A stretch of DNA of 41,780 nucleotides from a virus: positions 1 through 41,780 of the IMG/VR virus record IMGVR_UViG_3300046466_000027, one strand, 5' to 3'. Both the position numbers and the translations under genes were made by a program. Positions within the stretch are counted from its first letter, which is position 1. Each line of letters opens with the position of its first letter. Below are positions 1-41,780 of the stretch, in pieces. The notes under the pieces are model-generated. The model did not search any database. It was not told where the DNA came from and saw nothing but the letters and a program-made list of their open reading frames with translations.

Positions 1-58
1 CTGACCATGTTATTGTATTAAAGTGTAAGCCAGATTTATTTACTGTTGTATAAGCCAT
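1..58 (-). CDS. 5' end of a fibre-associated beta-repeat protein (partial)
   Basis: The first 19 codons (MAYTTVNKSGLHFNTITWS) of a gene that runs off the window. They are identical to the N-terminus of the complete gene at 40639-41682. The ATG at 58 overlaps the TAA of the LamG gene (TAATG), the same arrangement seen at 41682. It is therefore a second copy of that gene, or the same locus reached again through an assembly repeat. Confidence 0.75.
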   Translation of the reverse strand, partial: MAYTTVNKSGLHFNTITWS

Positions 59-63
59 TATAA
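1..63. repeat. 63-bp terminal direct repeat, copy 1 (copy 2 at 41625-41687)
   Basis: Bases 1-63 are identical to 41625-41687. Outside this stretch the flanks stay similar but not identical: both continue into the end of a LamG-type gene with several substitutions. This is what a duplicated fibre module would give. It is not a simple circular overlap, which would stay identical to the end of the contig. Confidence 0.85.
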
Positions 64-1377
64 ATTTAATCCTTTTGTTGATAAAGCTCTATAGCCTGTT
101 GGGGGTTGATAATTAAATTTAGAACTTCCGTCTGCACCTGCATAACCATTACCAGAATTTCCAGTTATAGCTGTTGTTCCGAAATATCCATTGCCAAAAT
201 TTACATCAATAGTGCTTGAGCCATAATGTGCAATAACTGGTGCTATAGTTTTACCATTTTTTAAAGTTGATGAAGTTCCGACAGCACCAAAATCAAAATT
301 AGTAACAATAGCTGAATTATTTTTATAAACAGAAAACAATGAGTTATCATAATCTACTGCAAAACCACCAATATCGTTTTGAGCAAATATTCCATAGTCA
401 GCAGTAGTCATTGTTCCATCTGAACCTGTTTCTGCTACTCTGATTTCTCCACCATCATTATTATAAAATAAAACACCATTTCTATATGGATATGCTAAGG
501 CATAGTCGTCAAGACCCATAAAACCAATATACCAATTAAGATTTGTTGCATGTGTGAATTTAGTTTCAAAATAATATTTTCCACTTGTTATACCTAAAGT
601 AGAACTTGCACCTGCCCAAACAGAACCAACTCCTGTCAAACTTAGATTACCATTTGAAAGGTTCATTGTATTTGAAAATTTATACAATGGGTTCATTGTG
701 GCCATTACCATTGATGGATTATCTTTTACATCTGTAAGTGAACCACCCCCAACTGCCCAAGTATTTGAGTTAGGAGAGCTATCTGTTACAGAGTTTCCAT
801 CTTTAAGTATCCAATATCCATTTGTTCCATAACTAACACTAGGAGAAGTATTTATTTTCCATTCTCCAGTTGTGCTATCTGTAGAACCAAATGCTGATGC
901 TGAATAAACATAACCATCACAAAAATGTATGTGAGACATATAACCATCAAAATAATAACCTGCACCATCATAACTACCAATTTCATGTTGTGTTGTAGTA
1001 TTTATGTGACTTGTAGCACCTGAACTAGGGTATTGTTCTGTTCCAAATTCTGTTTCTCTTACACCATTGACATAAAGAATAACTCTATCTCCAGAAGTAG
1101 CATTATCGCTATCGTACACAACAGTGACATGGTACCAATTATTTAAATCTCTAAATTGTCTAGATGTAACTAATCTATTTGTGTTTCCTGCTTCTAAATC
1201 AACTATTAATTGGTCTGATGTATCAAGTAATAATTGTGTTCTTGAAGCAGAACTAGGAAAAGCATGAATTAACATCTGATATGAACCTAAGCTACTTCTT
1301 TTAAACCAAGCAGAGAAAGTCCATTTTTTTGTATTTCCTGCTGAACTTGGTGTTCTTGATAAATAAGTGTTAGCCAT
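58..1377 (-). CDS. LamG/SPRY-like tail fibre-associated protein
   Basis: A 439-aa protein probably exposed on the tail and binding host surface glycans. Residues about 5-210 look like a concanavalin A/LamG jelly roll (WTFSAWFKR, WYHVTVVYD, DGYMSHIHF). Residues about 255-400 resemble a SPRY/B30.2-type sandwich (GKYYFETKF, GGFAVDYDN). It follows the tail fibre gene with a 1-nt overlap and is translationally coupled to the next gene by TAATG. Its C-terminus (QPPTGYRALSTKGLNL) is matched by the partial gene at 41682-41780, so the gene is duplicated. The surface-binding role is inferred from fold and position. Confidence 0.75.
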   Translation of the reverse strand: MANTYLSRTPSSAGNTKKWTFSAWFKRSSLGSYQMLIHAFPSSASRTQLLLDTSDQLIVDLEAGNTNRLVTSRQFRDLNNWYHVTVVYDSDNATSGDRVILYVNGVRETEFGTEQYPSSGATSHINTTTQHEIGSYDGAGYYFDGYMSHIHFCDGYVYSASAFGSTDSTTGEWKINTSPSVSYGTNGYWILKDGNSVTDSSPNSNTWAVGGGSLTDVKDNPSMVMATMNPLYKFSNTMNLSNGNLSLTGVGSVWAGASSTLGITSGKYYFETKFTHATNLNWYIGFMGLDDYALAYPYRNGVLFYNNDGGEIRVAETGSDGTMTTADYGIFAQNDIGGFAVDYDNSLFSVYKNNSAIVTNFDFGAVGTSSTLKNGKTIAPVIAHYGSSTIDVNFGNGYFGTTAITGNSGNGYAGADGSSKFNYQPPTGYRALSTKGLNL

Positions 1378-3719
1378 TAATTAAATCCTCCTGAACCTGT
1401 TGCACCGAAGCTAGAAGTAAAGCTAAATGCTCTATCTGCTGTTTGCCCCTCTGCATCTGTTATTCTTATTGTAAAGTTATATTGGGTAGCTGTTGTTGAT
1501 GAGCCACCGAAATCTGTTGTTGCTAAAACCCCTGCTGATGAAAGAGTTACATTAGCACCTGATAAATTTGAACCTACTTCTGAAAAAGATACTGCACTAT
1601 CTGATGAACCTGCAATAGTTGCGATTGTACCAGAAAAGTTACCTGCAAATGTTCCAAGTGAACCTGCGTTTGTAGAAAATGTAGGTGCTGTAGATGAAGT
1701 AATAATATTGTTTGTGCTTCTACCTGCGTTACCATCTGGATTTGTAACTAATACATAATAGTTTCCTGATGCTAAAGTTACATTTACTGAAAGTGTTGTA
1801 GCATTAGTAAACGATACTGTATTTGCTCTTGTAACAGAGCCATCTGTTTTAACAAAGTCTACTTGTGGTATTGATACAAAGTTTGTACCTGTAATACTTA
1901 TTGTTGTAGCTGTTGCAGGTGCAACTGTTTGCGATACATTGGCTACTGTAGGTTTAGTTTCTTGTGCATCTACCCAAGATAATTGATTAGTTGCATTACC
2001 ATTTGTAGCTAGTACCTGACCATTTGTTCCTACTGATGTAGGTAATACTAAAGTATAACTTTGTGCTGAAGAATGTGGTGGTGATTTAATTTTAACACCA
2101 TGAGAATTTTGTGAACAATTTAATTGTATTTGACCATCTGCTGAAGAACCATCACCTTTAACTATAAGTGTTGGTGCAGGTAGTCTGTCGTTATTAATAG
2201 TACCACTAGAAATGTTAGCGGCATTAATAGAGGCTACATTAAATGTTCCGTAAGCAACTACATCAACAACATCTCCGTTTGCTAAAGCAGAAGCAAATAC
2301 AACTGATGAACCAGAGGTAATTGTAATATCTGCACTAGACATACGAACCCCATTAACATACACGTCAGCAAATCCTGCGTCATATGCCAATGTATTTCCG
2401 TTAGCATCACTTCCTGATACAGTTGTAGGAGTACCAGATATGTTATAAGTAAATCTTTGTGAAGTACCATTAACTGTAGAACCTGCCGCACTCCAACCAG
2501 ACGATTTGTAAACTTTTAACTCATTTGCAGTTGTGTCAAAATATAAATCACCAACATTTAAACTTGAAGTTGGTGCTGAGCTTGAAATTCTATATACGTC
2601 AGCAAAGTTTTGAACTGCTGATAAATTTGAAGAAACGCTTGATACTGCTGAATGAGCATTAGCTAAATTAGTTAAATTAGTAATACCTGCAAGTGTAGCC
2701 ATATTAGTTACATTTGTAGACGTACCAAGATTAGCCATATTAGTTACGTTTGCAGATGTACCTAGATGACCCATAGCGGCAACATTTGCAGATGTACCAA
2801 GTAATCCCATATCAGTAATAACTGCTGATGCACCTAAAGCAGTTAATTCAGAAGATTTACCTGCTAATGTAGAAATATTGTTAGTAGGAGAAATTTGTCC
2901 TGCTACTGTATTAATATTGTTTTGATTAGATGTAGTATTTGTTAATTGATACCAAGTAGTGTTAGCTAAATTGTAAACTTTCATTACATCATTAGTAGTG
3001 TCAAAGAACAAAGTCCCATCAAGTAAAGCGTTACCATCATTGTCCACTGTAGGATTAGATGATTTAGCTCCTAGAAATCTGTCATCAAAAGTATCTAAAG
3101 CTGTCTCCGCCGCAGTTTGAGCAGTTTGAGCCGCAGTTGCCGAAGCGGCACTAGCAGTAGCACTTGAAGCACTAGAAGTAGCACTAGAAGCCGAAGACGT
3201 TGCTGAGTTTGCCGAATTTGTTGCTTGAGTAGTTGCTGATGTAACTTGTGAATTTATTGTAGATAAACTAGATGTAAATTGTGTATCAACATAATTTTTA
3301 GTAGCCGCATCTTGTGCTGATGTAGGGTCAGTAACATTTTTTAATCTTTTATTTCCTACGTCATATTGAAAATCTGCATTATCTAAAGAAATAACGTCTG
3401 ACGCATCATCAATAGCTTCTTGTGACATAAAGAACGCTTGGTCACTATCTGTATCTAAATCATTTTCAGTAAGGACTGAACCAGAAGCATAATCTACTAA
3501 TTTAGTTGATTGTGATGTTCTTCTTCTTATTTCAATAGCCGCATTAGAAGCAGGTGTTGAATTAAAAGTAAGCGTAGTTCCTGCACTATTTAAGGTAAAT
3601 GCTGTTGTGGCTGTTCCTGAAATAGTTACAGTAAGGTCTCCTGTAGTTCTGTAGCTAAAAGGGATAGAATAAGATGATGTACTTCCGTCACCGACATAAC
3701 GTACAAAACTATTTGCCAT
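1377..3719 (-). CDS. Tail fibre protein, T7 gp17-like N-terminus
   Basis: A 780-aa adhesin. Residues about 1-115 match the T7 gp17 tail-attachment domain (MANSFVRYVGDGSTSSYSIP, LTENDLDTDSDQAFF). Next comes an Ala/Ser/Thr-rich trimeric coiled coil (about 155-205) and a run of repeats of the form LGTSANV (about 295-345). The C-terminus carries an IPT/TIG-like domain (about 590-670, ISITGTNFVSIPQVDF) and an Ig/cadherin-like domain (about 680-775, FTIRITDAEGQTADRAFSF). It thus has the T7 anchor but unrelated distal modules. A phage promoter lies 32-49 bp upstream of the start. Confidence 0.9.
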   Translation of the reverse strand: MANSFVRYVGDGSTSSYSIPFSYRTTGDLTVTISGTATTAFTLNSAGTTLTFNSTPASNAAIEIRRRTSQSTKLVDYASGSVLTENDLDTDSDQAFFMSQEAIDDASDVISLDNADFQYDVGNKRLKNVTDPTSAQDAATKNYVDTQFTSSLSTINSQVTSATTQATNSANSATSSASSATSSASSATASAASATAAQTAQTAAETALDTFDDRFLGAKSSNPTVDNDGNALLDGTLFFDTTNDVMKVYNLANTTWYQLTNTTSNQNNINTVAGQISPTNNISTLAGKSSELTALGASAVITDMGLLGTSANVAAMGHLGTSANVTNMANLGTSTNVTNMATLAGITNLTNLANAHSAVSSVSSNLSAVQNFADVYRISSSAPTSSLNVGDLYFDTTANELKVYKSSGWSAAGSTVNGTSQRFTYNISGTPTTVSGSDANGNTLAYDAGFADVYVNGVRMSSADITITSGSSVVFASALANGDVVDVVAYGTFNVASINAANISSGTINNDRLPAPTLIVKGDGSSADGQIQLNCSQNSHGVKIKSPPHSSAQSYTLVLPTSVGTNGQVLATNGNATNQLSWVDAQETKPTVANVSQTVAPATATTISITGTNFVSIPQVDFVKTDGSVTRANTVSFTNATTLSVNVTLASGNYYVLVTNPDGNAGRSTNNIITSSTAPTFSTNAGSLGTFAGNFSGTIATIAGSSDSAVSFSEVGSNLSGANVTLSSAGVLATTDFGGSSTTATQYNFTIRITDAEGQTADRAFSFTSSFGATGSGGFN

Positions 3720-3750
3720 GTATATTTTCCTTAATTTTGATTAGTTTTTA

Positions 3751-3768
3751 CTAAAAGTGTAAGTTTAG
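3751..3768 (-). promoter_or_regulatory. Phage RNA polymerase promoter upstream of the tail fibre gene
   Basis: The minus strand reads CTAAACTTACACTTTTAG, 17/18 identical to the copies at 28148 and 35174. The layout resembles a T7-class promoter (T7: ACTCACTATAG), with the last G as predicted +1 at 3751. It sits at the end of the gp16-like gene and would drive the fibre genes. Confidence 0.75.
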
Positions 3769-6700
3769 TTGTTTGCTAAAGTTTTTAGCGTTTCTCTGTG
3801 TTTTTTCATTGAACGATATTTGTTTTGAAGTAAGGCTTTTCTTCTTTCTTCAAATTCTGGAAACTCTTTCATCATTAATCTTTTAGCATTTCTATCTATT
3901 CTTTGAATAAATCCAATGATAACTTTAGCTTGTTCATCTTTACCATTTATAGTTCCATCTGGGTATCTATATATCTGGCTATTTTTATCTAAAATCATTT
4001 TTTCTACATATTCTGCTAATGTATATTTTTTACCTGTATAAGTAGAGCTTGTTATAATAGCACCCTTTGATGTAACTCTAGTTTCATCTTTTATTTCTAA
4101 CATTCTATCGTATGCGGTTTGATTTTTAGAATTTCTAATATCTTTTAATCTCATACCCATGCTATCACCTTTTACTTTTAAAGTAGCTTGTGGGTGATTA
4201 TATTTAAAATCTCTTTCTCTAATAAATTTAGCTGTCTCTGTATTTTTAAAATTAGTCATAGCAAATGGAGAAGACCATAAACCACTTTCACCACCTAACC
4301 CAAATAACCAACCATTTTTTCTATCTATTTTTTGTCCAAACATGTTACGTCTAGGCATAACAGCAGTTTTACTATCAAATGGATTTAGAGTTTGTAACCT
4401 ATCATTTAATGTATATAATTCTCTTTCCCATTCATCATTAACTCTATCTACATATCTTAAACCTCCTGACAAAGGAAACGCTTTGTAAGCAAATTGAGAT
4501 AACACCTGTGACCCCATTCTATCTAATCTTCTTGCGTGCATAGCCTCATCTGAACTAAAGAAATTTGCTAACTCAATAATATTTTTTGTATAAAATTTAG
4601 AAGTTAAATTTCTTGTCATTGTTGCTACAACACCCATAACTAATTCTGTAGTAGCTTGTTCTACAGCAGGGTCTATATCATCAGTATGTTTTAAATGTTT
4701 ATTCATTAACTCCACTAAATCTGCCGCAATAAAGAATGGCATCATAATAGGGTCTAATCTATTTAAAGAAATATATCTGCCATCATCAGTTTTATATGAA
4801 TATGGTTGTTCACCTGTGTTTTGTTCTTTGTCTCTTTGTTTTTTATAACTTCTATCTCCACCGCCTGTAATTTTACCAGACATAGCAAAACTAATAGCAG
4901 TACCCCACAAAGCCCAACCCATTTGTATTCTTGCAGTAGCTTCTGCCGCCGCCTCTGGGTTAAGGTATTCTTTTTTTCTAAAAGGATTTAATCCTCTACC
5001 AATTTCACTTCTAAATTTACCATTTGGTAAACCTTTTTCTGCTAACATGTGTGCCATTTGAAATTGAAATCTACCAAGAAAAGGTAAATGTTGTGCTGAC
5101 CATCTTAATAAGTTTGAAGGTGTGTTAACAAAGTGAAGACCTAAAACTCTTAATGCTTTATGTTTAGTAGCTATTCTTAAAATTGAACCAGTAAGTTTGT
5201 CTTCTAATTTTCCTGTGTTTGGATTTATTTGTCCAACGTGTTGTGTATATGAACCTTCTCTTGCAGTATGTAAAGGTGCATTTAATTGTGCATCAACTGT
5301 TTTAGCAATCTCTACAGCAGAACCATTTTCATTAATATATTCAGCTTCAATTTCTTTTGCCCTTTTTTTGAATTTATCTGCGTAAGTAATATCATCTATA
5401 CTAAGTTTAGTATCTTCCATTACTCTAAACTCTGGGTTTTCTTTTAATATTCTTGAATTAATTAAAGATGTCATTCTAGCTTTAAACATCATAGATTTAA
5501 GAAATTCATCACCTGCTGATAAAACTCTCATAGGTGCAGAAATAACTCTTCCTGTACCTCTAAATCCGCCTGTAATAATTTTGCCTAATGTACTGCCATC
5601 AGCACCTACAGTTTTCGTAACAGCATCTCCCCAAGCATCAAATAAATCTTGAAGTTGTCCTTGTCTCATTGTTTTATCGTATTTCATTTGTCTACTATCA
5701 AGTATAGCTCTACCTTCTCTAAATGATTTAGCGGCTCTTTTTAAAGCATGACCTAAAAACGCATATTGATATATGTAAGTTTGGAAGGCTTCTCTCATAA
5801 TAACTTTAGCTCTATCTTCATCTTTAAAATACATATTTGCACCTCTTAACAACATAGTTGCAGGTTTCCATTGTGTTTGTACTAAACCTGACACAATGTT
5901 AAGTATGTGTGTATCTGGTGAAGATAAGAGGTTATTGTTAACCCATTCTGTTGCTATATCCCATTTGTCTACTTCTCTTGAATTTTGTAATGCTCTAATA
6001 ATTTGGTCTCTATCTGCAAGTTTTCCTACAGCTTGTATAAATTCCCATTGTTGTTCAGCCGTACCTTTTGACAAATCTAACATTTTAGGGTCTTCAGGAG
6101 TAGCCATTAATTTAGTAGCTCGTACAGCGTCAGAATCAATGTTTCTTGCACTCATAGCTCTTGCTACGTTAGTACCCATAATACTGTCTACATCTAATAG
6201 TTTTTCAGTTATTTTTCTTTCTTCTTGAAATTTTAACATTAACTGCATTTTTTCATCAGGTGTTAAATCTTTTCTATTTACACTTTCTGAACCGATTGCA
6301 CCCATAATGTCGTGCCTACTTTTAATTGCATCTTTTTGTGAACCCATTGTTACATAAAGCTTAACAAACTCATCACTGTAAGCGGCGTTGTTTGCTCTTT
6401 CTTCTAATTTTTTAGGGTCAGCACCAAGCTCTCTCATCTCAGTTTTCATCTGTTCAAATGTAATTTTACCCTTGTTCAGTCTTTCTGTAGTTTCTAAAAT
6501 ATTATATTTAATTAAACCTTCGTAAGAAATTTCTTTACCTGTACTAGGGTGTTTAAATTTAGTTGCGTTGTTGGATAATAGAGGTGGTTTATCTACATTA
6601 GTAATTTCACCTTCATTTAATCTATTGATATATTCTTTTGTGGATTTGGGTGCAGGTTTGTTTTTTAGGGAGGGTGTGTTGTCGTCAGGCATTAACCTGT

Positions 6701-7565
6701 CAAATAATTTTGCACCTGTAATATTGCTTCTACCTTTATCTTCTATTTCTTGTAAAGCTTGTACACTTTTTCTTCTTAATGAATTGTTTGTTAATTTAAA
6801 AGCACCTGCCGCAAATGCAGAACCAAAAGCTGTACCAAAACCAAAACCTGCGGCTGTTGATATAGCTCCTCTACCTACACTGTATTCATCTTGAATACCT
6901 GCTTTTATATTAGTAGTTTGTAACATAGCATCTTGACCACCTGCTATAACAGCATTAATACCACCTTCAGTTAAGCCACCTTTAATTACTGCTTGACCCA
7001 TTGCTGATTTTTGTGCGTATTTAGAAGTTTCTTTTAATACTCTTTCATTAAGTTCACCTGCTATTTTATCTTTAAGTGTAACTCTTAATGCTTGTTTGTA
7101 TGCAGTTTTAGCCGCTTGTCCACCGACACCCACACCTATTAAGTTTACAGGGTCGGCTATCATAGCTCCACCATTATCAACTAACCATGCACCAAAACTT
7201 CTATTTGGGTCATTCCAAAATGAAGGCAGGTTTTCGTATGTCTGTGCTATGTATGCAAATTCTTTTAATCTTTTTTCGTCATCTTCACCCATGACATTAG
7301 ACATGTCCATACCCATAGAAATTGTGTTGTTTGTTCGCCAAGACCTGTCGGTATAAAAATAATCTAATAAATCTGCATGAGACATTTTATTAAATCTTTT
7401 ATCGTTTTCTCTGTAAGAGTAATAACTTTTTAATGTGTTGTAAAAACCTTCTGTTTGTATTTCTTCTAAAGCACTTTCTTCAGAAGTAGCTACTTTGGGT
7501 ATAATATAATTTTCACTAACAACTGGTTTTTTTGTAGCGTTTTTATTTAATGTTTTAAATTCCAT
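3765..7565 (-). CDS. Internal virion protein D (T7 gp16-like)
   Basis: A 1266-aa core or ejection protein close in length to T7 gp16 (1318 aa) and in the T7 position, after the gp15-like gene and before the tail fibre. It probably forms part of the trans-envelope DNA ejection tube. A Gly/Ala-rich, membrane-compatible stretch lies near residues 225-260 (AGFGFGTAFGSAFAAGAF). I see no lytic transglycosylase domain at the N-terminus, where T7 gp16 has one. The stop overlaps the promoter at 3751-3768. Assignment rests on size and synteny more than on motifs. Confidence 0.8.
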   Translation of the reverse strand: MEFKTLNKNATKKPVVSENYIIPKVATSEESALEEIQTEGFYNTLKSYYSYRENDKRFNKMSHADLLDYFYTDRSWRTNNTISMGMDMSNVMGEDDEKRLKEFAYIAQTYENLPSFWNDPNRSFGAWLVDNGGAMIADPVNLIGVGVGGQAAKTAYKQALRVTLKDKIAGELNERVLKETSKYAQKSAMGQAVIKGGLTEGGINAVIAGGQDAMLQTTNIKAGIQDEYSVGRGAISTAAGFGFGTAFGSAFAAGAFKLTNNSLRRKSVQALQEIEDKGRSNITGAKLFDRLMPDDNTPSLKNKPAPKSTKEYINRLNEGEITNVDKPPLLSNNATKFKHPSTGKEISYEGLIKYNILETTERLNKGKITFEQMKTEMRELGADPKKLEERANNAAYSDEFVKLYVTMGSQKDAIKSRHDIMGAIGSESVNRKDLTPDEKMQLMLKFQEERKITEKLLDVDSIMGTNVARAMSARNIDSDAVRATKLMATPEDPKMLDLSKGTAEQQWEFIQAVGKLADRDQIIRALQNSREVDKWDIATEWVNNNLLSSPDTHILNIVSGLVQTQWKPATMLLRGANMYFKDEDRAKVIMREAFQTYIYQYAFLGHALKRAAKSFREGRAILDSRQMKYDKTMRQGQLQDLFDAWGDAVTKTVGADGSTLGKIITGGFRGTGRVISAPMRVLSAGDEFLKSMMFKARMTSLINSRILKENPEFRVMEDTKLSIDDITYADKFKKRAKEIEAEYINENGSAVEIAKTVDAQLNAPLHTAREGSYTQHVGQINPNTGKLEDKLTGSILRIATKHKALRVLGLHFVNTPSNLLRWSAQHLPFLGRFQFQMAHMLAEKGLPNGKFRSEIGRGLNPFRKKEYLNPEAAAEATARIQMGWALWGTAISFAMSGKITGGGDRSYKKQRDKEQNTGEQPYSYKTDDGRYISLNRLDPIMMPFFIAADLVELMNKHLKHTDDIDPAVEQATTELVMGVVATMTRNLTSKFYTKNIIELANFFSSDEAMHARRLDRMGSQVLSQFAYKAFPLSGGLRYVDRVNDEWERELYTLNDRLQTLNPFDSKTAVMPRRNMFGQKIDRKNGWLFGLGGESGLWSSPFAMTNFKNTETAKFIRERDFKYNHPQATLKVKGDSMGMRLKDIRNSKNQTAYDRMLEIKDETRVTSKGAIITSSTYTGKKYTLAEYVEKMILDKNSQIYRYPDGTINGKDEQAKVIIGFIQRIDRNAKRLMMKEFPEFEERRKALLQNKYRSMKKHRETLKTLANN

Positions 7566-7568
7566 TAA

Positions 7569-9629
7569 TTATTGTCCTCTTTTTTTAGTTCTTTTTTTAC
7601 CAACTGGCTTATTAATAATATTATTTATCGCTTGTTCTATGGTTTCAACAGATACATTTAACTTTTCTGAAATAGACGCTATCATCTCATCACCTTGTTC
7701 TTGTGGTATAAGACTAAAAAATTCCATGTTAAATATATTTTCTGGTAAGAAAGAAGTAAGAGCTTGTTCAACTTTAGGTATAACTTTTGTTTCATTAAAA
7801 GTTTCTTCAGTCATTGTATTTTTAACACCTCTTACTCTAATTTTATTAACAAATTCTTCAAACATAGGAACATCTATTTCTATGTTTGGTATTGCCTCTA
7901 CAATAGAATTAAATGTTTCATAGAAACCAGTAGCTTGTCTTGTTGCTTCATCAGCTTCATCTTTTAATTTTTCATCAGCCGACTTATTAGCTTCCTCTTC
8001 TTTAGCTTTTCTATCTTGTTCAATAAAATCTTCTTCTTGTTGGTCAAAAGTTTTTAAGTTAACTACGTCTTGTGCATTTTCATATTGACGTACTATATCA
8101 TTAAGTTTTCTTTCCATGAATTTAGCTCTCTCTTCATTGCTAGGTTTTAATCTTGTTTTTCCATTAGCTTTAGCTTCTTCATAGTAATCTTTTTCAAAAT
8201 CATATATTTCTACAATAAGATGTGAATTAACACTGTCTTGTGCTACTTTTAATAGATTTGCATCAGGGTTTGCGGCTATTACTGGTGCTAACACTTGTCC
8301 CAATTTATTTTCAATAGCTTGTCTTCCCATGATGTAAGATGTATTAACAAGATGAAGTTGTTTGTTATCGTCTAACAAAGAATTATCATAAGCCTCATAT
8401 AATTTATTCCCATTTTCAAGAGATATATTATTATCATTTATTAATTTTGCTATATCAGCTCTATTTTGAACTTGGTCTTCTCGTATCATAACCATTAAAT
8501 TATTAAATACTTCAGGGTCATTATCATAATATGCATTAGCTTTCATAGATTTTGCAAAAGCGGCTGTAAGTTGTATGTCACCTTCTTTTCTAATATCTTC
8601 TAATAATGCTTGTTTTTCTTTCCAATTCATTTTTCTAGTAGTTACATTTCCATCTTCATCATAAATTTCAACTTTGTTTACAAGCATTTTAGTAGTAAGT
8701 TTTTTTATTCTATCATCACTTGCTCTTTGTTCTTCTTCTCTATCGTTAGAAATTAAAGTTCTTCTTGTTCTTTCTAAATCTTTTTTAATTGTATTCATTT
8801 CATCAGATTTTCTTGATGCTAATGTGCCAATAGCAGAACCATTTTTAGAATAACCTAAATTAGTATTTAAAAGAATATCTACTCTATCTAAATCATCTTC
8901 TGTTTTTGCATCAGCTATTAAAAATCTTACACTGTCTTTAAGTACATTCATTGTTTCTTCATTCGTGTACAGTAAATTCGATTTGTTAGAACCATCACGA
9001 CTTGGTAAAGGTATTTGTAATTTTTCTATAAAACTTGGTAATTTTGATTTTAATTCAGATGTTTGAATACCATCTAAAATTTTAATACCTTCTTCATTTT
9101 TCTTTTTAAGAGCTTGGTCTGCTCTGTTGTTAGCATCTTGTGTTACAGCAGTAGCTCTAAATTCATTAAATGTAGAAGTAAAACCTAACAAGGTTGATGC
9201 GTCCATTGATTTTGTATCAGGCATAAACTTTTTAAAGAACATATCAAGATTACTACTTTCATCAGTAATATCATATTCACCATTGTTTTGTGCCGCTATA
9301 ATGTTGTTTTTAACTTCTTCAGCTTTAACTCTACCTGCATGATAATTTGTAGTAGCGTCAATGTATTTACCAGTTAACTCTGGGTGGTCTCCTTTAATAA
9401 TCTCTGCTTGTATTGTTTCAAATGATTTACCATTGGCAACCATTTCATCTATTTTTGCAATAGCTCCGTCTTTTTTTCTATCAATCCTTAAAGTTTCTGC
9501 ATCACCAATTTTATAACCTGCATTAGTTAAAGATTTAGATAATTCATCACTAACTTTACCTGTTGATACATACCCTCCACTACCTGCACCATAGTATTTA
9601 TTAGTTGCTTGTCTTTGATATTTTGCCAT
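7569..9629 (-). CDS. Internal virion protein C (T7 gp15-like)
   Basis: A 686-aa mostly helical, highly charged protein. It lies between the gp14-like and gp16-like genes, as in T7 (gp15, 747 aa). Long helices rich in Glu and Lys dominate, for example around residues 520-560 (DEKLKDEADEATRQ). The expected role is the inner core and periplasmic part of the ejection tube. Its start overlaps the stop of the upstream gene by one base. Identification is by synteny and size. Confidence 0.75.
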   Translation of the reverse strand: MAKYQRQATNKYYGAGSGGYVSTGKVSDELSKSLTNAGYKIGDAETLRIDRKKDGAIAKIDEMVANGKSFETIQAEIIKGDHPELTGKYIDATTNYHAGRVKAEEVKNNIIAAQNNGEYDITDESSNLDMFFKKFMPDTKSMDASTLLGFTSTFNEFRATAVTQDANNRADQALKKKNEEGIKILDGIQTSELKSKLPSFIEKLQIPLPSRDGSNKSNLLYTNEETMNVLKDSVRFLIADAKTEDDLDRVDILLNTNLGYSKNGSAIGTLASRKSDEMNTIKKDLERTRRTLISNDREEEQRASDDRIKKLTTKMLVNKVEIYDEDGNVTTRKMNWKEKQALLEDIRKEGDIQLTAAFAKSMKANAYYDNDPEVFNNLMVMIREDQVQNRADIAKLINDNNISLENGNKLYEAYDNSLLDDNKQLHLVNTSYIMGRQAIENKLGQVLAPVIAANPDANLLKVAQDSVNSHLIVEIYDFEKDYYEEAKANGKTRLKPSNEERAKFMERKLNDIVRQYENAQDVVNLKTFDQQEEDFIEQDRKAKEEEANKSADEKLKDEADEATRQATGFYETFNSIVEAIPNIEIDVPMFEEFVNKIRVRGVKNTMTEETFNETKVIPKVEQALTSFLPENIFNMEFFSLIPQEQGDEMIASISEKLNVSVETIEQAINNIINKPVGKKRTKKRGQ

Positions 9630-10135
9630 TACTTTTCCTTAGCCTCTTTGTTTTTTTGACTTCTTTGATAACCTGCATATCCTTCAGAACCCATTTTAAT
9701 AATTAAACTTCCCATAGAAGGGTCTGTAGGCGGAGTTAAACTGTTATAAGATTTTGTTAAGTTTGCGTATGCTTCTGTTTTCTGATTAGCAAACATTTGT
9801 TTATCTTTTTCATATCCACTTGTAATTTCATTCCAATCATCATCAAATAAATATCCAATAGATTGTACTAATTTTGTGTTATTACCATAACCTAAATTTA
9901 TTTTTTGTGCGATTTCAGCATCTTTTTCAGCTTTTGTTATAATTTCAGCTTTTGTTTTTTCTATTTCAGCTCCTACTGTTTCTTGGTCAATCTTATTAAG
10001 GTCATGTAAATATCCTCTATCAAAATTTCTTCTAGCTGTTTCTTGGTCTCTTCTTATAGCTTTGTTTTGTGCTTTCTTTTCTCTATGACTTTGAACTGCT
10101 CCTGCTACTGCTAGTGCCGATTGAATGTCACACAT
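9629..10135 (-). CDS. Internal virion protein B (T7 gp14-like)
   Basis: A 168-aa protein in the position and size class of T7 gp14 (196 aa), the outer-membrane part of the ejection apparatus. The N-terminus (CDIQSALAVAGAVQSHREKK) has a short hydrophobic segment followed by a long charged helix, a pattern common in podovirus gp14 homologues. It ends with a basic tail. Identification is by synteny. Confidence 0.65.
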   Translation of the reverse strand: MCDIQSALAVAGAVQSHREKKAQNKAIRRDQETARRNFDRGYLHDLNKIDQETVGAEIEKTKAEIITKAEKDAEIAQKINLGYGNNTKLVQSIGYLFDDDWNEITSGYEKDKQMFANQKTEAYANLTKSYNSLTPPTDPSMGSLIIKMGSEGYAGYQRSQKNKEAKEK

Positions 10136-10138
10136 TGT

Positions 10139-10612
10139 TTATTTTATCTCCTTCATCATTAATAAAAATGGCATCTTTCCAATGCCAAAATCTCCTATTT
10201 TTTGTTTTGGTTCAAATCCTAAAAATTGTAACCATTTTAAACTTTTCCAATTTCTTTCATCTACAAAATTGTAGACATATTTATAACCTTTACTCATGTC
10301 ATTTACCCATTTAGGACATTCTTTAATAAATTGTTTTGTATGTTTAAATAAATGTTCACTAGATAGTAACCACACTACGCCATAACCTTTTTCTTTTGAC
10401 GGAGTAGAACCAAACATTCCAATTACACCTTCTGATTTTGTTCCTATAATAGAATATATTTTTCCTTTTTTATGAGTAAATGGAACTATCAATGCTTCTA
10501 ACGGAGAAGCTCCATTGGAAGCCATAATTTCTTGTCTGTCACCTATTCTTATTTTAGGTGCTAATATTAAAGCATCATTTAATTCTGCTTTCCTAACGTA
10601 ATTTTCTTTCAT
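10139..10612 (-). CDS. GNAT-like internal protein (T7 gp13-like position)
   Basis: A 157-aa protein between the nozzle gene and the gp14-like gene, the place of T7 gp13 (internal virion protein A). The sequence looks like an acetyltransferase fold: residues about 55-90 (SIIGTKSEGVIGMFG, GYGVVWLLSSE) and 115-135 (NFVDERNWKSLKWLQFLGF) resemble the beta4/beta5 and C-terminal GNAT elements found in gp13-type proteins (DUF2833). Its enzymatic activity is unknown. The start overlaps the upstream stop by one base. Confidence 0.65.
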   Translation of the reverse strand: MKENYVRKAELNDALILAPKIRIGDRQEIMASNGASPLEALIVPFTHKKGKIYSIIGTKSEGVIGMFGSTPSKEKGYGVVWLLSSEHLFKHTKQFIKECPKWVNDMSKGYKYVYNFVDERNWKSLKWLQFLGFEPKQKIGDFGIGKMPFLLMMKEIK

Positions 10613-13122
10613 TAAATCCTTCTTGCTCTGTTATGGTAATAACCTTCAACCTCTGCACCTGCGATATATAAAGGTAAATGAGATGAAGATTTTATATCTA
10701 ATGTAAATTGTGTATTTTCAGCTTGAACTGGAACTCTTAACGTACCTGTAGCTATAGCAGGTTGGTTAACAATAGATGATGCTGTTCCAATCACATAACC
10801 ATTCATAATTGAAGTAGATGTATTTCTATTATTAGGAGTAACTTCTACTTGAAAAAATCCACTATTTTCAAAATTAAAAGATATATTTCTTATTTGGTAT
10901 CTACCAGAAGTAACTGCTACTAAACCTCTTCCTGTATTTTCTCTTACATATTGAGGTGATAATCTATATTTACTTTCGTATGGAACACCTATGTATAACG
11001 CTGTGTGATTTCCTTTTATTGTGTAAGTAGAACCTGATGTATTTGTTGCTGTGTAGTTATTACCATTAGTTCTATCTACTGCAATCAATCCAGTTTTTGC
11101 TCCATAAGGTGACGTAAACGTAGTTAATTTTGTTGTAGCATTATACGTTCCTGTAACGGAAGTTTTAAGGTCAAGATAAACTCCATGACCTATTGTAGTG
11201 TCTTTTAAATTTCTTAAATCAATTTTAAATAATTTTGTAGTTGTACCCTCAGAAGCTAATATATAAATATAACTTTCTAATGACATAGCACCTATAATTT
11301 TAGCACCAGTAAATGTCCATTTAGACCAAGCATTTTGAACTTTCTCACCACCATCAAAGAAATATTTATAGATATACATTGTGTTAGCAAATGTTGTAGA
11401 AACTGTACCACTATAAGGAGCTGTTTGACTGTCTGCTGTATCTGATACTAAAAATATTAATGTATCTTCTGTTGTGTTACTTACTATTTGATAACAATTT
11501 GTTGGTATTAAATTCTGTACTGACACTGTAATATCCATACCATCATTTGTTAACGTGTCATCATCAGCAAAATATTCTCTTATTGCAGTATTGTTAGTTC
11601 TAGCTTGTGCAAAATAAGCAAACTTACCTGCTGAAACTGGTGTTACTTTATCATCATGTTCAAATGAAGATGCCTCATTAAGTATAGCTGTTGTAGGAGA
11701 TATAGTTTCTCCTGCACTATCTAATTTGTATTGTGCTGTATCAGAAAATAATAATAAACTTTCATTAAATGATACTGAGTTTTTTAAAGTATTAACTTGT
11801 GTACCTGAAGCCGCAATATCTATTGGGTCTGTATCTAAAACTTGTGTAGATGTTGTTGCAAAGAAATTAAAGAAAGAAGCATTTTCTGTAAATACTAAAT
11901 TTTCACCAGACAATATGCCTAATCTATTTTTATAAAAAGTAAGGTTATTTATTTTTTTACTAACAAATGTAGGATTAGGATTGCTGTCAATATCGCCGCA
12001 AACTCTATCAGTCCAATCTAATTCTTTAAAAGTAAATGTACCATTATTATTATTAATCAATGCGTGAGGCATTGTAGAATTAGTTAAACCTACAGAAGTT
12101 GCAGGTGCAATAGTTTCATTCCACACACCAGACTTACCACTAAATTTTACATAATAATCAGATAAAGTATCTCCTTCTTCACCAGTTATTTTTATAATTA
12201 CATCTTTTTTTCCATAAAAAGGTAATTTACTAAAATCTTGAATTTCATCTCTAATAGCATACATAGCTGTGTTACCAGAACCATCTGATGTTGTGATAGA
12301 ATAATCTGCTAATGTATTAGGTGATGATACTGTACCTGTAGGTTTTCCATAAATAACACTATCAAATTGTTCAAAACTAAAATGAGAATTAATCCCTGAA
12401 TAATTTATTAAACCTTGTGATGTAGATAAAGTTGCACCTGTATCTGTTCTTACAGTTTTAAATCCAATACCATTTGCACTTCCGTCCCAATGAGAACTAG
12501 ACGTACCTCTTAAAAGAATATCAGTAATTTTATTTGTATCTCTAAATTTTGCGTCTGTAGAAGCATCATTACCAGTAGGTAATTGAAATATAACTTCATG
12601 TTCATAAGACATGTTAGGGTGATTTAAAGCTACTTTATATTCCCTACCATAATTAGTTAGTTTACAAACAATTAAAAATTCTTCTACTTTTGCCGCAGAG
12701 TTAGTGCTATCTGCTGTTACTGTAGTTGCTGTATTTGCTATAAATGTATAATCAGCAATATTAACTAATTTAAAATTTTCTCTAGGATTTGTAGATGTTA
12801 AATAACTTGAACCACTTTGTATGGTAACAGTTTTTGCATTACCATCTAAATCAAATACTTTAATCCCACCATTATAAATAGCAACAATATATTGATTATC
12901 TGCATCTCTTTGTATTTGCCAAAATTTTGTTTTATTAGAATATATGTTTGAAGCATCAACTGTTTTTACAAAATCTAAAGGTGGTCTTTTTGACAAACCT
13001 TCAACTAAAGTGTTTTGTAAATTAACTTGGTCTTCAGCTTGATTAATCCCTCTTTGTGTGGGTGTCTGTTGAGACATGCCATTTAAGAAATTAGGAATAG
13101 ATTGTGAAACAACGCCACCCAT
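10612..13122 (-). CDS. Tail tubular protein B / nozzle (T7 gp12-like)
   Basis: An 836-aa protein close to T7 gp12 (794 aa) in size and position. The N-terminus (VSQSIPNFLNGMSQQTPTQR) is the typical gp12 opening (SIPNLLNGVSQQ type), followed by the beta-rich body of nozzle proteins. It closes the tail tube beneath the gatekeeper ring. The gene lies 2 bp after the tail tubular A gene. Confidence 0.92.
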   Translation of the reverse strand: MGGVVSQSIPNFLNGMSQQTPTQRGINQAEDQVNLQNTLVEGLSKRPPLDFVKTVDASNIYSNKTKFWQIQRDADNQYIVAIYNGGIKVFDLDGNAKTVTIQSGSSYLTSTNPRENFKLVNIADYTFIANTATTVTADSTNSAAKVEEFLIVCKLTNYGREYKVALNHPNMSYEHEVIFQLPTGNDASTDAKFRDTNKITDILLRGTSSSHWDGSANGIGFKTVRTDTGATLSTSQGLINYSGINSHFSFEQFDSVIYGKPTGTVSSPNTLADYSITTSDGSGNTAMYAIRDEIQDFSKLPFYGKKDVIIKITGEEGDTLSDYYVKFSGKSGVWNETIAPATSVGLTNSTMPHALINNNNGTFTFKELDWTDRVCGDIDSNPNPTFVSKKINNLTFYKNRLGILSGENLVFTENASFFNFFATTSTQVLDTDPIDIAASGTQVNTLKNSVSFNESLLLFSDTAQYKLDSAGETISPTTAILNEASSFEHDDKVTPVSAGKFAYFAQARTNNTAIREYFADDDTLTNDGMDITVSVQNLIPTNCYQIVSNTTEDTLIFLVSDTADSQTAPYSGTVSTTFANTMYIYKYFFDGGEKVQNAWSKWTFTGAKIIGAMSLESYIYILASEGTTTKLFKIDLRNLKDTTIGHGVYLDLKTSVTGTYNATTKLTTFTSPYGAKTGLIAVDRTNGNNYTATNTSGSTYTIKGNHTALYIGVPYESKYRLSPQYVRENTGRGLVAVTSGRYQIRNISFNFENSGFFQVEVTPNNRNTSTSIMNGYVIGTASSIVNQPAIATGTLRVPVQAENTQFTLDIKSSSHLPLYIAGAEVEGYYHNRARRI

Positions 13123-13124
13123 AA

Positions 13125-13733
13125 TTAATAATTCCTTCTAGTAGGTCTATGTATTATAGAAAATGTGTTGCTGTCTCCGTCAAGTATATTAACATCACTT
13201 TCTTGGCTATCTGCTTGATGAAATGCCATTAATGCTTCATTTTCATCTTGACCTATTAATTTAGTTATTTCAGCATCACCAACAAATCTTGCCGCAAATC
13301 TTCTAGCCGCTTTCATTGTAATATATTGTCTAGCGTATTCTGGTAAATGTTCAAATTGTTGTACTAAAACTATATCAACTGAAGCAGGTGCAGAAGTAAA
13401 CACATCTGTATGATTATCTAAATCATATAAATAACCATTTCTTAGTGTAAAGTTTAAATATCTGTATTGAGAATTTGCGTCAAGTTTTACGCAGTTTGAA
13501 GGAAGGGGAACTTTATTATTACTGTCTAATGATAAAGAGGAATAATTAACATGAGTGTTAAAATTCCACCCTTGTGATTGAATTGACATAGATGTTTCAT
13601 TAAGAATATTTTTTGCTGTACTTACATCAACTGTAGTAGTTCCAGTAATACTGTTCACTGGTGCTTCTCCGATTGTAGAGAGCATTATATTTACAGCTTG
13701 TAATTCGCTAGTAGGTGTAATTTGTGTTGCCAT
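13125..13733 (-). CDS. Tail tubular protein A / gatekeeper (T7 gp11-like)
   Basis: A 202-aa protein matching T7 gp11 (196 aa). The start SELQAVNIMLSTIGEAPVNS is a strongly conserved signature, as is the C-terminal part (QYITMKAARRFAARFVGD). It forms the dodecameric ring joining portal to nozzle. It is the first gene after the capsid terminator. Confidence 0.95.
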   Translation of the reverse strand: MATQITPTSELQAVNIMLSTIGEAPVNSITGTTTVDVSTAKNILNETSMSIQSQGWNFNTHVNYSSLSLDSNNKVPLPSNCVKLDANSQYRYLNFTLRNGYLYDLDNHTDVFTSAPASVDIVLVQQFEHLPEYARQYITMKAARRFAARFVGDAEITKLIGQDENEALMAFHQADSQESDVNILDGDSNTFSIIHRPTRRNY

Positions 13734-13761
13734 CTGTGCCTTTGTTTAAATTTTAAAAGAA

Positions 13762-13798
13762 CACTGGGCGGATTGTCATTGTTAATCTCCGCCCAATG
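13762..13798 (-). terminator. Intrinsic terminator downstream of the capsid gene
   Basis: On the minus strand an 11-bp stem (CAUUGGGCGGA / UCCGCCCAGUG) with a 15-nt loop is followed shortly by a U-rich stretch (UUCUUUUAAAA). It starts 24 bp after the capsid stop. T7 has its terminator T-phi in the same place, downstream of gene 10. This would give an abundant capsid transcript with partial read-through to the tail genes. Confidence 0.8.
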
Positions 13799-13821
13799 TA
13801 AGTAAAAAACGTAATTAAATA

Positions 13822-14799
13822 TTACGCTTCTTTGATACCGACTGCCGCTTCTGGTCTTAATACACCATGACCCATGCTGTATTTAGCAACCATTAACGTA
13901 CCTTGTCTTCTAATGTCGTACTCTTTTTCAACAGCTAAATCCATTAGCTTAACAGTTCCTACTGCTGAAGGGTGAGAGACAAGAGCAACAAAGTTTGATA
14001 AGTTAACCGCTTGTGGTTTACTGCCACCATTAGTAGCTGAACCTGCATCAGGTAGAGCTGTTGTAATGTTAGCAGACACAAAGTGAGGAACTGGTACTAA
14101 TTCAATTCCTGCAATTTTGTGAACTTTACCTTCAGCGATTGAACCATTACCACTGAAATCAACATTCACTGCGTTTGTAGCGTTTGCTAATTTGTAGTAT
14201 TCTTCCAATCTCATAAAGCATTTTCTGCCTTCTGAAGGAACATAATTTGCATCAAGTTCTTTAGCCGCCGCAAAGATTGCATCAATCATTGCATTAGCCG
14301 CAGTAGCATCTGTAGAAGATGCGATACCTGTGTTAGTTATGTTAGTTGTTGCGTCTCCGCCTGTAACACTAGCTGATGCTAGTGATGCTTGACCGATTGT
14401 TTGTAAGATGTGCTTATCTTTTTGAAAAGCCAATGCTCTCCCCATTTCAAGTGAGTAAGCATTTCTTACGTCCCAATGCGATTTAGCTTCCTCGATATTC
14501 GATACGAATACAGAAGATATTAAAAGGTCATTAATTGTAATAACCTTTTCGTTTGCGTTAACATCTGAACCTGTAATTTCAGTTCCAACTGCGTGATACT
14601 CAGCCGCTATTCTCCCTAAAACTGGGAAAGTTGCTGATTTTCCAGAAGATATACTTCTAGTCATATCTGCACCTGCTGTTCTTGAAGTTCTATCAAATGA
14701 AGTAATTACTTCACCTGCGAATACTTTTAGAAACAGGGCATCATCACGAGTTCCACCAGAATTAGCATTTCCAAATTTAACTGGACTTGCGTTTGCCAT
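13822..14799 (-). CDS. Major capsid protein (T7 gp10A-like)
   Basis: A 325-aa HK97-fold capsid protein with the T7-type sequence pattern: DDALFLKVFAGEVITSFDRT near the N-terminus, then SGKSATFPVLGR and the E-loop region (GTEITGSD). The ATG has a strong ribosome site (AAAGGAG, 8 nt upstream), as expected for the most expressed gene. A terminator follows. No sign of a frameshifted minor form was seen. Confidence 0.95.
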   Translation of the reverse strand: MANASPVKFGNANSGGTRDDALFLKVFAGEVITSFDRTSRTAGADMTRSISSGKSATFPVLGRIAAEYHAVGTEITGSDVNANEKVITINDLLISSVFVSNIEEAKSHWDVRNAYSLEMGRALAFQKDKHILQTIGQASLASASVTGGDATTNITNTGIASSTDATAANAMIDAIFAAAKELDANYVPSEGRKCFMRLEEYYKLANATNAVNVDFSGNGSIAEGKVHKIAGIELVPVPHFVSANITTALPDAGSATNGGSKPQAVNLSNFVALVSHPSAVGTVKLMDLAVEKEYDIRRQGTLMVAKYSMGHGVLRPEAAVGIKEA

Positions 14800-14937
14800 A
14801 GTAGTTCTCCTTTATTTATGACGTTTGTTTATAAAAGCCTCTTCAATAAAGTTATTTAGTCAAGATTGTCCTCCGCAGAGGGTCAAGTTATTTGGCTAAA
14901 TTAAAGTTGGCAGTTGCCACGCATTAGCGTTGCACAA
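14800..14937 (-). other. Capsid mRNA leader with hairpins
   Basis: A 138-bp gap between the small gene ending at 14938 and the capsid ATG. On the minus strand it carries a hairpin formed by GUUG/CAAC with an inner ACGC UAAU GCGU stem (14913-14938). A second short hairpin, CCUC UGCG GAGG, lies at 14870-14881. No promoter of the phage consensus is visible. The hairpins may stabilise or process the capsid message; this is inferred from position only. Confidence 0.4.
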
Positions 14938-15090
14938 CTATTGTTTGTTTTTCAACATTTCTTGATATTTCTTTTTTTGGTCATCAGAAGCTACACCTGA
15001 TTTTACCATAGCTTCTAAATTTTTAAAGTTCCTGCTGTTGATGTTTGTTTTAGCAATACTCATTGCACTATCATCTGAACCCATGCACAT
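14938..15090 (-). CDS. Small hypothetical protein
   Basis: A 50-aa ORF (starts MCMGSDDSAMSIAKTNIN, ends EMLKNKQ), polar and probably helical. It starts 2 bp after the upstream basic gene and ends where the capsid leader begins. Tight packing inside the structural operon and ordinary codon use support a real gene. Function not recognised; it may be a minor head component. Confidence 0.55.
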   Translation of the reverse strand: MCMGSDDSAMSIAKTNINSRNFKNLEAMVKSGVASDDQKKKYQEMLKNKQ

Positions 15091-15092
15091 AA

Positions 15093-15224
15093 TTATTTTT
15101 TCTTTTTAAAACCTGATTTCATGTTTGAATATGCTTTTGCACTTATAGTGCTTTTACTTTTTGGACGTGATGTTCCTGCTCGTTTTCTTTTGTTTATGTT
15201 TCCATAAAGACTATTTTTTGTCAT
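15093..15224 (-). CDS. Small basic protein
   Basis: A 43-aa, strongly basic ORF (MTKNSLYGNINKRKRAGTSR, ending SGFKKKK). Its start overlaps the end of the preceding gene by 14 nt. Charge and place between scaffold and capsid suggest a nucleic-acid-binding head protein, but this is a guess from composition. Confidence 0.55.
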   Translation of the reverse strand: MTKNSLYGNINKRKRAGTSRPKSKSTISAKAYSNMKSGFKKKK

Positions 15225-15435
15225 CTTTTTTTTCCTTTAATGTTTTTTCTGTTATTTTATCTAATTCAAAAATTGCAGATTTTGCATGAACCAATTTATC
15301 AAATTGTGTTTTTAAAGTTTTAATAAAATTATCATGGTCTGCAACACCTACAGCTTTTTGTAAAAACGTGTCAATAACGGCAGTGCTTTCAGCTACTTCT
15401 GCCTCATACAATTTTCTTAATGCTATTATCCACAT
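15211..15435 (-). CDS. Hypothetical helical protein
   Basis: A 74-aa protein, mostly amphipathic helix (IIALRKLYEAEVAESTAVID, LDKITEKTLKEKKDDKK). It begins 1 bp after the scaffold stop. It has no recognised family; its location between scaffold and capsid suggests a head assembly role. Confidence 0.6.
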   Translation of the reverse strand: MWIIALRKLYEAEVAESTAVIDTFLQKAVGVADHDNFIKTLKTQFDKLVHAKSAIFELDKITEKTLKEKKDDKK

Positions 15436-15436
15436 A

Positions 15437-16195
15437 TTAAAGCTCTGATTTAGAAAGTTTTTCTTTTACTAAAGATTGATAAGCAGGGTCTTTTTGATAC
15501 CTGTCATCACTCATAGCTCTTGTAACTTCAGCCCAAGATTTATAACCATCTTGTCCTGTAATTGTACCTTTGCCTTCTACAAGACTTGGTTCATTACCAT
15601 TTGCACTTTCAAATTTAGCTTTTAATCCTGCTATTGCTAACTTTGCAGTTTCAACATCTTTTGAATTAACTGCTGTATTGTAAGCAACCTTCTCTTGTTC
15701 GGTCATATTATCTGCCGCCCATGAAGTCATTTCATTATAAGCATCATTGCCACCTGCTATTTCTTTTAATGAATTAGCTTGTTGGTCAGCTAATGCTTTT
15801 TGACCTTCAATAAATTGATTTACATAATCTTTAGGTATACCTGCTTTCTCTAAAGCATCATACGATTTAGCATCTAGTTCACCTTTTTCTGCATATTCAG
15901 CAGACAGAGTTTCCATATTTAACCCTGCGGTTTCAACTGCTTTTTCAGCTATTTCTAAATCATTTTTTGATTCAGTTTTAGTTTCATTTTCTTTTAAAGT
16001 AGCTTCTTTAGAAGGGTCTACTTCAGAAGTTTGTTCACCAAGTTTTTTTTCTAATTCTGAATATGACTTTGCTAAATCTTCAACACTGTTAAATTTTTCA
16101 GGTAAGCCTTCAGGTTTACTTTGTGTGGACTTTTCTTCTACTGGCTTTTCGCTAGTAGTTTCTTCTTCTTTATTTATTGTTACTTGTTCTACCAT
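15437..16195 (-). CDS. Capsid assembly scaffold (T7 gp9-like)
   Basis: A 252-aa acidic, low-complexity protein between portal and capsid. Many Glu, Lys and Ser residues fill the first 100 residues (EEETTSEKPVEEKSTQSKPE) and the C-terminal half is helical (YKSWAEVTRAMSDDRYQKDP). This composition and position are those of T7 gp9-type scaffolds, which line the procapsid and then leave. Confidence 0.85.
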   Translation of the reverse strand: MVEQVTINKEEETTSEKPVEEKSTQSKPEGLPEKFNSVEDLAKSYSELEKKLGEQTSEVDPSKEATLKENETKTESKNDLEIAEKAVETAGLNMETLSAEYAEKGELDAKSYDALEKAGIPKDYVNQFIEGQKALADQQANSLKEIAGGNDAYNEMTSWAADNMTEQEKVAYNTAVNSKDVETAKLAIAGLKAKFESANGNEPSLVEGKGTITGQDGYKSWAEVTRAMSDDRYQKDPAYQSLVKEKLSKSEL

Positions 16196-16207
16196 ATTTC
16201 CTCTTTA

Positions 16208-17767
16208 TTATTGTGGTTTAGTTACATTGTTAGCGACTTGCGGAATAGCTTTCTCTGCCATTTGCATCATTTGCTGTTCTTGCATTTGTTCTTGTTGTGC
16301 CGCTTGTTCTTGTGCTAGTTGCTCTTGTGATTTTAATAGACCATCTGTATCTATCCCTAAACCAATAGCGATACGTTTTATTAAATCATCAGGGTTTAAC
16401 GCCTGTACAACTTGCGGATTTATTTGTGCAAGATTTCCTATCTCTGCAACAAATTCTCTTAATTTTTGTAAATCATTACCTCTACCTAATGCTTCAATAC
16501 CAGTTATGATAGTTGGTTGAACTGTACCTTTAGGTAGTTTTGGAATTTCATTTGCTTGTTCCATTCTTTTCATCAATATAGAAACTAATGGAAGTTGAAA
16601 CTCTTGAGATAACAATGAATATATACCACCCATAGCAGTTTCTAATTGTTCTGCCATGTATCTAATTTCTTGTGCTGTTACTCTTTCTGCATCTCTTTGT
16701 ATAGCTGTGTGTAATAAGAATGCGTAAGACATTCTCTCTTCTAATTTAGCAATAGATTTTTCTACTACTTGTAAATCATATTGTTTTTGTGCTTGTAATA
16801 CTGAAACATCATCTTGCGTTCCTGTAATAATATCACCATTTCTAGTTTGTGCTAAATCCTTTTTTCTAGTTACACTGTTAGGTCTAACCATAAATACTAC
16901 TTTAGATGAAGCCGCCGCACTTTCTACAAGTGCTTGTGATAAACCTTCAAGAGATTTTAAATCACCTAAAAATTCTTCTACATATCCTCTGCCGTAATCT
17001 TCGTTGTCAACTCTTACCATTCTTAATGCTTGGTAAGGCATTCTATCTTTTTTAAAAGTACCTTCACTATCAGGAATTTTAATTCCGTTTACTTCTTGAC
17101 ACACATAAAATTCATTTTCATTTAATTTATAAATATGTGTATATAATTCTATATCATCATCTGTTTTATAATCTGGGTCTTGTATAACTTGTGCCGCTAC
17201 TTCTTTACCTAAAGATAATATACTTGCTTTTTCACAAATAATTATTTCTAGTATATTTCCTGAAGCATCTCTTCTAACTACATATTGAGTTAAAGGAAAC
17301 ACTCTCATGCTACCTTTTTTAGGTAAATAAGTTAATACGTTTCCACCAACTATTAAATGTTTTAATGCTTCAAATACTGAAACTCTTAATGCAAGTTGTT
17401 CAATTTTACCTGACACTTCTTTTTCTATTACAGACAAAGACTTTTCTATATCAGTCTTCATTTCTTTATTTTCTTCTAATTCTTTTTTAGCGTCACCTGT
17501 AATTGATAATCTAAAAAATGGGGAGTTTGGGGGAAGCAATAATAAAAGAAGTTTACTTGCTAAATTGTTGACACCTCTTGCACCAACTGATTGAAAGGGA
17601 TTGTATAAATCACTTGATGATGTAAAACCTTCTGGTTTTATAAGTGATGGAATAGTTAGTTCACTGCATTCTTCAGCTCTATCTAAATAATGTTCTCTGT
17701 CACTTTGTAACTTATTGTATCGTTCTTTTGCTGTATTTGCTTTTTGTAAACTACCTGCGTATTCCAT
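16208..17767 (-). CDS. Portal / head-tail connector (T7 gp8-like)
   Basis: A 519-aa portal protein (T7 gp8: 536 aa). Typical patterns are present: ERYNKLQSDREHYLDRAEEC at the N-terminus, NPFQSVGARGVNNLASKLL, and the ERVTAQEIRYMAEQLETAMG helix. The C-terminus is a Gln-rich tail (EQAAQQEQMQEQQMMQM). It forms the dodecameric DNA channel on which terminase docks. Confidence 0.95.
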   Translation of the reverse strand: MEYAGSLQKANTAKERYNKLQSDREHYLDRAEECSELTIPSLIKPEGFTSSSDLYNPFQSVGARGVNNLASKLLLLLLPPNSPFFRLSITGDAKKELEENKEMKTDIEKSLSVIEKEVSGKIEQLALRVSVFEALKHLIVGGNVLTYLPKKGSMRVFPLTQYVVRRDASGNILEIIICEKASILSLGKEVAAQVIQDPDYKTDDDIELYTHIYKLNENEFYVCQEVNGIKIPDSEGTFKKDRMPYQALRMVRVDNEDYGRGYVEEFLGDLKSLEGLSQALVESAAASSKVVFMVRPNSVTRKKDLAQTRNGDIITGTQDDVSVLQAQKQYDLQVVEKSIAKLEERMSYAFLLHTAIQRDAERVTAQEIRYMAEQLETAMGGIYSLLSQEFQLPLVSILMKRMEQANEIPKLPKGTVQPTIITGIEALGRGNDLQKLREFVAEIGNLAQINPQVVQALNPDDLIKRIAIGLGIDTDGLLKSQEQLAQEQAAQQEQMQEQQMMQMAEKAIPQVANNVTKPQ

Positions 17768-17771
17768 TTAT

Positions 17772-17975
17772 TTATGGTGTTGTGTAAGTAGATATGTTTA
17801 AACCTGAAGAAGTATTTAAAGAACTTGTACCTGATTTCTTTACTTTCTTCTTTTTAATGTTTAAATCCTGTTCATTTGCCTTCATTAGCTCTGGTGCTTT
17901 CTCTGGAGCAACATCTTGTCTCACAGGTTGCGGAGCAGGTTTAGGAGCAGGAGGTGTAGGTGTTGACATACACAT
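17772..17975 (-). CDS. Small Pro-rich hypothetical protein
   Basis: A 67-aa protein: a Pro/Ala-rich N-terminus (TPTPPAPKPAPQPVRQDV), then a Lys-rich centre (NIKKKKVKKSGTSS). It starts one base after the previous stop and lies 4 bp before portal. It appears intrinsically disordered. No family recognised; probably a minor head or assembly component. Confidence 0.55.
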   Translation of the reverse strand: MCMSTPTPPAPKPAPQPVRQDVAPEKAPELMKANEQDLNIKKKKVKKSGTSSLNTSSGLNISTYTTP

Positions 17976-17976
17976 A

Positions 17977-18162
17977 TTATTTATCAGCCCTTTCTTTAAG
18001 TGTGTTAATAAAATTTACTACGTCCCTTTGACCTGCTTTAAAATAAATAGTTTTACTATCATCTTTTAAATCAGGAGACTTTTCAGGGTAAACTTTGTTT
18101 AATAACTTAACTAAGTCATCAACTTTTTCAGGTAAGATTATATCTTCCATAATGTTTTTCAT
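17977..18162 (-). CDS. Small hypothetical protein, first gene of the structural operon
   Basis: A 61-aa acidic/basic helical protein. The ATG at 18162 directly abuts the predicted +1 of the phage promoter (TTTTAG then ATG), so this start would give an almost leaderless message. A second in-frame ATG at 18150 (MEDIILPEK) would leave a short leader and may be the true start. No family recognised. Confidence 0.55.
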   Translation of the reverse strand: MKNIMEDIILPEKVDDLVKLLNKVYPEKSPDLKDDSKTIYFKAGQRDVVNFINTLKERADK

Positions 18163-18180
18163 CTAAAAGTGTAAGATTAC
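18163..18180 (-). promoter_or_regulatory. Phage RNA polymerase promoter for the structural operon
   Basis: The minus strand reads GTAATCTTACACTTTTAG, matching the core TTACACTTTTAG of the other copies. It overlaps the last codon of nrdB and precedes the portal-capsid operon, the boundary where T7 has its class III promoters. Confidence 0.65.
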
Positions 18181-19127
18181 TCCCAAAGATTACCTGTTAC
18201 AGTACCTTTGTTGTATTCAGTTGCCCTGTTTTCAAAGAAATTAGCATGTTCTACGCCATTTAATACCCAATCTAACCATGATAACGGATTGTCTTTTACA
18301 CCATAATTAGGTTTTAAAGATAATTGAAGTAGTCTTCTATCAGCAATGTATCTAATATACTCTTTAACTTCATCAGCTTTTAATCCTCTAATACCACCCA
18401 TAGAAAAAGCTAAATCAATAAACTTATCTTCAAGGTCAACCATATCTCTAGCTGTTTGATAGATACTTGCTTTAAATTTTTCTGTCCAAATATTAGGGTT
18501 TTCTTTTACTAACTGATGAAACAATTTAATCATACTTTCAACATGATGTGTTTCATCTCTGATAGACCAAGTTACTATCTGGCACATTCCTTTCATTCTT
18601 CCATATCTTTGAAAGTTAAGTAGCATTACAAATGAAGCAAACAACTGTAAGCCTTCACCAAACGCAGAAAAACAAGCCATCTCTCTAGCTAATCCTTCAA
18701 TGCCCTTGCCTTTTGATGCAAACAAATATTCATGTTTGTCAGACATTTCTTTGTATTCTTGAAACGCTTTGTATTCTTTATCAGGTAAACCTATTGTGTC
18801 ATTTAATAATGAATAACTATGTGCATGGTTTGCTTCACTAGAAGCTATTGCAGATAACATCATTCTAACTTCAGGTGGTTTAAATTGTGGAATATATTTA
18901 TCTAAATATGCTTGTGCTATATCAACATCTCCTTGTGTAAAGAATTTCAATATCTGTCCTATTAAATTTTTTTCTTCCGCACTTAATCTTTCATTCCAAT
19001 CTCTTACATCTTCATGCAATGGAACTTCACTAGGTAGCCAGTGCATTTTTTGTTGCATGTCGTATGATTGAAATGCCCATTCGTAATCAAATGGTTTATA
19101 GTATGCTCTCTTCTTAAATAAACTCAT
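18177..19127 (-). CDS. nrdB: Class I ribonucleotide reductase, beta subunit
   Basis: The radical-generating subunit that, with NrdA, makes deoxyribonucleotides from ribonucleotides. Diiron and radical residues are visible: SEANHAHSYSLL (Glu, His ligands and the radical Tyr), FGEGLQLF (Glu), RDETHHVESM (Glu, His). I start it at the ATG at 19127 (MSLFKKRAYYKPFDYEW) and not further upstream. That ATG overlaps the stop of the small membrane gene (ATGA) and gives a normal beta-subunit start. The radical Tyr argues for a tyrosyl-radical enzyme. Confidence 0.93.
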   Translation of the reverse strand: MSLFKKRAYYKPFDYEWAFQSYDMQQKMHWLPSEVPLHEDVRDWNERLSAEEKNLIGQILKFFTQGDVDIAQAYLDKYIPQFKPPEVRMMLSAIASSEANHAHSYSLLNDTIGLPDKEYKAFQEYKEMSDKHEYLFASKGKGIEGLAREMACFSAFGEGLQLFASFVMLLNFQRYGRMKGMCQIVTWSIRDETHHVESMIKLFHQLVKENPNIWTEKFKASIYQTARDMVDLEDKFIDLAFSMGGIRGLKADEVKEYIRYIADRRLLQLSLKPNYGVKDNPLSWLDWVLNGVEHANFFENRATEYNKGTVTGNLWE

Positions 19128-19282
19128 CTTAGTAACTCTACTCCCTCTATTATAATTATTATTAATAACTCCACTGCTAGGATTGTATGATACACAGTCC
19201 ATAACACTGATTGTTTTACTTTTCTTTTACGTCTCTTCTTTCGTGGTTTATCAAAACCATCAAAAATACTATTGTCTGTCAT
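19124..19282 (-). CDS. Small membrane protein between nrdA and nrdB
   Basis: A 52-aa ORF tied to both neighbours: its ATG overlaps the nrdA stop (TAATG) and its TGA overlaps the nrdB ATG. The N-terminus is acidic, then very basic (DKPRKKRRKRKVKQ). It is followed by one strong transmembrane helix (VLWTVYHTILAVELLIIIII). It has the shape of a single-pass membrane peptide with a cytoplasmic basic arm. No homologue recognised. Coupling to the reductase genes is direct; any functional link is inference. Confidence 0.65.
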   Translation of the reverse strand: MTDNSIFDGFDKPRKKRRKRKVKQSVLWTVYHTILAVELLIIIIIEGVELLR

Positions 19283-21036
19283 TATTCACACGCTAAACAA
19301 TCTGCTTCTGGTATGATTGTCCTTTCTACTTTTTTTGATACTAACTCTGCACGTTTAATTGCTTCACTTCTGCAATAGTACAAAGTTTTTATTTTTCTTT
19401 TCCAAGCTAACATGTGTATGTCATGTAACTCTTTAATGTTTACATCAGCAGGTACAAATACATTTACTGACTGACCTTGACACACATACTGTTGCCTGTC
19501 TGCCGCATGTTCTATTACCCATTGCTGATTAATTTCTATAGATGTTTTAAATGTATCTTTTTCATAATCAGATAATTCATCTAAATGTAATACTGAACCT
19601 CTTTGTGCTACAATAGATTGCCACACTGCGTCAGTGTTCATGCCTTTTTTCTCTAGTAACTTTTCTAAATATTTATTCTTAACTAGAAAAGAACCTGACA
19701 TTGTTTTTTGTACATAAGCGTTAGCTCTGTATGGTTCTATTGATGGTGATGTAGTACCACAAATAATAGAAGATGTAGCATTAGGTGCAATAGCTAATAG
19801 ATGTGCATTACGTCTACCTGTACCTTCCATGTCTGGTGCTTCACCTCTTTTAATAGCTAGTCTTTCACTTTCTTCAACAGCTTGTTCTTTTATTTTTCTA
19901 AATATTTTTAAATTCATAGCTTTTGCTAATGCACTTTCAAAAGGTATACCTTTAGATTGTAAGTATGCGTGGAAACCCATAGCTCCTAACCCAATACTTC
20001 TTTCACTAGCCGCACTAAACTTTGCTCTAAATACACTTTCAGGTGCATGTTCTATAAAATAAGTTAAAGCATTATCTAAAAATCTTACTAAATCAGGAAT
20101 GAACAATGGTTCATTTTTCCACTCTTCATACTTCTCTAAATTAACTGAAGACAAACAACACACTGCTGTTCTATTTTCATTAGTAGGTAAAGTAATTTCA
20201 GTACATAAATTAGAATGATGTACTTTTAATCCTAATTTCTTTTGTGTTTCAGGCAATGCTTCATTAATAGTATCTATAAATGAAACATAAGGCTCACCAG
20301 TAGCAACTCTAGTTTCTAATAATTTTTGCCACAACTCTCTAGCTGATACAGTTCTAATTATTTTCTTTGTGTGAGGGTCAATTAAATTCCAACTGTCATC
20401 ATAAGTAGGTTCAGCTATGCACTTTTCTATTAACTGCATAAAATCATCAGATATATTTATTGCATGATGTAGGTTAAGACATTTTCTATGTATGTCTCCG
20501 CCACTAGGTTTACGCATTTCTAAAAATTCTATTATCTCTGGGTGTGACATATCCATGTATGCCGCATAACTTCCACGCCTTGTTTTACCTTGTGAGAATG
20601 CAAGTATCTCACTGTCTACAACATGAAGAAAAGGTATTGAACCTGATGATTGCGAACCACCTGATGTACTTACACCATCACTTCTTACATGTCCCCAGTA
20701 ACCACCAATGCCACCACCAATAGATGCTAACCAAGCATTCTCTGTGTAGTGTCCTGTTAATCCTTCTCTACTATCCCCAACATAATTTAAAAAGCAAGAG
20801 ATAGGCATACCTCTGTTAGTACCACCATTAGATAAAATAGGTGTTGAATACATAAACCAAAGTTTACTAGCATAATTATAAATTCTTTCTGCCATTTCAT
20901 CATTGTCTGAAAATGCTTTAGCGGCTCTCATAAATCCATCTTGAGGTGATGTTTCTTCTGGAAGTAAGTATCTATCTTTTAAAGTTGTCTTACCAAAATC
21001 AGTAAGTAATTCATCTCTATTATAATCTATTGTCAT
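19282..21036 (-). CDS. nrdA: Class I ribonucleotide reductase, alpha subunit
   Basis: A 584-aa catalytic subunit, shorter than cellular NrdA (about 760 aa). It lacks an N-terminal ATP-cone, so it is probably insensitive to dATP feedback. All catalytic landmarks are present: GMPISCFLN (first redox Cys), NLCTEITLP (Asn, thiyl Cys, Glu), AVCCLSSVNL (second redox Cys), TLYYCRSE (Tyr-Tyr radical relay) and C-terminal CLACE (reducing Cys pair). The start overlaps speD by 17 nt. Phage RNR supplies dNTPs for rapid replication. Confidence 0.95.
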   Translation of the reverse strand: MTIDYNRDELLTDFGKTTLKDRYLLPEETSPQDGFMRAAKAFSDNDEMAERIYNYASKLWFMYSTPILSNGGTNRGMPISCFLNYVGDSREGLTGHYTENAWLASIGGGIGGYWGHVRSDGVSTSGGSQSSGSIPFLHVVDSEILAFSQGKTRRGSYAAYMDMSHPEIIEFLEMRKPSGGDIHRKCLNLHHAINISDDFMQLIEKCIAEPTYDDSWNLIDPHTKKIIRTVSARELWQKLLETRVATGEPYVSFIDTINEALPETQKKLGLKVHHSNLCTEITLPTNENRTAVCCLSSVNLEKYEEWKNEPLFIPDLVRFLDNALTYFIEHAPESVFRAKFSAASERSIGLGAMGFHAYLQSKGIPFESALAKAMNLKIFRKIKEQAVEESERLAIKRGEAPDMEGTGRRNAHLLAIAPNATSSIICGTTSPSIEPYRANAYVQKTMSGSFLVKNKYLEKLLEKKGMNTDAVWQSIVAQRGSVLHLDELSDYEKDTFKTSIEINQQWVIEHAADRQQYVCQGQSVNVFVPADVNIKELHDIHMLAWKRKIKTLYYCRSEAIKRAELVSKKVERTIIPEADCLACE

Positions 21037-21415
21037 TATTTATTTCATCTTTGTTTTTTATGTTTAAAAATTTTTGTCTATCTATTGTTAAATAATTAAT
21101 TTCTATTGGGTCAAATTTATCTAATGCTTTAAATACAATTTCTTTATTTAGTTTACTGCAAGTGTAGACATCTAATTGAATAACAGCAGGACTGTCTTCG
21201 TCCCATGAATGCAAAGCTATGTGTGATGTTTCAATAGCTTGTATACAAGTCAAACCTCTGTTACCTTTTTTATCTACATAAACAGCAACAGTTTCACCTA
21301 ATGGTTTCATGCCTAAATTATCTACTAGAGTTCTAACCCATGCTTTAATTGTATCTATTTGTATAGGAGGACGTTTAACAGTTGCCCTAATTAAGATATG
21401 TTTATGTTCAAGCAT
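21020..21415 (-). CDS. speD: S-adenosylmethionine decarboxylase-like protein (SpeD)
   Basis: A 131-aa protein of the prokaryotic SpeD family, pyruvoyl enzymes that make decarboxylated SAM for polyamine synthesis. The self-cleavage region ETSHIALHSWDEDSPAVIQ contains the expected E-S-H-type motif, and DVYTCS follows. Marine phages carry speD as an auxiliary metabolic gene. The function could be polyamine-related or, as argued for some phage homologues, a different amino-acid decarboxylation. It overlaps the DUF3310 gene by one base. Confidence 0.88.
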   Translation of the reverse strand: MLEHKHILIRATVKRPPIQIDTIKAWVRTLVDNLGMKPLGETVAVYVDKKGNRGLTCIQAIETSHIALHSWDEDSPAVIQLDVYTCSKLNKEIVFKALDKFDPIEINYLTIDRQKFLNIKNKDEINNDNRL

Positions 21416-21615
21416 TAAGCCTCATACTTATCTAATATGAATTGCACATATTGTTTGCATTTTTTAAGGTCTTCTATGCCACCTTTTTTACGCCAACGTG
21501 TTATGTATTTAACAACATTACCTTCACAAAAATCTAATTTATTAGAAATAATATAATCAATAGGTTCTATTTTATTGTTAGCATAGTGAGGTGGTTCTTT
21601 TATTAAATCTTCCAT
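21415..21615 (-). CDS. DUF3310 family protein
   Basis: A 66-aa protein carrying the whole DUF3310 signature: PPHYANNKIEPIDYI then GNVVKYITRWRKKGGIEDLKK. The same domain occurs in T7 gp1.7 and in many phage small proteins linked to nucleotide metabolism. The start overlaps the exonuclease gene by 13 nt. Activity of the isolated domain is not established. Confidence 0.85.
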   Translation of the reverse strand: MEDLIKEPPHYANNKIEPIDYIISNKLDFCEGNVVKYITRWRKKGGIEDLKKCKQYVQFILDKYEA

Positions 21616-22355
21616 AACTTAACCTTCCCTGTTTTCTTATTGTATTCACCATGTCTTAAAATGTGTGCGACCCTAGCTTGTTGTAGAGCTTCTTTTTCTG
21701 TGTAACCTTTTTCTTTATAAATACCTTTAACTACTTTCCATAAATCAGGAAGAGTTACATTAGTGTATTTCTTAATAAGTTTTTCAGCAGTTTTAATTCC
21801 AATACCTTCTATGCCATCATAGCCATCAACTTTATCTCCTGTTAATACTTGTATCATAAAATTATAATCAGCTATTTTTTGTGGTATTTGTTCTATTGTA
21901 GTTCCATCATCAGAAAGATTGCATGGAATTGTTTTCATATCTTTATCTATGCTAACTAATATTCTTTCTTCATCACTAGGTTCAGTTGCCATAATACCCA
22001 TGACATCATCTGCTTCTAAATTATCCCACATAATACCATTATGTTTTTTCATAATGTGTTCACGCATAGAATTTAATACGATTGGTTTACGTTTTTCTTT
22101 ACGATTACTTTTGTATGTAGGAAGAACATCTTTTCTAAAATTATTCTTATCTGTAAGTGCTACAACATAGTCATCTGCTGATAAGCCAGAACCTAAATCG
22201 TCAATCACTGCATCTAATTGTTGAACACAACTATTTTCATCAGCGTGTAAAGTCCATAAACCATCACCCCAATTAATAGGTTGTTCGTTATTAGTAGCAA
22301 TTTGATAAGCAAGTATGTCGCCATCAATTACTAATACTCTTTTCTTTTTATACAT
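21603..22355 (-). CDS. 5'-3' exonuclease (FEN/T7 gp6-like role)
   Basis: A 250-aa flap-type nuclease. Metal-binding Asp clusters are visible: VIDGDILAYQ, NLEADDVMGIMA and VSIDKDMK. A helix-3-turn-helix DNA-binding motif follows (TGDKVDGYDGIEGIGIKTAE). It would remove RNA primers and degrade host DNA like T7 gp6. It sits after DNA polymerase and the putative nuclease, as in T7 (gene 5 - gene 6). Confidence 0.92.
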   Translation of the reverse strand: MYKKKRVLVIDGDILAYQIATNNEQPINWGDGLWTLHADENSCVQQLDAVIDDLGSGLSADDYVVALTDKNNFRKDVLPTYKSNRKEKRKPIVLNSMREHIMKKHNGIMWDNLEADDVMGIMATEPSDEERILVSIDKDMKTIPCNLSDDGTTIEQIPQKIADYNFMIQVLTGDKVDGYDGIEGIGIKTAEKLIKKYTNVTLPDLWKVVKGIYKEKGYTEKEALQQARVAHILRHGEYNKKTGKVKLWKI

Positions 22356-22759
22356 TATTTAACTATCCTTTCCTGCATAGATTTGGTTAAATTTTTTGGT
22401 AAAAATATTTCGGCTAAAGGTATTAAAACAAACCTACTACGCCAACCATCTCCACCATTTTTAAGTGTACCTATGTATTTTTTTGCTAATCTTTTAATTG
22501 TTCTAGTATCAAATATTAATCTACAATAATCTTTTTCACCCTCTGCTAATATATGTACCCAATAATCAGCTTTGGTTGCCATAATGCCTGAAGGTTTCCC
22601 ATTACATTCTACTTCTATTGCAATGTTACCTGTTTTAAACCACCAGTCTCTTTCAGTTTTAACTTCTATTTTATTTTTATCTTTGTCTAATATTGATGCT
22701 AGTCTTTGTTCTCTTTCTTGACCATACTTTAGGTCAATATCAAATTTATTATTTTTCAT
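22355..22759 (-). CDS. Putative PD-(D/E)XK nuclease-like protein
   Basis: A 134-aa protein starting at the ATG at 22759, which overlaps the polymerase stop (TAATG). A short core, KIEVKTERDWWFKTGNIAIE followed by VEC, has the beta-hairpin with E-x-K spacing typical of PD-(D/E)XK folds, preceded by FDIDLKYGQ. The assignment is tentative. Location between polymerase and exonuclease supports a DNA-processing role. Confidence 0.5.
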   Translation of the reverse strand: MKNNKFDIDLKYGQEREQRLASILDKDKNKIEVKTERDWWFKTGNIAIEVECNGKPSGIMATKADYWVHILAEGEKDYCRLIFDTRTIKRLAKKYIGTLKNGGDGWRSRFVLIPLAEIFLPKNLTKSMQERIVK

Positions 22760-24456
22760 TAATGTGTTCCACTCCAATTAGTTGATATTTTATATTCGCC
22801 TGTTAGCGGCACTCTTAATTGGAAGTGTTCACCTGCACGTTTAATACATTCGACTGCTATCTTACCAATGTCTTCAGCGTCTTGTTCTTCACACTCAATT
22901 TGTATCTCATCATGTACCCATACAACTTGTTGTGCGTTCTTAAATTTCTTAATCTCTTTGTTAAATTCTACTAACCATCTTTTTGAAACTATGCTTCCTG
23001 CTGATTGTAAAAGTGTATTTAAACTTGAATAACTGTTTCTTACTTTTATTTCTCTTTTGTCTAAACCTTTTATGTACCCACGTTGAGCCGCAGTTTGTAC
23101 ACCTTCAATAAGTTTTGCCAATGCAGGTAAATTATTTAAAAATCTTTTCTTAACTTTTCCTGCTTCTTTAAGAGGTTTATTTATAACTTCAGCTACACGT
23201 TTTACTGAACCACCATAAAGTAGACAATAATAGAAACGCTTTGCAAGGTCTCTGCTTTCTAACCCTGCTAATGTTTGTGTTTCACTATGTATATCACCTT
23301 CAAGTACAACTTTTGTGTAAGCTCCATTGTCAAACTTTGACATAAAATGACACAACATTCTAACTTCAAGACCTGATATATCTACACCCACTAATCTTTT
23401 ACCTTCTGGAACTGTAAATAATTCTCTACATTCTTTACCAAAAGGTGCAGACGTACTCGGTACTTGTCCTAAATTAGGAAATGAATGACTTGCTCTTGAT
23501 GTTACACAAGAGTTTGTATTACATGTGCCATGTATTTTACCATTACGTTCATGTTTTAACCAAGCCTGTGAACCATTAGCTATTTGTGCAATTCTTTTAT
23601 TTAATAAAAAATGTTCACATAATATTTTAGCTTCAGGATATGGAAGTTTAGATAATATACTGTCATCTAATTTTGCTTTACCATCAGAAGTAAATTCTTG
23701 TGCGTCCCAACCATATTTATCTTTTAATCTTTGTGCTACATGGTGTCTGCTAGATGGATTAAATACAGTAACTTGGTCTTTTAATTTTTTACCTGTCTTT
23801 GTAGACCATCTTTCAGTTACAATAGGTTTAAATACATTTTGTAATTCTTCAGCTAATTCTGCTTGTCTTGCTTTTAATTTAACAGATAATGCTTCTGCTT
23901 TTTCTCTATTAAAAGTAAAACCATGTTGTTCTTGTTTAAATATTAATGAGGCTACTTCATGTTCTAAATCCATAGCCTCTTGGGAGTAACCTTTTTCTTC
24001 TAAAACTTTATATAATTTATATGTTACCTCTGTGTCTTGTTTACAATACTCAAGCATTTCAGGTGTAAATGTTTGCCAGTCAGTATCTATTTGTTCTTTG
24101 TACTCACCTATTCTATTACCCCATGCTTTTAATGAGTGTTTACCTATGCAATCTTTTGGAAAATCTTTTTTAGAAAAATCACTTTCTTTAATGTCTGCAT
24201 ATACTAATCTTGTTCCAACTAATGTGTCAAAAATTTTGCCCTTAAATGTAGCGGAATATAATTTCTCTAATACAGGAATATCAAATTTAATAATGTTGTG
24301 GCCAATAATAAGCTCTGCTTCTTCTAATTTTTTTACAGCAGTTTTATTATCTAATGTAAGTATTTCTCCTGTATCTATATCTTTTAGAACAATGCAATGT
24401 ACTTTATCACATACATGTAAAAATCCATTAGTCTCTATATCAAAAACGTATCTCAA
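22759..24456 (-). CDS. Family A DNA polymerase (T7 gp5-like)
   Basis: A 565-aa replicative polymerase with proofreading domain. Exo motifs: FDIETNGF, GHNIIKFDIPVL, YCKQDTEVTYKL. Polymerase motif A: VGVDISGLEVRMLCHFM; motif B: LAKRFYYCLLYGG; motif C: VWVHDEIQIECE. It is shorter than T7 gp5 (704 aa), so parts such as the thioredoxin-binding insert may be reduced or missing. The start overlaps the preceding gene by 4 nt. Confidence 0.95.
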   Translation of the reverse strand: MRYVFDIETNGFLHVCDKVHCIVLKDIDTGEILTLDNKTAVKKLEEAELIIGHNIIKFDIPVLEKLYSATFKGKIFDTLVGTRLVYADIKESDFSKKDFPKDCIGKHSLKAWGNRIGEYKEQIDTDWQTFTPEMLEYCKQDTEVTYKLYKVLEEKGYSQEAMDLEHEVASLIFKQEQHGFTFNREKAEALSVKLKARQAELAEELQNVFKPIVTERWSTKTGKKLKDQVTVFNPSSRHHVAQRLKDKYGWDAQEFTSDGKAKLDDSILSKLPYPEAKILCEHFLLNKRIAQIANGSQAWLKHERNGKIHGTCNTNSCVTSRASHSFPNLGQVPSTSAPFGKECRELFTVPEGKRLVGVDISGLEVRMLCHFMSKFDNGAYTKVVLEGDIHSETQTLAGLESRDLAKRFYYCLLYGGSVKRVAEVINKPLKEAGKVKKRFLNNLPALAKLIEGVQTAAQRGYIKGLDKREIKVRNSYSSLNTLLQSAGSIVSKRWLVEFNKEIKKFKNAQQVVWVHDEIQIECEEQDAEDIGKIAVECIKRAGEHFQLRVPLTGEYKISTNWSGTH

Positions 24457-24734
24457 AGTTTTACCTTCTTAATCTTTAATACGTTTACTGAAGGCATTGT
24501 AGTGACGTTTCCTACATCACCTAATGTTCCATCATCATTAAAGTTAACGTCACCTGCAATTACATGCACATCTTTGTCTGCTTTTAAAAGCCAACCTGCT
24601 GTAATACAGATAGTAACTTTACTTGCTTTAGCTTCTTTTAAGCTAGTCCAAATTGCCGAAGAATTTATATCTTTCCAAAAGCAATGCACAAAAGGTGCGT
24701 CTAATATTTTTTTATTTATTTTTGGTAATTTCAT
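24453..24734 (-). CDS. Hypothetical protein in the replication operon
   Basis: A 93-aa protein (KLPKINKKILDAPFVHCFWK, then SKVTICITAGWLLKADKDVH). Its mixed alpha/beta composition has no motif I recognise. Its end overlaps the DNA polymerase start (ATGA type), so the two are translationally coupled. A replication accessory role is inferred from context only. Confidence 0.6.
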   Translation of the reverse strand: MKLPKINKKILDAPFVHCFWKDINSSAIWTSLKEAKASKVTICITAGWLLKADKDVHVIAGDVNFNDDGTLGDVGNVTTMPSVNVLKIKKVKL

Positions 24735-24736
24735 AA

Positions 24737-24961
24737 TTAATGTAATGTTTCTAGTTTGATTTCAATATTCCAAGCGGCTTCTTCACCACTTAATGCCATA
24801 GAAGTTAAAGTATCTTGCAACATAAAAGCTGTTTTGACAGTACCTACTGAAATAACTTGTGGTTGATGTGTTGACTTAAATCGTTTTAATGCGTCTGCTA
24901 CTAACCCAGACCAAAACAAAGCATTCTTTTTTTGTTTTGTTGTAATTTTTTTAGTAGTCAT
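24737..24961 (-). CDS. Hypothetical protein in the replication operon
   Basis: A 74-aa protein with a basic N-terminus (TTKKITTKQKKNALFWSGLV) and an acidic, hydrophobic C-terminus. It overlaps the primase-helicase end by 11 nt. No family recognised. Confidence 0.6.
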   Translation of the reverse strand: MTTKKITTKQKKNALFWSGLVADALKRFKSTHQPQVISVGTVKTAFMLQDTLTSMALSGEEAAWNIEIKLETLH

Positions 24962-26549
24962 CTAATACGTCAGGTGTTGTTTCTGACAGACAACCAGTGT
25001 CTAAATCATATAACAATGTACAGGCTTTACCTGTTTCACCACTAAACCTATTTTTTAAGATTGTTAAATTAGCTAACTTTTTATCTGACTTAATATCTCT
25101 ATTAATACCTATAATTAAATCTGATAACTGACCAATAGAAGCTGAACCACGAAGACTATTCATAGTTACTTCTTTGCCATCTTCAAAACCTTTATCACCT
25201 TCACTTCTTCTAAGGTGAGATATAAGAATAACTCCTATCCCTGTTTCTTCTACAAGTGTTCTTAATTTACTTACAAAATAATCAATAAGTTTTCTTTCAT
25301 CATTAGTATGTTCATCACCTAATGCTGATAAAGCCATGTGTAAATGGTCTAATACTACAAAGTCTACTTCACATGATTTTGCTAAATATCTTATTTTATT
25401 TAAAAGGCTATCGGCGACTGTGTTGCCAAAATGATTATATAAATAAAAATTCCCATTACCAATAGTTGATTTAAAAGTTTCTTGAAGTTGTTGTTCACTA
25501 ATTCCCTCTCTAGTTAAATGCAAAGGTTTTTTTAGGTGTACACCCATAATACCTAATGCACTTCTTTTAATACTTTCTTCTAATGCAATGTAACCAACAC
25601 CAAAATCTTGTTTTAATAATTCTAGTGCTACATGACGACAAAAAGATGATTTACCAACTCCTGTACCTGCTGTGATAGTTGTTAATTCACCTTTTCTTAA
25701 TCCATGTGTTTTATCATTAAGAGATTTAAAAGGGTATTGTGCAGTGACATAGTTATCTTCTTTCATTATGTCATCAAAAATTTCTGAACCTAAAACAATA
25801 CCATCAGGTCTATATGGTTTTGCGTCCCATATAGCTTTTTTAAGTTCTTCTGTTTTACCTGCTAACAACATTTCGTTAGCGTCTTTAAGTGGTAGAGAAG
25901 CAATCTTGGCTTTATTAGGGGTAAAAAGTTTTGCAACTTCTAACGCCGCCTTTTGCCCTTGTTCGTCTTGGTCGAACATTAAGATTACATTCTCATAACC
26001 CTCCAAGAAATCGAGTGATTTTTGAATATCTTTTTTTGCACCTGCCGCACCAGTTTTAATAGAAACAAAATCAAATTTGTTATCATTAACTTGTGACATT
26101 GTAAGTGCATCTATTTCTCCTTCGCAGATGGTCACATATCGTCCTGACCCTCTACAAGTTTCTTGTCCAAACAATCCTGCTTCTTTTGGATTGCCTATCC
26201 ATTGAAAATCTTTTGAAGGGTATCTTAATTTTTGTGCTACTAACTCTTTGCTATCATTATAATAATTAGCAATATGACAAGGACGTGCAAACCATGCACC
26301 TACTTGATAGTTATATTTTTTTACTGTATCTAAATTAATTTTTCTTTTATTAAGAGGCAAGTGTTCGCCTTTAATAAAATTACTCTCTTGTTTTGTAATT
26401 GGTGTTAACTCCATTGTTGATTGTCCTTTAGTTGTTGTGTTGCAAGAAAAGCAGTAGGCATGTCCGTCTGAATAAACGGAATTTGCGTCTGACGAACTGC
26501 AATTATCGCAAGATGTGTGATATAAAAATTCACTTTCGGTTTGGGTCAT
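24951..26549 (-). CDS. Primase-helicase (T7 gp4-like)
   Basis: A 532-aa bifunctional enzyme. The N-terminal zinc finger has four Cys (CDNC at residues 15-18, CFSC at 36-39). The TOPRIM primase core shows ICEGEIDALT and LMFDQDEQGQKA. The RecA-type helicase has Walker A GTGVGKSS, Walker B DFVVLDHLHM and a later VILISHLRR motif. It couples primer synthesis to fork unwinding with the DNA polymerase. A terminator separates it from the upstream amidase gene. Confidence 0.95.
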   Translation of the reverse strand: MTQTESEFLYHTSCDNCSSSDANSVYSDGHAYCFSCNTTTKGQSTMELTPITKQESNFIKGEHLPLNKRKINLDTVKKYNYQVGAWFARPCHIANYYNDSKELVAQKLRYPSKDFQWIGNPKEAGLFGQETCRGSGRYVTICEGEIDALTMSQVNDNKFDFVSIKTGAAGAKKDIQKSLDFLEGYENVILMFDQDEQGQKAALEVAKLFTPNKAKIASLPLKDANEMLLAGKTEELKKAIWDAKPYRPDGIVLGSEIFDDIMKEDNYVTAQYPFKSLNDKTHGLRKGELTTITAGTGVGKSSFCRHVALELLKQDFGVGYIALEESIKRSALGIMGVHLKKPLHLTREGISEQQLQETFKSTIGNGNFYLYNHFGNTVADSLLNKIRYLAKSCEVDFVVLDHLHMALSALGDEHTNDERKLIDYFVSKLRTLVEETGIGVILISHLRRSEGDKGFEDGKEVTMNSLRGSASIGQLSDLIIGINRDIKSDKKLANLTILKNRFSGETGKACTLLYDLDTGCLSETTPDVLDDY

Positions 26550-26617
26550 AAAATTTTTTGGGTGATATATTTGGGGAAAGGGTAATTTCAGTCTCCCTCC
26601 ATTACCCCATAAATACG

Positions 26618-26651
26618 AAACGCCTCTAGCTATTTCTAACTAGAAGCGTCT
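26618..26651 (-). terminator. Intrinsic terminator after the amidase gene
   Basis: On the minus strand a 12-bp stem (AGACGCUUCUAG / CUAGAGGCGUUU, two G-U pairs) with a 10-nt loop is followed by a U-rich stretch (UUUCGUAUUUAU). It begins in the amidase stop codon. It would separate the SSB-endonuclease-amidase group from the replication operon, with read-through needed for primase. Confidence 0.7.
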
Positions 26652-27085
26652 CAATCAACAATCGCTTGTACATCAAAAGATATACACGATTTGGAGTTAA
26701 TTGCATTTCTGCAACCCACTACCTCAACCTTGTACTTCTTTTTCAACTTTTTTACAAGTTCACGCAATGAAGCGTACTGTTGAAAAGTGAAGTTAGTGTC
26801 AAGATTGTTTCCTTCGTCAGCTAATCCGCCGACTAAAGCTATTGCTATGGAATTTTGATTAGTAATTAAAGGTTGATTTATAGGTAATATAGCACCAGAC
26901 ATATCCTCTGGTCTTCCTTGTTCTATTGTACCATCTCTTTTAATTATATAATGAAAAGCATTATGAAAATAACCTTCTTTTCTATGTAATAAAGTTATAT
27001 CCTTTGCACTTAAATTTTCATTGGATTTTGTTTTAGTTGAATGAACAACAATAAAATCTGTTCTTGTTCTATTATTATTATTCAT
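26651..27085 (-). CDS. N-acetylmuramoyl-L-alanine amidase-like (T7 gp3.5 homologue)
   Basis: A 144-aa protein of the T7 lysozyme family, which in T7 both cuts peptidoglycan and restrains the phage RNA polymerase. Conserved parts: VVHSTKT (first zinc His), FHNAFHYIIKRDGTIEQGR and KSCISFDV (Cys ligand). The residue equivalent to T7 His122 is not an obvious His: the segment reads VVGCRNAINSKSC, with a Cys near that place. Zinc binding may use Cys or be weakened. It overlaps the endonuclease gene by 8 nt. Confidence 0.85.
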   Translation of the reverse strand: MNNNNRTRTDFIVVHSTKTKSNENLSAKDITLLHRKEGYFHNAFHYIIKRDGTIEQGRPEDMSGAILPINQPLITNQNSIAIALVGGLADEGNNLDTNFTFQQYASLRELVKKLKKKYKVEVVGCRNAINSKSCISFDVQAIVD

Positions 27086-27491
27086 TTAACCACTCCAAAG
27101 GAATATGTTTGTCAGCATATTTAAAACCATATTTGTCACACCACATTGAATAAGTAGTAGTAGATTTTTTAGAAATACGACTTCTTGAATTACTAAAAAT
27201 AAATCTAATATCTTTTTCTGGGTGTTGTTCTTTGACAAGACGCATTTTTTGTCTGTCTGCTGATGTAAATAATCCTTTTGTTTCTATAAATATATCTTGT
27301 TCTTTAAGGTAAAAGTCTGGGGTATAATTATGAGCCTTCTGAGGTTTAACATACGTTAATTTAACCTTCTCATAATCATACTTTACACTATTAGCGTCTA
27401 ACTCTTGTGAGATAGCTATTTCTAGCCCAGACCTAAAACCATATTTAAGTCCTACTTGATTAGAAGTCAGTTTCGTTTTGCTGTACTTCAT
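27078..27491 (-). CDS. Endonuclease I / Holliday junction resolvase (T7 gp3-like)
   Basis: A 137-aa resolvase that in T7 cuts branched DNA and helps degrade host DNA. Catalytic positions are visible: FRSGLEIAISQ (Glu), NYTPDFYLK (Asp) and IFIETKG (Glu, Lys). I start it at the ATG at 27491 (MKYSKTKLTSNQVGLKYGFR), which gives the family's length (T7: 149 aa). An upstream extension would only overlap SSB in another frame. This start still overlaps the SSB tail by 32 nt. Confidence 0.9.
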   Translation of the reverse strand: MKYSKTKLTSNQVGLKYGFRSGLEIAISQELDANSVKYDYEKVKLTYVKPQKAHNYTPDFYLKEQDIFIETKGLFTSADRQKMRLVKEQHPEKDIRFIFSNSRSRISKKSTTTYSMWCDKYGFKYADKHIPLEWLNE

Positions 27492-28095
27492 TCTCAAATG
27501 TTTTGTCGAACTCTTTTTCAACCTCTGGTGCAACGTAACCATCTTTAATTTCGCTAAAGCCATGCCCTTTTGCTCCTGCACCTGCTCCGCCTTCAATTAA
27601 TTTAGTTATTTGCACTGCCTTTAATCTCAAACTCACACCTGCTCCTGCCATTGCAGTGTAGTAAGGTATCATGTCAGCAGAAACTTTCATTTCTGAGCCT
27701 GACCATACTTGCTCTTTCATAGGTGTGCCTTTGCTATCAAAAATTGGTATCTTGATGTCTATTACGTCACCAGATTTCATCATAATTTTTGCTTTAGCTT
27801 TGAATTTAAAGATTATGTTTCCAGTTGGTTTACCTTCTACATACTCTTCTTCAAAAGGCATGTTCGCTGTTTTAGGTTGTTTACCTTTAGATTTTTCTTT
27901 TGCCATTTCTAAAGATTTTTTCATTTCATCTTTTATAGATTTAATGACTGACTGTGCCTCCGACCCTTTGATAATTAAGTTAGTCTTAAAGTGACCACCA
28001 TTTTCTTTATCAAATTTAGTGTCTGGAGTATTAAGCCAACAATATTGTGATACCCCTACAGGTGTCACTATTTTATTGTATGTTTGTTTACTCAT
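27460..28095 (-). CDS. Single-stranded DNA-binding protein (T7 gp2.5-like)
   Basis: A 211-aa SSB. The body matches gp2.5-type proteins (KIVTPVGVSQYCWLNTPDTK, AGAGVSLRLKAVQI), and it ends with the acidic tail and terminal Phe (FENEVQQNETDF) used to contact polymerase and helicase. The ATG is preceded by AAGGAAAAT, and a phage promoter lies 53-70 bp upstream. It is the first gene of the middle operon. Confidence 0.9.
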   Translation of the reverse strand: MSKQTYNKIVTPVGVSQYCWLNTPDTKFDKENGGHFKTNLIIKGSEAQSVIKSIKDEMKKSLEMAKEKSKGKQPKTANMPFEEEYVEGKPTGNIIFKFKAKAKIMMKSGDVIDIKIPIFDSKGTPMKEQVWSGSEMKVSADMIPYYTAMAGAGVSLRLKAVQITKLIEGGAGAGAKGHGFSEIKDGYVAPEVEKEFDKTFENEVQQNETDF

Positions 28096-28147
28096 ATTTT
28101 CCTTATTGTTATTGTTCTCAGTGTTTTCTCCAAGATTGTTGATTGGT

Positions 28148-28165
28148 CTATAAGTGTAAGTTTAG
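28148..28165 (-). promoter_or_regulatory. Phage RNA polymerase promoter upstream of SSB
   Basis: The minus strand reads CTAAACTTACACTTATAG, identical over 18 bases to the copy at 35174-35191. The predicted +1 is the last G (28148). It lies just downstream of the RNA polymerase gene, where the first phage-driven (class II) transcription unit should begin. Confidence 0.8.
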
Positions 28166-28195
28166 TTTTCTAATCCTATGCACATGTGGATAGGT

Positions 28196-30640
28196 TTAGG
28201 CGAAAAAATACTTACATTGATGTAGTTGGTCTAACTCCAAATTTCCGTCTTTTGGTCTATTAGGTAAATTTGATATAGCTTCCTCTGGTATATTTTGTGA
28301 TACTTGTTGTTTAAACTTAGAAAGTAAATCTTCAGAAAATATACCTACAAAGGCTTCTCTTATACTTTTGTTTAACACATCAACATCACACGCATGAGTA
28401 GCAAAACTATCATGGACATTACAAAAATTATTAATACCATATTCTTTTGCAATGTTTACAGTCCTAATCATACAAGCACTATCTAGGCTGTGAACATAGT
28501 TAGCCGCCGCCGCATTACGTTGTTTCATTTTATCAGTTTCATTTGTAGGTGTTTTTATTTGAGGTGCAAACACTTCACCCATTAAATGAGATTGTACTCT
28601 TTTACTTTTCATTTCTGGGTAATATTGAAATACAGGAAAACCAACAGGTGTAACCCAATGTAAAGGCACTCCTTCTTTAGCTACAACTTTAGCAATATCT
28701 TGTAAATATTGCATACCTTGTTTTGCTGATTTTAAATTTTCACCTATACTTTGCCAAATTATTTTAGATAAATAAATAGCAGGTTTAAACATATCATTAA
28801 AAGGGTGTGTTTCTCCTTTGTCTTTTCTTTTAGTTAAATCCTCAACTACAAAATCAGTACAAGCATATCTGGTACTTCCATAAGTAAGTGTCATTACAGG
28901 TCTTTTACAAGTAGAACGCTTTACTCCATAGTCTAACCATTTTACAGCTAACTCATCACCATTTTTAGCATTATCTTTTGTGTTAACAATAACTTGGTCT
29001 TTGACAAGACTATAAATATCTTGAGGTTCTTTACTTGGAACACAATTAACCAATTTACCAGAAATTTCATCTTTTAATAATAAAGAATAAATCTGTAATC
29101 CATTACAAGAACCATCTACATTGACAGGTATATGAGAAACAAATCCATCACCTTCTTTTGTATATCTGTTCCATTCATCACAAAATGCTAAAAATTGAAA
29201 AGCATTGTCTGCATCTTCCCATTGTCTATTTCCAATAGGGTCTTCAGCACAATCTTTAATCCAATTTTGATTATCAATAGTCCATTTCTCTCTATCTTCT
29301 AATGACACTTTATCATTACCCCACATATTAGCTCCATGTACAGCTAACCAGAAAACACCTCTATTCTCTTTAGTAATAGGTTTCCCTTGACTAAAATTTA
29401 ACAAGGCTTTTGCACCATTAATAGATTGATAATTAAGAAAAGGCGGAACACAATAAGCTCTTCCTCTAAAGTCTAATTGTAAAGGAAAAAACATAGTAGC
29501 ATAGTCTTTAAATTGCTCTGCTAAATTTATTATTTTAGCATAAAGTATTCTTTTAGATGCCATTCTGTTATTCTCTGTGTGGACAATAACTGTTTCTTTT
29601 TTCCATTTTAAACGAGATTCAGGATTAGTTTCAATATCGTGGGGTTTGTTTGGAATTGGGAGATTTTCAATAGGTGGCATACCTCCAATAGAAAGTGATT
29701 TATCCCAAGCATGTTGCATTACTTTAAGTATAAATTTATTGATTTTGTATGATGTGCTTTGCATTAAATTTATAGCTTTTGTTACCTCTGGCATAGAAAA
29801 TGCCTCAAGCTCATTGATAAACTTTTTACCTTTTTGCTTTACAAGGTCTAATTCTGGCATTTCTGAAGTCCAGTAGCCATGACCTTGAACTTTGCCATCT
29901 TCAACTGATTTTGGAGCAAGTACCATAGGTAAATACTCTGGGTTAAGTAGCTCATTGAAGTTATTTCTATTAGAAATCCACTCTCTAGTCCCATCTGCTT
30001 GTTTTATAACTTTTACTGTTTTATGTTTATGCTGTTCAGTAGTAATTTCAATTAATCTAGTTTTCTCTATCATTAAATCAATTAAAAGCATTCCTACATG
30101 CAATCTATCTGTTGTTGACCATTCTTGCCAAATAGCAACATTATCTCTTTTAGATTGTTCTCTGAATTTTCTTCTTTTATAATTGTAATTAAAAGACCTT
30201 TTATCTAAATCTTTTTTTACAGTTTGATATAAAGTAGGATTTAATGCCTCAAAATTTTTAAGGCTTATTTCAGTTTCAATTCTACCTCCTAATTTAATTG
30301 CAGTAGCAGTCAAATTTTTAGTAGTAGTGATTGTATTAATTACATGCTTTAAAGTTATTAATGCTGTAGTTAATGGATTTACTAATCTTATATATTTTAA
30401 TGATATGGGAGTTTTGGAATGGACGTTAGCTTCTGTTTGTTCTATCCACTCTGCAATGGCTATTGCTAAAGGACGTACTGATGTGGCTACAATGACTTTT
30501 CCGTAAGATGTGACGCTTTCTTCTTCACGTTCAATGTGTGAGAGCCTCCTCTTATTTGTTTTATTTTTTCCAAGCTGTGCTGATAACTTTTCCATTTCTT
30601 GTTGGTTTTTAAAGTTAGGCATTATTTCAAGTATTCTCAT
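28196..30640 (-). CDS. T7-like single-subunit RNA polymerase
   Basis: An 814-aa RNA polymerase that transcribes middle and late genes from the phage promoters. Motif A: VDGSCNGLQ; motif B: CKRPVMTLTYGSTRYAC; motif C: NVHDSFATHAC; the chain ends in FFA, like the functionally important T7 C-terminus. I prefer the ATG at 30640 (MRILEIMPNF), which has a strong AGGAG site 7 nt upstream. A longer frame from 30697 has no such site. Confidence 0.95.
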   Translation of the reverse strand: MRILEIMPNFKNQQEMEKLSAQLGKNKTNKRRLSHIEREEESVTSYGKVIVATSVRPLAIAIAEWIEQTEANVHSKTPISLKYIRLVNPLTTALITLKHVINTITTTKNLTATAIKLGGRIETEISLKNFEALNPTLYQTVKKDLDKRSFNYNYKRRKFREQSKRDNVAIWQEWSTTDRLHVGMLLIDLMIEKTRLIEITTEQHKHKTVKVIKQADGTREWISNRNNFNELLNPEYLPMVLAPKSVEDGKVQGHGYWTSEMPELDLVKQKGKKFINELEAFSMPEVTKAINLMQSTSYKINKFILKVMQHAWDKSLSIGGMPPIENLPIPNKPHDIETNPESRLKWKKETVIVHTENNRMASKRILYAKIINLAEQFKDYATMFFPLQLDFRGRAYCVPPFLNYQSINGAKALLNFSQGKPITKENRGVFWLAVHGANMWGNDKVSLEDREKWTIDNQNWIKDCAEDPIGNRQWEDADNAFQFLAFCDEWNRYTKEGDGFVSHIPVNVDGSCNGLQIYSLLLKDEISGKLVNCVPSKEPQDIYSLVKDQVIVNTKDNAKNGDELAVKWLDYGVKRSTCKRPVMTLTYGSTRYACTDFVVEDLTKRKDKGETHPFNDMFKPAIYLSKIIWQSIGENLKSAKQGMQYLQDIAKVVAKEGVPLHWVTPVGFPVFQYYPEMKSKRVQSHLMGEVFAPQIKTPTNETDKMKQRNAAAANYVHSLDSACMIRTVNIAKEYGINNFCNVHDSFATHACDVDVLNKSIREAFVGIFSEDLLSKFKQQVSQNIPEEAISNLPNRPKDGNLELDQLHQCKYFFA

Positions 30641-30765
30641 GTGTTCTCCTGTTTGTTGATTGATGCAACTACGGAATGACCTACAAATTAGGTTCACTCC
30701 TTTGCTATTTTATTTAGGTTGTGATAGAGAATAGTTGTTGAGTTTACTTGTAAAAACAATCTTGG

Positions 30766-30815
30766 GGCAACGTGGCGGAATGGTTACGCAGAGGATTGCA
30801 AATCCTATTGCATCT
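30766..30815 (+). other. attP: tRNA-Cys fragment, likely attP core
   Basis: The plus strand carries a D-arm (GCG GAATGGTTA CGC, 30775-30789) and an anticodon arm with loop TTGCAAA (anticodon GCA, stem AGGA/TCCT). They are spaced exactly as in bacterial tRNA-Cys. The expected T-arm and matching acceptor 3' half are absent, so this is not a working tRNA gene. A partial host tRNA next to an integrase gene is the usual form of a phage attachment site, and pelagiphages are known to integrate into tRNA genes. The exact core cannot be set without the host sequence. Confidence 0.7.
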
Positions 30816-30837
30816 ATGCACACCTGAATACGCCATT

Positions 30838-30861
30838 ATTACTAACATTGTCATTACTAAC
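30838..30861 (+). repeat. Direct repeat ATTACTAAC x2, possible integrase arm sites
   Basis: ATTACTAAC occurs at 30838-30846 and 30853-30861, with starts 15 bp apart, between the tRNA-Cys fragment and the integrase stop. Short direct repeats beside an attP core are typical arm-type sites for tyrosine integrases. Only two copies are seen, so confidence is modest. Confidence 0.4.
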
Positions 30862-30892
30862 TTTCCAACTATCCTCATATCACGACTTATGT

Positions 30893-31765
30893 TTAAGCGG
30901 ATTTATTTATTCCGTTTAAAACATTTACTGCTCCCATTAAATTATTAGGTATTAAATGAGAGTATCTTTTTATCATCTTCCACGACTTATGACCCAACAT
31001 TTGACCAATCATGTGTAATTCTACCTTACCAGATTGTGCTAAACGTGTTGCACAAGTGTGTCTCAAGCAATGAATGACAAACTCTTTGTCGTCTTCAAGG
31101 TTCATTGCTTTTCTTAAACGTCTCCAAGTATTCTCACAAGTCCAATATTTTAGATGTGAAAACACAAGGTCGTTTCTTTCCGCTTTTATTAACAATTTAA
31201 GAACAATAGACTTAGCACGTTCTGTTAGCGGTATACCTCTAGGTTCACCATTTTTAGTGACACTAGCAGGTAAATTAACAACATAGTTTCCATTGTTGTT
31301 ATGCACCATTAACTTCTTAATAGATAACGCTTCGCCTAGTCTCATACCTGTATCAATTAAGAACAAATAAAATTCCAAATAGTCAACCATATTCCACTCG
31401 GTTAACAATCTGATAATTTCTTGCTCTTCCATTGGTTCAAGGTATCGTTCTCTACCATTGTTTTCTGTCTGCCAATCAATATGAGGCATTCTATCAAGAT
31501 GATAAATAGACTGTCTCTGATTAGCAAACCTTAACATCTTACTAATTGATGAAAGATAACGATTGATAGTAGCAGGAGCAAAACCCCTGTCTTCTAACGT
31601 GTCCACAATGTTTTCAATGTGGGTATCGTTAATTTCAGTTACAAGCATTCCCTTACCAAGCATTTCAATAACTTTCTCGGCTCGTTTAGATTGCAACTTT
31701 TCCCAACCTTTAAGTGTTAATTTGCGGTGTATCTCCGTTAACAACTTTACATTTCGTTGTTGCAT
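30893..31765 (-). CDS. int: Tyrosine site-specific integrase
   Basis: A 290-aa phage integrase. Residues 1-100 form the SAM-like core-binding domain. The catalytic domain shows Arg in DTGMRLGEAL, HCLRHTCATRL (His-x-x-Arg), GHKSW (second His/Trp position) and Tyr in IKRYSHL. The ATG has a strong GGAGG site. It indicates a temperate option for this T7-like phage. It lies between the regulator gene and the attP-like site. Confidence 0.95.
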   Translation of the reverse strand: MQQRNVKLLTEIHRKLTLKGWEKLQSKRAEKVIEMLGKGMLVTEINDTHIENIVDTLEDRGFAPATINRYLSSISKMLRFANQRQSIYHLDRMPHIDWQTENNGRERYLEPMEEQEIIRLLTEWNMVDYLEFYLFLIDTGMRLGEALSIKKLMVHNNNGNYVVNLPASVTKNGEPRGIPLTERAKSIVLKLLIKAERNDLVFSHLKYWTCENTWRRLRKAMNLEDDKEFVIHCLRHTCATRLAQSGKVELHMIGQMLGHKSWKMIKRYSHLIPNNLMGAVNVLNGINKSA

Positions 31766-31786
31766 ATAGACCTCCGCTTTTCATTG

Positions 31787-32119
31787 TTATTTAACCCAAC
31801 TTAAAAGAGTGCTGTGAACTCTTTTACCTTTTGATGTAAGACGCACTAACTTTCTTCGTCTTTCCATTGGGTCTTCAAAAGTTTCTAATAGACCTATACC
31901 AATCTTTTTGTGCCTGTTTATATCTCCTAATTTATAAACATTTCGTGACACTGAAGATTGAGCTATGTCTAAATCTTCGCTTATTGTTTGCATGGCAACG
32001 CCGTCTCGTCCACCATAAACGCCCACATAAAAAAACACAGCTACAGCCTGTGCTTCAATTTGTGTATCAAACTTTCGCATCTCTTCTATTATTTTTAATA
32101 GATTTAATCCGCTACTCAT
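31787..32119 (-). CDS. Winged-helix (MarR-like) DNA-binding protein
   Basis: A 110-aa protein starting at the ATG at 32119 (MSSGLNLLKIIEEMRKF), preceded by AAGGGAAAG. The middle has a helix-turn-helix (MQTISEDLDIAQSSVSRNVY), and the C-terminal wing reads RRRKLVRLTSKGKR, a MarR-type ending. Encoded directly before integrase, it may control integration or lysogeny. This role is inferred from position. Confidence 0.7.
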   Translation of the reverse strand: MSSGLNLLKIIEEMRKFDTQIEAQAVAVFFYVGVYGGRDGVAMQTISEDLDIAQSSVSRNVYKLGDINRHKKIGIGLLETFEDPMERRRKLVRLTSKGKRVHSTLLSWVK

Positions 32120-32149
32120 TTTCTTTCCCTTTCTACTTTCTATAAACAA

Positions 32150-32278
32150 TTATGATATGAAAACCCTCCAATATCCAAAATCTAATATTGTTTCATAATT
32201 GTCGTTACTCACTTTAAGATTACTCCATTTAGAATATTTCTCTACATAAACTTTAAAAAGAATAAAATTGATATACAT
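32150..32278 (-). CDS. Small early protein
   Basis: A 42-aa ORF (MYINFILFKVYVEKYSKWSN). The ATG has AAGGAG 6 nt upstream, and the gene starts 5 bp after the previous stop. Function not recognised. Confidence 0.5.
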   Translation of the reverse strand: MYINFILFKVYVEKYSKWSNLKVSNDNYETILDFGYWRVFIS

Positions 32279-32283
32279 GACTT

Positions 32284-32418
32284 TTACTCCTTGTAAAGTT
32301 TAAATTTGTTTATTTTGGGCGGTGCATTAATTAAATTACAAAACCAACCTTTTTGATTTCCACAACCTAATGAAGTTATTTTTGTTGTGGCACTTAAATG
32401 GTATAAAATATTATTCAT
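32284..32418 (-). CDS. Small early protein
   Basis: A 44-aa ORF (MNNILYHLSATTKITSLGCG, ending NKFKLYKE) with a near-perfect ribosome site (AAAGGAGGAAA) before its ATG. It is the first gene after hammerhead C and would be at the 5' end of the RNA released by that ribozyme. It holds two Cys. Function not recognised. Confidence 0.55.
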   Translation of the reverse strand: MNNILYHLSATTKITSLGCGNQKGWFCNLINAPPKINKFKLYKE

Positions 32419-32441
32419 TTTCCTCCTTTCTTTTGCTTTAA

Positions 32442-32459
32442 ATTCTCAAATATGAGAAT
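32442..32459. promoter_or_regulatory. Perfect inverted repeat, possible operator
   Basis: ATTCTCA AATA TGAGAAT is a 7-bp perfect dyad with a 4-bp centre. It lies between hammerhead C and the small genes leading to the regulator and integrase. Its form fits a repressor operator; the winged-helix protein at 31787 is a candidate ligand. As RNA it would be a weak hairpin. Confidence 0.4.
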
Positions 32460-32513
32460 ATCATATCCCCTTGCACATTATATGTACAGCAGGAAATAAT
32501 GAGTTATCAACAT

Positions 32514-32577
32514 GCAAAATACGCCGTCTAGTCCTTAGACAGCGTTTCGGCTACAATCAAAGCCTCGTCAGTTTTGC
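32514..32577 (-). ncRNA. Hammerhead ribozyme, type I (copy C)
   Basis: Minus-strand RNA in order: stem I GCAAAA; core CUGACGA; stem II GGCU/AGCC with an 8-nt loop; core GAAA; stem III CGCUGUCUA/UAGACGGCG (9 bp, loop AGGAC); UA cleavage site; stem I UUUUGC. All core bases are canonical, with predicted cleavage after A (between 32520 and 32519). The UGA in the core CUGACGA is the stop codon of the upstream ORF at 32568. It would cut the message just after that ORF. Confidence 0.92.
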
Positions 32578-32762
32578 TCTTCGGTTGATTTTTGTATCTC
32601 GTTTGTAAGTGCAATTATTGGGGGTGTCTTTGCCTCAATAATATTCTCTATTAACTGCACTGCCTTAAAGCCGACCCTATGTGGTGTCAAAGCATCATAC
32701 TCTTCTAGTGACCTTGTTTTTACCAGAAATGATAGTACCTGTTTTTTGATTTTCCAATTCAC
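32568..32762 (-). CDS. Small early protein ending in hammerhead C
   Basis: A frame of up to 64 aa from a GTG at 32762 (NWKIKKQVLSFLVKTRSLEE, ending KSTEEQN). It overlaps the preceding gene by 68 nt, so a shorter start such as the TTG at 32690 (about 40 aa) is possible. The stop TGA is part of the hammerhead core. Function not recognised. Confidence 0.45.
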   Translation of the reverse strand: MNWKIKKQVLSFLVKTRSLEEYDALTPHRVGFKAVQLIENIIEAKTPPIIALTNEIQKSTEEQN

Positions 32763-32880
32763 CGTCTAGTCCTTTTGTTGATTTCTTTTTGTTGCCAAAA
32801 ATAGCGTCCCACCCCTCCTTGTATTTCTTGGAGGGGATATGAACGCCGTCTCGTATTTTATAAGATTTAAAACCAGACAA
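32695..32880 (-). CDS. Small early basic protein
   Basis: A 61-aa basic ORF (SGFKSYKIRDGVHIPSKKYK, EGWDAIFGNKKKSTKG). The start is a TTG at 32880 with GGAG 7 nt upstream, directly after the previous gene's stop. It contains the string AGGACTAGACGG shared with hammerhead C and the terminator at 33093. Function not recognised. Confidence 0.55.
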   Translation of the reverse strand: MSGFKSYKIRDGVHIPSKKYKEGWDAIFGNKKKSTKGLDGELENQKTGTIISGKNKVTRRV

Positions 32881-33060
32881 TTAATACTCCATCATGTCCA
32901 TTAAATCGTCTAAGTCTGCTCCATCATCACAAAAGTCTGACAGTTCTAAATCTAAAGACTGTGCAACTTCTTTGTGTGTCATTGCGGTAGGTTCAGACCA
33001 TTTAAGGTCTTTATTAGTCATCATTTTGTCTTCGTCACTCATGTATATTTTTTTTGTCAT
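32881..33060 (-). CDS. Small acidic early protein
   Basis: A 59-aa acidic ORF (MTKKIYMSDEDKMMTNKDLK, ending DLDDLMDMMEY). The ATG has GGAG 7 nt upstream, and the leader holds the ATCAACAATCAAC motif. Strong acidity and small size recall phage proteins that bind and inhibit host enzymes by DNA mimicry; this is only a compositional analogy. Confidence 0.6.
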   Translation of the reverse strand: MTKKIYMSDEDKMMTNKDLKWSEPTAMTHKEVAQSLDLELSDFCDDGADLDDLMDMMEY

Positions 33061-33092
33061 GTTTCACTCCGTTGATTGTTGATAAATAAAAA

Positions 33093-33122
33093 ACGCCGTC
33101 TAGTCCTAAGACCAAACGGCGT
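33093..33122 (-). terminator. Strong intrinsic terminator
   Basis: Minus-strand RNA forms a 13-bp uninterrupted stem (ACGCCGUUUGGUC / GACUAGACGGCGU, including G-U pairs) with loop UUAG, followed by UUUUUAUUUAU. It lies 10 bp after the stop of the gene at 33133 and before the acidic gene at 33060. It would reduce expression of genes downstream in the early region. The 3' arm is nearly identical to the 3' arm of stem III in hammerhead C. Confidence 0.85.
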
Positions 33123-33132
33123 AATATGTTTA

Positions 33133-33330
33133 TTAGTATTTACCAAAGTATTGCTTCTGCAACTGTTCCAACTTTTGTTCTGGTGTTAAAACTTCCATTA
33201 CAGAAAATGCTTCCGTAAATATATGTTCTTGGCTATCAAGCAAAGCCCTGCCCTGCTTGGTGTAGCCAATAGCATTTATCTTAGCTTCCTCTAGTTCGCC
33301 CTCTATGATTTGACAACCAAGTCCAACCAT
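33133..33330 (-). CDS. Small early protein
   Basis: A 65-aa ORF (MVGLGCQIIEGELEEAKINA, ending LEQLQKQYFGKY), overlapping the preceding stop as TGATG. It seems to have a beta-rich N-terminus and a helical C-terminus. It is followed by the strong terminator. Function not recognised. Confidence 0.6.
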   Translation of the reverse strand: MVGLGCQIIEGELEEAKINAIGYTKQGRALLDSQEHIFTEAFSVMEVLTPEQKLEQLQKQYFGKY

Positions 33331-33491
33331 CAAGAAATTTTAACTTTTGGAAACTTTATGACCTGCCCCATGATAGGGACAGGTTTTGTTTGTTTGTTAG
33401 CTCTCAAAGAGTTTCTAACAATGCTAATTACTTTTGTTGCTTCATAGCATTTCATAAGCTCTTGAGGGCTAAATAATGAAAGTTGTTTCAA
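33330..33491 (-). CDS. Small early protein (TTG start)
   Basis: A 53-aa ORF (KQLSLFSPQELMKCYEATKV, ending IKFPKVKIS). The TTG at 33491 comes directly after the previous stop, with GAAGG 9 nt upstream. It is coupled to the next gene by a TGATG overlap. Function not recognised. Confidence 0.55.
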   Translation of the reverse strand: MKQLSLFSPQELMKCYEATKVISIVRNSLRANKQTKPVPIMGQVIKFPKVKIS

Positions 33492-33653
33492 TTAAACCCA
33501 ACCTTCAGCGATAGCAACGTGAAACAATTTTAGTTTCTCCGTCCCTGTTGCCTTTGCGTATTTGTCAAAGTGCAATTTTTTTGCTGTCTCGTCTTTAAAC
33601 TTTGAGACAGCTTCCGCCCTTTGAATACGCTGTACACATTTTGCAATTTGCAT
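33492..33653 (-). CDS. Small early protein
   Basis: A 53-aa basic helical ORF (MQIAKCVQRIQRAEAVSKFK, ending FHVAIAEGWV). The ATG has AAAGGAG 8 nt upstream, and the leader holds the ATCAACAATCAAC motif. It is the first gene on the RNA released by hammerhead A. The competing frame from 33757 starts inside the ribozyme and has no ribosome site. Function not recognised. Confidence 0.65.
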   Translation of the reverse strand: MQIAKCVQRIQRAEAVSKFKDETAKKLHFDKYAKATGTEKLKLFHVAIAEGWV

Positions 33654-33745
33654 TTGTGGTACTCCTTTGTTGATTGTTGATTAGTTGCATCTTGTAGCCG
33701 TTCCGATAGTCCGCCACTTATCACAAGCCTTCTTTTTTTAGCATT

Positions 33746-33832
33746 GCAACAGACCAAGCCAGATATACAAGTTTAGGCTACGCCCTAAACCTGCCGACTT
33801 GGTTTCGCATATAAAATGCTCGTCAGTGTTGC
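33746..33832 (-). ncRNA. Hammerhead ribozyme, type I (copy A)
   Basis: Minus-strand RNA in order: stem I GCAACA; core CUGACGA; stem II GCAU/AUGC with loop UUUAU; core GAAA; stem III CCAAG...CUUGG, extended by an inner hairpin UUUAGG GCGUAG CCUAAA; UC cleavage site; stem I UGUUGC. Every core position is canonical, with cleavage predicted after C (between 33752 and 33751). It begins right after the stop of the gene at 33833, so the ribozyme forms the 3' end of that message. Confidence 0.95.
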
Positions 33833-34087
33833 TTATTGTCCAAAATTTTTAACGTCTCTTTGTTTGCAATTTGGAATAATAATAAATTTAATAGGTAAAT
33901 CAGAATTGAAACCTTTTAAACCTATAACCTCCTTGCAGACGTGTTCAGCGTGTCCTCCATAACCATATTGAAATTCAATTTTATGTATTTTTTGTTTTTC
34001 AATATCGTCTATGTTAGCAGAAAAATAAGTATTTCCGTATGTCTTGTCACGCCATTCTTTAATAGTAGCTATATATTTAATTTTCAT
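33833..34087 (-). CDS. Hypothetical early protein
   Basis: An 84-aa protein (KIKYIATIKEWRDKTYGNTY, then HKIEFQYGYGGHAEHVCKEV). Mixed alpha/beta; it may be a compact single domain. Its ATG overlaps the previous stop by one base, and its stop directly abuts hammerhead A. Function not recognised. Confidence 0.7.
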   Translation of the reverse strand: MKIKYIATIKEWRDKTYGNTYFSANIDDIEKQKIHKIEFQYGYGGHAEHVCKEVIGLKGFNSDLPIKFIIIPNCKQRDVKNFGQ

Positions 34088-34371
34088 TACGCTACCGCCT
34101 TTGTTGAGTTTAAGTCTACTAAAATATATTCACCGCTTTTGATTTTGGCTCTTGTATCTTCAACGCCTTCATTTAAAAATTCACGTCTATATTTTGCCGT
34201 TGTCACTGAATAATTCCAGAAAGTCTCGTCAAGAAATATTCTGCCGTCTGCACATATTTTAGCAATGATTGATTTATAAGATTGAAAAAAGCTATTTCCA
34301 AAATCGTCAGAAATAATAAATTGATTTGCAACCTTGTTGCCCTTTGGGCTAGTCATGTTTTTTACTTTCAT
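34087..34371 (-). CDS. Hypothetical early protein
   Basis: A 94-aa protein. I choose the ATG at 34371 (MKVKNMTSPKGNKVANQFII), which has GGAG 8 nt upstream, over the ATG at 34383. The pattern NKVANQFII, FFQSYKSIIAK, FWNYSVTTAKYRREFL resembles a small family found in phages and mobile elements (DUF8033-like, from memory). Function unknown. It is the first gene after hammerhead B. Confidence 0.7.
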   Translation of the reverse strand: MKVKNMTSPKGNKVANQFIISDDFGNSFFQSYKSIIAKICADGRIFLDETFWNYSVTTAKYRREFLNEGVEDTRAKIKSGEYILVDLNSTKAVA

Positions 34372-34383
34372 AGTGTACTCCAT

Positions 34384-34403
34384 GTTGATTGTTGATTGTT
34401 GAT
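34384..34403. repeat. Tandem GTTGATT motif in early leader
   Basis: Three tandem copies of GTTGATT; the minus-strand RNA reads AUCAACAAUCAAC and onwards. The same 13-base motif is found in the leaders at 33071-33083 and 33669-33681, each just upstream of a small gene. A shorter relative is near 28134. It may be a translation enhancer or protein-binding element. Confidence 0.5.
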
Positions 34404-34474
34404 TTGCTAATTAATAAACATCAAGCGATAGCTATTCAAAAACGCCCTTAGTCTCTTGACCGACTTATTAATTA

Positions 34475-34538
34475 GCGATTGTTTCGGACTGGTGTTTCTG
34501 TGTCCTCGTCAGTGCCATATAAAATGACAGACAACCGC
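34475..34538 (-). ncRNA. Hammerhead ribozyme, type III (copy B)
   Basis: Minus-strand RNA in order: stem III GCGGUUG; UC cleavage site; stem I UGUCAU/AUGGCA with loop UUUAU; core CUGACGA; stem II GGAC/GUCC with a 12-nt loop; core GAAA; stem III CAAUCGC. Core bases are all canonical, and the three stems have 6, 4 and 7 pairs. Cleavage is predicted after C, between 34530 and 34529. It differs in strand order and stems from copies A and C, so only the catalytic core is shared. It lies in a non-coding leader. Confidence 0.95.
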
Positions 34539-34542
34539 AGTT

Positions 34543-34713
34543 GGTTCAGCCTACTTTGTATTTCTACAACCGCCTCTGAACCGAGAGGACTTTCCACACG
34601 CTATTAATGACAACTAGCCAAGATAACATTTTTGCAGGGTGTCGGTATCGCAACTCCCACAGGTCAAACTCTACGCTTTCGAGGTCTGAACCTGCAACGC
34701 TCACTGCGTGTGG
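34543..34713 (-). ncRNA. Structured non-coding RNA upstream of hammerhead B
   Basis: No ORF is present, but complementary segments nest. CCACACGC (34706-34713) pairs with GCGUGUGG (34594-34601) and encloses UUGCAGG (34691-34697) paired with CCUGCAA (34632-34638). Further 3', GGUUCAG (34576-34582) pairs with CUGAACC (34543-34549) around a UUGUA GAAA UACAA tetraloop hairpin (34556-34569). A rival hairpin CCUCU/AGAGG (34573-34588) overlaps GGUUCAG, so two folds exclude each other. Class unknown. Confidence 0.65.
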
Positions 34714-34912
34714 CTCATGTTTTTTGTATGTAGAGAAAAAACAGTAAAAAAATAATATAAATTCTTTGTATACTATCCACTTATGGATTTATACTGACAA
34801 AGTTGTCGCACCTGTAAAATAGTTAATAAACCCTTATAAAATAAGAATTATAGGACTTTCAAGGATTTAATGGGAATTTATAGGAGTATAAACTATTGTT
34901 ATGGGTGGATAG
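34714..34912. other. AT-rich non-coding segment with small dyads
   Basis: No gene is seen. Short dyads occur: ATCCA CTTA TGGAT (34775-34788), CTTAT AAA ATAAG (34833-34845) and the 12-bp palindrome ATAGTTAACTAT (34909-34920). Several sequences resemble -10 boxes (TATACT, TATAAT), so host-type early promoters may lie here. None has a convincing -35 partner at proper spacing. Confidence 0.35.
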
Positions 34913-35173
34913 TTAACTATTACTATCATTAAAATAATAATTAAAAGATTTATTAACTTTTAAATTGTCTTTCTTTGTCTGTTGTTTCTTTTGTCTATAA
35001 TTCTTATTAGTTCTGGCTTTGTATTGTTTACCTGCATCAGTCTTTAGCCATTCTTTTCTATTGTTAGTCATTAGTAATGAATATATCCTTTGTTGTCTGT
35101 TGGTTGTCCTTTGGTTTATACTTAAAGAGATACTTTGAGAGATACCCTTAGTTAATCTTTTCTTTGCTCTCAT
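34913..35173 (-). CDS. Small basic hypothetical protein
   Basis: An 86-aa, Lys/Gln/Asn-rich basic ORF (RAKKRLTKGISQSISLSINQ, AGKQYKARTNKNYRQKKQQT). The ATG at 35173 directly follows the predicted +1 of the phage promoter (TATAG then ATG), so translation from it would be leaderless. An internal ATG at residue 35 (MTNNRKEWLKTDAGKQY) is an alternative. It is isolated in a non-coding region. Function not recognised. Confidence 0.45.
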   Translation of the reverse strand: MRAKKRLTKGISQSISLSINQRTTNRQQRIYSLLMTNNRKEWLKTDAGKQYKARTNKNYRQKKQQTKKDNLKVNKSFNYYFNDSNS

Positions 35174-35191
35174 CTATAAGTGTAAGTTTAG
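35174..35191 (-). promoter_or_regulatory. Phage RNA polymerase promoter at the genome left end
   Basis: The minus strand reads CTAAACTTACACTTATAG, identical to the copy at 28148. It is upstream of the whole early region, close to where T7 has its phi-OL promoter. It might serve late read-through or replication priming, besides transcription of the structured RNA and hammerheads. Confidence 0.75.
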
Positions 35192-35603
35192 TCGTTAAAA
35201 TAGTTATGACCTGCACCCTGCGTTGACCTCAAGATGTCGCTGTGCGTGGCTGTGTGTGGCTTGTGAGGTGGATTAAAAGAGAAGAAAAGAGAAAAGAAGA
35301 GAAAATACTAAAAGAGAAGAACAGAGAGAGGCTTTGCGTATGGCTATGCGTGATACATAAAGAGAGGCTTTGCGTATGGCTGTGCGTGATACATAAAGAG
35401 CAAACCAAAAAAACAGACTATCTCAAGCACAAGCATAAATAAAAAAAGCACCCCACCCCCATGCGATACGCAAAGGATATGCAGTCCTTATATAGTAGAA
35501 AAGCCCTTTAAAGCCTTATTTTTTGTTTATTTTGCACTCGCACACGCAGGAAGTGAGGGGGAAACTGCCTTCTCGTCTATATCAATAACCCCCTCAGAAT
35601 TTT
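35192..35603. other. Non-coding region between lysozyme and early genes, likely genome-end region
   Basis: A stretch without a convincing gene. It holds a purine-rich run on the plus strand (35275-35330), a 36-bp tandem repeat, a G-rich minus-strand patch (35450-35465) and an 8-bp stem TGAGGGGG/CCCCCTCA (35554-35596) just after the lysozyme stop. By T7 order, this is where the terminal direct repeat and concatemer junction should lie. The repeat itself cannot be seen in a contig opened elsewhere. Confidence 0.45.
35325..35396 (+). repeat. 36-bp tandem repeat, two copies
   Basis: Copies at 35325-35360 and 35361-35396 differ at one base (CTATGCG versus CTGTGCG), with the first four bases of a third copy following. 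Each unit contains GGCTTTGCGTATGGCT. Related GCGTGGCTGTG strings occur upstream (35230-35260). Tandem repeats of this kind are common near podovirus genome ends. Confidence 0.8.
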
Positions 35604-36026
35604 CTATGAAATATTCGCCATGCGTTCTGCCATACGTTTAGCTCTATTAGGAGTTTGTTTAGCCCATCTGCTATCTAACATCTCGTATGAAGCTCTCTTA
35701 TAGTCATCTTCTTGTAATGCTTTAAGCATACCTTTAAACTTAGATACCCCAAAAGCACCCATCTGATATACCATTTCAACCACTATGTTTCTAGCAGTCT
35801 CGTTTATATTAGGACAAAGCATTAATAAATCATCAGTACCAGTTACAGCTCTAGCAAAATCTCTTTCAAATATTTTTAACCACCCTGCGTGGTCTTTAGG
35901 TGGTACTTCACCTTCTAACATTTTGTGACCATAGCCACCTGTGAGATGACCTTCTGTACACCTATAAGTTTCTAATCTGTAACCTTCTTCTTTTTTTACT
36001 GCTTCTTTTGTTTGTTCTATATCCAT
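35604..36026 (-). CDS. Endolysin, T4-type lysozyme (GH24)
   Basis: A 140-aa muramidase for host lysis. The catalytic region reads KKEEGYRLETYRCTEGHLTG then GYGH, matching the GH24 triad pattern Glu-x8-(Asp/Cys)-x5-Thr with Cys in place of the T4 Asp20. No signal peptide is seen, so a holin is needed for release. It is encoded after large terminase, overlapping it by 10 nt, and is the last gene of the late unit. Confidence 0.93.
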   Translation of the reverse strand: MDIEQTKEAVKKEEGYRLETYRCTEGHLTGGYGHKMLEGEVPPKDHAGWLKIFERDFARAVTGTDDLLMLCPNINETARNIVVEMVYQMGAFGVSKFKGMLKALQEDDYKRASYEMLDSRWAKQTPNRAKRMAERMANIS

Positions 36027-37651
36027 CTGTCTTTTCCTTGTGTTCTTCCTATTGAATGTTCCATAAATCTTTCTAATTCTCTATCCAACAGTTCTTCTTT
36101 GTGTTGATTATATGATAATGTTTGGTCTCTATCCATTCTGTCTACCCAATACTTAGCCGCCATAGATAAAGCATCAATAGCATCATCATGTCTTAACGAA
36201 CCTTTGTCTCTAGTCAGTCTTGTCATTTGTCTAAACAACTGATGGTCTGGTTCATTTTTAAAATCTTCGTGTATTAATAAATCATCTATAACTAACCTGT
36301 GTGAGTTCATTAAAGGCTCTAAGGTATCTATAATACGTTTTTCTTTTTGTATGTTATGTCTAACTTCTTCTATTTCACATGGGTGTATCTTTGCCATGAT
36401 AGGTTTTAATAATTGAGTTGCCATACCATCACCAAAGTTACTCTCAATGACTACATAGTTAACATCATGTTTCTTTGCGATATTAGATAGTCTTGCCATA
36501 GTGTCTTCACTATAACCACCATCTAAACTGCCTATAGAAGTCAAATAAAGCACTCCATGAAGCATTTTAAGCACCGCATACGCTGTTTTGTCTTCTCCAC
36601 GACCACTAGGGTCAATAGACATGCAAGTTCCTTCAAATGGTGTAAATTCTTCACTCATCATCATAGGAGCTACATAATAATCACCTTTAAGTCCCACATT
36701 GGGAATATCAGGGTCTATAGCTTTTATTTGTTCAGGTGATGAAGCCCATTGTATCTTTGCAGGAGCTTCTTTCCATGTGGAGCAACCTGAAGCTACAATT
36801 AAATCGTTTAACTTTAGAGGGTATCTATTTGCATCAGACAAACTTGTGTCCAACATAAATTGTAAGTTAAAACCAGAACGACCATACGAAGATAGTCTTT
36901 CCATAAGGTCTACCGCATCAAACCTTTTGGGGTCTGTAGGTTCACCTTCTTTACCTTTAATGATGTCTGCTAACTTACTACCATAACTTATTATTTGTGT
37001 TTTATTAGGTACAAGTGCAGTCCAAATTTTTGTCTTAAAACCTCTTTCTTCTAATGTATTATATAGAGACATCTCATTTTGAGGTGTACCTAGAAATATA
37101 ATTCTACCAGTATTAGGTTTAATAATGGCATCAAATTCTTTAACTGTTTCTGACAATCTATCACGCATTAACTGCGTTTGGGAGTTATTAGCACTCTCAA
37201 CGTCATCTGCAATTATAATATCAGCCCTAGAACCTGTTAACTGCCCTGTAATACCCATAGATTTAACTGAGGGTGCATGACTGGCTGTTGCAGGTGCTAC
37301 GTCAAATGATACTTTAGAATGTCTTTGATTATCTCTAGGTATCAAGTGTTGTAACAAAGGCATTTCAGCAATCAATCTTTGTGTAAATGTACTAAAGTCA
37401 TCTGCTCTAGTTTTACTTGCTGATACTACCAAAATATTTTTTTGAGGATTGAGAAGTAATTGATGACAGACAAAAGCAGAGGTAATCCAAGACTTACCTA
37501 CGCCTCTAAATGCTTCTATTACAAGTCTTTTTTCGTCTGACTGTAAGTAATCTGCAATATCGAATTGTATAGGTGTTGGGTCTGGCAAGTTTAAATGCTT
37601 CCAACATAAATACAAAAAATTTTTAAAATTCTTTAATCGTTTATCCATCAT
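36017..37651 (-). CDS. terL: Terminase large subunit (T7 gp19-like)
   Basis: A packaging ATPase and nuclease of about 544 aa. Walker A FRGVGKSWITS, Walker B ADIIIADDVE, and an RNase H-like nuclease with SIDPSGRGEDKTAYAVL, VIESNFGDGMA and RHDDAIDALSMA. I start it at the ATG at 37651; the upstream TTG adds one residue only. It overlaps terS by 11 nt. It cuts concatemers and pumps DNA through the portal. Confidence 0.96.
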   Translation of the reverse strand: MMDKRLKNFKNFLYLCWKHLNLPDPTPIQFDIADYLQSDEKRLVIEAFRGVGKSWITSAFVCHQLLLNPQKNILVVSASKTRADDFSTFTQRLIAEMPLLQHLIPRDNQRHSKVSFDVAPATASHAPSVKSMGITGQLTGSRADIIIADDVESANNSQTQLMRDRLSETVKEFDAIIKPNTGRIIFLGTPQNEMSLYNTLEERGFKTKIWTALVPNKTQIISYGSKLADIIKGKEGEPTDPKRFDAVDLMERLSSYGRSGFNLQFMLDTSLSDANRYPLKLNDLIVASGCSTWKEAPAKIQWASSPEQIKAIDPDIPNVGLKGDYYVAPMMMSEEFTPFEGTCMSIDPSGRGEDKTAYAVLKMLHGVLYLTSIGSLDGGYSEDTMARLSNIAKKHDVNYVVIESNFGDGMATQLLKPIMAKIHPCEIEEVRHNIQKEKRIIDTLEPLMNSHRLVIDDLLIHEDFKNEPDHQLFRQMTRLTRDKGSLRHDDAIDALSMAAKYWVDRMDRDQTLSYNQHKEELLDRELERFMEHSIGRTQGKDRWI

Positions 37652-37880
37652 CAAATGGTACTTGGTCTAAAATGTTATCTTCTTTTTTAGCCAAAGGTTC
37701 TTTACTGTATGTTTTACAAACTTCTAAACATACTTTCATTTCTGAAGCTGTTAAATCTTCTCCAGATTTTAATTTCTTATAAGCATGGTTTACCAATAAT
37801 TGTGGTAACTCTTTTAAGACTGTTTCTATTTTATTGGGGTCTTCCTTGTCTATTGTATTTTTTGTGGTCTCGTTTTTCAT
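37641..37880 (-). CDS. terS: Terminase small subunit (T7 gp18-like)
   Basis: A 79-aa protein (ETVLKELPQLLVNHAYKKLK, LTASEMKVCLEVCKTY) that matches the size and place of T7 gp18 (89 aa). It would recognise concatemer DNA and guide TerL. It ends in an acidic tail (DQVPFDDG) overlapping the terL start. Confidence 0.85.
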   Translation of the reverse strand: MKNETTKNTIDKEDPNKIETVLKELPQLLVNHAYKKLKSGEDLTASEMKVCLEVCKTYSKEPLAKKEDNILDQVPFDDG

Positions 37881-37965
37881 TTTTATTTAACTTTTTTTTG
37901 TGTGTTCTTATTCTTTTTTTAGGTTTTTCTCTGGGTACAAAATGTACAAATTTTTGTTTTGCCAT
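37831..37965 (-). CDS. Small basic protein overlapping terS
   Basis: A 44-aa, highly basic ORF (MAKQKFVHFVPREKPKKRIR, ending NRQGRPQ). The ATG overlaps the stop of the preceding gene (TAATG), and the 3' third overlaps terS in another frame by 50 nt. It may be a real overlapping gene or a leader frame for terS. Confidence 0.45.
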   Translation of the reverse strand: MAKQKFVHFVPREKPKKRIRTHKKKLNKNEKRDHKKYNRQGRPQ

Positions 37966-38180
37966 TACTTAATAATTAACTTTTTAATGGACTTACTGCC
38001 GTCAATATTTAACTCTAATTCTGCTTTTGTACGAATACATTGATAAACAATGTTGTCATTTTTAACTTCACGCATTGCAAGACGCTTACCTTTAAGACAG
38101 GTACTTAAATCTTGTTGAATACGAGCTTCTTTAATTTCAGAATTAATTACTAATAACAAAGCTACAACTGTTTCAATCAT
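37965..38180 (-). CDS. Small protein with N-terminal hydrophobic segment
   Basis: A 71-aa ORF (IETVVALLLVINSEIKEARI) with a short hydrophobic start that could be a signal or membrane anchor. Two Cys follow (DLSTCLKGK, VYQCIRTK). Size and place in the lysis cluster would suit a small spanin-like protein, but no lipobox is present. Function not assigned. Confidence 0.6.
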   Translation of the reverse strand: MIETVVALLLVINSEIKEARIQQDLSTCLKGKRLAMREVKNDNIVYQCIRTKAELELNIDGSKSIKKLIIK

Positions 38181-38542
38181 TAATAACTCTTTCCATTTGC
38201 TCTTACTTTGTCTTTAATAATTTCTAATTGTTCTTTAATTTTCTCAATGTCTTTCATTGCATAAGTAATATTGACATTGTTGTTTCTCATAGTTTCCATC
38301 TCTGTTTGGATATTTTCTACTTGCTCTGCTATATGTTCCAGAAGCATGAACTGTTCTTGGTCTGTAGGTTTTTGCTCGGACTTTTTAAGCAAATCAGCTT
38401 GAAAAAGCTCACGAGATGTCTCAAGACTTTGTATTCTTGAAGTTAATTCTGTATATGCAAATATACCCATAGCAACACCAATAATAATTCCAATCATATT
38501 TTTGATTGGCATAGCTACTGATGTATTTTCTGATACTTTCAT
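38180..38542 (-). CDS. Membrane-anchored coiled-coil protein, spanin-like
   Basis: A 120-aa protein. I start it at the ATG at 38542, which overlaps the previous stop (ATGA), not at the GTG further up. One N-terminal transmembrane helix (NMIGIIIGVAMGIFAYTEL) is followed by a long charged coiled coil (residues about 35-115). This is the layout of an inner-membrane spanin (Rz type) facing the periplasm; it is an architectural match only. Confidence 0.65.
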   Translation of the reverse strand: MKVSENTSVAMPIKNMIGIIIGVAMGIFAYTELTSRIQSLETSRELFQADLLKKSEQKPTDQEQFMLLEHIAEQVENIQTEMETMRNNNVNITYAMKDIEKIKEQLEIIKDKVRANGKSY

Positions 38543-38682
38543 TTGCACCTGCACTTTCCATTACATTTACATTTTTTTGTTTTAGGAAAATCAAAAGTGT
38601 AAAGGTCGTCTACAACTTTATCTATTTTTAAAAAAAATTTATCTATTTTTGCAAAAAAATCATAAATAAATTTATCTATCAT
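38539..38682 (-). CDS. Small protein with Cys-rich tail
   Basis: A 47-aa ORF (MIDKFIYDFFAKIDKFFLKI) with amphipathic repeats of the form IDKFF and a C-terminal cluster KKCKCNGKCRCK holding four Cys. ATGA overlaps at both ends couple it to its neighbours. The tail looks like a metal site or disulfide knot. No family recognised. Confidence 0.6.
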   Translation of the reverse strand: MIDKFIYDFFAKIDKFFLKIDKVVDDLYTFDFPKTKKCKCNGKCRCK

Positions 38683-39032
38683 TTCTTTTTAAGTTTGTTC
38701 ATAGTAGTTACACCAAATGATGCACCAACTATTGTTAATATAATGTACCAAAACATAGGGTCAGCATTTTGTAATATTGTCCAACCACGTTCCATTGTGT
38801 CTTGAAAATATGGAACAAAATGAAGTCCCATTAAAATTGTGAAAAATAAACATAACCATTCATCTTTCCACGAATGTTCTTGTTGTCGTATTTGTTCTAT
38901 TGAAATTTGTGATACTGCGTCTAATTCTTTTTCTCTTACAATTTTATCTTTTTGTAATTTGTGGGAAATTGCTCCAAAAGTTTTTTCTGCTATAATTTTA
39001 GTAAGAGGATTTTTTAATAATGCAAACCACAT
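38679..39032 (-). CDS. Putative holin
   Basis: A 117-aa protein with two C-terminal transmembrane helices (EWLCLFFTILMGLHFVPYF and MFWYIILTIVGASFGVTTM) and a basic C-terminus (NKLKKK). A charged helix precedes them. Similar proteins are annotated as holins in marine podoviruses. It is needed in principle because the GH24 endolysin lacks a signal. The assignment is from topology and place. Confidence 0.7.
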   Translation of the reverse strand: MWFALLKNPLTKIIAEKTFGAISHKLQKDKIVREKELDAVSQISIEQIRQQEHSWKDEWLCLFFTILMGLHFVPYFQDTMERGWTILQNADPMFWYIILTIVGASFGVTTMNKLKKK

Positions 39033-39033
39033 C

Positions 39034-39156
39034 TTACATAGCCCACAAAATTGTTGACCAAATTACAAACAATGTAAAAAGTTTTTTATCTGTATTTCCC
39101 CAATATATCTTTGCTTTATTTAGCCAAGTTTTAGGGGTATATCCATATATTATCAT
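39034..39156 (-). CDS. Small membrane peptide
   Basis: A 40-aa ORF (MIIYGYTPKTWLNKAKIYWG) ending in one transmembrane helix (LFTLFVIWSTILWAM). It is coupled to the preceding gene by ATGA and lies 1 bp before the holin-like gene. Likely a lysis accessory or antiholin-type peptide. Confidence 0.5.
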   Translation of the reverse strand: MIIYGYTPKTWLNKAKIYWGNTDKKLFTLFVIWSTILWAM

Positions 39157-39395
39157 GCAGGTTCTCCTTTTATTTTAATTTCTCGACATTCAAATTTTAT
39201 TACTATTTTTTCTTTTTCAAATTTAGGAATATCCCACTCAGGTAATTCTTTTAAATTTTTGTATGTTTGTTGTGAAATAGCATAACCACCAACAACACAA
39301 TTATAATGGCTATCAAATTGATAACCTGAAATTTGACTAGAGGGGCATTGTCCAGTAGTTAAACTGCACAAATACAACACCAATATATATTTCAT
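39153..39395 (-). CDS. Putative exported small protein
   Basis: An 80-aa protein with a short signal-like start (MKYILVLYLCSLTTGQCPSS) and conserved-looking Cys residues (QCPSS, HYNCVVGGYA, KFECREI). Probably secreted to the periplasm. Function not recognised; it sits in the lysis cluster. Confidence 0.6.
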   Translation of the reverse strand: MKYILVLYLCSLTTGQCPSSQISGYQFDSHYNCVVGGYAISQQTYKNLKELPEWDIPKFEKEKIVIKFECREIKIKGEPA

Positions 39396-39631
39396 TACTT
39401 AAATTGAAAAAATCCTATACACCCAACAACTAAAGTACCTAAAAATACAAGTACACTTATTGCACCTTTACCTTTAGAAACATCTTGTCTTAATGATTTA
39501 ACTTCTTTGTTTAACTCTTGAATACTCTCTAAAATATGTTTGTGTCTTAATGCACAAATCTTTTCGTGTGATGAAAGTCTTACCCCTGTAGCTTGTTCAG
39601 CAAACTGTTTAGCAGAGGCTTTTCTTGGCAT
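39395..39631 (-). CDS. Tail-anchored membrane protein
   Basis: A 78-aa protein: a charged helical N-terminus with coiled coil (LESIQELNKEVKSLRQDVSK) and one C-terminal transmembrane helix (AISVLVFLGTLVVGCIGFF). This shape is that of XhlA/haemolysin-type lysis proteins. The homology is not certain. Confidence 0.65.
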   Translation of the reverse strand: MPRKASAKQFAEQATGVRLSSHEKICALRHKHILESIQELNKEVKSLRQDVSKGKGAISVLVFLGTLVVGCIGFFQFK

Positions 39632-39912
39632 TATTCTCCCATTAATGCTTTTATTTCAGCATCATTTAATCCTAAATCTTTTAGTTTTTGTTTGCCTGAT
39701 GCTTTGTTATTTGATTTTTCTGTTTCTAAATCTTTTAATTCTTGAATTTTAGCATTTAATTCTTCCTCAGTAGGCATGGTTGCTGTGTTATCAATTAAAA
39801 TAAGATTTTCATAAGACATTCTTTTTTCTCCTGTCCAATCTTTTTTCCAACCATACCAAGCACCTATGTTAAAAAAACTTAATGCTTTTTGAAGCCAAAA
39901 TTTATTGTCCAT
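39631..39912 (-). CDS. Hypothetical protein downstream of fibre genes
   Basis: A 93-aa protein with an aromatic N-terminus (NKFWLQKALSFFNIGAWYGW) and a charged helical C-terminus (EEELNAKIQELKDLETEKSN). It overlaps the fibre-like gene by one base. It may be a fibre chaperone or minor tail component; not recognised. Confidence 0.6.
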   Translation of the reverse strand: MDNKFWLQKALSFFNIGAWYGWKKDWTGEKRMSYENLILIDNTATMPTEEELNAKIQELKDLETEKSNNKASGKQKLKDLGLNDAEIKALMGE

Positions 39913-40631
39913 TATACACTGTCTCCTATTCTAATAAATGTAAAGTAAGTAGCATTTGCGTCTGTGTCTGTAAAAACTTGGCTATTGCCACTACCTGCCA
40001 TACCTGATGTTGTAAATTTAATTTTATGTGTGCTTACATTAGTACAATTAAAAAATGTTTCTAATGGTATAATAAAAAAATCTGTATCACTATAATGATT
40101 TCCACCAAATCCATAAATTAATCTGTCATAACTAGAGTTATTTGAAGTACCATAAATATTACTATAGTAAGCATGGTCGTAAGTGTTACCTTTTAAATGA
40201 AATTTAACTAACCATAATCCTGTTGTTGGAAAAGTCCAAATACCAGAGCTAACTGACATTCCTGTTCCAATTTTTCCAAAAGTTGCGTCATCAACTCTTT
40301 CTAAGTTTGCACTTATAGGGTCTTGATTTGAATTAAATCCACTTGTTAATCGCCATTGGTCTGCTTGTGTAATTCCACTTGCAGGTAAATTAGTTAAACT
40401 AGCACCACTAACAGCAGGAAGTGTTGCAGGAAATCTTGCGTCTGGCAAAGTTCCACTTGTCATATTTGTTGCTGATAAGTTAGTTAAATCTACATTACTA
40501 TTTAAAGCTGTCGCAGGTAATCTAGCGTCTGCAAATGTACCACTTGTAATTTTAGCAGTATCTAAATTTGGTATATCTGTAGCATCAAAACCACCTGATA
40601 TTATATTTGCTAAATCTCTTGCTTTTGTCAT
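39912..40631 (-). CDS. Fibre-like protein with short repeats and beta-rich head
   Basis: A 239-aa protein. The N-terminus (TKARDLANIISGGFDATDIP) and the repeats TSGTFADARLPAT and TSGTLPDARFPAT are common in marine phage fibre proteins. The C-terminal 130 residues are beta-rich (FGKIGTGMSVSSGIWTFP, GLWLVKFHLKG) and resemble a C1q/TNF-like receptor-binding head. A secondary receptor-binding protein is likely. Confidence 0.7.
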   Translation of the reverse strand: MTKARDLANIISGGFDATDIPNLDTAKITSGTFADARLPATALNSNVDLTNLSATNMTSGTLPDARFPATLPAVSGASLTNLPASGITQADQWRLTSGFNSNQDPISANLERVDDATFGKIGTGMSVSSGIWTFPTTGLWLVKFHLKGNTYDHAYYSNIYGTSNNSSYDRLIYGFGGNHYSDTDFFIIPLETFFNCTNVSTHKIKFTTSGMAGSGNSQVFTDTDANATYFTFIRIGDSV

Positions 40632-40638
40632 ATTCTAT

Positions 40639-41682
40639 TTACCTCGCATTACATGGTATGTTGTTAGTTCCTACTAGGGGTGCTTCTGCAAATGCCATAT
40701 AGATGTATGTTTGATTAGATGTGTTATAGTTTGCTGAAGTTGTATATAATTTAAATCCATTAGATAAATAATCAATTCCATAAGCACCAGCTGTGTATTC
40801 AACTTCATTACCATCAGCAAATAAAGTATTATTCATTTCATTAATTGGACTTCTTTTTTTGTCATCTATTACCCATCTGGCTGAAGCACTAATATTTTTA
40901 ATTATTGTAAATGCTGGTTTAAATCCTGTATAGATAAATGTCCCATCAGCATTTCCATTACCAACATAAGAACCAAACTTGCTGTAACCAGTTTTCTCTG
41001 CAAAGCAATAAGCTACAAAACCATAGCCATTAGTTTTGATATCTCCAGAACTACCAACTGTAAATACTTGATTAGTTGGTTCTGCATTATTCCATCTTGT
41101 ATTTGATGTAGTTGCAGATGTTGTACTATTAAGTGATAAATATTTAGTTGCACCTATACCAGAATGATATACTGGCCAACTTGTTCCTGATTGAGTATGA
41201 GATTTTGCAATTATCATGTTAGGTTTAACACCTAAACCATGACCAATAGTTGCTCCTGTATTTCCATCACCTGTCCATTTAACAATACTAAATCCTGCTG
41301 TTGTGTTTGCAGACACAGTTGATGTTATGCTTCCATCAGAGTTTGATGAACCAGAGCCATTTGCTTTCCAGTTCCAACCTACATAAGTTTGTGAACTATT
41401 ATTATAACCATTACTTGTACCAAAAGTATAACCATTTGAATCAAAAGACGATATACCATTACTATCTGTATCTTCAGCATTATTTAAATTAGAATATATA
41501 ACTTTGGTACTTCCTCTAACTGAATCTACTAAATAATGATTATATCCTGCTACAGTTCTTCCTTTAGCCCAAACCATATCAGGTTGAAATCCTACACCTG
41601 TTTCTGATTTACTACTTCCTGTTCCTGACCATGTTATTGTATTAAAGTGTAAGCCAGATTTATTTACTGTTGTATAAGCCAT
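40639..41682 (-). CDS. Fibre-associated beta-repeat protein
   Basis: A 347-aa protein with three diverged repeats centred on GFQPDMVWAKGRT, GVKPNMIIAKSHT and GFKPAFTIIKNIS, each with a later aromatic strand (YVGWNWKANG, GFVAYCFAE, TYIYMAFAEA). This repeat type is frequent in marine phage tail regions (DUF7483-like, from memory). A second copy of its start lies at 1-58. The start overlaps the LamG' stop (TAATG). Likely a decoration or receptor-binding protein. Confidence 0.75.
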   Translation of the reverse strand: MAYTTVNKSGLHFNTITWSGTGSSKSETGVGFQPDMVWAKGRTVAGYNHYLVDSVRGSTKVIYSNLNNAEDTDSNGISSFDSNGYTFGTSNGYNNSSQTYVGWNWKANGSGSSNSDGSITSTVSANTTAGFSIVKWTGDGNTGATIGHGLGVKPNMIIAKSHTQSGTSWPVYHSGIGATKYLSLNSTTSATTSNTRWNNAEPTNQVFTVGSSGDIKTNGYGFVAYCFAEKTGYSKFGSYVGNGNADGTFIYTGFKPAFTIIKNISASARWVIDDKKRSPINEMNNTLFADGNEVEYTAGAYGIDYLSNGFKLYTTSANYNTSNQTYIYMAFAEAPLVGTNNIPCNAR

Positions 41683-41687
41683 TATAA
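41625..41687. repeat. 63-bp direct repeat, copy 2 (copy 1 at 1-63)
   Basis: Identical to bases 1-63. It covers the first 19 codons of the beta-repeat protein and the end of the upstream LamG-type gene. Confidence 0.85.
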
Positions 41688-41780
41688 GTTTAATCCTAAA
41701 GTTGATAAGGCACTGTAGCCTGTTGGGGGTTGATAATAAAATTTAGATTTTCCGTCTGTACCAGAATAACCATTATTATT
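41682..41780 (-). CDS. 3' end of a second LamG/SPRY-like protein (partial)
   Basis: The last 32 codons of a gene cut by the window end. It ends YYQPPTGYSALSTLGLNL, against NYQPPTGYRALSTKGLNL in the complete gene at 58-1377. It is a diverged paralogue, not the same sequence. It shows that the LamG gene exists in at least two versions, each followed by a beta-repeat gene. Confidence 0.8.
   Translation of the reverse strand, partial: NNNGYSGTDGKSKFYYQPPTGYSALSTLGLNL

Follow-up and report, generated by a model that had tools for sequence, protein, structure and literature searches.

The early region of a pelagiphage genome carries three hammerhead motifs on the minus strand, sense to the early genes and located at gene borders. 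Sequence, structure and comparative evidence make it nearly certain that these motifs are hammerheads. By analogy, they likely cleave in the cell, and they probably cut the early polycistronic RNA and define the ends of the early mRNAs. The pelagiphage group and the rule by which the two hammerhead types are placed relative to genes appear new. The window, that is, the whole stretch of DNA analyzed, was the IMG/VR virus record IMGVR_UViG_3300046466_000027 (positions 1 to 41,780).

Both strands of the window (41.8 kb) were searched with a hammerhead descriptor, comprising the core CUGANGA, stem II, GAAA, stem III with an A15.1-U16.1 pair, H17 and stem I, in type I or type III order. Three motifs and no others were returned. 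Chance motifs were rare, with a mean of 0.03 and a maximum of 1 per shuffled window (300 shuffles). Along the sense direction the order was type III, type I, type I:

34475–34538, minus strand: hammerhead A, type III; found by descriptor, fold and covariance model R2 (65.1 bits, E roughly 7.4e-15)
33746–33832, minus strand: hammerhead B, type I; found by descriptor, fold and covariance model R1 (57.3 bits, E roughly 3.5e-15)
32514–32577, minus strand: hammerhead C, type I; found by descriptor, fold and covariance model R1 (66.8 bits, E roughly 4.1e-18), with a weak match to Rfam RF03152

The models R1 and R2 were built from relatives alone, without the window sequences, and their E-values are rough because the calibration was short. 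All three motifs had the core CUGACGA...GAAA...UH with the A15.1-U16.1 pair and three paired stems, and for each of them the hammerhead structure was the minimum-energy fold. Hammerhead A had a stem I hairpin of 6 pairs, GGAC/GUCC as stem II and GCGGUUGU/ACAAUCGC as stem III. The stems of hammerhead B were GCAACA/UGUUGC (stem I), GCAU/AUGC (stem II) and a stem III of 10 pairs with a further hairpin on top. Those of hammerhead C were GCAAAA/UUUUGC, GGCU/AGCC and again 10 pairs. The initial annotation had described three minus-strand hammerheads with a full core and three stems, one of type III and two of type I, between 32514 and 34538. Descriptor, folds and covariance models agree with this, and the range corresponds to the outer ends of the motifs. 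The cuts predicted by the descriptor, at 34530/34529 in hammerhead A, 33752/33751 in hammerhead B and 32520/32519 in hammerhead C, fall exactly where the annotation had put them.

A covariance-model search had been suggested as a check, and its outcome was split. The Rfam 15 scan of the window gave zero hammerhead matches at Rfam thresholds; the models from relatives recovered all three motifs. At a lax threshold, the sole hammerhead-type Rfam match in the window was RAGATH-1-hammerhead (RF03152) on hammerhead C, with 19.7 bits against a cut-off of 56.3. The homologue of hammerhead C in HTVC304P (L005) reached 32.2 bits (E 0.0097) with the same model, also under the cut-off. RF03152 was the closest Rfam model to hammerhead C, its upstream element being only loosely matched. 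A match at the Rfam gathering score is not a defining feature of hammerheads, because the Rfam models cover particular subsets. In T7, Prochlorococcus phage P-SCSP1a, pelagiphage HTVC011P and a Nitrospina element we found zero hammerheads and zero matches to our own models. For fast hammerhead cleavage at low magnesium, loop-loop contacts are required.

By nucleotide similarity and by the order of its early and replication genes, the window belongs to the HTVC019P-type pelagiphages (Pelagivirus), whose host SAR11 is an abundant bacterium of the ocean. The best match was HTVC131P, with 88% of a 12.7-kb query covered at 87.3% identity. The description of the genome as T7-like and pelagiphage-like in the annotation is supported. 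Along the sense direction, terminase and lysozyme-like genes are followed by a leader, small early genes, MarR, integrase, RNA polymerase, replication genes and structural genes, the order of MarR, integrase and RNA polymerase being common to the window and its HTVC019P-type relatives. The features around the hammerheads were:

34540–34750, minus strand: leader 5′ of hammerhead A, with no obvious gene and several inverted repeats
34087–34371, minus strand: first early gene beyond hammerhead A, of unknown function and assigned to PHROG 21575 (E 2.4e-21)
33833–34087, minus strand: second early gene, PHROG 6246
33093–33122, minus strand: hairpin resembling an intrinsic terminator, with a T run behind it, located between two of the small early genes
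32568–32762, minus strand: 64-aa ORF
31787–32149, minus strand: MarR-type transcriptional regulator, 3′ of hammerhead C, PHROG 9665 (E 1.4e-34), annotated as MarR in relatives
30893–31765, minus strand: integrase, PHROG 1 (E 2.6e-47)
28196–30697, minus strand: phage single-subunit RNA polymerase, by alignment (A1) with annotated relatives

The leader had homologous stretches in relatives by nucleotide similarity, and no Rfam match was found for it. The likely start of the first early gene is the ATG at 34371, behind GGAG; the ORF list has 34383. The UAA stop of the second early gene directly adjoins the 5′ edge of hammerhead B, and the UGA stop of the 64-aa ORF lies inside the CUGACGA core of hammerhead C, in line with the annotation, which had placed the motifs at gene borders and sense to the early genes. 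The promoter scan gave a site count no higher than in shuffles. The 14-mer AGGACTAGACGGYG occurs exactly three times in the early region (33107–33094, 32773–32760 and 32535–32522; 0.14 expected), once within the terminator-like hairpin and once within stem III of hammerhead C. A fourth copy, with 2 mismatches, was found at 32012–31999.

We scanned 16 named related genomes together with 80 IMG/VR loci that encode a related RNA polymerase. In the early sense DNA of the window and relatives (249 kb), all stems were formed in 85 of 117 core matches. The corresponding counts were 3 of 153 in the downstream sense DNA (943 kb), where at least one of the 3 was a weak match within a gene, and 0 of 5 on the antisense strand. 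Compensatory changes were found among relatives in all three stems. In type I, 10 of 15 pairs had changed on both sides with all cells paired (38 distinct sequences), and in type III 8 of 13 (12 distinct sequences), compared with 76% and 73% paired in shuffles and 22–60% in slid structures; these counts lean towards structure but are partly circular, because the motifs were selected by pairing. Two results are free of this circularity. The first is the count of core matches in early versus other DNA, and the second is the exchange of a whole stem I between homologous motifs, GCAAAA/UUUUGC versus GUUGUA/UACAAC.

The stem I exchange also bears on whether the stem III hairpins of type I motifs are transcription terminators, with the likeness to hammerheads being incidental or secondary. 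Stem III of hammerhead C scored terminator-like, with an ATTTTGC tail, and its 3′ half is identical to the 3′ half of the hairpin at 33122–33093. However, relatives have TACAAC in place of the T run and compensate for it on the other side of stem I, hammerhead B has no T run, and the core letters are invariant. The terminator reading has almost no chance of being correct, and we dropped it because the T run was not conserved among relatives.

The number of hammerheads per related genome ranged from 0 to 4, with most relatives having 1–4. The set of three claimed in the annotation thus holds for the window and is not fixed in the group. Arrays could be composed differently, such as III-III-I-I in L022 or I-I-I-I in L098. 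In almost every HTVC019P-type genome, the motif before MarR was located 1.84–1.97 kb 5′ of the start of RNA polymerase. Motifs were absent from relatives L010, L013 and L016, and a few forms were damaged, with U-U as the basal pair of stem II (L019, L088) or with an insertion (L095). The annotation had named broken stems without compensating changes in relatives as evidence against it; compensation was found in all three stems, alongside these few damaged forms. Because some relatives have no motifs and a few have damaged ones, the hammerhead function is not indispensable. The variable copy number, together with the changing genes around the motifs, could also point to selfish or neutral relics carried in a fast-changing region. 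Against this stand the invariant cores, the compensated stems and the strict strand and placement, kept across RNA polymerase identities down to ~64%, which make relics very improbable. In bacterial genomes, a scan by RNA polymerase alignment found one distant Nitrospina locus only, without hammerheads.

The U-U opposition occurred at the first stem II pair of a hammerhead C variant (L019 901–961 and L088 8158–8218), and at L090 1288–1348 a covariance-model match had a score equal to that of L088. Possibly this variant is inactive, or it is a core variant that is tolerated.

Placement was assessed by a script on distinct motifs. It took the nearest upstream stop among ORFs with 35 or more codons, and the next start codon that had a ribosome-binding site. 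The 5′ edge of type I motifs lay between -12 and +20 nt from a stop codon in 52 of 62 cases (12.7% for random early positions). Of 19 type III motifs, 16 had a start codon no more than 30 nt away (14.3% for random early positions), the usual distance before the early-gene start codon being 11–29 nt. The types differed from each other by both the stop and the start criterion (Fisher p 9.5e-8 and 4.7e-10), values that, like the binomial ones, overstate independence because the sequences are related, so that the true significance is weaker. In mixed arrays, type III preceded type I in 18 of 18. Hammerhead A was an exception to the usual distance, lying 103 nt 5′ of the first start codon that the script found instead of 11–29 nt. 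By definition of the types, a type III body remains on the RNA 3′ of the cut and a type I body on the RNA 5′ of it. Placement and definition together imply that the mRNA would retain the ribozyme as its end.

Two type I hammerheads were also found on L099 (70–119 and 633–682), a 57.9-kb contig that apparently comes from a different phage. The one checked, at 633–682 (core at 639), adjoins an 82-codon ORF ending at 636 and fits the type I rule.

The clustering of type I 5′ edges at -10 to +19 nt from stop codons, and in the window the stop codons adjoining hammerhead B and inside the core of hammerhead C, would also suit cutting gated by translation. A ribosome ending the upstream gene would cover stem I and the core of a type I motif, which would cut only when translation drops, so that the array would act as a timer or a feedback switch and not as a constitutive processor. 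The same placement would, however, result from compact gene packing or from 3′-end formation, and we regard gating as unlikely.

We favor the reading that the hammerheads process the early RNA. From the motifs, their conservation, covariation and placement, we infer cleavage in the cell, the resulting RNA ends and an effect on stability, as follows. In an HTVC019P-type pelagiphage, three hammerheads would cut the early polycistronic RNA into four pieces. The first piece would be the leader, ahead of the cut at 34530/34529, and the second (34529–33752) the mRNA for two small genes. The third (33751–32520) would be the RNA for about six small genes, with the terminator-like hairpin inside, and the fourth, from 32519, the mRNA for MarR, integrase and RNA polymerase. 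The type III body would be left as the 5′ end of the following mRNA, and the type I bodies, with their strong terminal hairpin, as the 3′ end of the preceding one. At every cut the ends would be defined and structured, with a 5′-OH on one side and a 2′,3′-cyclic phosphate on the other. Such ends should resist exonucleases and decay dependent on the 5′ end.

In T7, RNase III cuts the early transcript between genes that lie around the RNA polymerase gene and upstream of it, resulting in 3′-terminal hairpins. The window resembles T7 in its predicted cuts between early genes and its predicted hairpin 3′ ends. In T7, in contrast, the cuts are made by a host protein and leave 5′-phosphate and 3′-OH ends, and no hammerhead was found in T7. 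Self-cleaving RNAs might take the place of RNase III in the window, as the annotation had suggested.

The RNA between two cuts would have ligatable 5′-OH and 2′,3′-cyclic phosphate ends, so the ribozymes might yield spliced or circular RNAs through cutting and rejoining, a possibility raised in 2011 (PMC3088659). Where type III leads an array and type I ends it, neither ribozyme could reseal the excised RNA, because this RNA would not contain both halves of one cleavage strand. A search for such products in the 2011 study was negative (PMC3088659), and we consider rejoining to be almost certainly not the role of the array.

In 19 of 62 type I motifs (2.5 expected), the 5′ end of the downstream product could pair again with a copy of the stem I strand close by, for example at L009 30574–30660, L015 8787–8860 and L086 1500–1570. 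If such a product hairpin formed, resealing would be blocked and the next RNA would gain a 5′ hairpin. We left it out of the mechanism for the window, because it is absent there.

The annotation had presented a set of three hammerheads used in this way in a pelagiphage-like genome as unfamiliar. Among open-licence papers, searches pairing hammerheads with SAR11 or with T7-like phages gave no report of such a set, and none reported hammerheads in pelagiphages; in this phage group the set appears new. As a general claim the novelty was too strong, since hammerhead clusters in prophages and a triple array were published in 2011 (PMC3088659). Perreault et al. described many hammerheads in prophages, with clusters flanking genes or gene blocks, and proposed that these divide long phage transcripts to give shorter mRNAs. 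Their triple array around ardA in an Agrobacterium tumefaciens prophage, near marR and integrase, cleaves in vitro and in E. coli (PMC3088659). Hammerhead arrays dividing phage transcripts were thus already known and shown to be active. The Agrobacterium array is like that of the window in that several hammerheads flank small genes in one transcript beside marR and integrase, but it comes from another phage group and another host. A rule linking hammerhead type to gene starts and ends was not found in the searched text of PMC3088659. In haloviruses HF1 and HF2, a hammerhead variant lies 13 nt before an early-gene start codon, and a mapped transcript 5′ end falls within 3 nt of the cut (PMC3088659). 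These viruses differ from the window in having a single variant core and in being archaeal. De la Pena et al. (2017) called the role of prokaryotic hammerheads open and noted that they cluster around small ORFs and are linked to phages (PMC6155905).

Pelagiphages are a globally abundant group with cultured phage-host pairs and published infection RNA-seq. In the RNA-seq of HTVC022P infecting HTCC1062, MarR, integrase and RNA polymerase were among the early genes, and ribozymes were unmentioned (PMC12753301). What hammerheads do is directly testable in this group, because there are exact predicted cuts, with homologous sites at HTVC022P 2353/2354 and at HTVC019P 976/977 and 3002/3003, a prediction of mRNA ends from the placement rule, and relatives with 0–4 copies or with another element in the slot.

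This other element is a 70-nt imperfect hairpin, which in at least 14 relatives occupies the type III slot before the first start codon. Its carriers include HTVC131P, HTVC022P, HTVC304P, HTVC201P and Jormungand, and it was located, among others, at:

L001, 545–615: slot hairpin
L004, 509–578: slot hairpin
L005 and L006, 548–617: slot hairpin
L011, 36276–36346: slot hairpin

The hairpin folded with -25 kcal/mol (z -4.7). It was near-identical among phages whose flanking DNA is ~75–80% alike to the window, and in its length and sequence variants the stem was mostly kept. No Rfam match was found for it. On the RNA polymerase tree, the minimum number of changes was at least 3 for the hairpin label and 5 for the type III label, indicating that hairpin and type III motif were swapped repeatedly, by mutation or leader exchange. 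The hairpin may serve as a site for RNase III, or it may be a self-cleaving RNA that has not been described before. Gene borders hold hammerheads in the window and, in one slot of relatives, this RNase III-like hairpin; if it is indeed an RNase III site, this would support the processing reading. Tentatively, and as a possibility we rate below even, type III would serve mRNA 5′ ends and type I 3′ ends, their bodies capping every early mRNA, with the type III slot interchangeable with the hairpin, whether that is an RNase III site or a self-cleaving RNA of a new kind. In HTVC121P (L008 664–774) there was no strict hammerhead, and the type III model matched with 43 bits, with a long insertion.
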